From Odontesthes bonariensis (Eukaryota; Chordata; Actinopteri; Atheriniformes; Atherinopsidae), in NCBI RefSeq assembly GCF_027942865.1, contig NC_134515.1, positions 20,048,227 to 20,112,226 on the forward strand: a stretch of DNA of 64,000 bases. Direction: 5' to 3'. Position numbers and translations under genes: made by a program. Of the stretch, positions 1-64,000 are shown in pieces; the stretch's first letter is position 1; each line of letters starts with the position of its first letter. The notes under the pieces were generated by a model that searched no databases, was not told where the DNA came from, and saw only the letters and a program-made list of their open reading frames with translations.

Positions 1-3000
1 TCATTACAAGTTGCTGAAAAAACAAACTGGGATTTTTTTTTTTTCTGTTCTGCAGCTCCGCCTTCACCATACCAGTTATTTCATGATACCTGCAAGATTT
101 ATCACATGAAAATGTTCAAGTTTGATAGGATAATGAAAGCGCACCACCAAGGGAATTTTTAGTCAAGTAAATATTCCTCCTGATGTGTTTTCCTTCTGCT
201 GTTTCCCCGCAGTTCTCCTGTGAGTAACTCTTTCCTGAAAGCACGCTTAAGAGGAGTGATAGTGAGAGCTCTTTGAATGTGTACACACTCACTGCTGGCG
301 AAAGGTAAAATGGAGCGGCAGTCGGAGAAGATGGGCTTCATCGTGGCTGGATTTTCTTCCAGCATGAAATCCCCAGGGCTAATTGTTCAGGTTTGCCGCG
401 CTGCAGTGGCAGTTCTACCATGCTCTGAACTTGCACAACTGGGGCACATCTGGCTGGTGGATAGGCTCAACTGGACTATGCTTCACCCCCTCCGTGGGCC
501 TCACGGGCAGGTTGTAATCCTGGGGATATGCTGCTGATACTGCTGTGTCCTGACAGTCAGAGGTTACTGCTGTTGTCAGTCAATTCAAAGTTTTGGTGTG
601 ACGATAATGCAAAAGAGCACTAAAGAAGGGCCATCAGTCATTTTCACTGTAGACAGTCAACATCAAATAGACTACTGCCATGTTGGCTGTAAACCTTTAT
701 GAGTGTGCTGGTGTTCATCAGCCCCTACTGCTGTTTTTTATTTATTTTTTTTTGCCCTCTGCTGTTTCACTGCAGTATGTGTAAATGTGTTTTTTGGTGT
801 TGGAGCTTAAGAATGAAAAGAAAAAAATAACATTTTCCGTGCATACTTCTAAACCCTCAGCATGTTCTCTCATCCACTCTTTCTCACTTTCTTCCCTCCC
901 TCCCTGTGGATTCCCCAACCACACCACAACCCCGTTAACAGACCGGCCTTGACAGATTTACAACCCTCGTCTTTCCATTGGCCGCCAGCGTGACAGCCGA
1001 GATTTAATGCCGCCTTCTCATTGGCCAAGGCTTGGCAGGTTAATTTATGGGTGCGCTGTGATTTGATGCCTCTCCCCTTTGAAGTGAGTTACTGCTCTGT
1101 CGCTTATAGGACACAGAAACGGTGTCAGGTTGCAATCGTAAAATCTTATCCCTGAAGGGAGGTGGCAGTGGAGCATAATAGTCCCTACATCACGAGAGTG
1201 TCTCTTGCAAGCACAGAGGTAGCAATGAGTGAGAACCTAACAGCCAGATGTCGATCCAGAAATGCTTTTAACAAAACATTATATTCAGACTGAGGAGACT
1301 TTTTCTGATCGTGCTGCAAAAAGAGAGGAAAAAATGTGATTGTGCACGTCTCCTTGCATCCAAAACCCATCTCTTACTTTCCTCTGGATGATTTCCTATC
1401 TCGAAACATGATTTATTTTTTTTATTTTTTTTACATAACTGTTCTGCTCATTCCTCATTTCTCAAGTTTTTGGTTGAATCGGGGGTCAGAAGATTAAAAA
1501 AAAAAAAAAAATCACTTTATCACGTGCCTGATCTGCAGCTGCAAACCTCCAAAGTCACTTTCTATCTGACAACTGCATCTGCTCACTGCAGCCTCAGTGT
1601 TCGTGCAGTACCGTCATCTATCTACGGCCTATCTCTTCATCAGGCTGACAGCCTATCCTGACAAGATCGAGAGCAGGCAGAATGTGGCCCTGTAACAGCC
1701 TTCACCCATGGAAATCTCTAAGGGTAAATAGCACGGGTGCCCCTGCCCTGTCTATCAACCTCAAGTGAATTCATGCACCATCTCCCTTGGATATCAGACC
1801 CCTCCCTTAACTCTCACCTCACACTCCGTGTAGTCTGTTCAAGTGGAAAATGATTGGAAAATGAAAAGATTGAGGAAAGCCCTGGACTTGCCTTGTCAAG
1901 CAGGATTGCATAATTTCACGAAAGACCTTCTCTTGAACTTGATAACATGGGGTTACACAGCTTGGCCCCTGACAACGTGCCATGCAGGAGAGAGAAAACA
2001 GGTTTTACATCTTAAAGAGACATGATCCCTCTGAACTCACAGGGGTGATGGATAGTTTGGCGGTGTGTTAAAAGGGTCTGAGGCAAATAGAGCAGGGTAA
2101 AGTTAATTATTACGACGAGGTCTTTCTTGTAGAATCATGCTGCTGTTGAACCTTTGACTTTATTGTTCCACTGTTGTGATTGGCCAGGTTACATATACAC
2201 ATCAGGACATCTTTTACTTCTACATTTTTAAGGTAATGGGGGGAAAAAAAGATCCAGCCATAAGTTTGTACTCTGAAAAATAGTTGAAGATTTATTGCTG
2301 CATTTTGTTTTTTTCCTGGCGTGTTAAACAAAAAGATAATGGCTTCAGAGATAAATGTCTTCCCACAGGGCAGTGAGCATCCAGCACTTCTAAAGTGAAA
2401 GGGAAATATACAGGGGTTACCAAATTTAGAGGGATATATTCTTTCAGTAGCACAGCTGTTCCAACATTTTGTGCGGATCCATCCAGTAGCTGTAGAGAAA
2501 TACCCCACAGGATAAGTGAAAACTTGGGCCTAATGGCTTTGCAAGAGAAGAAGTTATTATTATTTGTTCTCCGGTGTTCTTGAATGCAGTCATTGTTAAT
2601 GCCGAGACTAACATGGCCACCACTAAAACCATATGTTTGAATGGCTAAAAGTGGCCTGATGTGTGGAGATATTTGTCGAAGGTTCTACTTCAGTTTCACT
2701 ATGTGAAATGTGTGAGTATTTTCAAGTACTGATGAAACAATGAGAATTGTACAAGAACCCATTGACATTTGTCTGAAACACTTCCATCTTTACTTGGCGA
2801 AGGGAAAACCTCACATAAAGCCGTAGATTTGCTCAGCCCAGCTCTGCGGTAACAACCACAGATTGGATAAAGGTATATATTTAAAACTCAGCTTGTGTAC
2901 TCTGAGCGCACTTGAGGTTCAAGTTCATGTATGAATATTCATTGTCTTAGTAAATCAAAACGAAAATAGGCCAAATTTCAAACCTTTCCCTTGTTACCTG

Positions 3001-5590
3001 TCAGATAGGTGATAGCTTTCGCTCCTTTTCTCCTCTGTGCTAGGTGTCGAGTCCTCGGAGTGATATGCAGATGCTAATTAATCTTGCTGAGTTACACTAA
3101 TTAGAAAAGCGAGGATAGACATTTGAATATAGGACACTGTGAGGCGTGAAGTCACTGAATGTTCCCACTGGGGACCTTTTGTGAGGTGGGTATATGTGGT
3201 AGACTTCCCCATGACATTTCTTCCAGAATTTGGTAACACTAACTGTGATAACCTTGTAGCCTACTGACGCCATCTTCACACCAACTGTGTGTGCACCCCA
3301 CAAGCCACATTGTCTGCTTTCATATTGGTGTCAAATTGCTGCCTTCAGCTAATTTTGCACCTCTAAAAATCTCATTTTGGTGCACGCCACCCCTTGGGTA
3401 TAACACAGACCAGGATTCTGCTACATAAATGATTTATTTCTGAATAATAGCCCCAAGTGTGAGAGAATATTGCTGTATTTGGTAATCATTAATAAGTAAT
3501 GCTTTCACATTTTCTCTGCTCGTTGTTTGACGAGAACTTTGAATTTATGGCAAATTCTTTCATGTAATTTCAAATAATTATTAAGCGAGTGTAATAAGTC
3601 AAATTGAGATTTTTTACCTTCCTGCTGCCAAAGTTGGTTTAAACCCATGAAAGAGACACAGGGAGCATTTATAGTGTTCACCAGGCTTTAGTTGAGGTAT
3701 TTTTCAGATTTCCTCAGCATTGGCTCTTTGCATCTGTGTGAATGTTTAAGGACGTGTTCACTGAGGTGTTGAGGAAAATGGGGGTAACCTAGACTCTGAG
3801 GAATTGAAATTGCTATGATGAGCGGCACAACCTCCACGCTGACGGCCATGGAACACCTCAGACAGCTTAAATATCACTGCTAATTAACACAGAGAGGTGG
3901 GCTGTCATGGACATGATGGATGCTCAGAGGGGGCAGATCGTTGCTTTCAACCAACCAGCGGTTCCTTTATTAATCAAAGCCTGAGATGAAAAGGCTCTCC
4001 CACACCTTGGGGAGAGGGAGATAGCAGGAGCTATTGTTGGGAGGGTTTTAATCATTTGCAGTAAGCCTGTGATGTGTTTGATCAGGCACGGCCAAACATT
4101 TGTCTTCGACAGAACATTTCTGCTGCTGAGCACTTGTTTTGCAAACCTCTGAACCACCCAAATGTTTATGGAGCCACAGTGTGCACAGGCAGCCGAGATT
4201 TACTGGTTGTTGGGAGATATTTTTGTTTAGAGGACCAATTTTTTGTATCCCTGTGACAGGAGAGCTGAGCCCTCCTCTTTGACGGAGGGGCGCCACACTG
4301 AGGACAAGGCGGCCCTCCCACACTTTACCTCTGGACTGACTCCGTGATCAGTCTGTCTTGCGGAGATGATTTCAAACCTCGATGATTTCAGCACTTTGTG
4401 CATTAAGATGGAGTGTTATCTCCACTCTCTGATCTCCTCCCCATCTACCTCACTTAAGAAGGTCCATTGTTGAGTGCGAGGGGCCTGTGGGTGCTGTAAA
4501 TCAGGCTGCAGAGGGAGGGGATGTCTCCCATGGGGGAAGGCGCACACTCCTAGCAGCCTTCAGGCTGATCTCATTCTACCTATCCTAATGCTGTTATTAA
4601 AGAACTAGTCAATAACAAAGAGGAAGGTGCTAAAGGGTATGATCTGCACTCCCCACCATACGACTAATGTGCCAATACCCACGCAGGCAGAATTACGGAG
4701 GCAATGCACCTGAGGAAATTCCTTCCTTTACTCTGAAGAATGTGGGTTTCAGATAACACCACACAGATGATAAAGTCTGTTTGATTGCCGACTTTGATCA
4801 CGTTGTGCCGAACAGACACATTTCACATGATTGAGTCCCATGACTGTTGTGTTTAAGACATTCCTTTTTCTGCAGAGTTCAAGCAACTTCAGAAACCAGC
4901 CTCGATTTGCAAACTCATAAAATATCACAACTCTAAGCCAAAGTGTTTAAAGTCAATGCATTCAAAATTCAACGTAAAAAAATGAACCCACAAACACACC
5001 CAAAAAGGGCGTGTGAAACATGCGAAGCACTTTGTTTTACACGGTGCAAAGACCATCTGTTTCATAGAACCATAAAAGGTTATAAAGAGAATTAGATTGC
5101 ACTTTCTTCTCGCAGCCAAGGAGCTGTAAAAACCCAATAAATGAACAACCTGGAATGGTTGATAAAGTTTTGTTAGTTCTCACGCAAAGAAAAGTGGGTT
5201 TACTCTGTCTTTCATGTCTCTTTTAAAACTCAAACAACTGTCTTCACGTTAATTACTTCTGTGTATTTTCACACCAAGAAGCGTACAGGAATGGGAGTAA
5301 AGCATTTTCTTGTTTTCTCCTCTTTATCACTGGGCTGGAAAGACAATTAGTTGTCATATGGTCATGGCTGCCATCTGCTGACATACCCGGTGTATTGCCC
5401 CCCCCCCCCCCCCCCCCTTTAAAAAAAAAACAAAACATTTGCGCTACACTAAAATCTGAGCGAATTTCAAGTCGCAAACCATTCAGAAAAGTTTAAACAA
5501 GTTTGAAAAGGAGAGTTTGTAGTTTGATTCAAAAGAAAGAAAAACTACAAAACCACATAAACGGCACTCACTGTTTTTTTCTTCTTTTCT
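1..5590. other. Non-coding stretch downstream of znf740
   Basis: I see no convincing coding exon here. Open frames are short, lack splice context and look like chance. The sequence is AT-rich and mostly unique. Two places look more structured: about 960-1,060, with two ATTGGCC motifs (inverted CCAAT boxes) 60 bases apart, and about 3,060-3,110, with closely spaced ATGCTAAT and TAATTA homeodomain-type motifs. A run of 20 C lies at 5,398-5,417, followed by an A run. If there is a neighbouring gene, its exons are outside the window. Confidence 0.6.
5398..5417. repeat. Poly-C run of 20
   Basis: An uninterrupted run of 20 C bases on the plus strand, followed by TTT and an A run. It is a likely sequencing and assembly weak point. 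Confidence 0.9.
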
Positions 5591-5603
5591 TTTTTTAAAA
5601 CAC

Positions 5604-5609
5604 CTTTAT
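5604..5609 (-). terminator. Probable polyadenylation signal of znf740
   Basis: Read on the minus strand this is AATAAA in the context CAATAAAGG. It lies about 2.07 kb past the znf740 stop. The stretch 5,610-7,682 has no other gene and would be the 3' UTR, which fits the long 3' UTRs common in zinc-finger regulators. Other TTTATT sites on the plus strand, for example near 7,345, could be earlier alternative signals. The choice is inferred from position only. Confidence 0.4.
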
Positions 5610-7682
5610 TGTGACCCCTTACACTCCATTCAGTATGAAGTCATTAAGTCAAAACTGGCTTCAATCATAACATGACAAAATGGTTAAGGCCTTTATAAAA
5701 TAACAAAAAAAAAAGATTAAAAAAAAAAGTTTTTTTTTTTTTTTTTTTAACCAAAACAAAATCTATACAAGCTCATCAACAAATACATGCAAGATAAAAC
5801 AAAATAAAAAAAATAATCCTAACTAATCATGGCTGATGCTAAAATGAAACGAGTGGCAGCTTTTAATCGTCACCGAACACAGAACCAAGCCTGCGATGGT
5901 CTTTTTCAGCCGGCACAATAAATCATGGGTTTATAACTTTGTAAAAACTTGATTTGCTTTTGGAGTTTAGTTCCCTTGTACTATTTACTACACCTACATC
6001 GATTTAAATATATATTAACTTCATTAACAATCGACAGTTGGTAATGGAACCCAAACTCCTCTCACATCTAAAAGCCTGACAGCAACAGAGCTACTGGTCT
6101 ATCATAATACATTTCAGTCTAAATAACTGTTAAATCTCACGTGTTCCTCTACAACTGGACTTCCATAATCAGTCCAGCGTTTACAGTCTGATTTAACTAT
6201 AAGCAGGCACGAACAAGCTCCCTGTCAACAAAGGGATCCATCTTCACTGAAGATGTTCAATGTAAATGGGACTTGACATGACACGGCACTGCAAGTGGGT
6301 CACATTCAGTCAGACAGACAGAGAAACCTGTTCATGAGGCAGTTCGTATTTTTAACTAACCGGGTTAACCTGGGACAATTTACATTGAATAAAAGTAGCC
6401 GCCATCAAGACGTTTCCCAGCGCCTCCGGTGAAACAATTATTGGGGCCTTGGGAGTTTTTCTGATCCAAGCACTGTGCAAAAAGTCTGGTAAGTATGATC
6501 CATACAAAATTTCATCTGAATTTTCATGAAAATCTATGGGCTGCAGAGAGCGTGCTCACCCGACTCCACGCGCTTTCTGAGGGGGATGAAAGTCTTTGAA
6601 AGCCAGCAGAATCAGTCGGTTAGTGAACGGGGGAAAAGACAAGTTGCGGATTTCTAGGAGCAGACAAACAATGGATTTATATAGGCGGTTATTTGAAGGA
6701 AGCACATTGGAAAGCACCTTTTGCAACAAAGAATTGATTAAGGTAGGTCACCGTTCTCGGGCTTAAGAAAAATCTGCTCTCCTACAAACGTATCGGCTTT
6801 CTAACGGTTACTACTAACAATGTCAGTTACTAACAGTTAGGATCAAATCCCTTTAAAACAGGGAAGAATCGTGAGTGTGGGTGCCAAACTTTCACTATGC
6901 GTCTTAATTCCAGAATCAGTCAAAAAGTGAACCTTTAGTGTTTCTCAGACAATGTTTAACCATCGCTGCGAGAGCGTAGTTCTTCAGGTTTTTTGGCTGG
7001 AAGATTAGCAGGCGAGAAGTTAGTTTGGAGCCATTTAAGGGGGAAATGAGACTCCTCTTAAGACTAGCTTGAATTCCAATTCTTAGTCAAAGGGTTTACA
7101 TTTTAAATCGGGGTACATTAAAGGGATCTACAGTCATTGATTATTGACTATATATGTTCTTTTTTTCTCTTGCCGTGACCATTTTTTTTTGCTTGTCAGC
7201 CCAAGCAGGTTCATGATTGGGAGCATACAGAACAAAAGACAAGCAGGATTTTTTTTAATAATAAAAGGTCGCAAGGCTTTGTGCGCATCCAATGTAACAG
7301 AGGTATACGGTAGATTGCAGGTCAAAGGATAGAAGAAGTGCTGCTTTATTCTGACTGTCCAGGTAGTCAAAAAAAAGTAAAAAAAAAAAAATCATTGGGT
7401 AGTGACTCCAAATAAATAAATAAAATCACAGGAGATGTGTGCGTTTCTCAGCCGAGTTAATTCAGTTATTGCCTTAATGACTTGTCCGAATTAGTCCTTC
7501 CCCTTCTGCTTGTATTATAAATGTAACAGTTGGGTAAAAAGTTTTTAAATCCAGTATCAAGCTCCACAAATCAGCTGGCAGGAGCAAACTAAAGTTTGGT
7601 TGTCTTTAGGTGAAACTATTTTAAGGTCAAACTCCAGTGAGTGGCGGTACTAAGAGGCAGACTGCTGTCAGGAAGCCGATGG

Positions 7683-10153
7683 TCAGACGGTCAGACGGTT
7701 GTTAGAAGACTGTAGGGGACTCCAGGAGGCTGGATGAGCAGATGCATCCTGGGAGTACTGGCTTTCCTCTTTGCTTATCCCAACTGTACACAGCCGTCGG
7801 TGTCTTAGCAGTCTGTCTGTCCGTGAGAAGCTCTGCGGCGAGGCAAAGAAAGTTGTGCGTTTCAGGCAAGGCAGCAGAGGAGTGCACGGCTAAAGTACAC
7901 GTTGAGTATTTTGGTATTCCTGAAAAAAAGACTGACTGACCTGATGGCAGCGATCACACTGGTACGGCTTTTCTCCGCTGTGAACCCTCTTGTGTCGGTC
8001 CAGGTGGTAGCGCTGAATGAACCGCATATCACATGCATCGCAGGCAAATGGCTTTTCCCCTGTAAGCAACCCACAGGCGTGGAGCATTCATTAGCATTTA
8101 CCAGAACGCTTTGCATTTTTACGACCGCATATTATGAAGAGAGGCTCCATTTACCAAGAGAGGATTTAAAGGGATAGTTCGCTTCTTTTGACATGAAGCT
8201 GTATGACATCCCATACTAGCAATATCGTTTATGAACATTGACTTACCCCCCGTAGTGTCCTGTGAGCCGAGTTCCAGCCTCGTTTTGGCGTTGACAAAGG
8301 TAGTCCGGCTAGTTGGCTGGGATTTAAAAAATAAAGCGTTTTGATTCTCAAAACAATATACGTTCAAAAGAGTAATACATTTCCATCACAAAATTGTTGT
8401 GATGCAAATGCGATTGTCAGACCTCACAATCGCATGGCGCTATTTTCTCTCCCTTCGTATCACTGCGTGCTGCCCCCTGCCAACAGTCGCGCCTGTTACG
8501 GTGTTTACTGCTCGGAAGCAAGGGACTGCTCAGTCTACACTTCGGTCTGCACGGTCTACACAGTACAGTGATACGAAGGGAGAGAAAATAGCGCCAAGCG
8601 ATTGTGAGTTCTGACTTTTTCCTGGACAACAATTTTGTGATGCAAATGTATTACTCTTTTGAACGCATATTATTTTGAGACGCAAACCGCTTTATTTTTT
8701 TAAACCCCAGCCAACTAGCCGGACTACTTTCGTCAACGCCAAAACGAGGCCTGAACCCGGCTCACAGGACGCAGCAGGGGGTAAGAAAATGTTCATAAAC
8801 GATATTGCTGAAGCTGTATGGGATGTCATACAGCTTGATGTCAAAAGAGGCGAACTATCCCTTTAAGGAAAGAAAGAAATACAGAAAGAGCAGAGATTAA
8901 AAGCATTCAATAAAAAAAATATATATGAATGAAAAAAACAAACAAACAAAAAAAACTGTTGCATGCAGCCATTTTATGCTCAAAAAAATTCCAAGTGACT
9001 TCAGTCTGGAGTTTTCGCTGCTTATCCTAACTGAATATGTAAAAAAATAAATCCCTGCAGAGATCCACTCGCTAATCCGATGTGAATAAATGAGCTTTCG
9101 AGTTCTCACCCGTATGCGTAAGAATATGTCGCTTGAGGTGGTAGCTGCTCCGGAAAGCCCCGTAGCAGTGATCACAGATGAAGTTCTTCTGGACCTTCAA
9201 GGAGCTGTCATCGTCCATATCCATCTGTGGAAGTAAGAGCTATCACCATCGACACAGTTAGATCAAACTGATTGCAACTGCAGCCAGCATCTTTTTCATT
9301 TCTTAACATCTGAAACAATCCTCACCTCCACTTTCTCTTTAACCTTGTTGGACGACCCAGATTTTTTGTGTTTCTTCTTGGGTTGCATATTCTGGTTAGT
9401 CTGCGCATCCTTATCCTCAATTATCCGTGCTGTGTGATACTCCCCGTCTTTCCGGATTAGCTTTTGAGGGAGATAAAACATACATAATCACATCAAGAGT
9501 ATTCTTTCAACTTTAAAAAACGGTCAAATTAAGCACTTAATGATATTATAAAATGAGTAAATGTTTATAAGACAGTAATAGTGTAGTTGCAAGAAGATAG
9601 AAGCTTCAAATGGCACATTTGACTGAAGCTTCTACAGATACCTACCTAATGACAAAGTAAACTGTCCTTATATCTGGAAATTAATACATTGATGCCTTCG
9701 CCTCACTCACCAGGGGCGGACAGCTCCCATCTGAAGAGTGTCCCATGAGGCTGTGGTGGGCTTGTCCATGATGACCCTGGTGCCCATGGTGGTTTTGGCT
9801 GTGCTGCGAGTGGGCCTGGTGACTCTCAGTGCTGGCCCTGTGGCCCTGACCCAAGGCTGACATCATCTTCTTCTGGCCTGGGATGTTGTTGGCTTGCATC
9901 AGGGCCATGCTGGACAGCACCGCCTCGCAGCCCAGCAACCCAGCCTGCCAACGCAATCAACAACACGTCAGAGCATACAGGGGGGGGTTACAGGACTCTT
10001 CACAGAGACAAGCAGCCGGGGGAAACTTGGAGGTAGGGTTGAATAATGGGAGAGACAGATTAATGCAACCATGATGGTGATTCTGGAGATGGAGAGACTT
10101 CCACTGACCCATTTCATATGGTCTCGAACTGAACTGTTGGAATGGTGTGTCAT
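7683..10153 (-). CDS. znf740: Zinc finger protein 740
   Basis: This is a nuclear C2H2 zinc-finger protein, a presumed DNA-binding regulator. Coding exons on the minus strand are 10153-10109, 9944-9711, 9460-9326, 9224-9110, 8059-7941 and 7832-7683. They total 798 bases (265 residues), all with GT donors and AG acceptors and matching phases. The start is the ATG at 10153, whose short exon ([15 protein letters not shown]) splices in phase to [13 protein letters not shown]. Exon 2 has a His/Gln/Ser-rich tract at about residues 55-85. Exon 3 is lysine-rich (PKKKHKK). Finger 1 starts CDHC and ends HILTH. Finger 2 starts CDACDMRF and ends HKRVH. Finger 3 (C-x2-C-x12-H-x3-C) is split by the last intron after HQ and ends HRRLC. 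The finger block and the [14 protein letters not shown] wording are those of vertebrate ZNF740, usually about 190 residues in mammals, so this version is longer at the N-terminus. Its neighbour csad agrees with the mammalian gene order. No lesions seen. Confidence 0.92.
8170..8862. mobile_element. Foldback element inserted at TTAA in a znf740 intron
   Basis: Two long inverted arms, about 8,170-8,464 and 8,568-8,862, flank a loop of roughly 100 bases. The ends read AGGGATAGTTCGC inward on both sides, and each side is bordered by TTAA (8,166-8,169 and 8,863-8,866). TTAA target duplication is typical of piggyBac-like and some other cut-and-paste elements. Each arm carries the same open frame (containing [15 protein letters not shown] or a close variant) but no transposase, so the element is non-autonomous. 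It sits in the intron between the znf740 exons for fingers 1 and 2 and does not touch the exons. Confidence 0.85.
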
Positions 10154-11886
10154 CGCCTTGGTTTGAATGCGTGTGTGTTTGAGGGGAGAGAGGGGGCTTC
10201 ACTCAGGATGAGGGGTGACAGAAGAGACCACAGCCCCCCAAATCATCGGGGGCCAAAACCCTGAAAATAGAGGCATACGAATACATGACCAGATATTGAG
10301 GTCATTCATTGAGGTGCTTTTTTTTTTTTTTTTTTGGTGTACAATCTGGAAAGAAAGCCCCAAGGATTCAGCCTCAAGTTTGCAGGGTTGAGAGGAAACA
10401 AGAGAAGTAAAAAAGAAAAAAAAAGGAAAAATGAAGACAACCTTAAAAAAGCTAAATTCATTTGTGGTACACCATCAACTACTTCAAAACTATCTACGAG
10501 GAGAAATGTGCCAAACCTGTATATATACCATGGATTATTATAAGCATACATATATAAATAAATAAAATATAGAAACAGATTTTGAAAACTAACTGAAAGC
10601 TTTAGTCGACTCTAATATAACTGAGCCAGAAATGTCAAAGCAAACTAAAGACGAAAAGATAAAAGTTACAATGATTCTAAACCTAGAAATGTCACGCTCA
10701 GTGGTGTAAAACCTAGATAATCACAGCGTACAGTTCATCAGTCAACAATAAAACGGATTCTGAAGTATGAAGAATCCAGCAGTGCATGGTAATGATCTAA
10801 CATCGCTAACCCAACAGCTTAATCTCCTTTGATTAAAGAGAGTGAGGAACCTCCCTAATCCAGCTAAAAACTTTTTTAATTTCCTTCCATCTTACGCAAG
10901 TCTGAGAAGTATCAACATTCAGTTTCCAGAATAACACATATCCTAGAGAAAAAAAAAAAGAATCCAAATAACTATGTAAGAAGATTAATGTTATTGTTGC
11001 TCTCTAAGCACTTTATCCCATGGGTTGCTTTATTTACCTGTGAACAGCCCTACAGGTGCAGGTTTTATTTATGCTGGTTTAATGTGATGGATTTTATTTG
11101 ATCTACCCCCTCAGTTTTATACTTCCGTCATGTTTTATATGCTTTGAATGAGAAACAATTTTGTCTGTTTAAAAGCAGAATGACACACGATATGACAACG
11201 AAGTAAAGCATGCTGCTGACAGCACATGGCAAGCAGAGGTTTGTCCAAATAGTGAATGAAAACCCCAGTAATGAAGGTTAAAACAATGGAAGGCAAGTGA
11301 TCGGCCACGAAGCATTTCAGGCAACTTTAATACAGAGTAACGCATTTGCTTTCAGTCGGAACCTTACATTAGAAAATTGTTCTCTAAATGAATCGTGTGG
11401 GTGTTCTGATTTTGAAAAAAAAACAAAAAAACAACAACAACAACAAACATAATCCAGTGGTGAGCTGAGGTTAGCATGTAACGAACACTTAAAACGTTTG
11501 GAGAGAGAGGGAGATAACAAAATCCATGGACAAGTGATCCCTGGAAGTCCATCGGGACCACATGATACTGGATAACCAGTTTGATGTGTTCAGATGTGGT
11601 TAATATAGTGTGCCGAGTGTCTCCTCAGCAAGACAGAACGCAGAAACCAGCTAGCTAGCCAGCAGAAGGGTTATGGGACAACTCTTGTATGGCTGAACTG
11701 AACCCCCACCCCCCGCCCCAGACAACACAAAAACAGCCAGGCAGGCAGGCAGGGCGTGCGGGCTCAGCGCCGACCCCATAATAACGCCTCCTTCCCCGGG
11801 TACAGCCGCTACAAAACAGACGACTGGCAGATTATAAAATGGCAGAAAGCCGCGCGAGAGAAGCGTCGCCACACGGAGCGCTTACC
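10154..11886 (-). other. znf740 5' intron region
   Basis: This is the probable first intron of znf740, between the non-coding exon ending near 11,886 and the ATG exon. An acceptor (CCAAG before GCGATG) lies just upstream of the start codon. The interval holds poly-T and AT-rich unique sequence and no coding exon that I can recognise. The exact acceptor is inferred. Confidence 0.45.
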
Positions 11887-12060
11887 TTTGGATTTTAATA
11901 CCGCTGAAGATTGTTATTTCTTGTCGCACTTCCAAATTTTTTTTCTCAGTTTACAAACAGTGACAGGAAACACTACCACCGGAAGTGCTCCCCAGGGAGA
12001 GTTCTGATTGGTCATCCGCCCAGCCATGTGATTTAAGCGGGGTGACCCACATTTAAGGCA
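11887..12060 (-). promoter_or_regulatory. Probable znf740 5' non-coding exon and promoter area
   Basis: On the minus strand the sequence ending at 11,886 is AATCCAAAG followed by GTAAG, a strong splice donor with no ATG in the exon before it. This fits a 5' untranslated exon of znf740. The surrounding 11,700-12,300 is the most GC-rich part of this area, with several CpG dinucleotides and a CCAAT-type motif (GATTGG at 12,004), as expected for a housekeeping-type promoter. The transcription start was not determined. Confidence 0.45.
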
Positions 12061-12213
12061 CAGTTGAGTTGGCTGTACGTAAAGAAACTGTAAATCATAG
12101 ACGTCAGACACAGGCCCGAATTTAGACCGCAGTGTAATTATTTTTGCTCCGCAAGATAATACCAAATGTCTACTAGAGCTGTCCCGCCGGTAGACAGCCT
12201 ATGCACTGCTAAT

Positions 12214-12232
12214 ACTACAAATCCCAGAATTC
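12214..12232 (+). promoter_or_regulatory. ZNF143/STAF (SBS-type) promoter element
   Basis: The sequence ACTACAAATCCCAGAATTC closely matches the long SBS motif bound by ZNF143 (STAF), ACTACAnnTCCCAGMATGC. In vertebrates this motif is found mostly within a few hundred bases of transcription starts, often at bidirectional promoters. It lies about 330 bases upstream of the znf740 non-coding exon. An ATG with a following donor-like site on the plus strand (12,341, MTKRK then GTGGGG) could hint at a divergent transcript, but no gene could be followed from it. Confidence 0.6.
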
Positions 12233-12399
12233 TCTGCTGGTGCGTTGGCGCGTCAATCAGGACCCACACGCGCCCCCTCCTCTGTTGCCGTTTATTAGCG
12301 ACCTTATGCTATCAGTCGCATCGGGCCAGCTCTCCCAAAAATGACCAAACGAAAGGTGGGGAACATGAGCTTTCCAGAGAGGTGGGAAGCAGAAAATCT

Positions 12400-13596
12400 G
12401 TTGACAAAACAATACTATTATTATTGTTAGCCTGCAAGAAAAGGTTAGGCTACCATTGAAATTTAACTCAGAAGGCCACAAATAGAGAAAGAGGCATACG
12501 ATTGAAAAAATATATTCAAGAAATGAATGCCACTGCCTTTTATTTGACATTTGATTTCACATGTGTTCATAGTATTAAGATTTTAATTTTTCCAAATTCA
12601 ATGTTGAAGCAAAATTTAAGTTTGTTTCCATTTGAAAAGGTTCATCGCTTTATCTGAGAAAGAAAAACTTTTGTAGACCCTATTGTAGACATTTTTTTCA
12701 ATAAATTTCAAATTTTTAATTTTGGCCCACTGTGTATTTGAGTTTGACACCCCTGTTGTAAATGATGCTTTATAGAAAAAAGATTCAGGATAAAACTGAT
12801 TGGTATCTGACCAATTGAACACAGAGCATTTAATCTGGAAACCAAAGAAAAGGTTATAGTGAGATGCTTTTATTTGTCTATTTGTTTATTTATTTATCTA
12901 TGGAGATGAGTTTTAAGAGCTGATTAGCAGATTCTGGCAGTTTCAGCTCTTTAGAAAAAAAGAAATAAGCTAGCACCACAAGTGTTGAAGACAATACCTC
13001 CCTGAGTGAAGTTTTCTTTGTTTCAAATATGAGATTGTTTTTTTTTTTTATCTCTTTTTTGTCCCGTTATCATAAACTGAGGATCTTTGGGATCTCTGAC
13101 TGTTGGACCAAGCACTTGAGGTTGTATTTTCACTCTTCTGAAAATGAATGAAAACTACCTCAGCTCTTAATTTATGATGTTTTTATTGTGTTTATTTTAA
13201 TGTACAGCACTTTGGTAACCTTTGCGTTTATTTAAAATGTGCTTTATAAATAAAATTGATTGATTGATTGATTGATTTATGAAAGCTAATAGGAAGAGTC
13301 AATAAGTGGACAGAAAGTCTCCAAATACAAGTAAACATATAAAATGATGCAACGCCATAAATGGAGGGGACAGAAATTCCTGGAAATGCTTCGGAACTCC
13401 ATTTAAAAAGACACATTTGATATTCATAAATGTCAAGGATAATTTATTTGTTTCTTCATCTATTTCACCTGTGCATAAAAATCATAAACGTACAGTAAGG
13501 TTTGTTCGCTTGCATCAGTTTTTGACATTATAATTTCAGATTCGCACACAATCTTGATGGGCAGTGTGTTTACATCTGAAACATTGTGATTTTGGG
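12400..13596. other. Intergenic stretch between znf740 and csad, with a LINE tail
   Basis: There is no coding exon. The sequence is AT-rich. About 13,140-13,277 reads like the 3' end of a fish LINE on the plus strand, ending in TTTATAAATAAAATTGATTG and a TTGA microsatellite (13,255-13,277), a common way for L2-type LINE copies to end. The 3' UTR of csad is expected in the last few hundred bases. Confidence 0.5.
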
Positions 13597-15864
13597 TTAC
13601 AAATCCTTTCCCAGCCTTTCAATTTCATCGAGGAAGAAGTCCATGTCCTTGTGGGAAATGAGTGGAGAAAACACAGTCACACGAAAAAAATTGCCTATGT
13701 TTCCAAGAGGTTGGTAGCCCACCATCATGGTGCCTTGTTTCATCATCCGCTCCTTGATGATCGGAGCCACCTTTCAACGAAAATGAAAATACACAAAAAG
13801 AGACAATTGTTGAATTCTGTGTTCTTAATAAGAATGCCTCAGATTATACCTTGAACTTGAATGTGCGTATCTGCCATATCAAGAAGGAGTCAGAAATCTC
13901 AAAACACTGATACTTCAAATCTGGACTCTTCACTGATGTGAAGCAAAAGTAAATGACTCTTCACTTACTTTTGCCAGCCTGTTCTGGTAATCTGCGTTTC
14001 CCTCCATCCCTCTCAGACTCGGTGGAATGAACCAGAAGCAAACATTCACAAACTCCGGCTGTCAGTGGAGATAGAATCCAAAGATGGAGTGATAATGTTG
14101 TGCTCAAAAATAAAAAATAAGAAAATGCTTTAGATGTAAATTTACCTCTCTCAAAAGAAGGAACCCATCTCTTTTTTTCATTCGCTCCACCAAATACCTG
14201 CAAGAGTAAGCTGTTACATTCAATTGATCTCAGGTACAACCTGTTGTTGAACGAAACCACGTAAGTTCGGTTTATGAAAACGGAGATTTAAACTAATGCT
14301 GTATTAGAGTGGATAAGCAAAGATGCCGTAAGAGGGGTGCAGAAGTAGCCAATGTAAAAAAACACGCAAATGATCCATTTTCTTCAGATTTTTATCCAGA
14401 ATAAACAAAGCGTAAACTGCCCTGTCACTGAAAAGAATTCAGTTAGTCTGATATGCATAAGATAAAATAGTAGCACTTCAAAGTTCTAACCTTTAAGTAA
14501 AAGTTTGGTGACACAGTTTAACTACCTGCTTGTTATGACCCAGGTCACAGAGTGCTGCATGAAATGGACAGTGACACAAGCGTTAATGAGTTTTATTTAG
14601 AGCTGTTAAGCTATTAAAATGTATAGTTGAGATTATGAATGTGAATGTGGCTGAATTCAAATATGCTACCTACAAACGGGCTATTACTGGCGAACTCTAA
14701 AAGGGTGGCATTGTGGGTAATCTGGCTGCGATGTGATTGTTGTAGTCCTGGAAGTGAGTTGACTGAAATGCATTGGACAGAATATTCAACGTCAACAATT
14801 AGGTATCTATACAGGTGCAGGCTCCAGGATAACTGCTGCCCAAATGTCGTTCACATGGTTTAAATTTGCATCCCCATCTTACCATGCTTTTACTGATCCA
14901 AACAGTAAAAGCATGTCAGGGAGGCCACTCACCGGGCTTCAGTGAAGACACCTCTCTACTACCACTACTACTACTGAGAGCCACAATTTTTGGAAATATT
15001 ACAACTTTGAACACTACTGTCGAAGTTTGCTGAAGGTCGACTGATCGGTGCGGAGTGTAATTTGTTACCAGGCCAAACGCCGTATAGGCTGGCAGGTGAT
15101 ATTGTCAGCTGAATGGTACTCTGACGTATGCAAAACTCGCTGATTCAAAAAGTGCAGAGTAATTTCTTCCTCCTGATTTGTACGACAGTTGGCTGCGGTA
15201 CATGGAATGGGCCTTTAATCAGGGATCTAATTACGTATTCACTTAATTTAACACAGTGCTTGTTTAATGGTGTTTAAGTGAGATTGAGTTTGTGTGTTAA
15301 CTCTTGACAGCTTAAGTGTTTTCATATTAAAAAAAAAAAAAACTGAAAGCAATCAAGACGGTTAAGGCAGTGAAGCCCATGCACCACACAAAGACTTCAC
15401 TGCAGCTGTAAGGGCACCGGGAATTCAGCAGGGTGGAACAATGCTTTATTTACCTCACATGGAGGAATGCTTTGTCAACACGCTCTTCCAAGCCAGCAGA
15501 GCCAACAGCTTTCCACATCAGCCACAGCTTCAGACAATCCACTTTGCGGCTGCACTGGACAGATTTATCTCCGATGTCAAGATTAACATCATAGAACTTG
15601 TCTTGCTGGAAGAGGTATGAGGCGTTGGCGCTGTGGCACCGCTTCAGCAAGTTCTGTGGAACACAAAAGGTTGGTTGAGTCGAGAAAAGAATCTAAACAA
15701 AGCAAGAGTAAAAACTGTAAGCCCGTCCTATCAAAACCGTCGGAATTTCTAATTGTGTAGTTTCATGAAACCAAACCGTGGTATCCTTAAGCAGCAAGAC
15801 CGAACACTGCAGGCCCGCCACCAGCATCTTGTGTGGATTCCATCCCACTGAATTTGCTCTAGTA

Positions 15865-15868
15865 ACAC

Positions 15869-15933
<65 letters not shown>
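15865..15933. repeat. CA microsatellite in a csad intron
   Basis: A run of about 33 CA units with one CG interruption near the left end. It lies directly upstream (minus sense) of the exon that encodes the PLP-lysine motif, so it occupies the place of the polypyrimidine tract as an alternating GT run. Confidence 0.95.
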
Positions 15934-15934
<1 letters not shown>

Positions 15935-17249
15935 CAGCTAATGACCATTACTGCCAAACTTTGCAGTTTTGATTATCCAAGTTGAATATTGTCTTCAGTA
16001 TGTTGCAAAATGCATCTTTCTTGCTTGCACGTTAATGCCTGTCAGCTCCTTTCATCAGATGCTTGTGCTGCTTGGAAAAGAGCACACTTCCTCCCCATGC
16101 AGCCTGAAAGAAGTGGCAAAAAGACAAAATGTGGGAGTTCTCTCAGATTTACCCAAACACAGAAATAGTCTCTAAAAATCAACGCCTGCCAACTTAGATT
16201 AGTCTCCCCCTGGAGCACTCACGTCGACGTGCAGCCAGAGATTGTGTTTCTCACAAACATCAGCTATGCGGTCCAGTGGGTCAAAGGCACCCTGCACTGT
16301 CGTGCCTGACGTGCAGCTTACAAAGAACGGGACTGCACCCTGAGAGGAGCAAATGGAAAGTGAGTGCAGTTTCCTTTCGCGTGGACTTTCAAGGCTCTGG
16401 TCGGTTCGAGCCAGAAAATTCAACCCGACATGCCTTATGCACGTGTATATTGGGCTTACTGAACATGAGTAAATTTACCAGAGATTTGGACAACTCTAAT
16501 TTTTCATCCAGGTCCTCAGGAATCATTCTGCCTCTGTTGCGAAGGAAAAAAAGCATTAATGGGGTAACATAAAGAAAGGAATATACCAATTAGTGTGATC
16601 CCTGGGATTAAGACAGCAAAGATTTATCAATTTCTTTTGGTGAATTTTCAAATTTATAAAATGACACAAGTTGACATGTTCAATGTGTTTATAGCAGTTT
16701 TGCTTAATAAATTATTTCAATAGCCAACAAGTAATTTACAACTAACCTAAGCTCTTACAGTAAGCAATCAATTACCCTTCATCCACTTTCACCATGATGA
16801 CATTGTCCCAAAACCCAGAAACGCAGCACCTTTCTTCACCGAGTAATGGCTCTGGAAAACATGGGAATGCATCCTTCAGTCATCTGGCACAAAAAAATCT
16901 CAGAAACTTTTAGTCTAATGAATGAGTCAGGCGTCCTGACCTCTGGAGATGTAAAGACGGTCATTTGTGGGAGACCCCTCAACCCCTGGCTTTTGACCTG
17001 TGGGAAGAGTTTGTAGCGTGCGAGGTTCATGGCATACATGTTTGAGGTGGAACCCCCGGGGCAGAAAATACCATCACCTTCTGTCCAGCCCACAAGCTGA
17101 CGTAATGCCCTTAAAACCTCAGTCTCCATCAGCACAAAGACTGGTGCCACTTCATAGGTGAAGCTGCCAATGACAAGAAATATGTCTGATCATTGATAGG
17201 TTTTAAGTCATACAGTAGTGTACTTGTTGCAACTCATTTCGCTGTGTAT

Positions 17250-18200
17250 TATACAATGACTTGTGAACACCAGTGCTTTCTCAGTTTTTGAACACTCGGG
17301 CTGTTCGTTTCTGCACGTCTCAGACACAAAAATCTGTGAAAACACAGATGGCAGCAGTAATGTGGTTTCATAGAACGAGCCATGGCACCACTAACCAGAG
17401 CAGCAGTGGCCGTCCTCTTAAAATAAAAACATTGCAAAGTGCTTCAAAATTAGCACAAGAAAACCGAGTTCTGGTGCAGTTCCGACAGTGTGACACTCCA
17501 TGATGCCAACATCAGTGGATGGCATCCAAAAACTAATCCCATACTTGCTGTTGGGCAGAAAATCATAAGATTAAACTTTGCCAGACAACATTAAAAGGAG
17601 CCTGACAAACACTGGGAGCACATTCTTTGGTCAGATGAGACAAAGACAAATATGCTCTGTTCAACTGAGGATCAGTATGTTTGGGATGAACCTGGCCAGG
17701 ACGACAGCGGTGAAAGCAATGACCTAGCAGTGAAGCATATAGAAGAAAGTAGGACAACGTGTTAAGGAGATGGCATTTATAGATGGCACCGTCAATGTAA
17801 ATGGTTAGTTAATCAAAGCCATCTGGGAAAAGGACAGTCGCTTTAGTGAACTACACTCAAATCAGAGCACCATAAAAAGCCAGTTGCTGAACAGGAGCTA
17901 CTTTATTCAACTGATATCTTGATTAAAATCCAACAATAGCAGCTAGTACAGGACAGTGGCCCGTCAGAACTTCTGTGTTAGGAGCCTGGCATGATGGATT
18001 CGGGTTTAATTGTGATCTTGTTGTTTCAGCAAATCCAGCCGCCTCGTAAAGTAAATGAAAGCCTGCAGATATACCAGACAAAATGACTCCCAGTCTCCAG
18101 ACTTTTAGGAGAGGAGGACTATTCATGCATGGTAGCGGACTAAACCTCCATTTCAAAATCACAGAGGAGTTTCTAAAAAAGAAAAGTGTTAAACAAAAAA
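17250..18200 (+). mobile_element. Decayed Tc1/mariner-like relic in a csad intron
   Basis: The intron between csad exons 4 and 5 is about 1.4 kb, unlike the other csad introns. On the plus strand near 17,599-17,700 one frame reads PDKHWEHILWSDETKTNM and shortly after QYVWDEPG, the central part of a Tc1-type DDE transposase (W-S-D-E-T-K, Y-V-W). Upstream, about 17,290-17,500, a basic frame with SSSGRPLKIK resembles the DNA-binding linker. Frames are broken and I could not find clear inverted ends, so the limits are approximate. It runs antisense to csad. Confidence 0.6.
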
Positions 18201-19201
18201 AAAAATGACATTGTCAAGAATGTCCCAAAAAATAAAAATGAAATTGCCCCGTTTAAAAAGAGAGCAAAAGGGTGAGACACCACTCTGACACGAGAAACTG
18301 AAAAAAATGCCTAAAACACAACAGATATCCCGAATGTTTTTTTTCTTTCTTTCTTTCATCATTGGTCTCCGTCATGCTGTGGACGGTCCAATCATCAAAA
18401 CACATTATTTTGAGAAAAAGGAGATTTGAATCATAGTGATTTATCACAGTATCATATTCAGTCTAAACTTTAGTGAAACTATCTGGATATTTCTTCCATC
18501 ACTGCCTCACTGGGTCAAATATATCTGCTTTGCTGTTTTTTTTTTTGGTATTTCTTACAGGTTAGTGTTGAGAGCCTAGGTGAGGAAACGTCCAGCCAAG
18601 GCATGATAGTCCACACCACCAAACTGCTGATTGAAGAAATGGGGGTGACCTGAAAGTGACAACAAGAAGAACCATCAAGTTTGAAAAAGAATCAGTTTGT
18701 AATACTGTTTCGGCTGTCTCTGTCAGTCTTCCTTGTCTTTATGCTGTACTTGGCGACATCTCTCACTCTCTGCAGGAGCCTGGCTTGTGGTTCCCCAGTG
18801 TCTCTCAGCTGCAGATCCAGCTGCAGCGCCAGCTCATCGGGCTCTTTCCACTCACACACCTGCACGAAAAACACACAAATTGTGGTTTTTGTTCAGCAAA
18901 CCAACTGTAATATGATAGGTGAGACATTTTATGCTTCGGGAAACACCTTCTGTTTGACATCTGTGCCTTTGCAGAGCACCTCCTCCACAATAATCTTAAA
19001 GGCTTCGTTCAAGAAGAGTTGGCCCTCCGCATGGTCAATGAGAGGCTCACTCAGGTCACGGAGAGTTGGCTCCATTGTCTGTCCGTCTGCTGCGTTTAAA
19101 ACAGTTCAAACAGAAACACAGTGAGTAAAGGGCTGCAGTTCAAAATAAACAGACAGATACCACACACTGTACTTACACGATAATGGGGACACGTGAGCCA
19201 T

Positions 19202-20620
19202 GTTCACACTTTTAAATGAGCTAGCGAATCTCTGCTGCTTTTTTTAGAGGGTGCTGATAGAAAATGGCTGCAGAACAAAAGGAAAGCACGGCAGCAGTGG
19301 GAGGGACGCAACCTTTGTCCCAGAGCCACAGTTAATTAACACTGACTGAGATTACGGGGGAGAGTGGGAGAAATGGTGAGGAATACACTGATTTCTGAGG
19401 TTCTGTCATGAAAAAGAAACTTAAGTGTCAAGAGACATGCAAAACTTTCATGAATAAAACAATCAAGAGTTTCAGACAAAACTACCCGAGAGACAGGAAG
19501 ATTCATTAATGGTGGTAACTAAGATTATGCATTCATGAAGTACAAATGTGATCTACAGTATTTGTAATTTAGTCAAGAGTTTTTATATCAAAGCAGCTCT
19601 ATAGGTGGATCATGCTACATGTCCCATATTGTTGTATTAATTCCACTGCATATTTCAGGTGCTTTAGTTATTTTTCATATCATTACATTACGGTCATTTT
19701 GCAGACGCTTTTATCCAAAGCGACTTACAATAAGTGTGTTCCACATCGGTAGGCTAAAGAACTTCAGGTCACAAGAAATCACAAGTGCATTTCCTTCCAA
19801 AACCAAACAGCTAAGAGCATATGCATCCTTTCTCTCCAGTGTAAACAATGTATCTGGTTGGCGTGAAATATTTGTGATACATGGGGAAGGATTAAAAATT
19901 CCTTTATTACTTAAGAAAATTCCCTCTTTTCTCTTGCTTTAAGCTGTAAGCTACATCCGACAAAGGGGAGAGTAGGGCTGTTATTCTCAGCGCATAAAAG
20001 TGCGTGTTACAACAATCTTCTAGAAAATGCTGGAATGCTGTATACATACAGGGTGTAAAGTTATTCAGTTCAACTTTATTTGTATGACATAGTACATAGT
20101 ACTAACAGCCCACGGTACTTTTAGCTCACAGGTCTTAAGACACCGTGATGTTACATTTATTTGATTTAAAATACCAAGATATGTTGATCAGAAGACAATC
20201 ATTTCTCCCAGGAACTGAAGATTTATCAAATGTGAAGACGCTGAAAACAAAATGAATAAAATGAGAGAAATATTTCATTTGCCACTTTAAATTCCTTTCT
20301 GTATTGACATTAGAATGATATGGGAACAGCTCAGTTGTTTTCATAATTTCTCCTCAAGAGAGACTTAGTTTCATAAGACACATTGACAAAGCTGTCAGGC
20401 ACCTTTATAAAAGGCATTTCAAGTAAACTTTTAAAATTTTTCATTGACAACTGCAGCATCGGAGTAAAGTGAACGTTAAACAAAAAGAGGCCTGCTCACA
20501 AGTGCTGAATAGCATTTTTGGGGTAGTAAAATCTAGGTGCTATTCTTTTCCTCATAGTCCTCGTCGTTGGAAACCCGCTAATTCTCTGAAAGTCTGAGTT
20601 TGTAGCAGTGGGCGAAGGCC
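19202..20620. other. Intergenic stretch between csad and the CARD-DD gene
   Basis: The first part should hold the csad 5' UTR and promoter. About 19,681-19,830 matches a dispersed fish repeat with the wording TTTTGCAGACGCTTTTATCC and AAGCGACTTACAATAAGTG. About 20,060-20,095 (TTCAGTTCAACTTTATTTG) looks like a short LINE 3' tail on the minus strand. The 3' UTR of the CARD-DD gene should lie near 20,300-20,620. No other coding exon seen. Confidence 0.5.
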
Positions 20621-21464
20621 TTAGTCAGTCTCCAACAGGCATTCAAGACTTTCAGGAGGCAACGCCCAGTCTTCCTGACTGAGGAGGGAGTGCAGATGAG
20701 CAGCAGTGGCTTTTCCTCGCTGGCGCGTTCGCCAGTAACGCAGCATGGCGAAGACTCGCTCCACATGGAGTGAATGGTCCTCTTCAATCTGCTCCAGCTT
20801 CACAGACGAGATGTCCAGAGCCAGTCTGCCAATCTCCCTCCAAGACCTGCCGATGGAACGAGCCACGGACATCAGCTGCCTCTCCTTCACTAAGCCATGG
20901 TCTGTGCAATGAGACAGCGGCGGATCTTGTAGGCGATGGCTTCTCTTGGAAGTGGAATACATTTCATTGTACTGTGACTCACCCTTGCTGCAGGTCTGTT
21001 TGGTTGGAACTATATCTCGTAATTCAGGAGCTTTTCTTTTTCTTGACACGTCTTTTCCCCCTTGTAAAATTAAGAAAATTTAAATTTAATGATTCAAATG
21101 AACATTTAATAATGAGACTGCTGACTTTTTCACTTTTTTTTTTTTTTTTTTTACCTGAACACAGAGTTTGGACTTGCACATCTTTAACAAAACACAGCAT
21201 TGGGTAGGTCTCCTGCAGCGCCTGTTCTTCCAGCAGGTCGAGCAGTCCTTGAGCTGCTTCTGGACCTCTCTGGATGACATGATCCAAAAGGTCTCTCACC
21301 TTCTCACTGGGAATTCGGCAAGATTTCACTTGCTGGTAGCCGTGTGGAGACAGCAGACAGCGAGAGTCTGCGTGCTGCAGCACAAAATCTGCATCGGCGC
21401 TCAGAATCTCGATAAGCTTTGCCTTGTGGCGTCTCAGCAGTTGGATTTCTGGCTCCTCAGCCAT
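20621..21464 (-). CDS. CARD and death-domain adaptor, CRADD/RAIDD-like
   Basis: A cytosolic adaptor with an N-terminal CARD and a C-terminal death domain, the design of CRADD (RAIDD), which links death-domain scaffolds such as PIDD to initiator caspases. Exon 1 is 21464-21155, from the ATG of MAEEPEIQLLRR. Exon 2 starts at 21060 and the stop is at 20621. Read straight through, exon 2 gives 249 residues; with an 81-base intron at 20982-20902 it gives 222. The CARD covers about residues 4-90 (LLSPHGYQQV, RGPEAAQGLLDLLEE, YPML). A basic linker (SRKRKAPEL) follows. The death domain covers the last 100 residues (ARSIGRSWREIGRLAL, IEEDHSLHVERVFAMLRYW), with wording closer to FADD than to human CRADD. 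Human CRADD is 199 residues. It may be a fish-specific relative rather than the strict orthologue, since mammalian CRADD is not next to CSAD. No lesions seen. Confidence 0.75.
21142..21152. repeat. Poly-T tract beside the CARD-exon donor
   Basis: On the plus strand a long T run (about 21,134-21,152) ends immediately before the donor of the CARD exon, so on the minus strand the intron begins GTAA followed by many A bases. The donor itself is intact. Confidence 0.8.
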
Positions 21465-22110
21465 GACTGGGCGACCCAGTGAATGGAAGGTTAGAGACAC
21501 GCAACAATACTGAATGGGCAGAAGTACTTTAATGTTATTTGTGTGCAATATAATAGAAATTATAACTGAAAAAGACTCATTTAAAAACCTGTCAGCATTA
21601 ATGAAAAATGCGGCGCAGGAGGAGAGTTTTCTATTTGACAGAGTTGCATCTCATAGCGTGAATATGAGGACTATAAAGTGGTAATAAGTATAGACCTATA
21701 CTACCATATCGCGCATATATCTATATTCTACATTGTATATCAGGTCAGCGATATCTGCTATAACGTAAGTTTGTTTACAATAGGAAAACGTCCCAAGTCC
21801 AACAGTTTTTTTTTTCTGTAAACCTAACCTTGTGTGGGTATGCGTGCTGTCGTCCACTAACAGATGCGCTGAACAAAGTCTCCTACAGGAAGCACGCCGC
21901 TGTGCAACAAGCAAAACGTATCTGCATGTGCTCCTCTCAAACGCTTCAAGAGCGCCGTTTTAAACACGCAACCAGTTCAAATCTCCTAAACTTTCTTGGT
22001 AGAATCCCCTGCCTCCTTCCTTCCTCCCTCAGCTTCAGCTTTTTTCTTCTGTGTTTTTTTTTTTAAATAAAACTATCTGTTCCCACTGGTCCATCCTCTC
22101 TGTTTGCCTC
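21465..22110 (-). promoter_or_regulatory. Upstream region of the CARD-DD gene
   Basis: The 5' UTR and promoter should be here, since the ATG exon is first and no earlier coding exon is seen. The stretch 21,830-21,960 has scattered CpG sites and short GC-rich blocks. I see no clear TATA box or other named site. Confidence 0.3.
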
Positions 22111-22261
22111 CATCTAGTGGATGGAGGATTTCACTGCATTAAAAGTTCAAGGGTTTGGCGACACCTTGCGGGACTGCTCACGCACTGCATGCAGAGATGA
22201 TAGAGAATTCATTCATCCGAAATCTTTTATTCTACGGTGGCCCTTTGATACAAAACACACC

Positions 22262-22577
22262 CACCCATCCATTTTCTGCACCCACTTAATCCAATTCAGG
22301 ACCAGCCTATCCCAGCTGCCACCGGGAGGCAGGTTACGTCCTAGAAGGAGTCGGCGGTCCATCACAGGGCCACACAGAAATAAAGAGACTCACAACCACG
22401 CAAGCTCACACTCACTCCCAGGGACGATTTAGAATCGCCAATTAACCTAACAAGCGTGCTTTTGGATGATGGGAGGAAGCCGGAGTACCCAGAGAGAACC
22501 CACACATGCATAGGGAGAACATGCAAACTCCACAAAGAAAGGCCTCAGGCATGATTTGGACCAGGAGCCTTCTTGTA
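22262..22577 (-). repeat. Dispersed tRNA-headed fish repeat, copy 1
   Basis: On the minus strand this reads GGAGTTTGCATGTTCTCCC, then GGGTTCTCTCTGGGTACTCC, a TAATTGGCGATT block and, after CCCTGTGATGGACCG, a tail ending GAAAATGGATGGATG-like sequence. The same wording recurs at 29,779-30,086 and in part at 40,413-40,477 and 56,122-56,233. It is a very common teleost repeat whose head has tRNA-like promoter boxes. Confidence 0.8.
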
Positions 22578-22579
22578 CA

Positions 22580-25500
22580 ATGACACATTGAGTGGGCTAT
22601 TAAGGTCACAAGTGTAAAACTGACTCACCTGGCCATTGTGTGGGTTGTTTAGGTCATTCTTGCCTGTGAGCTGTTCAGCTGCCTGAACAAGCATGTCTCA
22701 AGACTGAAACGTGCAAATGGTTGTAAAACTGCCCGGGGATGAGAGTCAAGGCTGCTTTGTAGGTGGAAAGGTGATACCTGAGACCACCTACTCTGTTCAA
22801 AGATGTTTTTTCCAGATTAACATGGATAGCTTATTTGACTCCTCTCTCAAACCATTTATCTTCTCTGTCCAAAATGTGAAGTTTCTCAGACACTCCTGCC
22901 ACATATAGTATCTGCAAAATACACAGAAATGACAGTGTTCATTAAAGATACAGTGCTGCATAGTACAGTGAAAATGAACAAATAATAATTTGCAATAGTC
23001 ATGCATACTGCAGCAAAATGAATGAGAAAAATAAACATATGCTCATTTTTTCTGCCTCTGAAAGAACTCAAAGTCCTCATTCAAGGAGAAAACACCCCCT
23101 GCTGCTCTTATTCATCATGACTATTTAACTGTGAAGTAAATGGCTTCACCACTCGAGGGCGCTTTCTCAAAATGAGGTTCTAAAACATTTAAGCTGAGGT
23201 TGTTCACTGTGTAAAAATCAAATACTGTGAACATGGGAGTAAATATTTGATAATTTTTGAATGAGAACAAAAGGGTCCCCGCATGAATATCCCAAATACA
23301 AGATTTGTTTTCATAAGGTGTGTGTGAGGATGATGTCGGACGTACAGTGCATCCCAGTTTAAGGCCTCCTACTGTTACTGGACAACAATTGTCAGGAGCC
23401 AATGCTCAAAAGTCTGCTAAAGCTATTTACTGAGCTTCAGCCATGGGAAATGACAAATCAATATCTTATTCCAGGACAGGTATTTGCTTTGTGTGAGAGG
23501 AAAAGCCTCTGGAGCCCATTTCATCCACACTGAGTATACACTCTGAGTCACTGTGTGTATTAGCTGTCTGAATAAATCCAGTTTTCTCTCTTCCTACAGT
23601 GGGTGGAGAGAGAGAGCTGAGCGAATCATAATTTATTCCTGTTATTTATCTTTACCACCCGGGTGAGACTGCAGTACAAGAGAGCAAAGCACAATTCATC
23701 CACCTTTATGCACTTCTAATGATTTTATTATGGGATCAATTTGAATGCTATTTATTCTTGATCTTAGGAAAGAACACAGCTGAAGGGTAACGCAAAGTTC
23801 AAATTCAACAGTCTTAAAACACATTTTGACATTTAAGGAGCTTTCATCTCCAAATGCTTCATAACATGCTTTTGAAGTTAGTTTGTATCATATTTTTGCA
23901 ACACAAGTAGAGCACATTCTGTATGGAATAAGACAATGAAGTTTGCACGCCTATGAACAAGCACAATCCCACTCACATTCTCTGCTTTTCAGGCCCCATC
24001 ACATCCTCTGTCAAGTGGTAAACTCCCCTTGCATGTATGGATGGTATAATAGCTCCCACTCTCCACATTGCTGATAGAATAATGCAGTTTCTGAACGAGT
24101 TGCACTGACTCTCTATTCCACAGACTTCTGCCCTGGAAAATTGGGATTTCTTTTTTTTCACGTGAGCGTTTGCATGTGCGTGCGTATGTGTGTGTGCTTA
24201 TTGTTGCATGTATACAATTCAAGAGGGAGCCAGCGCAGCTGGTTATTCTCACCATGCCTTAAGAGAAAAATGTGATTGACAAGTAGTCACTGACGAAGGA
24301 AATTGCTCTCCCTTACACAGTCGTTAGCACACAGAAGCACAAGGGACACATTTGTATGCGTCAAACACTGCTCTGTGCAGCCTGACCGAGCGTAAGTAGG
24401 GACTTCTATGTTTATACGAAGACATAAAGATGCAAAAGACTTCTTTCTTTTGAATAGGCACCCACTTTATGATTAGTTCCGGACACTCTCTCATTTTATT
24501 TCCTTAAAACTTAGATATAAAGCTCCATGCTCCACACTTATGACTTTATCACCTCAAAAATTTACATAGAAATAGACTCTAGTATGGTACTAAAATTGAT
24601 TTTTTTTCCCTCCTTGTGAAATGTACAGTTTGTATTTGATGCGGGCAAATGTAGCTCCACACAAAGGCTTTAGAGACATGACCCTCCTCTTTCTCTGGGT
24701 GATCGAAGCCATAGCGAGGGGACAGCTGGGCATTCGAGGGACTCTAACATGTCTGTTTGTTTAACATGTACTATAAATGAAAGACCAGAGTGAGGGTGGG
24801 AAAAGCATGGCAGCAGAGCAGCCAAATAGTGGGGGAGGAAGTAAGAGGGGATGTGAAAGAGCAGGACACCGGGAGGAGAGCAAGACAGAGGGCAAAGGAA
24901 AGCTGCTAATCACGGCAGAGTGAGCTCCTGCTGTAGGTGGAAAGCTCCAGTTTCCTGCACAAAGTGGCTGGATTTTAGCATTATAAATGCTCAACTCAGA
25001 CTCACTATCTGAGATGTTATTATCCTTATCTTAAGAGGACAGAGGGGTGCAATATCATGCCATATAAAGTCTCTCTGATCAAATAAATATTTATATATAT
25101 ATGATGCTTTTGTTCGTTGAGGGAGAAAGACTTTTTGCAGAAGACTTATAGATTGAGGCCATAATGTAATTGATGGGTCCATTGAAGCCGATAGAAGTAT
25201 AAATAATTTATGTGCGTGTGTGTTCCACAGCACCCTCACTTAGAGAAAAATGGCACACACAAAGGCATTTCCTTCCTTTAATGTAATGAATGGAAAAGAC
25301 AGTATGTCTGACTGACAGAGGAGATATATTCTCAGAATGCATTAAAGCCACAAAAGAGCTGCTGGAGGAAACAAATGATTGCAGGAGAAAGACAGATTGT
25401 ATGTGTGTAAGTATGTGTGTGTTCGTTGGTGTGCTCAAAGCATCAGACGGATAGAAAGGGAGTGAAGGAGGAGGTCAAAAAGGGGATTAGAAATAGAGAA

Positions 25501-28500
25501 GAGGAGAGTTCAGCAGTACAGAGGAGCAAAACGAGTCACTACGCCAGATAATGCTCCTTCTGCATGAGATCATCACAGCTGAAGTCACCGTGGGAGGCAG
25601 GTGTCGGCTGGTGTCAGCTTTTAATACTTCCCATAATTCAATGAATTAAACACTCAGAGTTCCTGTGAGGGATTCATTGGGAATAATGTGAAATAGGATA
25701 GAAACCAAATTGGCCATGAGAGTCAACCACTAGAGGGAGCTCTGATCATTCTGAAGAGCCTGACTGCTTTCAGCTTGCTCATCCACGCAGCTCTTAAATT
25801 TGAGTAGAGCTTTTGTGTGATTCCAGCCGTGAAGCTCAGACTTTCCTCAGCCCAAAAGACTCTTTGTTCTTGGGCACGAGATAACACATAGTCCCTTTGG
25901 CAAATGAGGCTGAGCAGGCCAAAAGAGACCCTATATTCCACTGGCTTCGGGGTTTGGACAAGTGTCCGAAACTCAGTGGCCTGTGTAAGGACTGGAGTGA
26001 GTCTGGTGTTTGTGAGGTCTGAGTCTGAAACTAAATGTTTTCTGAGGACATCCCACCTGACACAACCACCCACTGTAACGCTGACCAAACACTGCTAATG
26101 CATGTAGGATCACAACAGCAACAGGAATAATGATGACTGGAATAATCGCAGAGACCGAATATTATCACTCTTTTCTATGAAAAGGAAAAAGATAATCAAA
26201 TCAAACACATTAATCTGAACTGTATATCCAGAATGACTGAGCATGGACTTTTTTTTCCCTCTTAGTTCAAACAGTTCACTGAAATAAATGACTTTATTGA
26301 GTTCACAAGGTATGAATTTTTCATGATGATGTTTGTCTTTGACAGCTTGAGAAATGACTAAGATCACAAATGCACTTAGAATGGACTCACATGCATGTAG
26401 TTGCACACATTTTGGAGAATAAACTGCAGTCTTTGTCCCCATTTAAACTTCAATACTATTGGAAACGTGAAAAAATACCCACGAAAAATTACCAGTTTTT
26501 GTGTTTTGTTACTGGTTACTGAAAAGGAATGATTATTAATAAAAGTATCATGATATTGTGTTCCTTTGTGTGTGTGCGTGGAGACACAATTAGCATACTT
26601 AGAGGGCAAAAATGTTAAATATTGCATACAAACATAAAGACGTTATACTTTGTGAGCGCAATAAGGCACAAAATAGGTTCCATCAACATACAATTTTAAT
26701 CAAATGATGTTTGTTTCCAATGAGAACAGCAACAGAGAGAAGTTGTTATTGAAATCCCCCGTTCCATCGACACTTGAAGTCTTAAATTATCCTCTGCGCT
26801 CATCATCAACTGATCTGATCAATACAGGGCGACGGTGCTGATTGTGACTAAACCAAATCTCACACTGTTACTTTATTCGCCATCATGGTAATTACATAAA
26901 TGAGAAAATAGTATTTTTTCATGATCTGTCGTTGCCCTCGTGCATCCCTCTACCCCGCAGACACTCTTTACTGTTGCAGGCCACACATCCTAATAGTCCC
27001 AGCAAAATTTATGATAAGATTAAGAAAACAAATGGTGCGGATATTCATTTGCTGGGTGTACTTCTGTGCAACACAATTAAAACAGCTGGAAACAGAAGAC
27101 AGACTGGTGTCTCTGTGTGATGCATGTGATGTGTGTGTCAGAGAGAGTGTTCTTGTATCCAAAGCTTTAAGGTGGTATCGATGTCTCTGTGATTCTAAGT
27201 GTTTTTGACGGTGTCACTCTCTTCTGCTGTGCTATAATTGTGCGAATGTGTATTTGTGCTTTGGTGTATGTGTGTGTGTGTGTGATAAGTGACGGTAGTC
27301 CGGATATGACATTCACATTACAGTGATGCTTTGCTACCAACATTCCCAGAGGGAGGAAGTATCTTTACTAATTACTGCTTGACATCCTTTGAAAAAAGGA
27401 TGAAATAGGAAACTAAGCGTACAGTAACATGTATTCCTAATGAAATATATTGACTCATTTTATGCATCACACTAATGTCTACTTAATTGTTTGAACACCA
27501 CCGTGTTTTGACTGTCAACCGCATTATGACTACGTTGCTAAGTGCTTGTATTTTGTTATGACATGAGTGTTTTAAAAGTATCTAGAGGCCTCTAAGATCC
27601 TCTAAAGTAACCATGCAGCTTCAATATTGGTGGAAGCAGTGGGTCCTTGTTAGAAGGCGCAACGCACTTCCTATGGATCTCTACAATCACTAACCGGAAA
27701 AACCTGGGCTTCTCTGCCTTACAAAACAAACCACTTCTTCATCAAAACTTGCCATTTTCAGCATTTTACGTTGTAGCTTAGAGGTTGTTGTTTCCTGCAA
27801 CAAAGGGGATTCTAAAAGCGTTAACATGTAGGAAGGAGAAGGAGTAGGGAATGCTGCTTGCAGTGAGCAGCCAATTGGCAGGCTTTTTTCCAGTAGTTGA
27901 CATCTGGTGAGTCAGACCAGAAGAAAAGAGAGGGGATCAACATAACTCAGATTTTTGGCTGAAATGAAAAGATGACTGTTGCTGTTGTGCTACCTCGACC
28001 GTCAAGGCGACTAAGGAAATCTAATTATCCCGACTTTCTGGGTTTGGTTATTCTCCATGTGTTCACTCAAGTTTTCTTCCACATTGCAGATACATGCAGG
28101 CCAGGCAGATTAGACTGCAGCGATTGAACTTCTGTGTGTCCTCTAAGCACAGGGCTTGAAATCAGGCTTTCAATGCTTGTAACCTGTTGTATTCTTGGAT
28201 ACATTTCAAGAGTTAGGTTTTGTCTGTCTTACAAGAGTAATCGAGAGGCAGCATGTACAATTATTCCAGTTTTGTTTGGTGTAATCTTTCCATGCTCCTC
28301 ACACAGTTCATGTTTTGCCTTTTGATGTTGAGAGCGTTTTCAGTTAGAACATTTGATGGCTTATCTGAACATCAAAACTATTTTAATGCATTCTTATCGT
28401 CTGTGAACTTGTCCTTTAAAGAGGCCAATGACAGAATCAAAGCAGTTTATTACATGTGTGGTTCAAATGAATGCTCGAAAGTGATAGTGGCTGAATAGAA

Positions 28501-29775
28501 TTACAGTTGTTTAGAGTGAGAATGTGCTTTACACTTCACCAACACCTTCACAGCCTCTGTCTTATTGAAAAAATATACAGATTCTGTCCCCATAGACCTC
28601 CATGCTATATAACCAGACAATCATTTAGTGTCTGACTGTGGGGTGCAACCCACAGCCTGCATTAGCCGTTTCTTGGCCATGGGAAATGGAGTATTATGCA
28701 ACGATGTGCCTACCTCAGGTCATTAAGATGCCCTCACTCAGCAAAACTGGCACATCTGTGAGTGCTGATCAGCCTGGCTCTGTGGTTGGTGGAGGGATGA
28801 TAACTGCATGCTAATTAAAAAGCCATTCATTGGAGTGAAAGGCCAATTAAAGGCCTAATATTTGATAAGGCTCTCAGTTCACTCAGCAGCAAGCCCACCT
28901 GGGAGGTATTTATTAAATGTTAATGGAGACTGTAATTAATATCCAAGACAGATTAACGTGCAACTGAATATCATTCTCAGGCACACATGGGGGAAGAGAG
29001 CTGGTGAAGAAGAGAGACTGAGAGAACAAGTGCAAATGAGAGACTCATACATAACTCAGCATTTTACTTTGGTACTGTGGGCTACTGTGAACACAGGAGG
29101 CCCTAACACAGATGTGGCATCAGTCCTGAGGACAGCTGCCATGTGCCATGACAATTCCTGCTTTTACAGAATGCAAAAAGTGTTGCAGAGATTCAAACTT
29201 CTTGTCACAGTCCATGTTTATAAAAACACAGCAGTCAGTTGGATCTCGATAATTGGATACTTATTTCTCTAAGAACTGATACTCACTTTGTGTGTGTCTG
29301 TAGGTGCATCTGAGAAAGTAATGTATTCCAAGTTACTGCATACATCACATACAGCACACACAGAAACTAGAATGCAACATGGAAAGACTTGTGTGACACG
29401 TCTTGCGTAATACGAATGAATTTATTTCAGTATCATTATTTGATGTTGACATCCAAGTGTAAGAGACCCTGTGTGACGGAGGAAAAGGATTTTGATGTTT
29501 TCAGACTCAGCTCATATCTCATCCTGAATCGAAAGCCAAATGTTCAGCTGCTGACAGGCTCCTCTCGTTCCTCTTTGTTTTTGATCATATTGATCAAAAA
29601 GTTTCTTTTAACCAGGCTGTTCCTAAACAAGTTGGAACAAACAATTATAAGAAAGTATAGCAGCGAAGATTCTCTGTCGTGCAGATCATGGAATACAATA
29701 ACAAAACATACTTATTTCCTAATTGGTAGTAATGGTTGTTTTGATTCCCATCCATTTGGATCTAAGGATTTTCAC
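22580..29775. other. Gene-poor stretch
   Basis: About 7 kb with no exon I can support; open frames are short and without family features. Most sequence is AT-rich and unique, with short TG-rich patches (for example near 27,270). One block at about 28,780-28,950 (ATGCTAATTAAAAAGCC, AGGCCAATTAAAGGCC, TAATTAATATCC) has dense TAATTA-type motifs with little repeat character and may be conserved non-coding DNA. Confidence 0.5.
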
Positions 29776-29778
29776 AGA

Positions 29779-30086
29779 GGGCTGCACGGTGGTGTGGTGG
29801 TTGGCAAGAGAGTTCGATTCCTAGCAGGGGTCTTTCTGTGTGGAGTTTGCATGTTGTCCCCATGTATAGGTGGGTTCTCTCAGGGTACTGCGGCTTCATT
29901 CCAAAAACATGCATGTCTGGGTAATTGGTGTCCCTAGGAGTGAGTGTGAGCGTGCATGGCTGTTGTGTGGCCCTGTGATGGACTGGCAACCTGTCCACCT
30001 CTCGCCCAATGACAGCTGGGTTAGGCTCCAGCCCCCCCCCCCGCGACCCTAAATTGGATAAAACAGGTATAGAAAGTGGATGGGTT
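29779..30086 (+). repeat. Dispersed tRNA-headed fish repeat, copy 2
   Basis: A near full-length copy. The head CACGGTGGTGTGGTGGTTGG and AGTTCGATTCC resembles the A and B boxes of RNA polymerase III promoters. It is followed by TGGAGTTTGCATGTTGTCCC, GATGGACTGGCAACCTGTCC and the end GTATAGAAAGTGGATGG. Likely moved by LINE machinery or as a composite; the family name was not determined. Confidence 0.85.
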
Positions 30087-30856
30087 TTCACAGAAGGGAA
30101 ACTAATACATTGTCCATTTGTTTGTAACACAGAAATAAGTTGCACAGATGGAATATCAACTTTAAAGAAAAAAATAAAAACAGTAACAAGATGAATAGAT
30201 CATTTAAATTTAGCTTTCAGTTCATATGAACATTTTATCCAAACAATACCTAAGAATAATAGAACATTTATAGGTTTTAAATGGTCAAAATGTTATTCAA
30301 AAATTGATAACAACCACATTTACGCATTAGCAATGACTTAAGTTTTGCGATCACATTGATTCGTTTCTACAATTGATAGAATTTGAATAGATAAGTTAGA
30401 AATATTATAATTAAAAGAAATTCTGAAATCCAAAACAAAGGCAGCTGTACTTGCTTTAGTTTCCCTAATTCTGAGCCTGTCTTCACAGGTTCTCTATATT
30501 TACTTCAGTTTTTCACCTCTGCCTTTGACAACAATACACCTCAAGGCAAAAATTGTCAAGATCCTTCAACTTTTCTTGATGTGCACATTGGGCCTCATGC
30601 AAGAACATTTTCGTATTTTTATTCTAAATTTCTCTTACTTTTTTCGTATGAAGGTCTCGTAAGAACACGCCACGTCAGATTCAACAAACGCTCTTAACTT
30701 CGGAAAAAGTGTGTAAACGACCTGCGTAAATGATGAATCACACCTGTGCGTATCTAAGTTCACGTGCACGAGGATAGTAGATTTGCATACTCCACGCCCA
30801 AAATAATACCATATAAGGCTGTGCTTCCTCTCTCCTGTGCCAGGAAGTGTTGAGTC

Positions 30857-31100
30857 ATGAGAATGGCATCAAGGCGCAAAAAGAACAACTTTACAGGCTC
30901 TGAGACTGAAGTTCTGCTTTCAGAGATCCAAAAAGGAAAATCTGTCATTTTTAGCAGTGTCAGCAGTGGAATTACGGGACCTGCTAAAGCAAAGAAATGG
31001 GAAGCAATTACGAGTGCTATTAATTCTGTGTCACCTGTAGTTCGCAATGTTTCCGAAATAAAAAAAATAAATGGTTTGATATGAAAATGGCTTAAAAAAA
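30857..31100 (+). pseudogene. Harbinger Myb/SANT-like protein, frameshifted
   Basis: The frame from the ATG at 30,857 starts MRMASRRKKNNFTGSETE and continues through LLSEIQKGKSVIF, KKWEAITSAINSVSP and RNVSEIKK. This is the Myb/SANT-like (trihelix) domain that Harbinger elements carry as a second protein to bind DNA and bring in the transposase. In an A run near 31,063-31,072 the frame slips: the expected KKWFDMKMA continues in another frame, so the protein is cut at residue 75. It is not a host gene. Confidence 0.75.
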
Positions 31101-31199
31101 CGTCTCGCCATGGGCAGGCGATCGATGACTTCAACTAAAGCCGTGCAATCAGTTGTTGCCTCATCATGATGGCACTTTGATGGGGTGGTCCATGAGGGG

Positions 31200-31749
31200 G
31201 ATCTCCTGGCACCACACCTTCTGGTCTGCCTGGGCTGGTTCAGGTTGTAGGAGACCGTTCATGGCAATATTGTGCAAATCTGGCATGCCTTCTCTGGGCT
31301 ATTTGCCCCCCGCTGTATTGAGACACACCCACCTGGCCTTCAGCTGAGTGCGCTCCACGACAGCACGGGTGCTTTGATGCGTATATGTGTCTCGTGCTAC
31401 AATTATGATTGGCAGTCCAGCCACAGGATGAAAGTCCCTCTTAATTTGTACTTGTTGGACAGCGGTGTATGGGAATCTGATGTACCATGGTTGATAAACT
31501 GATGAGAGTTTTGATGACCAAGGGGAGCGCACGACTCACAGGGGACACCCCCCCATCTGTCTCCACAGTCTCCCTCTGAAAGGTTCCAGTGGCCAAAAAT
31601 CCAAGGATGGTGAGGACCTGGACGTGTGGTGGAAACGGGTTTGATCGGCATGTTTTTCTCTGGAGTTGTGGTTCTAGCAAGCTGCATATTTGTAGCAGCA
31701 CAGTCTTTGGGAATCTTAATCGCGATGTCAGCCATTCGTCTGTCTCCAC
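31200..31749 (-). pseudogene. Harbinger (HARBI1-type) transposase remnant
   Basis: On the minus strand from 31,749 the frame has RLRFPKTVLLQICSLLEP, QRKTCRS and GFLATGTFQRE, then VSRALPLVIKTLISL, the N-terminal part of Harbinger transposases. A second frame, about 31,500-31,230, begins with YIRFPYTAVQQVQIKRDFHP and then jumps to STRAVVERTQLKARWVCL and LHNIA-type wording, the C-terminal part. The catalytic DDE middle is missing, so an internal deletion and frameshifts have removed activity. Confidence 0.8.
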
Positions 31750-31829
31750 ACGGTCTCTTCAAGAGCCTGACGCACTAAGGCATCCAAAAGTAGCAAGACA
31801 GCCGCTGCGCTTCCCGTTACAGATTCAAA

Positions 31830-32570
31830 TGAACCTTCAATTTGTCATGGTTTTCTCTGGTTGTCAGACCCAAATGCAGAAAACTCTCAAGAGTCCAGAT
31901 AGTTTGAAGTGTTTTATTTTCAAAGTGAGGAAAATTGTCTTTGATGGAGTGGATCTTTCCAGGAAGTGAATTCAGTCAGGGGTTGGCACCACAGTGGTTG
32001 CAGGAATAACTGGGACTGAAACAGATGCACAGGTGAGTCTGGATAAGGTTTTCTGAGCAGGATGCAGATGATAGGAGACTTACAGTTTCTTAGATGCGGA
32101 TCCACTTGGGGGGGGGGGCAGATAAACACTGAGGGGTTTCTGAAGGTTGAGGGTTTGAATCCAGATGGGTGTTCCAGAGCACGGTGGAGAGCGGACTGGG
32201 TTCGATCGGGAGCAGTAAGGAGAGCACGGCTGCCAGTAGTTAATCAGGTCCAGGTCTTGGGAGAGTCTTCAGGTTTGTGTACTGGATACAATGGTCCGAG
32301 CTTGGTTTCAGGAAACTGGAAAATCTTGGAAGCAAAAACGCAACTAGTTAGTTTTCAAGGTATCTCGACAGGTTCGTGGAAAGGTAATTCACAGGCTTGA
32401 AGTACCACTTATGGCAACAATCAGGCGCCGAAGGACTGACAGCGATCTCCTTAAATGCTCCTCCTTGATGATGGTAAGTTACTGCAGGTGTGCCTCGTCA
32501 GATGCCAGCCTCAGCCACCGTGCTCCTGACTACCACCTGGTGGAAGGAAAAAGAACCACCTGACTCCCAG
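31830..32570. repeat. LTR-like sequence nested in the Harbinger element
   Basis: This block begins near TTGTCATGGTTTTCTCTGG and has CAGACCCAAATGCAG, a wording frequent in fish Gypsy-type LTRs; related wording (TCCTGCATTTGGGTCT) occurs at about 57,690. It contains a G run (32,107-32,117). I could not define clean ends or a target duplication. Confidence 0.35.
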
Positions 32571-32578
32571 AAACCCAA

Positions 32579-33583
32579 TAGCCTGGGAATTCCCATGCTG
32601 CTTTGCGCTCGATTTCATTCTCACTGCAAAGTCAGCCTGGAAACCACCGCCCTTATTTTTGCCAGAGTTTGGGAACCAATCACAGAACGGGGGGGGGGGG
32701 GGGGGGGGGGGGCAGCAAGACGATGACGACGTCTATGCGCTACACCGAAGCTTGTAGAGTGTTAATCCAACATGACAGCGGACACAACGTTACCGTTCAA
32801 TGCAGCCTTAGAAAGTGTTTCGGAGTAGATTCACCCTAGGGTCATTTGAACCGTGACATCCAGCCAAGTAGCCCACCCGAAGTTTTTCCGATATTGGCTG
32901 AACATCAGCTGAGTTACTGAGTTATCCCGAATAGCTTAGTACAAGTGCTAACGGACCCTGGCAGTATCTCCAAAATGACCACACTAAAATCACATGTCAT
33001 GACACCAAACTTCTACAGTAGTACAAATATGGTCTGTACTCACAAAACGATGCATTTGGAAGTTTGAAAATAGTCCAGGAGTTTATTATTATCATCAACA
33101 CAAGCCTGATAGCTTTTCTGCTGCTAAAGCTGCGTCGACGTCACTTCTGGGAGCTGGGAGCTTCAAAGTAAGATGAGGGTTGATCTACTACTGTAGACAA
33201 CAAAGCAAGGCTGCTCAATTTCTCCATTATTAAAATAAATTCACAACTCTACAACATAAAAATTCATGTAGAATATAGCATATTGGCCTACTTTGTTGTC
33301 AATTTAAGTAGCTTAGAGCGCAAGTTTACTTTTATTTTCCATTTTTTTCTTCTTCCTCGTCGAATTTCTGTTGCTCTACATACGTCATATGGTATAAGTG
33401 ATACAATTGGCTATGAATCGCGCGCAAAACAGCATGGGAAGAACCTGACGTCATTTGATAGACATTCGTAGCGCCCAATAAACGGCTCTAGGCATTCGTA
33501 AACCACGCCTCAAATACGAGAAAATGCACACCTAGTTCCCAGACCACCATCTCATCGAGATTGTGGACGCGTCAGCCAGGCTA
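32579..33583 (+). mobile_element. Short element with 9-base target duplication, copy A
   Basis: It starts TAGCCTGGGAATTCCC and ends GTCAGCCAGGCTA, so TAGCCTGG and CCAGGCTA form short inverted ends. The flanks are GAAACCCAA on both sides (32,570-32,578 and 33,584-33,592). The outer parts match copy B at 50,019-50,569 closely. Copy A carries about 480 extra bases (32,821-33,303) not present in copy B. A G run lies at 32,689-32,712. A 9-base duplication suggests a Mutator-like (MULE) or Merlin-like origin; no transposase is present. Confidence 0.85.
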
Positions 33584-33904
33584 GAAACCCAACACAATTA
33601 GTGCACAATTTAAGTCAAACAGAATAATGTCAGCATAATTATGGGGTATAATGTATATTTATTTATGTTTGCTTCAAAGTAATTAAATATACAATCCATT
33701 AGTCAAGCAAACTTGATTGGAATAACAGCGGACTATTTTACGAAACTCCTACGACAGGTCTGGATCACTCGTAAATTCTGTTCGTACCTGAAAGAAAACG
33801 TAAAATACGAAAAGGTGAATGTGCAAATTCTCTTAAATCACTCGTACGGACGATTTAAGAACAAATCTGTGCGTACGAACGCTTCTTGCATGAGGCCCAT
33901 TGTT

Positions 33905-36900
33905 TGATAAATCAAATAGTTTCTTAAAACTTTCTCTCTTAGTTCTGTTCTGACACACTTTCCATTCAATATTTACTGTGTGGCAAGAAATGAATCACAC
34001 ACAGCATGTGTTTGGCTCCCGTTCCTGTGAGTTTTTGTGTTTTGTTAGAGTGACTGCCCTTGTTTCTGACCCTCAGAGGCTGGCCTCTATTTATAAATGG
34101 ATTTTCTTTTTTAAAACTGTCCTCATGGTCAACCTGCGTGACACAAGGTATGGGAGGGAATCTCAGAAATCAAAGGAAAGGCCAAACCTAACCGTAGATA
34201 ATGCACTCAACACAATAATATCCCCCTAGAGGAAGCGTCTTGCTTCCCTTTTCCTCATACAAATGGCTTTGTTTGTTGTCGACACTGGGAGCTGAGTTAT
34301 TGTTTGGCCACAGTCGTGTGTTTCTTATTTTCCCCATCTACTTCATCTCATGAGCGGTTACTTTCGACCTTGTTTACATCCCTTCTACAAGCCATTAGGA
34401 CCTAGAGTGTTTTCATTACTGATGGCTCCTCTTGAGCCAAGACTATATAGATGGTCACAGAGTGAACACGCCGATGGCACTAAAATGGGTAAACCTAACA
34501 GTCTATCGGATTGGTGGTAGGATTAAGGTTAAAGCTAAAGGCTGAGATTAGAGTTAGGTTTTTACACTGGTTAAACTGAAAAGTGTGCAGTTGCTGAGGC
34601 CAGTGTCAGTGGTTGACCAGAGCGGGAAAGGGGTAAGCTGTTGACAGAGGAAATGCTGAAATAGACAGCATGGAGGTTTTAATCTAGTTGATAATCTATA
34701 CCCAATCTGGATAGGATTTTGACATGACTCACGTGTGTGTGTCTGTCTGTGTGATGAGAAGTGATGTTGATTCTGTGTTGGATGTTTAATCCTGTTAGAG
34801 TGATGCTGTAATGCAAATACTGTATGTATGTGTATGTACCTGTGGGTGCAAATAAAGAGATTGCGAAGCCATAGAATGTGATTATCGGTGATGTTGTTTT
34901 AGTTTCATAAATTCAAAGACAATTAACTGAACTCGAAAAGACCTATTTGCAGTGTGTTTGACAAACAACAGACTCGGCAACAACACAAAGGAAAAGTATC
35001 ACCTGTATCCTTGTGAAGAGAGTCAAACGACAGTAAATAGTGAAAGTTTCAATAATGGATGTGTGTGAGCGACTGAATGGTGAGCAAACAGCAGGAATGA
35101 AGTGGGTGTGTGTATGTGTGATCTTTATTGGTCAATAAAATACACAGGCATGCGCTCGAGTGTAAATTTATCGTTTCCTTGGTTGGTTAGTTGTATATGT
35201 GCGTGAGTGTGTGGAGCAAAGCACTATGTTAACAAGTCACTGTAGAGCAGCGAGTGAGCCATGATGGATAGGTAAGATGGGGGGGGCACTATTAAAGGAT
35301 ATAAAGAAAGAAAGGGAGAGCGAGGGGAAGCAGCAGGGAACGACTGTTGAACGGCTCTCAGATCAATACTAATAACCACACACAGAGAATGACTTCCTCT
35401 CATCCCTTATAACTCACACAGAAGAGGAGAGGGGATGGAAGAACACACGGTAAAGGGAGAAATTAGAACAGAGAAATTAGATGAGAAGTAAAGAAAGGAA
35501 AAATGAGTGTGAGGTTTAATTTAGTCTGTTTCTTAATCTCTCTTGGTCTTTTTTCCCCCCCATTCTCTCCTTTTACTGTCTAATTAGAGACTGGGCGGGC
35601 AGACGGCCATGTTAGAAGAGTCCCTTTATCACTGTGGAAATGCGGTACCACCCATTTCCACCTGCTACAATCCTCAGTGAGCTTATGGAGCCATATCTGA
35701 AAGGGAAGTGTGTGTGTCTGTGAGAGTGAGTATGTGGAGTGTTGGAAAGCTGTGCAATTTGTGGTGAATTAGATTGTTCTAAAAGCATTTCTCAATTTGA
35801 GGCTGGTGAATGCGTTTGCCCTAATGGCCTGCCATTTTATATTTCTTTAATGAAGTTACAGAAGAGGAGGAAATGGTCAACCCCGCCGTGCTCCTCCACA
35901 CACACACACAGTGCTCTCCATTTTCCTCCTGAAGTGAGGTGTCGGCATTGACCTCAGCTAATTCTGTCCGCCGGAGAGAAACCGAAGCCGCCTATTGTTT
36001 ATCTTCTCATACTTCAGCACACAGGGAAATTCAGTTCTGTGTGTGTTTATTCTTACTGCGAATCTTTGCATGTGTGAGCATATCTGTGTGCATGACTATG
36101 TCAGCTGAACTTACCATTGCTGTATCAAAGCATAATAATGCGATCCCAGCTTATTTTAGAGTGACAATCCCATTTCACCCTGGCTCCACGGCTTAGGCTT
36201 CACATCTTGCTCAAACTCAAACGTATTCATGCTCCGTCGAGTGGAAACCTCCCCGTGAGAGTTAGTGTGAGAGAGAGAGAGAGAGAGAGAGAGACAGTGG
36301 GGCTGAATAAAGTAAGTTTTTTTTGTGATGTCAGATAAGAAACTATGCACACACACACAGATATTTCAGCGTTTCACATTGCCTGACAAATACAACAATG
36401 AATCCTGATTCTTTAGTGCCAAATATGAAAACTAAAGGTAATAGATTCCTCCAGTGCACACAGCTTTCCCAGTATGCTTGCACGAATGTTTTGAAGAACC
36501 TCTTCAGATTGTTTCTAGAGACTGTGTGTTGAAAATGATCTGATCGGTTCAGACTTGTAGTGATTCCCAGATGGCACTCAGCTCATTGTCTGCTGCTGCA
36601 GTCATGGAGCCAAATTTTAGCGCAGGGCTTTCATAAACTGGTCATTATGGTGGGACTCAAGAGCAGATGGCTCCCTAAAATGCCTGCCTAGAACTTGCTT
36701 CCAGCAGCGGCCACCAGGACATATTGTCTATAATATCTTTCATGGATTACTATAGTCAGTAATAACCTCTGGGTGTGAATAAAAAAAAAAAGAAATAGAA
36801 ACAATGATGTGAATCTCCACTTAAAAAGCGATATGCTAAAATGAATTCAAGTGGTGTTTGTTGGTCGTGAATGAATATTTATGTATTATACAGGCAATCT

Positions 36901-39900
36901 GCTTTAAAAAGGCTCTTTGTACTTATCAAAAAAAGCATCTGAATCAGTTTTTCAGTATCATGGTGTATATCATACAATACAGTCCCGAATCACCATATCT
37001 ATTTACCCCTTCCTCACCCCACCTTTTCTGTTAATCCATCCCTCTGAAAGATTGACTTCACCAGAGCCAAAGAGGGCTGGTATTGACTAGAACAAAGTCT
37101 GACCAAACTACTATTGACCTGACGTGAACAGGCATACATACACATACAGAAACAAGCTTGTGACCAAATACATTCACTGACACAGATGCAATGAAATTAT
37201 CTTATCTGCGAATTAGGGAAATGTTCAAGTTGGGCAAAATAATTCAGTGTTAGTCGTTTTTGTTAAGAATCAATGTTTGGTGTAGCTAAATATCAGTCTT
37301 GGTTTTGATCATGACGCATAGGTTTGTTTACTGAATGCAATTGTATGTGTATGCTGCATTTTATTAAGTGGGGTTGTATAAATTATCTATGTGCAGTAGC
37401 AGCTATATCAGACAGTATTCAGAGTACTCTCGGTTTGGGAAATCAGGAAGGAAGTTACAAACGATCGGGGTCAACAGAAGAGCATATGTTTACCTTCCAA
37501 AAAACGGAGCTGAAGAATGAACATGATGCTGAATACTGCAGTATAGTACTTCACACAACCCCACTTAGAAAGAAATTAAAAAAAAAAGATTGAATATCCC
37601 CTTAAGGGGTCAGGATCACAGTAAAAGCAGCATTGCTTGCAGTTAAGCTACTGCTCTATAATCCTTGTGTCACGTTAACAGACATAAGAAGCTTGAACAG
37701 AGAAATATTTCCAACAATAAAGAGGCAGAGTGGAGATTAGATACAATATTCCCCTCTTTGTCATGGTGCGTTCATACCATCGCTCGGTTTTTGTGGTCAA
37801 AGCAGATAACAACTTTTGAGAGTTTAAAAGATTACGATATATTGCTCTATTATTTCTAAAACATAAATGTTTAATACTTTTATAAACATCCTTTAAAATT
37901 TTAACAACTAGACATATGATATGATGGTGACACGATTTCTAAGCAATGCTAAACATATCTGACATCTCTGCTCTGCAATTTTTTCTTTAACAGGCTGAAG
38001 CTTGTCAGCACTCACAATCTACCTGTCGGACATTAATGGAGACTGAGTAAATACACAGTTTGATTGAAGCGTCTTAGGGGCTTTCTTTATACCAGCCATG
38101 AATGTCTGTTTTCAGGGGAATTGGATTCCTCGGCATTGGGCTCCAGTCTTCAAAGATAAAAGATTGCTATTACAAGGGGTAGAACTTCAACAGATGATGA
38201 TTTTCCTTTGTGTAATTTTGATGCTTTCACCATGATCTTTTTATACACACGTAATATTTCTGTCATTTACATTCAAACTCAAGCTCAAAGAAAAACACGA
38301 GCAGTGAAAGGAAGAGAGAAAGCTTATCAAAATCTCATTTCCATGATCCTAGAATTGTAAATCAGTTTTTGTAAGTATTATGAACTCGGTGTGGCGGGAC
38401 AATTAGAACACTGACATGGAAAAAATAAGAAGTAAGACAAAATATCAGGTCTTAATTCTTTAGCCCTAAGCTGCACCCCTCCATAAAATGCCTCACAAAT
38501 TTGGCTTGAAAAGAACTTGAAAAGAAGACAAAGAGAAAGGAAAAGCAAAAGGAAGCAAACAGCACCATTCTTACCTCCAAAAGGAATAATGCTGTATTTT
38601 TCCTCAATTCTCAACTGTGATACTGCTCCCGGCACACAACTGTATAACAATATAACAATGTTGACAACTCACGACATAATGATGGCAACAGTTGCACTCA
38701 TGACCAGGACAAAAATCCCTCTTTTCCACAATGCTTTCACTTTTTTCTTCAGTCATACATCCAAGATTACTCACTTTTCTACTAAGTTCCCAATTGCTAA
38801 TCATTAGGTTTAGGAGTTAAAAGTCCACGTTCAGGGTTGGAATTAACTTACATTGATTTAGTTGTTCAAAAATATATTGTTGGGGTTAGAGTTTATATAT
38901 TGTCACGGGAAACACAGTGTTATACTCACTGGTTGGGGTTCCCATGTGACACAACTTTACCCTACACAAAACAAGTGCCTATCAAAATATTGGTTAAATG
39001 TGTGGATACAAGCTACTGTTCGATAATGTCTGGCGAGAAAGAGCTGCAAACAAAGCAACTGAAACTCTGCATGTTTGATACTGAAAAGATCTAAAATCTT
39101 GGCTGCTTGCATTGAGAAACGCTTATCAGCAGACATACGGTTCATTTTTAAGAAGGAAAAAAGACACAGAAGTTAAATAGTTTAATTTTCAATTCGCTCA
39201 GGAGTAACAAAGGAAAATTGTCAGCTGGAGAAAATCATTGCTCCCAGTTATTTCAAGTGCAGCCTATGTAGAATGAGCTGTAATAGTTATAGAACTAAGA
39301 TGCAATAAATATGTCTTTTAAACCAGAATACAGTTATTGTTATTTTTGCTTGGAAATAAACTCTAGGTGCTTCAATAGACTGGCAACCTGTCCTGGGTGT
39401 ATCCTGCCTTCTGTCTTGAAACAGTCATTTTTTTTTCATGCTGATGAGGACATTTTAATTTTTTATTTTATTTTTGCGCCATCCGGCTTGACGCTAAAAG
39501 TAATGTATTTTAATGGGATGTCTGGTTCATGTGTAGAGCATGTTCAGCTGCGGGGTCAGGGCTAATCGGTCGGTAATCCAAGAAAAGGATATTTTGATGC
39601 CATATAAAACAGGGTCAGTGTTAATTAAAGCCATGGTGTCTTTTTAAACTTAACCAATATTTTATTTTCAATACCTAACCCAAACCAAATAGTTCGTAAA
39701 GTATAAAATAGATGAGATTGTGAATACATTGAGATCTTTTAAAAACTTGGGTGTTTTTGCTTAGGGGCTATGTGAAGGTTCTGGATGCACACAGCAGAAT
39801 GAGCTCAGAACAGAAGAAAATCAGAAAAGGAAGATCTGGTTTCAAATAAACCACAACGGACTGGAGAAGTGGGTCGTTTTAATAATCTTAATACAGAGAG

Positions 39901-40400
39901 CCCACTAGATCACAATGAGTCTGAGAGAAACACCTCTCTGCCTCACTCCCCATGGTTTATGTTTATGCATTTGACTAACGTCAAAGCTAACAATAAGCTA
40001 CATAGAAGGAAACCCACTGGTCAGGCTCTGTCAGAGTATACATAGAGTGCAGGTATAGAGGGAAGTACAGAAATAGAAGTGCAGTTGAGGGGGTAGGGAA
40101 GTACAGGGTAACTGGTAGCTAGGCTAGGAGATGCTCTCTGAAGAGGGACTTGGTGGTTGGACTTGTCCACTCTTTCTGTATGTCTTGAGACATCATTATT
40201 TAGAGTTGTTTCATCTCTACAGCTCTTTCCTTCCATGGTTAGACAGGATATTGAGAAAGGGCTATGGTTCTCCTATGTGCCTCCACCTTCCAACTGCTTT
40301 CTGCATACTGTTCTCCCCCTGACTGCTGACAGCACAGTATCAAGTGTATTGGTAATAGCATTATTCCAGAAAATAGAAACAACATTTTTGTTGTTTGGTT
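33905..40400. other. Gene-poor stretch
   Basis: About 6.5 kb without an exon I can support. It is mostly unique AT-rich sequence, with a GA microsatellite at 36,269-36,294. The block at about 36,540-36,700 (AGATGGCACTCAGCTCATTG, GCTGCTGCAGTCATGGAGCC) is repeat-free and moderately GC-rich and may be conserved non-coding DNA. A fragment near 39,376-39,412 (AGACTGGCAACCTGTCCTGG) is a piece of the tRNA-headed repeat. Confidence 0.5.
36269..36294. repeat. GA microsatellite
   Basis: About 13 GA units without interruption. Confidence 0.9.
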
Positions 40401-40412
40401 AGTTGAAAGGAC

Positions 40413-40477
40413 CGCTGGGATAGGCTCCAGGCCCCCCGCGACTCATTCAGCGTATAGAAAATGGATGGATGGATGGT
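40413..40477 (+). repeat. Tail fragment of the tRNA-headed repeat
   Basis: It reads CTGGGATAGGCTCCAGGC, a C run, GCGACTC, then ATAGAAAATGGATGGATGG. This is the 3' end of the same family as 29,779-30,086. Confidence 0.8.
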
Positions 40478-40479
40478 TT

Positions 40480-43400
40480 GTTGAGCAATTGTTTTGCATT
40501 AAAGATAAAGTAAAAATTCCCAGCGTGTGTGTGTGTGTGTGTGTAGTTTAATCCATTTTGTTCATTTTGTAATCAGCTGCCTTCTGCTACAAAATAAAAT
40601 CATATTTTCTTATTTTGACATATGTTGCAGTCTGTAAAGTGACTTTTTCAAACCTCTGAATCCCCACTTGCAGTGGCAGTGCAAGAGTTTTTGGGTGGCC
40701 CGTGGACTCCATTTTTTTAATTCATGAAGGTGTGGAAAAGCCAACATTTGTTCCATTCTTGTGTGACCTACCATTGTCAGTATGGGAATGACATATTTTT
40801 TTAAAAATGAATGCATTGCACTGTTTACTGATTGGATTGCATTGGAATCACATGCAAACGCATTTTTGCTTTTTCCGAAACAAAGAAGGAGAAGATATAG
40901 GAGAATTTTGCTTCTTTATATGCCACAGCACTCATCTGAACATCTGAATATAGTACATTTGTAGGAAACTGTAACCATTGCTAAACAAAAGAGGTACGTA
41001 TCAGCATGCACCCATCATATTGAGAAGAGGATTAGAGTGGCCATTTAGTACTTCACTTTGGATGCAGACGCCAAGCGATTAGACAAATTGTTTGACACTG
41101 CTAAGCAACATTTGGATATTGCTTGGTCCAAACCAAACATGAGATTGTTGCAAATAATTTAAATGAGCAAATAGGGAGTGAACATTTACAGTAAGTTGGT
41201 TGCAACTTTACAATTTTTTTTTTCAATCTTTCAAGCCAGAAAGAGACAACATTTCTTCATAAAATGTTGTGGTGTGTTTACAAATGGTGTTTAAAAGTAA
41301 CCAACACCCCTGACAAATACATGTCCACGAAGAAGACAGTTGGGCCGTAAAATAATGTATTTTAGACCCAAACATGATTGTTTTCTGACTCTAGTAATGC
41401 CATTGCATCATTTTGTTATTGGGTGAAAGCACAGCACTTAGTTGGTGTTACAATGAATCATTTTGCGATTAATTTGCGATTTATCATGAACAACATTCCA
41501 CAGAGTTCCTACACAGCATTATTAATCTGTCCCAATTAAACACGCCAGTGAGCTGTCATGCACAAAACCGGGTCCCTGAAACCGGTTTACCACAAGAAAG
41601 ATACCGTCAGTAAGAATGCAATTCATTGTACTTGTCTTTTGTTGTCGGGATGAGTGAAAATGTCTGCCATTGTAAAGCTTTATGTGGACATTTGTTTGAA
41701 TATTTTCACTGGAATTAACTTCAGATCAAAAGATTTTTGTGGTGGCAGGAGTGAGTGTCTGAATGATGACCAGACTAAACACAAGATATAACTGGTTGAT
41801 TTGTGTGTGTGTGCGAGTGTGTGCGCAGATGCTCACGCTAACATGTGTGAAGTGGGTGTGGACCTGGGAACTAATGGTGACTTATTAACATCATAATTCA
41901 GCCAGGCAGGACAACTAATCACTGAGACCTCAGATAGACCAGCCACAAGGAGTGATGGATGAAGCCTATGTGTGTGTGCATGCGTTTGTGTGTGGGTGCT
42001 CATGTTAGGATGGGAGTATATGAATGTGTGTGTGAGTGAGTAAGGGCTTGTGTGTGTTTGTGATAGATGGCTCGTGTGGGGGTCCTTTCACACTGAGATG
42101 TCTTCTAATCAGTCTTAATGATTAGTCTTTATTGATGAGTTGCATTGATGAGGCTGGGATTGTAGGTGCAGGGTGTTTCAACAAAACTCTGAAACAGGAA
42201 ATACACCTAAATGAAAACCTGTCAACTTTAGAATTTCAAGAAACTTTAAGACTAAACAACAAATCACTACGCCTCTGCTTGCTGCTGATTAGTGCGTTCG
42301 TGTCTGTGTTCATGTGCGTGTTGGCTTCCTTTAGCTCACAGACGACTTGTCTGAAGTTGTTTGTCACAAGGAGCTCTATAGACAGGAGAGGGTGGTTCCG
42401 TCTCCTGTCTTCTGCTCTGTCTGTGTCTCTATCCATCTCTCCTCCTCCTCCCTCTGCGTTGCCACTCATGTGTCTCTGGCCCAGTCAGGGCTGTTTACAC
42501 TCATTTAGCTCCAGCTGAGGTGCAGCAGGGCAGGCTTTGGGGTATTTATAGACAAAGAAAGAATAAGAGGAAACGGGATGCAATTGAATAAAACTGGCTC
42601 AACATTTGCAGATTGGCAAGAATGAGATCGCCATCTTGACTTCTGCTCTCTTTAGCTCGCAGTTATTGTAACTAATGCCAGCAATGAAATTATTCAGAGA
42701 TAATTTAGGACTTGTCTGATAGGAGTTATTCATAATATGGACAATTCCCCACCCTTCCTCTTTTTTTCCTCGCTCCATCCCTTAGCAAGCGGCGAGGGGC
42801 AGCGGAAGAAAGGAAGAGACAAACTGAATTAGTGTTCTTTTCATCATCCGTGACCAGCGAGCCGTCTGATAACCCTGATCTCATTATGAACGCTAATTGT
42901 TAAGTTCCCCATCCTCTCATCCTCTCCTCCTCACCATACACATATTAAGGACTAAAGGCTCATCTCAGTGAGAGGAAGCTTCTCTTTCACTATCTATCTC
43001 TTAGTGTCTAAGTATTTACTTCCTGCCTGCTAATGGTCCCGACTTCAGTTCCAATATCCACTTCTAGTGTAATCATTCTGAGCAGAAACATAAGAGATTT
43101 ACGATCTGCTGAATGCAGGCTGGCAAATCTTCCAGCTTTCACATTTGAGCCTCTTAGCTGTCTGTCATATCTACATCCTGGCCCCCCTTCAGCTTCACTC
43201 ATTCTCCCTAAACTGCATATGTTTTTCTCCACAAGTGTGAACATTTTTCTCTCCATATTTGGTATTTGTATTTGTACATTGAGGATTGTTTGCTTGAGAA
43301 GAAAACCTAGGGAAAACCATAGGGAAAACCTATATCATCAAATTTGACCAATTTATTCTTTGTAATATTTTCTCTCTCTCCGTTCAGCCTGATGATGTTC

Positions 43401-46400
43401 GGAATCCGGTAAAAAGGAGCATCAGCCATGTTTTGATTATCGGCTCCCTCCATGCACCTACTGTGAGTAATGAGCATGCCTTTCAATAGGGGTCTTACAA
43501 GTGTCCTGCTATTAATTAAAGCTTGATTGGAAGAATAAATTAATCTAGCTGTGGTCCGCCCGATCAATGACCAGTATGAGGGCTCCATTAAGCACAAAGC
43601 GCTGAGCTCTTTCCCTGTGATATGTGTGCTGAAGACGTTTGGGGGAGTCAAATGGCGCTCCTAGATTGCAGGTGATTTTCACCTCTATTAATCATAACAA
43701 CCTCCTCAAGTCTTGGAGGGTGTGTGTGTGTGTGTGTGTGTGAATCCCTCCATTAATGCATGTGTGTTCCATGCTTTAGAATTTTAATCTTTAACACAGT
43801 TGTGTATTGATTTTTGAGTTATTCATGTTGACTGTTAAGAGATGTTCTTTTGCACACATGAGTCTGGGGAATTGGGCATTTTTTTACTTGAATCAATAAA
43901 GCGCTCCGTCATGAACCAAAGTCAAATAGCACATTGAGACTTTCTGAAGTTAATTAAAATGAGGTGCTAATCCAGGATCAATATGCAGGCCCGACTCGAT
44001 CAAAATTGCAGAGGAATTTCTGAAGGGTGGGTAAAACAAATCTAAACTAATAAAACAGGCATGAGGGGTTATATTCAAAGTGATGTTGCTCACAAACTTC
44101 AGTTCTGTAGAAAGCTGAAAACTGCTGACTTGTGAACAACTTACCTGCTTTAATAAAAGTGCTTCTTCCAGTTAGAATAAGTGCTAACATCCATTCAGAT
44201 TACATTTTGACAGGTTCAACAGGTTCAGATGTAGGAAGAAGCTATGTGTTTGTATTTGCTAAAATTAATTCTTGTTTTTTGAAAACTTTCATTTCAGGGC
44301 CAAAAAATTCTGAGGGTGATGATGATGGCAGATGAAATCCATTACAAACTGTGGCATACGACAACTTTTGTTGTCAATAATTACTAACCAAATATTCGGA
44401 GGAAAACTCTCTTTGAGACCAACAACAAAATCAGTCCAAAAATGAAAACACAAGGCTTTTTTACACATGGCTTTCAAGCCAGGACTGACGGGCCTCCACT
44501 CCGCACCTGTGTGTTGTGTGAAAGTACAGGGGTGCCATGCAGGTGATGCATGCAAGGCTGAGCCACCTCTGTCTGGCATCTGTGAATAAACAAGCACTCC
44601 TTTTAGCGCCGCTATGCCAAAACTGATATGTGAAACATCAACTTTTTACCAGATTCAAAGACGCAATCAACATGACAATGAGCTAGGCGGGTGTGTTACT
44701 ACAGACCAACATCCAGGCCAGTGTCTGACATTAGCCCTTTTCACATGTGAGATCGGTAACCTTAATATTTTAATCAATCTGTTAAAATTCTGGGATTCAG
44801 TCAATCAGACGTTTTTTTCTGTTAATGTTCCTCACCCTTCATACAGACATGCATACAAGTAACGGAGAGAGCTGCAGGACCCGGATGGAATTTGTAAGAT
44901 CGCTCCAGGGGCAGAGGCAGCTGAAAAAATAACTTTGGGCATATTTAAGCTTACTGAAAAGACAATCTTGTTCTCGTTAGGCTTCAATTGTACTACAGTA
45001 ACAGTGTCGTTGTTATCAATTTGAGAAAAAAAGTGGTGTTTATTTCGCCTGAGGACAGTGTCTCCACTGTCTCGGCTGTTTAGTCAGAAGAGAAACTGCA
45101 CCACCGCACAAATCTCTGTAAATCCTTTTCGGGTTCCAATTTTTATTTTTGCCATTAGAATTCATATCAAAGCTATCAAACAGCGGCATTGCGTTATTCA
45201 AAGATGACAATGGATGGGAGCCGTTGAAAAAAAAATATGACATAAGGTCAGACACAGCAGAGCCTCCAGCTACTAAACATTCTTCTCATTTTAGTTTAGT
45301 GGCTTAGATGCTGAGCAAACATAACTTGTTGCTGGATAATTACTGTCAGTAAAACCATGTGGGATTAAAGTTTGGACAGCGCTGCTGTTTATTTGATATG
45401 GCCACCGTCTGGATTCCCAACTCAATGCCAGAAAATTTTATGGAAATACTTTTCAGCATCAGTGAATTTTTTCATCAGAAAGCCATAATTGATAATTCGC
45501 AAAAAATATCTGACATGCACAGAGACAATCAGTGCTCTGGTTCTGCTTTGTGTCAATTCATGTATTCTTTTTGCAGCTTCAAGATTTGAATTATTCAAAT
45601 AAATAGAGATCAAAATGTCCCATCGGCGTACAGTTTCTTGTAAAGAATCCAGCACTAAATGTCTATTCAACTTTAATGCAGAATGTTCAAGTTTTATAGT
45701 CAAATGCTTCTTGTATCTCTTGTCATCTACCACAAATAGGAGTCATTTGGATATGCGCTGACTGGACTGGATGAACGCAAACCCCGAACAAAGAGCAATA
45801 GTTGGTTGTAAATGCAATCTTTCTGCAGTGCTTCTTAAGTGTTTCTCAAGTGCACAGCTTGTTAGTCTGGTAAATTGTTTGCCTTGCTTATAATTTGTTA
45901 TAGTAGATGTTTGTCTCCCAGCCAATGATAATCAAAATCCCTACTCTAATTTCATTGCAGCATTTTAAATGGGCTTCATGCTGTTTACCAACGCAGAGAA
46001 GCCGCTCGCTCGTCATTCTGCTCCTCTGCTCTGCATTGTACTTTGTTTGAGAATAAAGAAACCAATAAACCAAGTTCATCTTTTATCATCTGTAAATTAA
46101 CTGCTTACATAAGGATGTGAAAAACTATTCTCATGTACTGTTTCCCATATTGCTCCCCATTTTACCCGGCCTGGTGGGAACTGCATGGATGTGTGCGTAC
46201 GCTACATGTTTCTGTGTGGATGTCAATGCATTGTGTGCCTCTCACTGATAATGGAAAGCTTTGCTTGGTTTCCCCAATCTCATTATTTGATAGACCAGAT
46301 GAGAAATAGATTCATGATTCTGATTAATAACATTAGCTAGAGTTCATTGTTTCTGCCAGTCAGCTGAACAACTTCATATCAGTCCCACTAATGCGTCTGA

Positions 46401-48773
46401 AACACCAATGTTGTGTGTTTTAATAATATTGCTGTTAGAAAAGCCATTTGTTCTCATTTGAGCTGCAAGTCTCATTTGGCTGAATGGAGTAGCTCTCCAC
46501 CTCACCGGTCCTGCCCAACACTATGGGGAATACCAGGAAAATGAACGGTACAACTAACAAAATTTCCACTATTGCCTTGTGCAGAGTTCCGGGAATATGT
46601 GTCGTAATATTGGAATAAAATTTATTGTAAACATACTGAGAAAGTTATGGAAAGCACATTCTGCTCCCAGAGTGCTATATAGAGAAAAAACATTGCTGTT
46701 GTTAGTTTTGTAATCCGAATGAGATGTTTTTTTTCCTTTTTGAAACTGCTGTGAAAAGGCCGAATGTGTTTGTCTCTGTTTTTTAAAAACCAGTGGTAGT
46801 GGATACTGTTAGATTGTGGCTGAATTTTGAAGGAAGAGAGATGAAAAATTAAGCTGAAATCCTGTAAAGTCTGGAAATACTATATGTGGACACAGATGCA
46901 GTCTTTGTTATTTTAGTAGGTCAGAAAAAACCCCATCAAAGTTACAGGTACTCTGTAATGAATACAGACCTTAAAGTGACTTGGTGTGATTAATGTAACA
47001 TTACTGTGTTTCAATGGTCCACTGATGATGGCGAATCTGCAAGATTGTTTGAACTGTTTGCTTTCCAGTCATGACCAAACTTGTTAAAGAGTGGACTGAT
47101 TTCAGTGGATGAAATGGAAACGCAGCATAATGAATCAAAGGTTGTTGTGCATCAGAGAGCAACCTCATGAAAACACGTGCAAATAGAACACTCTATATCT
47201 CAGAGGACTGCTTTGGCAAAGCAGCTGCTGCTGCAACCACAGAGTAGCCTCTGGTGCTGATGACAGTTACAAAACATGTAAACATTGTGATGCTGTCACA
47301 TTAAGGTAACACTTGTTTGTATTATAAAGAAAGTGTCTGCAGTTATTAACTCAAGAGAAGGTTACCTGCTTCAGCTTTGACAGGTGATTCAGACAAAAGC
47401 AGAATGCTACAGAATGGTCCCCAAGTTTATTCCGAAAGATCTGCAGCTCTTTACTCATGTGCAGTTGAGTTGGTTAAAGTGTGCTCTGTAGCCAACCTTG
47501 AAGAATCGCTAACATAAAATGTGTAACATTATGTCAGAAGCTTACATTTTTTGACTTAGAGTGAGGGCTGTCCTGGCAACGCCAGATCACTCATTCGTAA
47601 AGCTTATGATTAATATTCACAGCTGTTATAATGTCATTCATCGTTGCAGTTATCGTCGCTTCGCCGGTCGTAGGTTTTATTGGCAGTGTAATGTTACCAC
47701 ACCTTCTACTGTCTGCCTGTCACAGTGCTGGCTGAGGCGGCAGCAGAAGATGACAAATGCAGTGTTTAGAAGTTTAGTAGCAGCTAAAGTGATAGTCATA
47801 CAGTCATTAATTTCATACGAACAAAACGGAAAGTGTAGTGAGCACAATCATCAATGCAGACGTGAGGCACTGTAGGTTCCATTGAAAACTGAAAATACAG
47901 TAAACCAACAGGGGGCAGGGAGTATGTCTGATTTTATGCAATTAAGGTTTAAAAGTATAAAGTCAGTATAGTATGGTTCAGCAGTACTTCTAAGTCGGAA
48001 GTTTCTGTTATGATGATTACAGAACAAATGACAGAAAAGGCAATTAGACACTTAAGTCTGGTCACAGTGTTTCATAATAGTGGATGATCAGAAGCATATA
48101 ACATATCTGTACATGTATCTGGACAAAACATTAATGCAGTGTGATAGAATGGATATGCCTAATATGCAATGACACTGGGTCAGTTTGACTCTGTAAGGAT
48201 CAACAATGACCCAAAAGATGGTGAAAAAATAAACTCCTGTGAAAGCAACCCAGAAGATTTTTAATGTAGAGTAATGGACAATTATGTAGTGCCAAAGTCA
48301 GCCACCTAATCAAACTGAGCTGTATTTTTTACTGGTTTTAATGACTGAACTTTAAGCCACAAGAGGAAAACATAAAAAAAAAAAAGAACCGAGGATAACA
48401 GCAGCCAAGCATCACACAGGAGGAAAGTATTTTATTAGTAATATCCATGGGTTCCAGACTTCAGAACATGACTGCCGTAAAAGAATAAAAGAAAAGGGAA
48501 AAACATCTGCTGATGTTAATTTGTCTAGTTATATTTCAGACCTTGAGAAAATATTAAAGACAGCAAGTCCTAAACCGTTCCTCAAACTTTTAGGTTACCA
48601 TCTTCAAGTTAAAACCGAGAGCGCCTCTTTAAAAAATCCAACTGGAACTTGAATATGTAACGGTAAACGGTTTTTGTATGACCGTCTGAATATTTCCACC
48701 TTTAACTGAATGTGAATAGTCTTTGCTGTTTAGACTTCATCACGGGGCCATTATCAAGGACGTGATCCTTAAC
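40480..48773. other. Gene-poor stretch with possible conserved non-coding blocks
   Basis: About 8.3 kb without an exon I can support. TG microsatellites lie at 40,524-40,544 and 43,719-43,742. Three blocks lack repeat character and are rich in homeodomain and paired AT motifs: about 42,600-42,910 (GCAGTTATTGTAACTAATGC, TTATGAACGCTAATTG), about 43,440-43,720 (GCTATTAATTAAAGCTTG, GAATAAATTAATCTAGC, CTCTATTAATCATAAC) and, less clearly, about 42,085-42,130 (TCTAATCAGTCTTAATG). These look like developmental enhancer sequence, but conservation could not be tested. Confidence 0.4.
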
Positions 48774-50018
48774 TGTTTGTTTGTTTGTTTCTTTATTTGT
48801 TTCAAATCTGTATACAGAATAGAGTTCACAATTAGCTACAACACTGCGATTTGAAAAGGGGATGGAGGAAGCTTTGCTTTTAATATGCCAACCCCTCACT
48901 CAACCGCTCACAACAAAACAATCACAAAATTCACAACAAAACAAACATAAAAACACAATTCACTACAATAACTCTCAACACAAACACAGGACAAAGATAG
49001 AGACACAGCCAGGCCCAGACAAACTCCAACCCTATACCCCTCTCCCCACAGAATATACATGTGTATTTACATATACATACATACACATGTATACACATAC
49101 AAAAATATATATACATACACACATATATACACATATACACACATAACATACACAAAAATAAAAAATAAAATGACCAATAGTTAATACAATAGGTTTTTGG
49201 GCATCAGTCACTCTCCTCCTGGTATTTCCTCATCACCTTTCTTTTGAACATTATTTTAAACTTTACTAAATTTATACAGGTTTTTGTTTCCTCTGATAGA
49301 CTGTTCCATAATGTGACTCCCCTCACCGAAATACACATAGATTTCAGGGTTGTTCTTACTTTTGGTTGGTATAATTTATTAATTCCCCTTAGTTTGTAAT
49401 TGTGGTGAGCTTCCCTATCTTGAAATAGGTTTTGAATATTACTAGGAAGAGAATTTTTCGATGCCCTGTACATTATTTGAGCTGTTTTATAATTAATCAA
49501 GTTGCACAGTTTTAAATTGAAGATGTTGAGGAAAAGTGTGTTGGTGTGTTCATTATATTTAACGTGATGAACAATTCTCATGGCTCGTTTTTGAAGTGTG
49601 ATTAAAGGTAACAAATTTGTCTTGTAACAGTTTCCCCAGATTTCTATACAATATCTTAAATATGACATTATAAAGGAGTGATATAGTATAAATAAAGCAC
49701 TTTGATTTAATACAAAACTACAGCGTTTCATCACACCGACACATTTAGCTTATACTTTTCTTGCGTTATTTTATTCAGAAGTTTCTCCAGGTCATCCCCT
49801 GAACATAATATATTTGTATCATCTGCACATAGAATAAATGTCATGATTTTTGATATTTTACACATGTCATTAATATAAAGTAAAAAGAGAGTTGGCCCCA
49901 AAATTGAACCTTGTGGGACCCCACATGTAATTTCTCTGCATATAGATTTATGTTGATCAACCTGAACAAGCTGCCGTCTGCCCTGCAAATAGCTCTCTAG
50001 CCAGTTGTATGGAGTTCC

Positions 50019-50569
50019 TAGCCAGGGAATTCCCATGCTGCTTTGCGCGCGATTTCATTCACACTGCAAAGGCAGCCTGGAAACCACCGCCCTTATTTTT
50101 GCCTGAGTTAGGGAACCAATCAATGGGGGGGGGGGGGGGGGGGCCACACGATGACAACGTCTATGCGCGACACCGAAGCTTGTAGAGTGTTAATCCAACA
50201 TGGCAGCGGACACAACGTTACCGTTCGATGCAGCCTTAGAAAGTGTTTTAAGTAGCTTAGAACGCAAGTTTACTTTTAAAAAAGAGCAACGTTTGGCGTT
50301 GAAAGATTAAATTATTTATTAAGATAAAGTGTCTTCTTCTTCCTCGTCGATTTTCTGTTGCTCTACATACGTCATATGGTATAAGTGATACAATTGGCTA
50401 TGAATCGCGCGCAAAGCAGCATGGGAAGAACCAGACACCATTTGGTAGACATTCGTTGCGCCCAATAAACGGCTCTAGGCATTCGTAAACCACGCCTCAA
50501 ATACGAGAAAATGCACACCTAGTTCCCAGACCACCATCTCATCGAGATGTGGACGCGTCAGCCAGGCTA
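50019..50569 (+). mobile_element. Short element with 9-base target duplication, copy B
   Basis: It begins TAGCCAGGGAATTCCC and ends GTCAGCCAGGCTA, flanked on both sides by TGGAGTTCC (50,010-50,018 and 50,570-50,578). Removing the element and one flank copy restores a continuous reverse-transcriptase frame across the site, which confirms the ends. It contains a G run near 50,125-50,142 and a short open frame (50,200-50,310). A 9-base duplication with short inverted ends suggests a Mutator-like or Merlin-like non-autonomous element. Confidence 0.9.
50200..50310 (+). CDS. 36-residue helicase-like N-terminal remnant in the short element
   Basis: From ATG at 50,200 to TAA at 50,310. The product starts MAADTTLPFDAALESV and continues LSSLERKFTFKKEQRLALKD, then stops. 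The second half resembles the stretch before motif I of RecQ-like helicase proteins (F-x-L-K-x-E-Q-x-x-A-L), many copies of which occur in fish genomes. No helicase motif follows. Copy A has the same start (32,772) but is broken after 16 residues. It is probably a captured or retained exon start, not a functional protein. Confidence 0.4.
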   Translation: MAADTTLPFDAALESVLSSLERKFTFKKEQRLALKD

Positions 50570-50719
50570 TGGAGTTCCTCTAATGCCATAACGTTCCAAT
50601 TTGTTCAATAGAATATGGTGATCAATAGTGTTAAAAGCCTTTTGGAGATCAATAAAAATTCTGATAATAAATTTGTTTGTTTCAATACAATCTGAAACAG
50701 AGACATTCCACTGACGGAG

Positions 50720-52615
50720 TGAAAGAGAAAACCTCCAGTTGAGCTCAGTTTAGCTCAGAACCATATGAGCTGGTTGTGATAAATACATGAAGTTGAGAAG
50801 GGCTGTGTTGATCTGACTTGCTGAACGACTTATGGAAACCTGATTAATTTAGATAAAAAAGTGAACAGCTGACTGAGTTATGAGCAGAAGATGAGAAAGA
50901 GAAAGAGATAATCCTCCTGACCTTCGTTAAGCTTAATTGGTAGCATGTTAGAGTTTCTCAGAAAATGTAACTTTTGCCCAAAGTTTTCCTTGCAGAGGTC
51001 ACATGCTTTGAAAGAATGTGGCCCCCAGTCACAGCTGGGAACAGGGGTGCACTCTAACAATAAATGAATGTGGCAGCAAAGGAGCTAATCGGCCAAACAG
51101 TGCTGGTCACAACGGGATATTAGCAACCCTTAATCATCAAGCTGCAGCAAATTAATTACCACAATCATCTACCTACGGCAAATTAATTATCACAATCAAT
51201 CACCACAAATTATACTGCGCCCTAAAATAGCGCGTGGTCAACTGGAAACCAGCACCTCTGGCCTGCTCGCAGGGCAGGAGGAATGGATGGACGCAAATGT
51301 GCCTTGACATTCAAACATTTATACGCACGTGCATTTAAATCTGCACATGTGTGCAAAATCACAAGCACACACAGTGACACGCCTACAGAATTAATGAGAA
51401 AAACCAAGAGACTTGTTTAATAACAAATATCAGTTAAACGGTCCCCTTAATCAGAGGCCTCTTAATGTTGAAATGACAGTCAGCAGGAAGAAAAAGGGTA
51501 GGAGACTGATGATGAAAAGATGATTAGAAAGATGTTAGAATTTAAAAAAAGTTTTAAAAAAAAGTACAAAGCATACACGATTGGACTTATAAACAGAAGA
51601 AAGTGAAGAAGTGAAAACTGCAAAATTAATTTCAATTTGATATTGTTTTTCATTATTATTCAGCAACTCCTTCAGTGAACTTTCTTTAGAAGTTGAGACA
51701 AGCGTCACTAAATAGCTGTATACGGTATATCTATATCTAGCGTTTGTGTAGGAGTTAAACCTAAAGGGAACAACTGTCTAACTGTAAGACCTGTGTGATG
51801 ACAGTTTTATTTCTCTGCATCCAGCCATATTTCCAAGAACAATTCAAAGATGTTTTCTTGTTGTAGTACTGCATCGCTATTTGTTCATTAATAATCTACA
51901 TTTGTCTCTAGAGAAAACAGCTTGCAAACATTAATCCATTTAATTTTCTCAGCGATGTTAACAGTTGCTGGAAATTTGAACACATTTATCTTTGATCAAC
52001 CATACCGGTACAAAGATCAAAGACTCCTGTGTTTATGGTGTTGAACAGACTGTATCATAGAACTACATGTGGTTTTCCAAAGCTTGTTGTCTCCTGTTGA
52101 CAGTCTCCTCAAGTTAATTAAAGTGAACTTGTCAAAGACGCTTTGCCTATTTGCTTAATAAAATCTCTTCAAATGTCTTAGATACAAATGTAGCAAAACA
52201 AGGCCTTAAACTGATATTGAACTGTTCTAAATTCAGTTTGAATGAATATTAAAGATTTTTTTTAGTTACATCACAGTACATCACAGAATTTACCACATGT
52301 GTGGACATTCCCCCCCTTCACACATTTAGATCATCCAGTGAATCTGCATCATTAACTGAAACCTTTGTCATTTTTGGAGATTACCAGATCACCCCCTCTA
52401 ATCCACAATAAATTTAATCCGGTTGGAATTTTGAACAGTGCTCCTGTCAGTCTATCTGTCTGCTCCCTGGCCAGCAAGATGGATGAACTGATGCTCCTTA
52501 ACAGAGCAAATATGGACTGTTACAGATGCGGCTTGGTGGAACATAGCCCGGTCACTGCACCGTGTCTGCCAAGGTTTTCAAATCGTCAGAAAGGACAAAA
52601 TTTAAAGGACATTTT
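50720..52615. other. Gene-poor stretch
   Basis: About 1.9 kb of mostly unique AT-rich sequence without a coding exon. I see nothing else definite in it. Confidence 0.5.
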
Positions 52616-52619
52616 TGTA

Positions 52620-52730
52620 CAGTGCCTTGCAAAAGTATTCAACCCCCCAATTGAAGTGTTTTTAAATCTTATTTCATGTGATGGATCTGCACAAAATAGT
52701 CTAAGTTGAAAGTGAAATGAAAAAAAAAAA

Positions 52731-52762
<32 letters not shown>

Positions 52763-53318
52763 GTATATATGTGCATATGTATCCACCCACTTTGCTATGA
52801 AGCCCCTAAAAAGTTCTGGTGCAACCGATATCCTTCAAAAGTCACTTAATTAGTGAAATGTATCCACCTGTGTCCAATCCAAGTGTCCCATAATCTGTCA
52901 GTATAAACACACATTTTCTGAAAGGTGTGTTGAAAGCAAGAGGTATCACACCATGAAGACTAAGGAGTGCTCCAAACAAGTCAGGGACAAAGTTGTTGAG
53001 AAGTACAAGTTAGGGTTGGGTTATAAAAATTTCCAAATCTTTGATTATCCCCTGGAGCACTATCAAATCCATAATTTTCAAATGGAATGAACATGGTACC
53101 AAAACAAACCTGCACGCTGAAGTTTTGTGTTATTTTGTCCTATTTGTTGTTTGCTTCACAATAAAATAAAAATAAACAATACATCTTCAAAGTTGTAGGC
53201 ATGTTCTGTAAAGGAAATGGTGCAAACTCTCAAACAATGCATTTTAATTCCAGGCTGTGAGGCAACAAAACATGAAAAAATGGCGGCCAAGGGGTAGGAA
53301 TACTTTTGCAGGCCCATG
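52620..53318 (+). mobile_element. Internally deleted Tc1-like transposon
   Basis: The left end CAGTGCCTTGCAAAAGTATTC and the inverted right end (GAATACTTTTGCAGGCCCATG) are bordered by TA on both sides (52,618-52,619 and 53,319-53,320). At 52,953 a frame starts MKTKECSKQVRDKVVEKYKL and GLGYK, the helix-turn-helix start of a Tc1 transposase, and then the rest of the gene is gone. An AT microsatellite lies at 52,730-52,772 inside the left part. Confidence 0.88.
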
Positions 53319-53324
53319 TAGTTT

Positions 53325-54074
53325 TAAATTTACCACAGAGCTGTGCTTGATTTTTAAAATGTTTTTTTTCCATTCTAATGTAGACCTGTAATAGTGAAGC
53401 CTTACAACTTCCGGGTGATGGGACATTAGCACCAAATCACACTGCTCATTGTTTTGGGGGTGCTTATGAGATGCAACCTGAGCCATGAATTACCTAGACG
53501 TAATCATGGCATTGATTAATGAGCCAATTCTATTATTGAAGATAATAGTAAAAAAATGATTAATTCAATATTCACATTTTTATAGAACATTATCCTATAG
53601 TTGTGATATTCATATTCACTAGTTAGTGGAGTTAAACTGTGGAGGGGCGGACCAGTGGGGCAAACTTAGGCCACAGGCCAGCTTTTTAGTTTGAGATTGC
53701 AGCTAGTCCAGACATGTACAAACTCCGATATATAAATATTTTACTAAAGTTTTCTGAAGAGTGTCTGCGTGTTGACAAAAACCTTCTTCAAATACAACAA
53801 AAAACCATGGAAAAGCTTGTTTCTCAGGCTTTGGGTTGAGGCCTACAGAAGAGTGGCAAAATCTTGTACAACCATTTCAGAAACCCTGTCTTGGTAGCTG
53901 TTTGGTATTTACGGTAACCTTATTAAGTTGGAACTGACACCAATTTGTATGATTGGGGAGAATACACTTCCACCTTTTACTAGTATTTCCACCACAAGTC
54001 TGGTTTAAAATTTCTTTAAAAGCATATAGAGCCAAATATTTTCCTTTTCCTTTGTAGCAGTTTCTTTATAGAGG

Positions 54075-54110
<36 letters not shown>

Positions 54111-55749
54111 GTATTAGCACTTATGGTACCATGATGCAGCACAAACAAGTAAACGGCAGCATTCTCATTATATCTTCACTGACAGCCTCTTTTGGAAAGT
54201 AGTGATGCTTTTGGTGAATAGGAAAAAGCTTCAGTAATGCAGGTTGACTGCACTTCTTAAGTGCTGCCGTCGTTGGTTAAAAACTGAAATTGAAGTTTAA
54301 TGTTTTATTCGTGGTAGGGATTACGAGAAGCTGTCTGAATTCTGCCCAAAACCTTCCTGCCACTGAAAATTCATCAGCCTCAACCTGTTGGTCTCTCTCA
54401 GAAAATGACATCAAATCTTTAGAGAACCAACAGCAAGCTTATTACTTGTGAGTGAATGATTATGCAATTTAAAGAAAACTTTGCACCTGAGACACATGGC
54501 CAGTCTCTTTCATCAAGCCCAACTAAAGTTTTTCTGAAGTCTGATTCTTGATTTTTTTTTTCTTCCACTTATTCATTCATTTGTTTTTGCATTGGTTTAT
54601 GATCGGATTTTATACAGATTTGTACTCAAAAAGCAGCATTATCCTCGATCTGGTTGAGAAGTGACTGAGAGTAAAAAGTATTTGTGTGTCAGGACTCTAT
54701 TAAAGAAGAATCATTTTACAACAGGACGGAATCAACAAAACAAAGTACACACTTCCTGTTATAAAACATTTCATGTGATTTGTCTCACATTTTTTCCTCA
54801 GGATTACCTTGAATAGATTGCTCTTATGTGTTGCACCTGTATCAAGACATGACTCATTGTGTAGAGGATAGAACCTTGACTTAAAACGTCAGTATATTGC
54901 TTTTCTTTTTGTCACGTCTTCCAATATACACCTTGTGCTGTCTTGTCAGCTGTCCATCTCCTCCTCTGCTCTCTCTACTTCTATCCCATCTAACCCCCCT
55001 ATTTGTGACTGTCCTTCTTTCTTTATCTGTCAGTCACCTTTTTGTCCCTGTCATTCTCTGTTGTCTGTCACTCCCACCTCATCTCTCTCTGTTGGCTCTG
55101 CTGATCCATTAGAAACTGAGTGCACCCTCTTTAGATCCTGAATAAACTGGGTTGAGCCATGTTTTGTGACACCCTTAATGGTGCCTACGGGAAACTTTGC
55201 ACTCGCACGTAGAACCACACTAACGGAGGAGGTCTTCTTTGCATTTTTAATACATGCATGCTTAATGCATTTAAATTTCAAATCTCGTGTGAGGAATGTT
55301 AGTATGGTGTTATGAATAAGTTCATTGCTCCTGCACACACTTTGTGTTAATGATTTATATAACTTCAAGTGTGCATTTTTGTGTATTTCTGTGTAAATGT
55401 TTGTGTCTAGGATTAAAGGGAGTACTTTATTGTATGTGTGTGTGTGTGTGTGTGTGTGTGGGGGGGGGGTCCCTTGACGGCCTTTAACCCTCATCTGGGC
55501 ATGCTCCAATACCACAGTCTGATTGGCCTCAAACTGTCCTGACAGGAAATCCATCTGTGTGTGTGTGAGTGTGTGAGTGTGCGTGCACAGCGACAGATGC
55601 ATCTGGATGACAGCTAAATTGAATGCCAGGCCAACAAGGCCACAGGATCACAATGAGAGAGATGAGGATGACACTGTGCAGAGAGAGACTGGGGAAGAGA
55701 TGCTGGCAGTAAGCCCAGAGATGACATGGGGAGACAGTAGTTGGGAGCT

Positions 55750-55786
<37 letters not shown>

Positions 55787-56120
55787 TAATTGAGTTTTAA
55801 TGTGGTCCCTGATGAGGAGTCACTGACATCAAGGGGAGGAGAGAAGAGGAAATGAGAAAACAATGTCTTCTTCAAAGCAAGATAAAAGGGATCATGCCCG
55901 CTGCTCTGTCCGTGGATCCTTTTTCATCTTTTGTTCTGATGGTAGCTTTTTTTGATGCAGCAGTCACTCCACATCTTATTGAAAAATACAGAAGTAGAGT
56001 TGATATGATGGAAGTGGTCTTAACTGGTTCTTTTTCCTAGTCTGACTTGCAAATTCAGTTTCTGTGTCACGTTTCTGGGAACCAAATTATTTTGTCACTT
56101 CTTGATGGCAATTTTAACTG
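53325..56120. other. Gene-poor stretch with microsatellites
   Basis: There is no exon I can support. A poly-A run of about 30 lies at 54,075-54,104, a TG run followed by nine G at 55,435-55,469, and a TG run at 55,755-55,785. The stretch 54,900-55,090 is CT-rich and low in complexity, which produces long but meaningless open frames. Confidence 0.6.
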
Positions 56121-56121
56121 C

Positions 56122-56233
56122 TGTGATGGACTGGCAACCTGTCCAGGGTGTACCCTGCCTCTCACCCAATGACGGCTGCGATACGCTCCAACCCCCCCCC
56201 CTCCCCGATTGAGAAGGTGTAGAAAATGGATGG
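56122..56233 (+). repeat. Tail fragment of the tRNA-headed repeat
   Basis: It reads TGTGATGGACTGGCAACCTG, GGGTGTACCCTGCCTCTC, CCCAATGACGGCTG, a C run and GTAGAAAATGGATGG, the 3' third of the family seen at 29,779-30,086. Confidence 0.85.
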
Positions 56234-56239
56234 CTTGGG

Positions 56240-59200
56240 TTCATAATAAAATCCTGATTAATCCTCGTTTTTAATAAAAGAAAAAAGAAAAAGAGTTTAG
56301 AATGTTTTGTGCCGGAGCTTTAGGTCTCGGAAGTTTGGTTCTCAGTGCAAATATCAGTCAGTACAATTTGTTATCTTTCCGGCCTTTTAACTCGTGTTTA
56401 CCCTTCATCAATGACATGCTAGCCTTTGAATGTGAATGTGGTGCGTAGCTGAGCACAAGGATACACAAATGTACGATTACTACTTATACCACTTACCAAC
56501 TGACTGATTGGTTCATTTTAAAGCAGATGAAAGGCAGACGTAATCTCCCTCAAAAGAAGTAAAATTAAACATGGTTGCTTTTAGTAATTCTCGATTTGAA
56601 TGTACTTGTAACACATGCATCTCATCTATCCTGCATATGTTTTGATATAATATCTGATGATGGTAAACAAATGAAACAAGGCTGAGCTCATTAGATGGGG
56701 GGCCTCTGTGAACTGGTAACTCCTTTTACGTAGTAGAATTATCACCCATTTTTCGATTGCGTGAGTGTTTTCTGTGGATCCGAACTTTACAGTAACCATA
56801 AAGTTTTTCATCTATTTTGTGACAAAGAAGTACACAAGCTCTTCATTCATTTCACAAGCCAAAACCTTCATTTGAAAAGTAGCCGGGCAATACAAGTTGT
56901 ATGCCTTGTGCAATACATTCTGAAAATTAGTGGAGCAGACGAAGGAGGTACAGTATTAGATAATTGAATTTACTCAGACAGAGTTAATAATGTGACATGA
57001 AATCACAGGTTTTGAGGTGGATAGCAGGCTACATTAGGCCAGACTCTTAAATACTTACAGCTCCACCACAGTTTACAAGGTTGTTGTCACATAGTCAAAG
57101 AAAAAACTTTTTGAAAAAAAAAAAAAAAGGAATCTGTACATTGATATTTGTGCATTACAGTGGTAAAAAAAAAAAAAAAAAGATACTGGTATGAGATAAG
57201 AAGTGATGTAAGACAAGTTAGCAGAGTGTAGATTCTGCTTTATTCAACTTCAAATTCATCATCTTATGTTGTACCTTTCTTAGTAGATCAAAGTGCATCA
57301 AGCAACAGAAACTGAAAGCAGCAAATGCAAAGTTAAATACGTTCATACATAAGCACAATAATCCCATAGATTCACACATTGGGGGTTAAAACTGATCGTC
57401 ATAATTGTTAACGATTTAAAACATAAAAAGAAGACAAAGTTTAAAATGATTTAAATTGAAAAAGATGAAAAACTGATGAAAGTTAAACGTTTATAATTTA
57501 CAATTCAGAGCAGAAAACAACCACAATTGAAAGAATCTCACAAATAATTAGATAATAAGAGACCAACTGTCATGGTCTGAATTTTTGTTTTTGGCCTTGC
57601 TTCCTGTTTTATTTTCCTTAGTGTTCTCAGTTCAGTTTTATTAAAAGCCTAAAGACCCCTACCAGCCACGCCTCACTCTTCTCTCTTTTAGTCCTGCATT
57701 TGGGTCTGCCATTGCCAAAGCAGGAGAAATGGAGCACAAAAGTGTCATGTGCAATTTCTCAAATAAATATCAGGATAGCTGATTGGAGCCAGCCATAGCT
57801 ATAAGCCTGATCAAAAAGGAAAGTTTTAAGTCTAACACAAAAGTAAAGACAGTGTATACCCCAAAAATTCAAATTGGGACCTGGTTCCACAGAAGAGGGC
57901 CTGATAATTGAAGACTCTCTCTCGTACTTTACTCCTGGAAGCTCTAAGGATCACAAGCCCACCTCTGGATCAGCCTGACCCAGAGGAGGAAATTCATGTC
58001 AGCATCTATTTGTTTGTGAACCCCTTCTTTTGTTTTTGTTTGAAGCCTCAAGTTTGGCATCTTCTCATTTCCAAATAACAAGTGTGATGTATCTGTGATG
58101 CAGCAGAGCTGAAAAAATCTCTTACTGAACACGCTCCATTGTTTCAACACTATGTTATGTGGAGGATGGGCAGTATTGTTGATCTTTTCCATTAACTTGT
58201 GCAGCATTCTGCTTTGTACAATCCGCTCTTGGGCCACCAGAGCAGTCCCCAGCACAAAACCAGCCTTCTATAAAAAGCATACCTCAATTGCACAGCATCT
58301 CTTTTTTCATGCATTATAAAGTGACCTTTGCCAGTTGTACAGGTCTCATTACTCATGTTAAAAAAAAAAAAGAATGAATAAAATCAAACGAGGTCGAACA
58401 AAAAACAGATGTCATGTTTAAATCTTTTTCCAAGAACAAAATCTCTGTCAACAGATTTTATTCAGGATATGTTTACAAAGTAGGCTATAATGTGACAGAT
58501 ATAATTTGCTCTATACCTCAAAAAGTCTTTGCTTGTACAAATGTCTTTCACTCCAGTTTGAGCTAAAAAAACTACTAAAATGGCAGATATGACATTGGCC
58601 AATTAAACTATTATTGCTTTTGTGGCTGCATTTATTGTTTGCAGATTAGACAATTTCTTAGGGGGAGTGAGCTGTACCCCAGCAGTGCTTTTTCTTTTTT
58701 AACAATGTCCCCGTTATACACACAGTCCATTTTCAGGATGTTACACTGTCATTCATTACCATTTTTGGGACAGCAAGAACATCTCGAACCACCCACATGA
58801 CCTGCGAATATTTCCAGGGGATAAAAATTGGTGTGTATGTACACATGCGATTGAGAGAGAATAATGACCCGCATAAAAAAAACCCCAGTGTTTTGACAGT
58901 TCTGTACAGGCTTTAACTACTTGAAAAACGCAGACACCTGCTTTGAGGTTTCAACTCCAACTGTTTTGTACCAGTGTTGGAGAGTGCACACGTAAATCGT
59001 ATCATAAACTTGTTTCTGTTCATACAATTGTCATACAGGGAGCCGTCATGTGAAACATCAGTACAGAGTTGGAATTGCCTTGTATACATACGTTTCCGTG
59101 AATGCAAAAGTGCCAATCAGGTGACATAAATAGACATGCAAGCAACACATTTTTTTCACAGCTGTATTATTGATCAAAGGTTGACAATTACCTCGTCAGT

Positions 59201-61100
59201 TTTTGTCACCTCAAATATGTTCATTCAATACAATTTGCTGTTAAGTTTCAGTATCATAAACTGCCTTTGCTCATTGAAGACTTGGAAACTATCTGCACAG
59301 TCCAGTGTCCAAAATCAATGTTATGGCAGCCATATAACTTAGTTGCATTTAGAATCATTTCAAATTTCTTGAAAAAAAAAAAAAAAATAAGACGTTCATA
59401 AGAACATCACTCAATTTGTGTTAGTTAAAGACATTCCTATTGCAAACCTGCTTTGTATTCATATACATATTCACCTTCTCTGTCCTACGGCGTTATCTTC
59501 CTCTTTTTCATCCCTTTTTCTTTCCTTCTCTCCTGCTTACTCCGGGGTTGTTAGTAAGTATGCAAGGTCAACCATTCTACTGTTGAGCTGAGCCCTGACA
59601 GCGCTTTGAAGTTCTCAGAGAGAGAAAGGGGGAGACAACGATGTGTGTAAGGTTAGCAGGAAACACAAGAGAGAGGCAGAAAGATATCGTGGGAATCCTG
59701 TAAGGAAAGAACGGGGAGATGGCTTCTGAGAAGAAGACAGAGAAGGAGAGAAAAAGAAAATGATGTGAAAACAAAGTCAGAGGCAAGAAAAGACAGATGG
59801 TTTTGAGGCTGCAAAATATGTTGTGTTCAAATTTGAAATGCAGAAACCTACATTAATTAGATCTGTGGACGAAAATGAAAGAAAATCACAGTTTATTGAT
59901 GCCTCGTAAACAATAGATTTACATATGGGTTACTGCAGAAGCATTTGGCTTGTGTTTGCGTTCTGATTCCAGTCTCTAATTAGAATGAAACAATGACAAA
60001 AAGAACATGCTTTGGATGATTTAAGCATGCGTGAAGTGGACGAAAGGCATGCAAATTAGTTAACAGCCATTGTGCTGAGTGTCTACCTCACATTCACAAA
60101 TCACTCACTTGCAATTACACACTGCAATAGAGACAGCAATGCAATGAGTGATACCAAAACAGAAGTGGAAAGTGGGCGAAAGAGGAAGCAACAGAGTGAA
60201 CTGAAGCAGTTTAGATAAGAAGTGAGCAAACTGATTAAATGGGGACAACAGGTGATGCAAAAATGAAGGAAGTATGAGAGTCATAGAATATGTGTAAGAA
60301 AGAGAAGAAGAAAAAGAAAAGCTTTTCTGGAAAAAAGGGGAAAAACGGTAGCCACTGTGTATGGTAGAGAGAGACAGGTCATATTCTGTATCTGTGGTTG
60401 CCTATTACAGTGTATTAGCCTGTGGCTGATGTATGGATTGTTGTCAGGGATATGAGGTTTAGATAGGCCACAGTCTGGGTTAGATAGAGTTTGTGTAATG
60501 GAATCCAGTCCCATATCTCTCACTGTGGGCCAGAGAGGGTGGGGCTAATTCAATTACCCCTTTCTAAACTGCTACAAATGATCTGAGGGTCGAGGATAAA
60601 GGATGGACTCCTTTACAGGTGAGTGCATGAGGCAAATCTACCAGTCAATCCAAATGCTGTTTTCATTCAGATAATACTGTACAGTGTGATCATGATCTTA
60701 AAAGATACCGCAAATGAACTCATACAAGACCCTCAGAGAACTCCGGAGTTACTCAGTTTTTTATTCAAATGGAATCAAAATGTTGTATCACAAATTTTAC
60801 TCTAACCACATATTCCTCCCAGTGTCAGGAAAGAAGTTTCTGTTTTGTTTCACCCCTTTTACTCTCATCTATCATGTTTTACTACAAAATAATCCTTACA
60901 TTTGAATAATTGGTGTCATGGTTTGCTTTTCTGGTAACTTGTATTACTGTGGAGATGGTCTTCGATTTACTTTTGAACATCCTAAAAAAAAGTGTTAGAA
61001 AGTCTGACTTAATCTAGACCTCTTTAACCTGCAGAAACAAAGAGTGATAGATAAGGTAAACGTCAGGGATCTATTTTCTTAAGTTTGCCTCTTCAACGGC
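56240..61100. other. Gene-poor stretch with old repeats
   Basis: No coding exon seen. About 57,745-58,262 has wording I recognise as a dispersed fish repeat (GGTTCCACAGAAGAGGGCCT, AAGCTCTAAGGATCACAAG) without being able to name it. About 57,570-57,720 looks LTR-like (CTGTCATGGTCTG, GTCCTGCATTTGGGTCTG). About 59,890-60,110 (GCATGCAAATTAGTTAACAG, GAAACAATGACAAA, CTCTAATTAG) carries POU, SOX and homeodomain-type motifs without repeat character and may be conserved non-coding DNA. Confidence 0.4.
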
Positions 61101-61105
61101 TATAA

Positions 61106-61832
61106 TGTCACACCCAGAGAATGGAGGACGCAGATGCAGGAGGTTTAATTCCAAGACTTTTATTGGAGGACAGCAGATCAACCAGTTCCTCGTGAGAGAC
61201 GCTAAATGGGCTATGAAATATTAATCTAAGAATATACTTTCCAAAAGTGGAGAAGTATATCTATAAAAATGATCAAACTCAAAATCACTCCACTAGCGGA
61301 GGAGAAAACAAAAGACCATGAAACTTTACTTTTAAACTAAAAGTCACTCCTACTGAGGAGGAAAACAAAAGAGCCTCTCATAAAAATCGGAGGAAATATG
61401 CTGAGAAAGTTTTACAAACAAAAGGGCCACTCCACCCAGGAGGGAAAACAAAAAGGCTAAAAGCAAAATTAACTCTGTAGCTCTTACAGGTTCTATATTA
61501 TCAAACTTACTCTGGGAAAAACAAAATCACTCTCACGAGGATAAATACCACTGGGAACTCGGAAACGGGCTTGGCAAAACGCTAGGATGATGCACTATAC
61601 AGGGACAGATACAACACACTGGCACAAGACAGGGGGAGACGCAGACTCTTAAGCACACAGGGGTAATGGGAAACAGGTGGAATCATTCATACCACAATCA
61701 GACTGGAACACGAGAGGAAGGGCAAGTGACCTGGAACGAGAAGGAAGTTAGTCTTTCAAAATAAAACAGGAAATGACGAAACAATACATGAAACGAGACA
61801 AAAACCCAACTTAACCTCACCACGGTGTGACA
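61106..61832 (-). mobile_element. Solo LTR of an LTR retrotransposon
   Basis: The block is 727 bases, begins TGTCACACC, ends GGTGTGACA and is flanked on both sides by TATAA (61,101-61,105 and 61,833-61,837), a 5-base target duplication. On the minus strand an AATAAA signal lies about 60 bases before the end, so the element points left. No internal coding region is present, as after recombination between two LTRs. Superfamily not assigned. Confidence 0.8.
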
Positions 61833-62101
61833 TATAAGCATGCCGGTCTGGCTGTAAATATTTATTTCCCTGTTTGATATTGATATTAAAGTTAAGAGAC
61901 AAAACGTTTGTCTGCATTGTGAAGATGCTGATATTGACTAATGTCTAACTGACCAATGCGTAACTGTTAGGTTAGATACTGCTTGACATTGAACTTGCTT
62001 GCTAACTCAAATTTAATCAATTCTGTAACTAATTCTAAGTTATTTTAACATTCTAAATATGAAGCCAGCTTTGGCAACTCAAAGCCCACCTCGCAGCTTA
62101 A

Positions 62102-62728
62102 AGGACAAGACCTTTTTTTTTTACATTGGGCCCTTGATTTCACATTATAACATGATGTTCTACTCACCCCTGCTTGTTGTTGGTAATTTGGAGCTGTTCC
62201 GAAGATATTCGAGAGGCGTCTGGCTGCTCTCTTGAGATATTCGGCCATGAAACGGTTTCCTATGGGCAAGCTTATACAGGCACAAACTATGCTGTTTATA
62301 ATTTATTAATTACTGTACACTAGCACTGATAACGTGGAGGTGCGTCGCTTACTTAAAAAAATCCGGGTTACTGTAATTTTGAATTTTTGTCGTAAAGTGG
62401 GTGTTACTGACGTCATCATCGTGCTACTGCCACAGACAGCCCACAGACAAACACACACAGACTTTACGACAAAAATTCAAAATTACAGTAACCCAGATTT
62501 TTTTAAGTAAGCGACGCACCTCCACGTTATCATAAACAGCATAGTTTGTGCCTGTATAACGTTGCCCATAGGAAACCGTTTCATGGCCGAATATCTCAAG
62601 AGAGCAGCCAGACGCCTCTCGAATATCTTTGGAACAGCTCCAAATGACCAACAACAAGCAGGGGTGAGTAGAACATCATGTTATAATGTGAAATCAAGGG
62701 CCCAATGTAAAAAAAACGGTCTTGTCCT
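62102..62728. mobile_element. Foldback element at TTAA with coding-like arms
   Basis: Inverted arms at about 62,102-62,398 and 62,460-62,728 flank a 60-base loop. Both ends begin AGGACAAGACC reading inward and both are bordered by TTAA (62,098-62,101 and 62,729-62,732). Each arm has the same open frame starting PIGNRFMAEYLKRAARRLSN and IFGTAPN, then QQQAG before a GGGGTGAGT donor-like site. The left arm has about 30 extra bases. No transposase is present, so the element is non-autonomous. Confidence 0.85.
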
Positions 62729-62734
62729 TTAATA

Positions 62735-64000
62735 TTTAGCGGGGGACATGCAGTTTTAGCTTGTTGTGAACAAATAGTTTTAAATAGTTTTCCCGTTTGG
62801 CGTAAAAGCTTTTGCTGAATTACATAATATTATGGAGAAGCTCTGATGCAATGTGACCTTAAATACACTTACTGAGTATAAAAACACTCCGGTAATCACA
62901 CTCAATTGTGCCGGATGGATGAATTGAATAGTTGCATCATGGGCTTCCTTAAGTCAATTTGCTTTCATAATCACACTTCTTTCTGAGAATTGGTACGGCT
63001 CATCTCTGTGAATTATAATCCATCTCATATGATGCCAAATGACGTTCTGCAGGGCTTTAATCTAACTTTGTGAAATGCGCTTTCAAAGCACAAGGCTGCA
63101 CCTGACTGAATATGACTCGAATGAATCTCACTGATCTTATAGATTTTCCAAATATTTCATATATAGAATAAATGATTAAAATGTCAAAATCTTTTTTTCT
63201 TTTGCTAGAGTGGTTGCTTTTATTTATCAGTCAGCTCTGATAACAGTCCTGATTTTCACATTCTACGCACGGCAGGATTAAATTTAAGGACACCTCCTCC
63301 CTTAAAGTGAGAGTATAGCAAAATCTGAGATTTGCTCGGAACATGGTACGCATGAGTGCTTTGGACCCACACTGAGAACAAGAGCAACTACGATGAATAA
63401 ACGCTTGATAGAGAGTTGAGGGTCATCACCAGCACCCCCCACCCAATTAACATGTGGTAGATTTAAAACTTTTACAGACTGCTTGAATTGGTGGGATACA
63501 GTGATGCAATTTTGCAACTGCCAGATTGAGTCTCCCCCCTATCCCAGTGGCATGATCACGTTGCACTGATGTGATATAATATCTGCAGTGATTGCATATC
63601 TGAGCAGTTTGGTTCAGTTAAAAAGAACTTAGATCCATTTGCTCCCTGGTGGGATTCATTTGAGCTAATCTCAGATCTGTCAGTAAGAGTCCTCAGCGAA
63701 CACATCCCCAGCATCTCAGAGCTGAGAAAACTGCTCCTTGTCATAGAATTTTGAAACTTTATTTCATACACTCTGTGATTGTTTTCATCATTAATGTTAA
63801 GTGGGCTGTTTAATAACCAGGGGTGCACAGAGTTATTGGCCTAACATTGTTACATCATGTAGGGCGACATTAACCAATGGCAGTGGCTATTCGTCATTCA
63901 TTGTGCTCTGGTTGTGTTGTATCGACTTGGCCATGAATATGACAAGATTTTGTTACATTGAATTTTGTTCAGCATAAAAAAGATTGTTGGGCTTGGTAAT
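62735..64000. other. Non-coding stretch at the right edge
   Basis: About 1.3 kb of unique sequence, AT-rich, without a coding exon or a repeat I recognise. Confidence 0.5.

Follow-up and report, generated by a model that had tools for sequence, protein, structure and literature searches.

The window analysed, a stretch of 64,000 nt from Odontesthes bonariensis (pejerrey), carries a PLP decarboxylase gene, csad, with all 14 coding exons in the expected order along the minus strand, running from 19201 to 13597. Exon positions are those of the exon map, combined with a gadl1 comparison for exons 3, 6 and 9 and with the joined frame for exon 10.

13597..19201, minus strand: csad locus, 14 coding exons, a very probable unitary pseudogene in this assembly (exon map, identity matches, no second copy found)
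19177..19201, minus strand: csad exon 1, with the ATG
18947..19089, minus strand: csad exon 2
18733..18859, minus strand: csad exon 3, 127 bases, equal in length to gadl1 exon 3
18559..18649, minus strand: csad exon 4, 91 bases
16941..17163, minus strand: csad exon 5
16776..16851, minus strand: csad exon 6, 76 bases as against 80 in gadl1
16479..16533, minus strand: csad exon 7
16223..16339, minus strand: csad exon 8
16039..16103, minus strand: csad exon 9, 65 bases, equal in length to its gadl1 counterpart
15777..15858, minus strand: csad exon 10, carrying NPHK with the PLP lysine
15454..15653, minus strand: csad exon 11
14146..14197, minus strand: csad exon 12
13969..14058, minus strand: csad exon 13
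13597..13770, minus strand: csad exon 14, with a normal stop
15865..15933, no strand assigned: (AC)34.5 microsatellite immediately upstream of the exon 10 acceptor, observed in the sequence
20621..21650, minus strand: cradd, open frames with CARD and Death domain matches, the upstream neighbour of csad, supporting orthology

When the exons are joined, the frame starts with MAHVSPLSS, meets a TAG at codon 123 and shifts within exon 6. Exons 7 to 14 form a single clean frame in which NPHK and the normal stop are retained, and 13 introns are likewise retained. An earlier note on this DNA had described 14 ordered coding exons with NPHK and a normal stop, all of which are seen on the minus strand.

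Judging by its sequence, the broken gene is the csad ortholog, as the earlier note had named it. The read-through protein scores best with solved CSAD structures (747 bits with 2jis, 734 with 6zek), followed by GADL1 (6enz, 679 bits) and GAD2 (2okk, 552 bits). Among the best 120 matches the closest protein records are teleost CSADs, led by those of Leuresthes tenuis (grunion; 94 % identity) and Menidia menidia (87 %). The gene gad3 is present in fish, and GAD3 has been placed nearest GAD1/GAD2 (PMC4962313); GAD3 was rejected as an identity for the pejerrey gene, given these best scores with CSAD structures and best records among teleost CSADs. The locus also occupies its ancestral place, because cradd adjoins it and because two gene models, P0010 of Pholidichthys (CSAD, Death, CARD) and P0042 of Polymixia (CSAD, CARD), join cradd-like and CSAD sequence.

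The sites at which the gene is, or may be, damaged are as follows.

18731..18732, minus strand: GG at the intron 3 donor, a lesion; boundary set by gadl1 exon length
18576..18578, minus strand: TAG at codon 123 in exon 4, a lesion; from the joined frame
near 16804-16803, minus strand: 4-base deletion in exon 6, a lesion; 76 bases as against 80 in gadl1
16037..16038, minus strand: GC at the intron 9 donor (CAG/GCATTA), a possible lesion; boundary set by gadl1 exon length

Exon boundaries were checked against the exon lengths of gadl1 in this genome. Starting with exon 3, the VCEW exon, the csad/gadl1 lengths are 127/127, 91/91, 223/(110+116), 76/80, 55/55 and 117/117, and for the remaining exons 65/65, 82/82, 200/200, 52/52, 90/90 and 174/174; exons 1 and 2 are unequal in length (25/19 and 143/191), and the gadl1 counterpart of exon 5 is split in two and is one codon longer. 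The matching lengths therefore fix the 4-base loss as well as the boundaries at GG and GC. In protein alignment, the position taken by the TAG is a glutamate in the Leuresthes and Menidia records. The proposal that several independent lesions break csad is thus confirmed at no fewer than three places, namely the nonsense codon of exon 4, the deletion of exon 6 and the GG donor after exon 3. The GC donor after exon 9, which had been counted as a fourth lesion, is present but is treated as a possible lesion only, because a small fraction of introns in vertebrates normally uses a GC donor; by consensus, CAG/GCATTA is a poor one. The stretch HPHFFNQQ in exon 4, considered as further damage by comparison with the CSAD of 2jis, was set aside, being identical to within one residue in the Leuresthes and Menidia records.

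The lesions are unlikely to reflect chance or miscalled bases, because gadl1 (15 exons, 14 AG/GT introns) and one ado frame are clean in the same assembly. Attributing the damage to sequencing or assembly would require three kinds of error within 1.5 kb of coding sequence while those 15 gadl1 exons and the ado frame escaped, and this account is extremely improbable.

The frame breaks near 16804, and the next in-frame stop beyond the TAG is codon 224. From the sequence, normal splicing and translation of a transcript of this locus cannot yield a complete CSAD: the PLP lysine lies beyond the end of the open frame, and a frameshift follows the TAG. Rescue by read-through is unlikely to help: the TAG has C at -1 and G at +4, an unfavourable context, and the frameshift downstream would remain. 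Skipping of exons 4 to 6 (91+223+76 = 390 bases) would preserve the frame, but it would lose 130 core residues and would still depend on the dead donor of exon 3. Among fish, an early TAG in csad is already known from the zebrafish allele sa9430 (PMC5484112). That TAG, however, is a point mutation in a laboratory strain, lies 20 codons before the normal stop in a context where -1 is A and +4 is C, and is read through, whereas the pejerrey TAG falls at codon 123 and is accompanied by a frameshift and a dead donor.

The earlier note had advised a search of the whole genome for a second intact csad, and none was found in a six-frame search of the 187 contigs of the 945 Mb assembly. The 36 matches represent the csad locus itself and five further loci, four of them paralogs and the fifth more distant, all five at ≤67 % identity. 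By exon appearance the paralogs are gadl1 (C6), two gad1-like loci (C17, C19) and one gad2-like locus (C25), of which gadl1 alone was followed further. It is thus highly improbable that this locus is an extra tandem or retro-copy with the real csad elsewhere: introns are retained, cradd adjoins, and the other matches are too distant in identity. A processed pseudogene was rejected on the retained introns, and a duplicate copy on both the introns and the identities. What is found is an ortholog in its ancestral place with inactivating lesions, no other functional copy in the assembly, and a whole CSAD in the close relatives Leuresthes tenuis (P0001) and Menidia menidia (P0002), as judged from protein records. 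In the one assembled genome, csad is very probably a young unitary pseudogene that arose in the O. bonariensis lineage after its split from Leuresthes.

The age of the loss was approached through the missense changes. In the polarised comparison, 53 records were kept from the first 64 CSAD matches; those left out were 9 records of unnamed source, the duplicate species record P0025 and the 727-aa model P0010. The pejerrey sequence differs from that of Leuresthes at 26 positions, and with Menidia as outgroup 11 of these fall on the O. bonariensis branch, 8 on the grunion branch and 7 are unpolarised. A second count used 17 CSAD records chosen by hand, 2 of them from silversides, and the 17 GADL1 records that also served for the gadl1 gene described below. 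At the 245 columns invariant in the 15 other CSAD records, O. bonariensis departs once, grunion twice and Menidia four times, while each of the 15, left out in turn, shows 0 to 12 departures; the broken gene thus has fewer than most intact records. Under a laxer conservation rule (94 % of 51 records, 269 columns) O. bonariensis has four departures besides the lesions, two of them common to grunion, compared with three each in grunion and Menidia. The missense changes (11 vs 8 polarised; 1/245 invariant columns) show no visible relaxation of selection.

Because missense changes are so few, the loss looks recent, in line with the suggestion of the earlier note, and there is good support for a young csad pseudogene in pejerrey. 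With so few departures at conserved columns, selection on csad thus appears to have lasted up to the time of the lesions or until just before it. To see three hard lesions beside so few missense changes is nonetheless somewhat unexpected; the chance of at least 3 lesions with 3 to 8 neutral missense changes comes to 0.03 to 0.25 when a general indel rate is used and a transition weight is assumed. This very low missense load is what would be seen in a gene still selected in the population, and the lesions come from a single assembled sequence, so they could represent a null allele segregating in a species that retains a working csad. However, several independent lesions would take time to accumulate on a single haplotype, and this reading is considered unlikely. 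The 120 best protein matches include no CSAD of O. bonariensis, although an AMH record of the species exists; this is a weak point against a working allele, as the matches carry one name per 90 % cluster and GADL1 of O. bonariensis is missing in the same way.

A recent loss of csad raises the question of which enzyme could make hypotaurine. Mammalian GADL1 can decarboxylate cysteine sulfinate, with CSAD 5- to 35-fold more specific, and mice without CSAD have 70 to 90 % less taurine in plasma, liver and brain (PMC7367687). In zebrafish, modelling suggests that CSAD controls taurine synthesis, and knock-down of csad in embryos lowered taurine and raised mortality (PMC5484097). The gadl1 gene of O. 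bonariensis, modelled with 17 of the 120 best GADL1 matches, is open, with 15 coding exons encoding 522 aa and a stop, all 14 introns being bounded by GT and AG. Additionally, cdo1 pieces are found on C7 and two ado genes on C2 and C28, one of the latter being a single open frame of 254 aa; with these genes, the upstream step and the cysteamine route are both present in this species. The other routes raised in the earlier note, GADL1 and cysteamine dioxygenase, are thus possible ones. A take-over of hypotaurine synthesis by GADL1 in pejerrey is a possible hypothesis because mammalian GADL1 acts on cysteine sulfinate, though less specifically than CSAD does. The decarboxylation of cysteine sulfinate to hypotaurine may have passed from csad to gadl1, with the ado cysteamine route and diet helping to supply taurine, and selection on csad would have relaxed as a consequence of this cover by gadl1, ado and diet.

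A specificity residue distinguishes the two enzymes, Tyr in GADL1 and Phe in CSAD (PMC7367687). Located by alignment as the residue following NQL/NQQ, it is the CSAD-type Phe in GADL1 of O. bonariensis. A compensating change after loss of csad was considered and rejected, as Phe also occupies this position in 27 of the 117 readable GADL1 matches among the best 120, grunion's included; in CSAD the corresponding figure is 88 of 105 matches among the best 120.

Alternatively, csad could have been lost because prey gives enough taurine, with no part for gadl1. Dietary taurine has been called essential for many cultured fish (PMC6770007), and many carnivorous fish are said to lack a complete taurine pathway, unlike zebrafish (PMC5484097), which gives this explanation some plausibility, short of making it probable. 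Against it, gadl1 is open in pejerrey and looks broken in grunion, whose csad record is whole. The pejerrey is moreover a silverside of lakes and estuaries, mainly a freshwater planktivore, so the connection drawn in the earlier note with carnivorous marine fish does not fit the source species.

The state of gadl1 in grunion bears on the possible role of GADL1 in pejerrey, the South American tribe that is sister to that of grunion being represented by a single genome, that of O. bonariensis (PMC13326419). The sole Leuresthes GADL1 record among the 120 best matches, P0121, is labelled LOW QUALITY PROTEIN and is without stretches found in all 8 other aligned records, including the PLP-motif histidine and lysine; by pattern, WNxHK is absent from P0121 and from 3 others of the 120 matches. 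At the 246 columns invariant in the 16 other GADL1 records, grunion has 13 departures and 8 gaps compared with 7 departures and no gaps in pejerrey, and departures in the remaining 16 records number 0 to 8, a gap occurring in one record. Pejerrey gadl1, though open, thus lies towards the top of the normal spread. Under the laxer rule pejerrey has 15 departures and grunion 25 plus 10 gaps, with 10 places common or nearly so.

Grunion, as read from its protein record, seems to have kept csad while gadl1 decayed, and pejerrey to have kept gadl1 while csad was broken. Such a reciprocal loss is a good lead. That silverside CSAD and GADL1 can replace each other well enough for pejerrey, having lost csad, to live on GADL1, and for grunion, having lost gadl1, to live on CSAD, is a tentative and rather doubtful extension of it. 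If true, the reciprocal loss would amount to a double experiment of nature, bearing on which of the two enzymes produces taurine and which beta-alanine; the pejerrey loss and the apparent grunion loss together would make the share of GADL1 in taurine synthesis directly testable.

Like the pejerrey locus, P0121 would be a case of decay within this enzyme pair, in a sister tribe, but it concerns the opposite paralog and appears the more decayed of the two. Cats and some farmed fish have low CSAD expression or activity with the gene kept; weak taurine synthesis would be the common feature, and pejerrey differs in that the gene itself is broken. Pejerrey is a farmed fish, and a broken csad bears on its feeds. 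The hominid GAD3 (PMC4962313) is likewise a PLP decarboxylase gene, single-copy and kept in relatives, that was lost at its syntenic position; the pejerrey case differs from it in concerning csad, in a fish, with lesions that are few and apparently recent. No report of a csad pseudogene in a fish was found in the titles and abstract openings of the literature searched.

Two minor observations concern the protein records. GADL1 of O. bonariensis is missing from the 120 best GADL1 matches despite the open gene, and GADL1 of Menidia and CSAD of Melanotaenia are likewise absent from the respective best 120; with one name per 90 % cluster, the latter two absences are left uncounted. In pejerrey GADL1, a Q is replaced by K in LFQQDKFYD, a stretch constant in the alignment made with P0121.

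The (AC)34.5 repeat in csad lies no more than 10 bases from the exon 10 acceptor, where it occupies the place expected for the pyrimidine tract, and it may weaken splicing of the gene. A worn repeat within intron 4 has 21 further matches in the genome, with identities of 67–80 %. Elsewhere in the window, an open frame of 181 codons resembles the final part of a LINE reverse transcriptase; a Pfam search of this frame returned zero families at E 0.01.

Repeats and open frame in the window
15865–15933, (AC)34.5 repeat at the csad exon 10 acceptor
17380–17960, worn repeat in csad intron 4
49204–49749, LINE-like open frame (181 codons) on the minus strand

In the grunion Leuresthes tenuis, predicted CSAD isoform X2 (P0065) is without 101 residues, equivalent to exons 5 and 6 together; part of the PLP fold would go missing in this isoform.

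By name among the 120 best protein matches for each enzyme, GADL1-like records are listed and CSAD is absent for Melanotaenia boesemani, Betta, Anabas and Channa, and Menidia is in the CSAD list and absent from the GADL1 list. Members of this paralogous pair may have been lost in turn more widely, with the lists giving a single name per 90 % cluster, behind which further members are possibly hidden.

Besides the amh gene of contig C20, the O. bonariensis assembly (G000) carries three more amh copies of equal score.

Additional amh copies in G000
C16:849812–850237 (L048)
C16:1366148–1366573 (L049)
C32:123235–123660 (L050)

All three agree better with P0242, the cluster record for AMH of O. argentinensis, than with the O. 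bonariensis record P0241, and they are probably amhy of a male. The two C16 copies, 516 kb apart on a single contig, may represent a true duplication or one of assembly.
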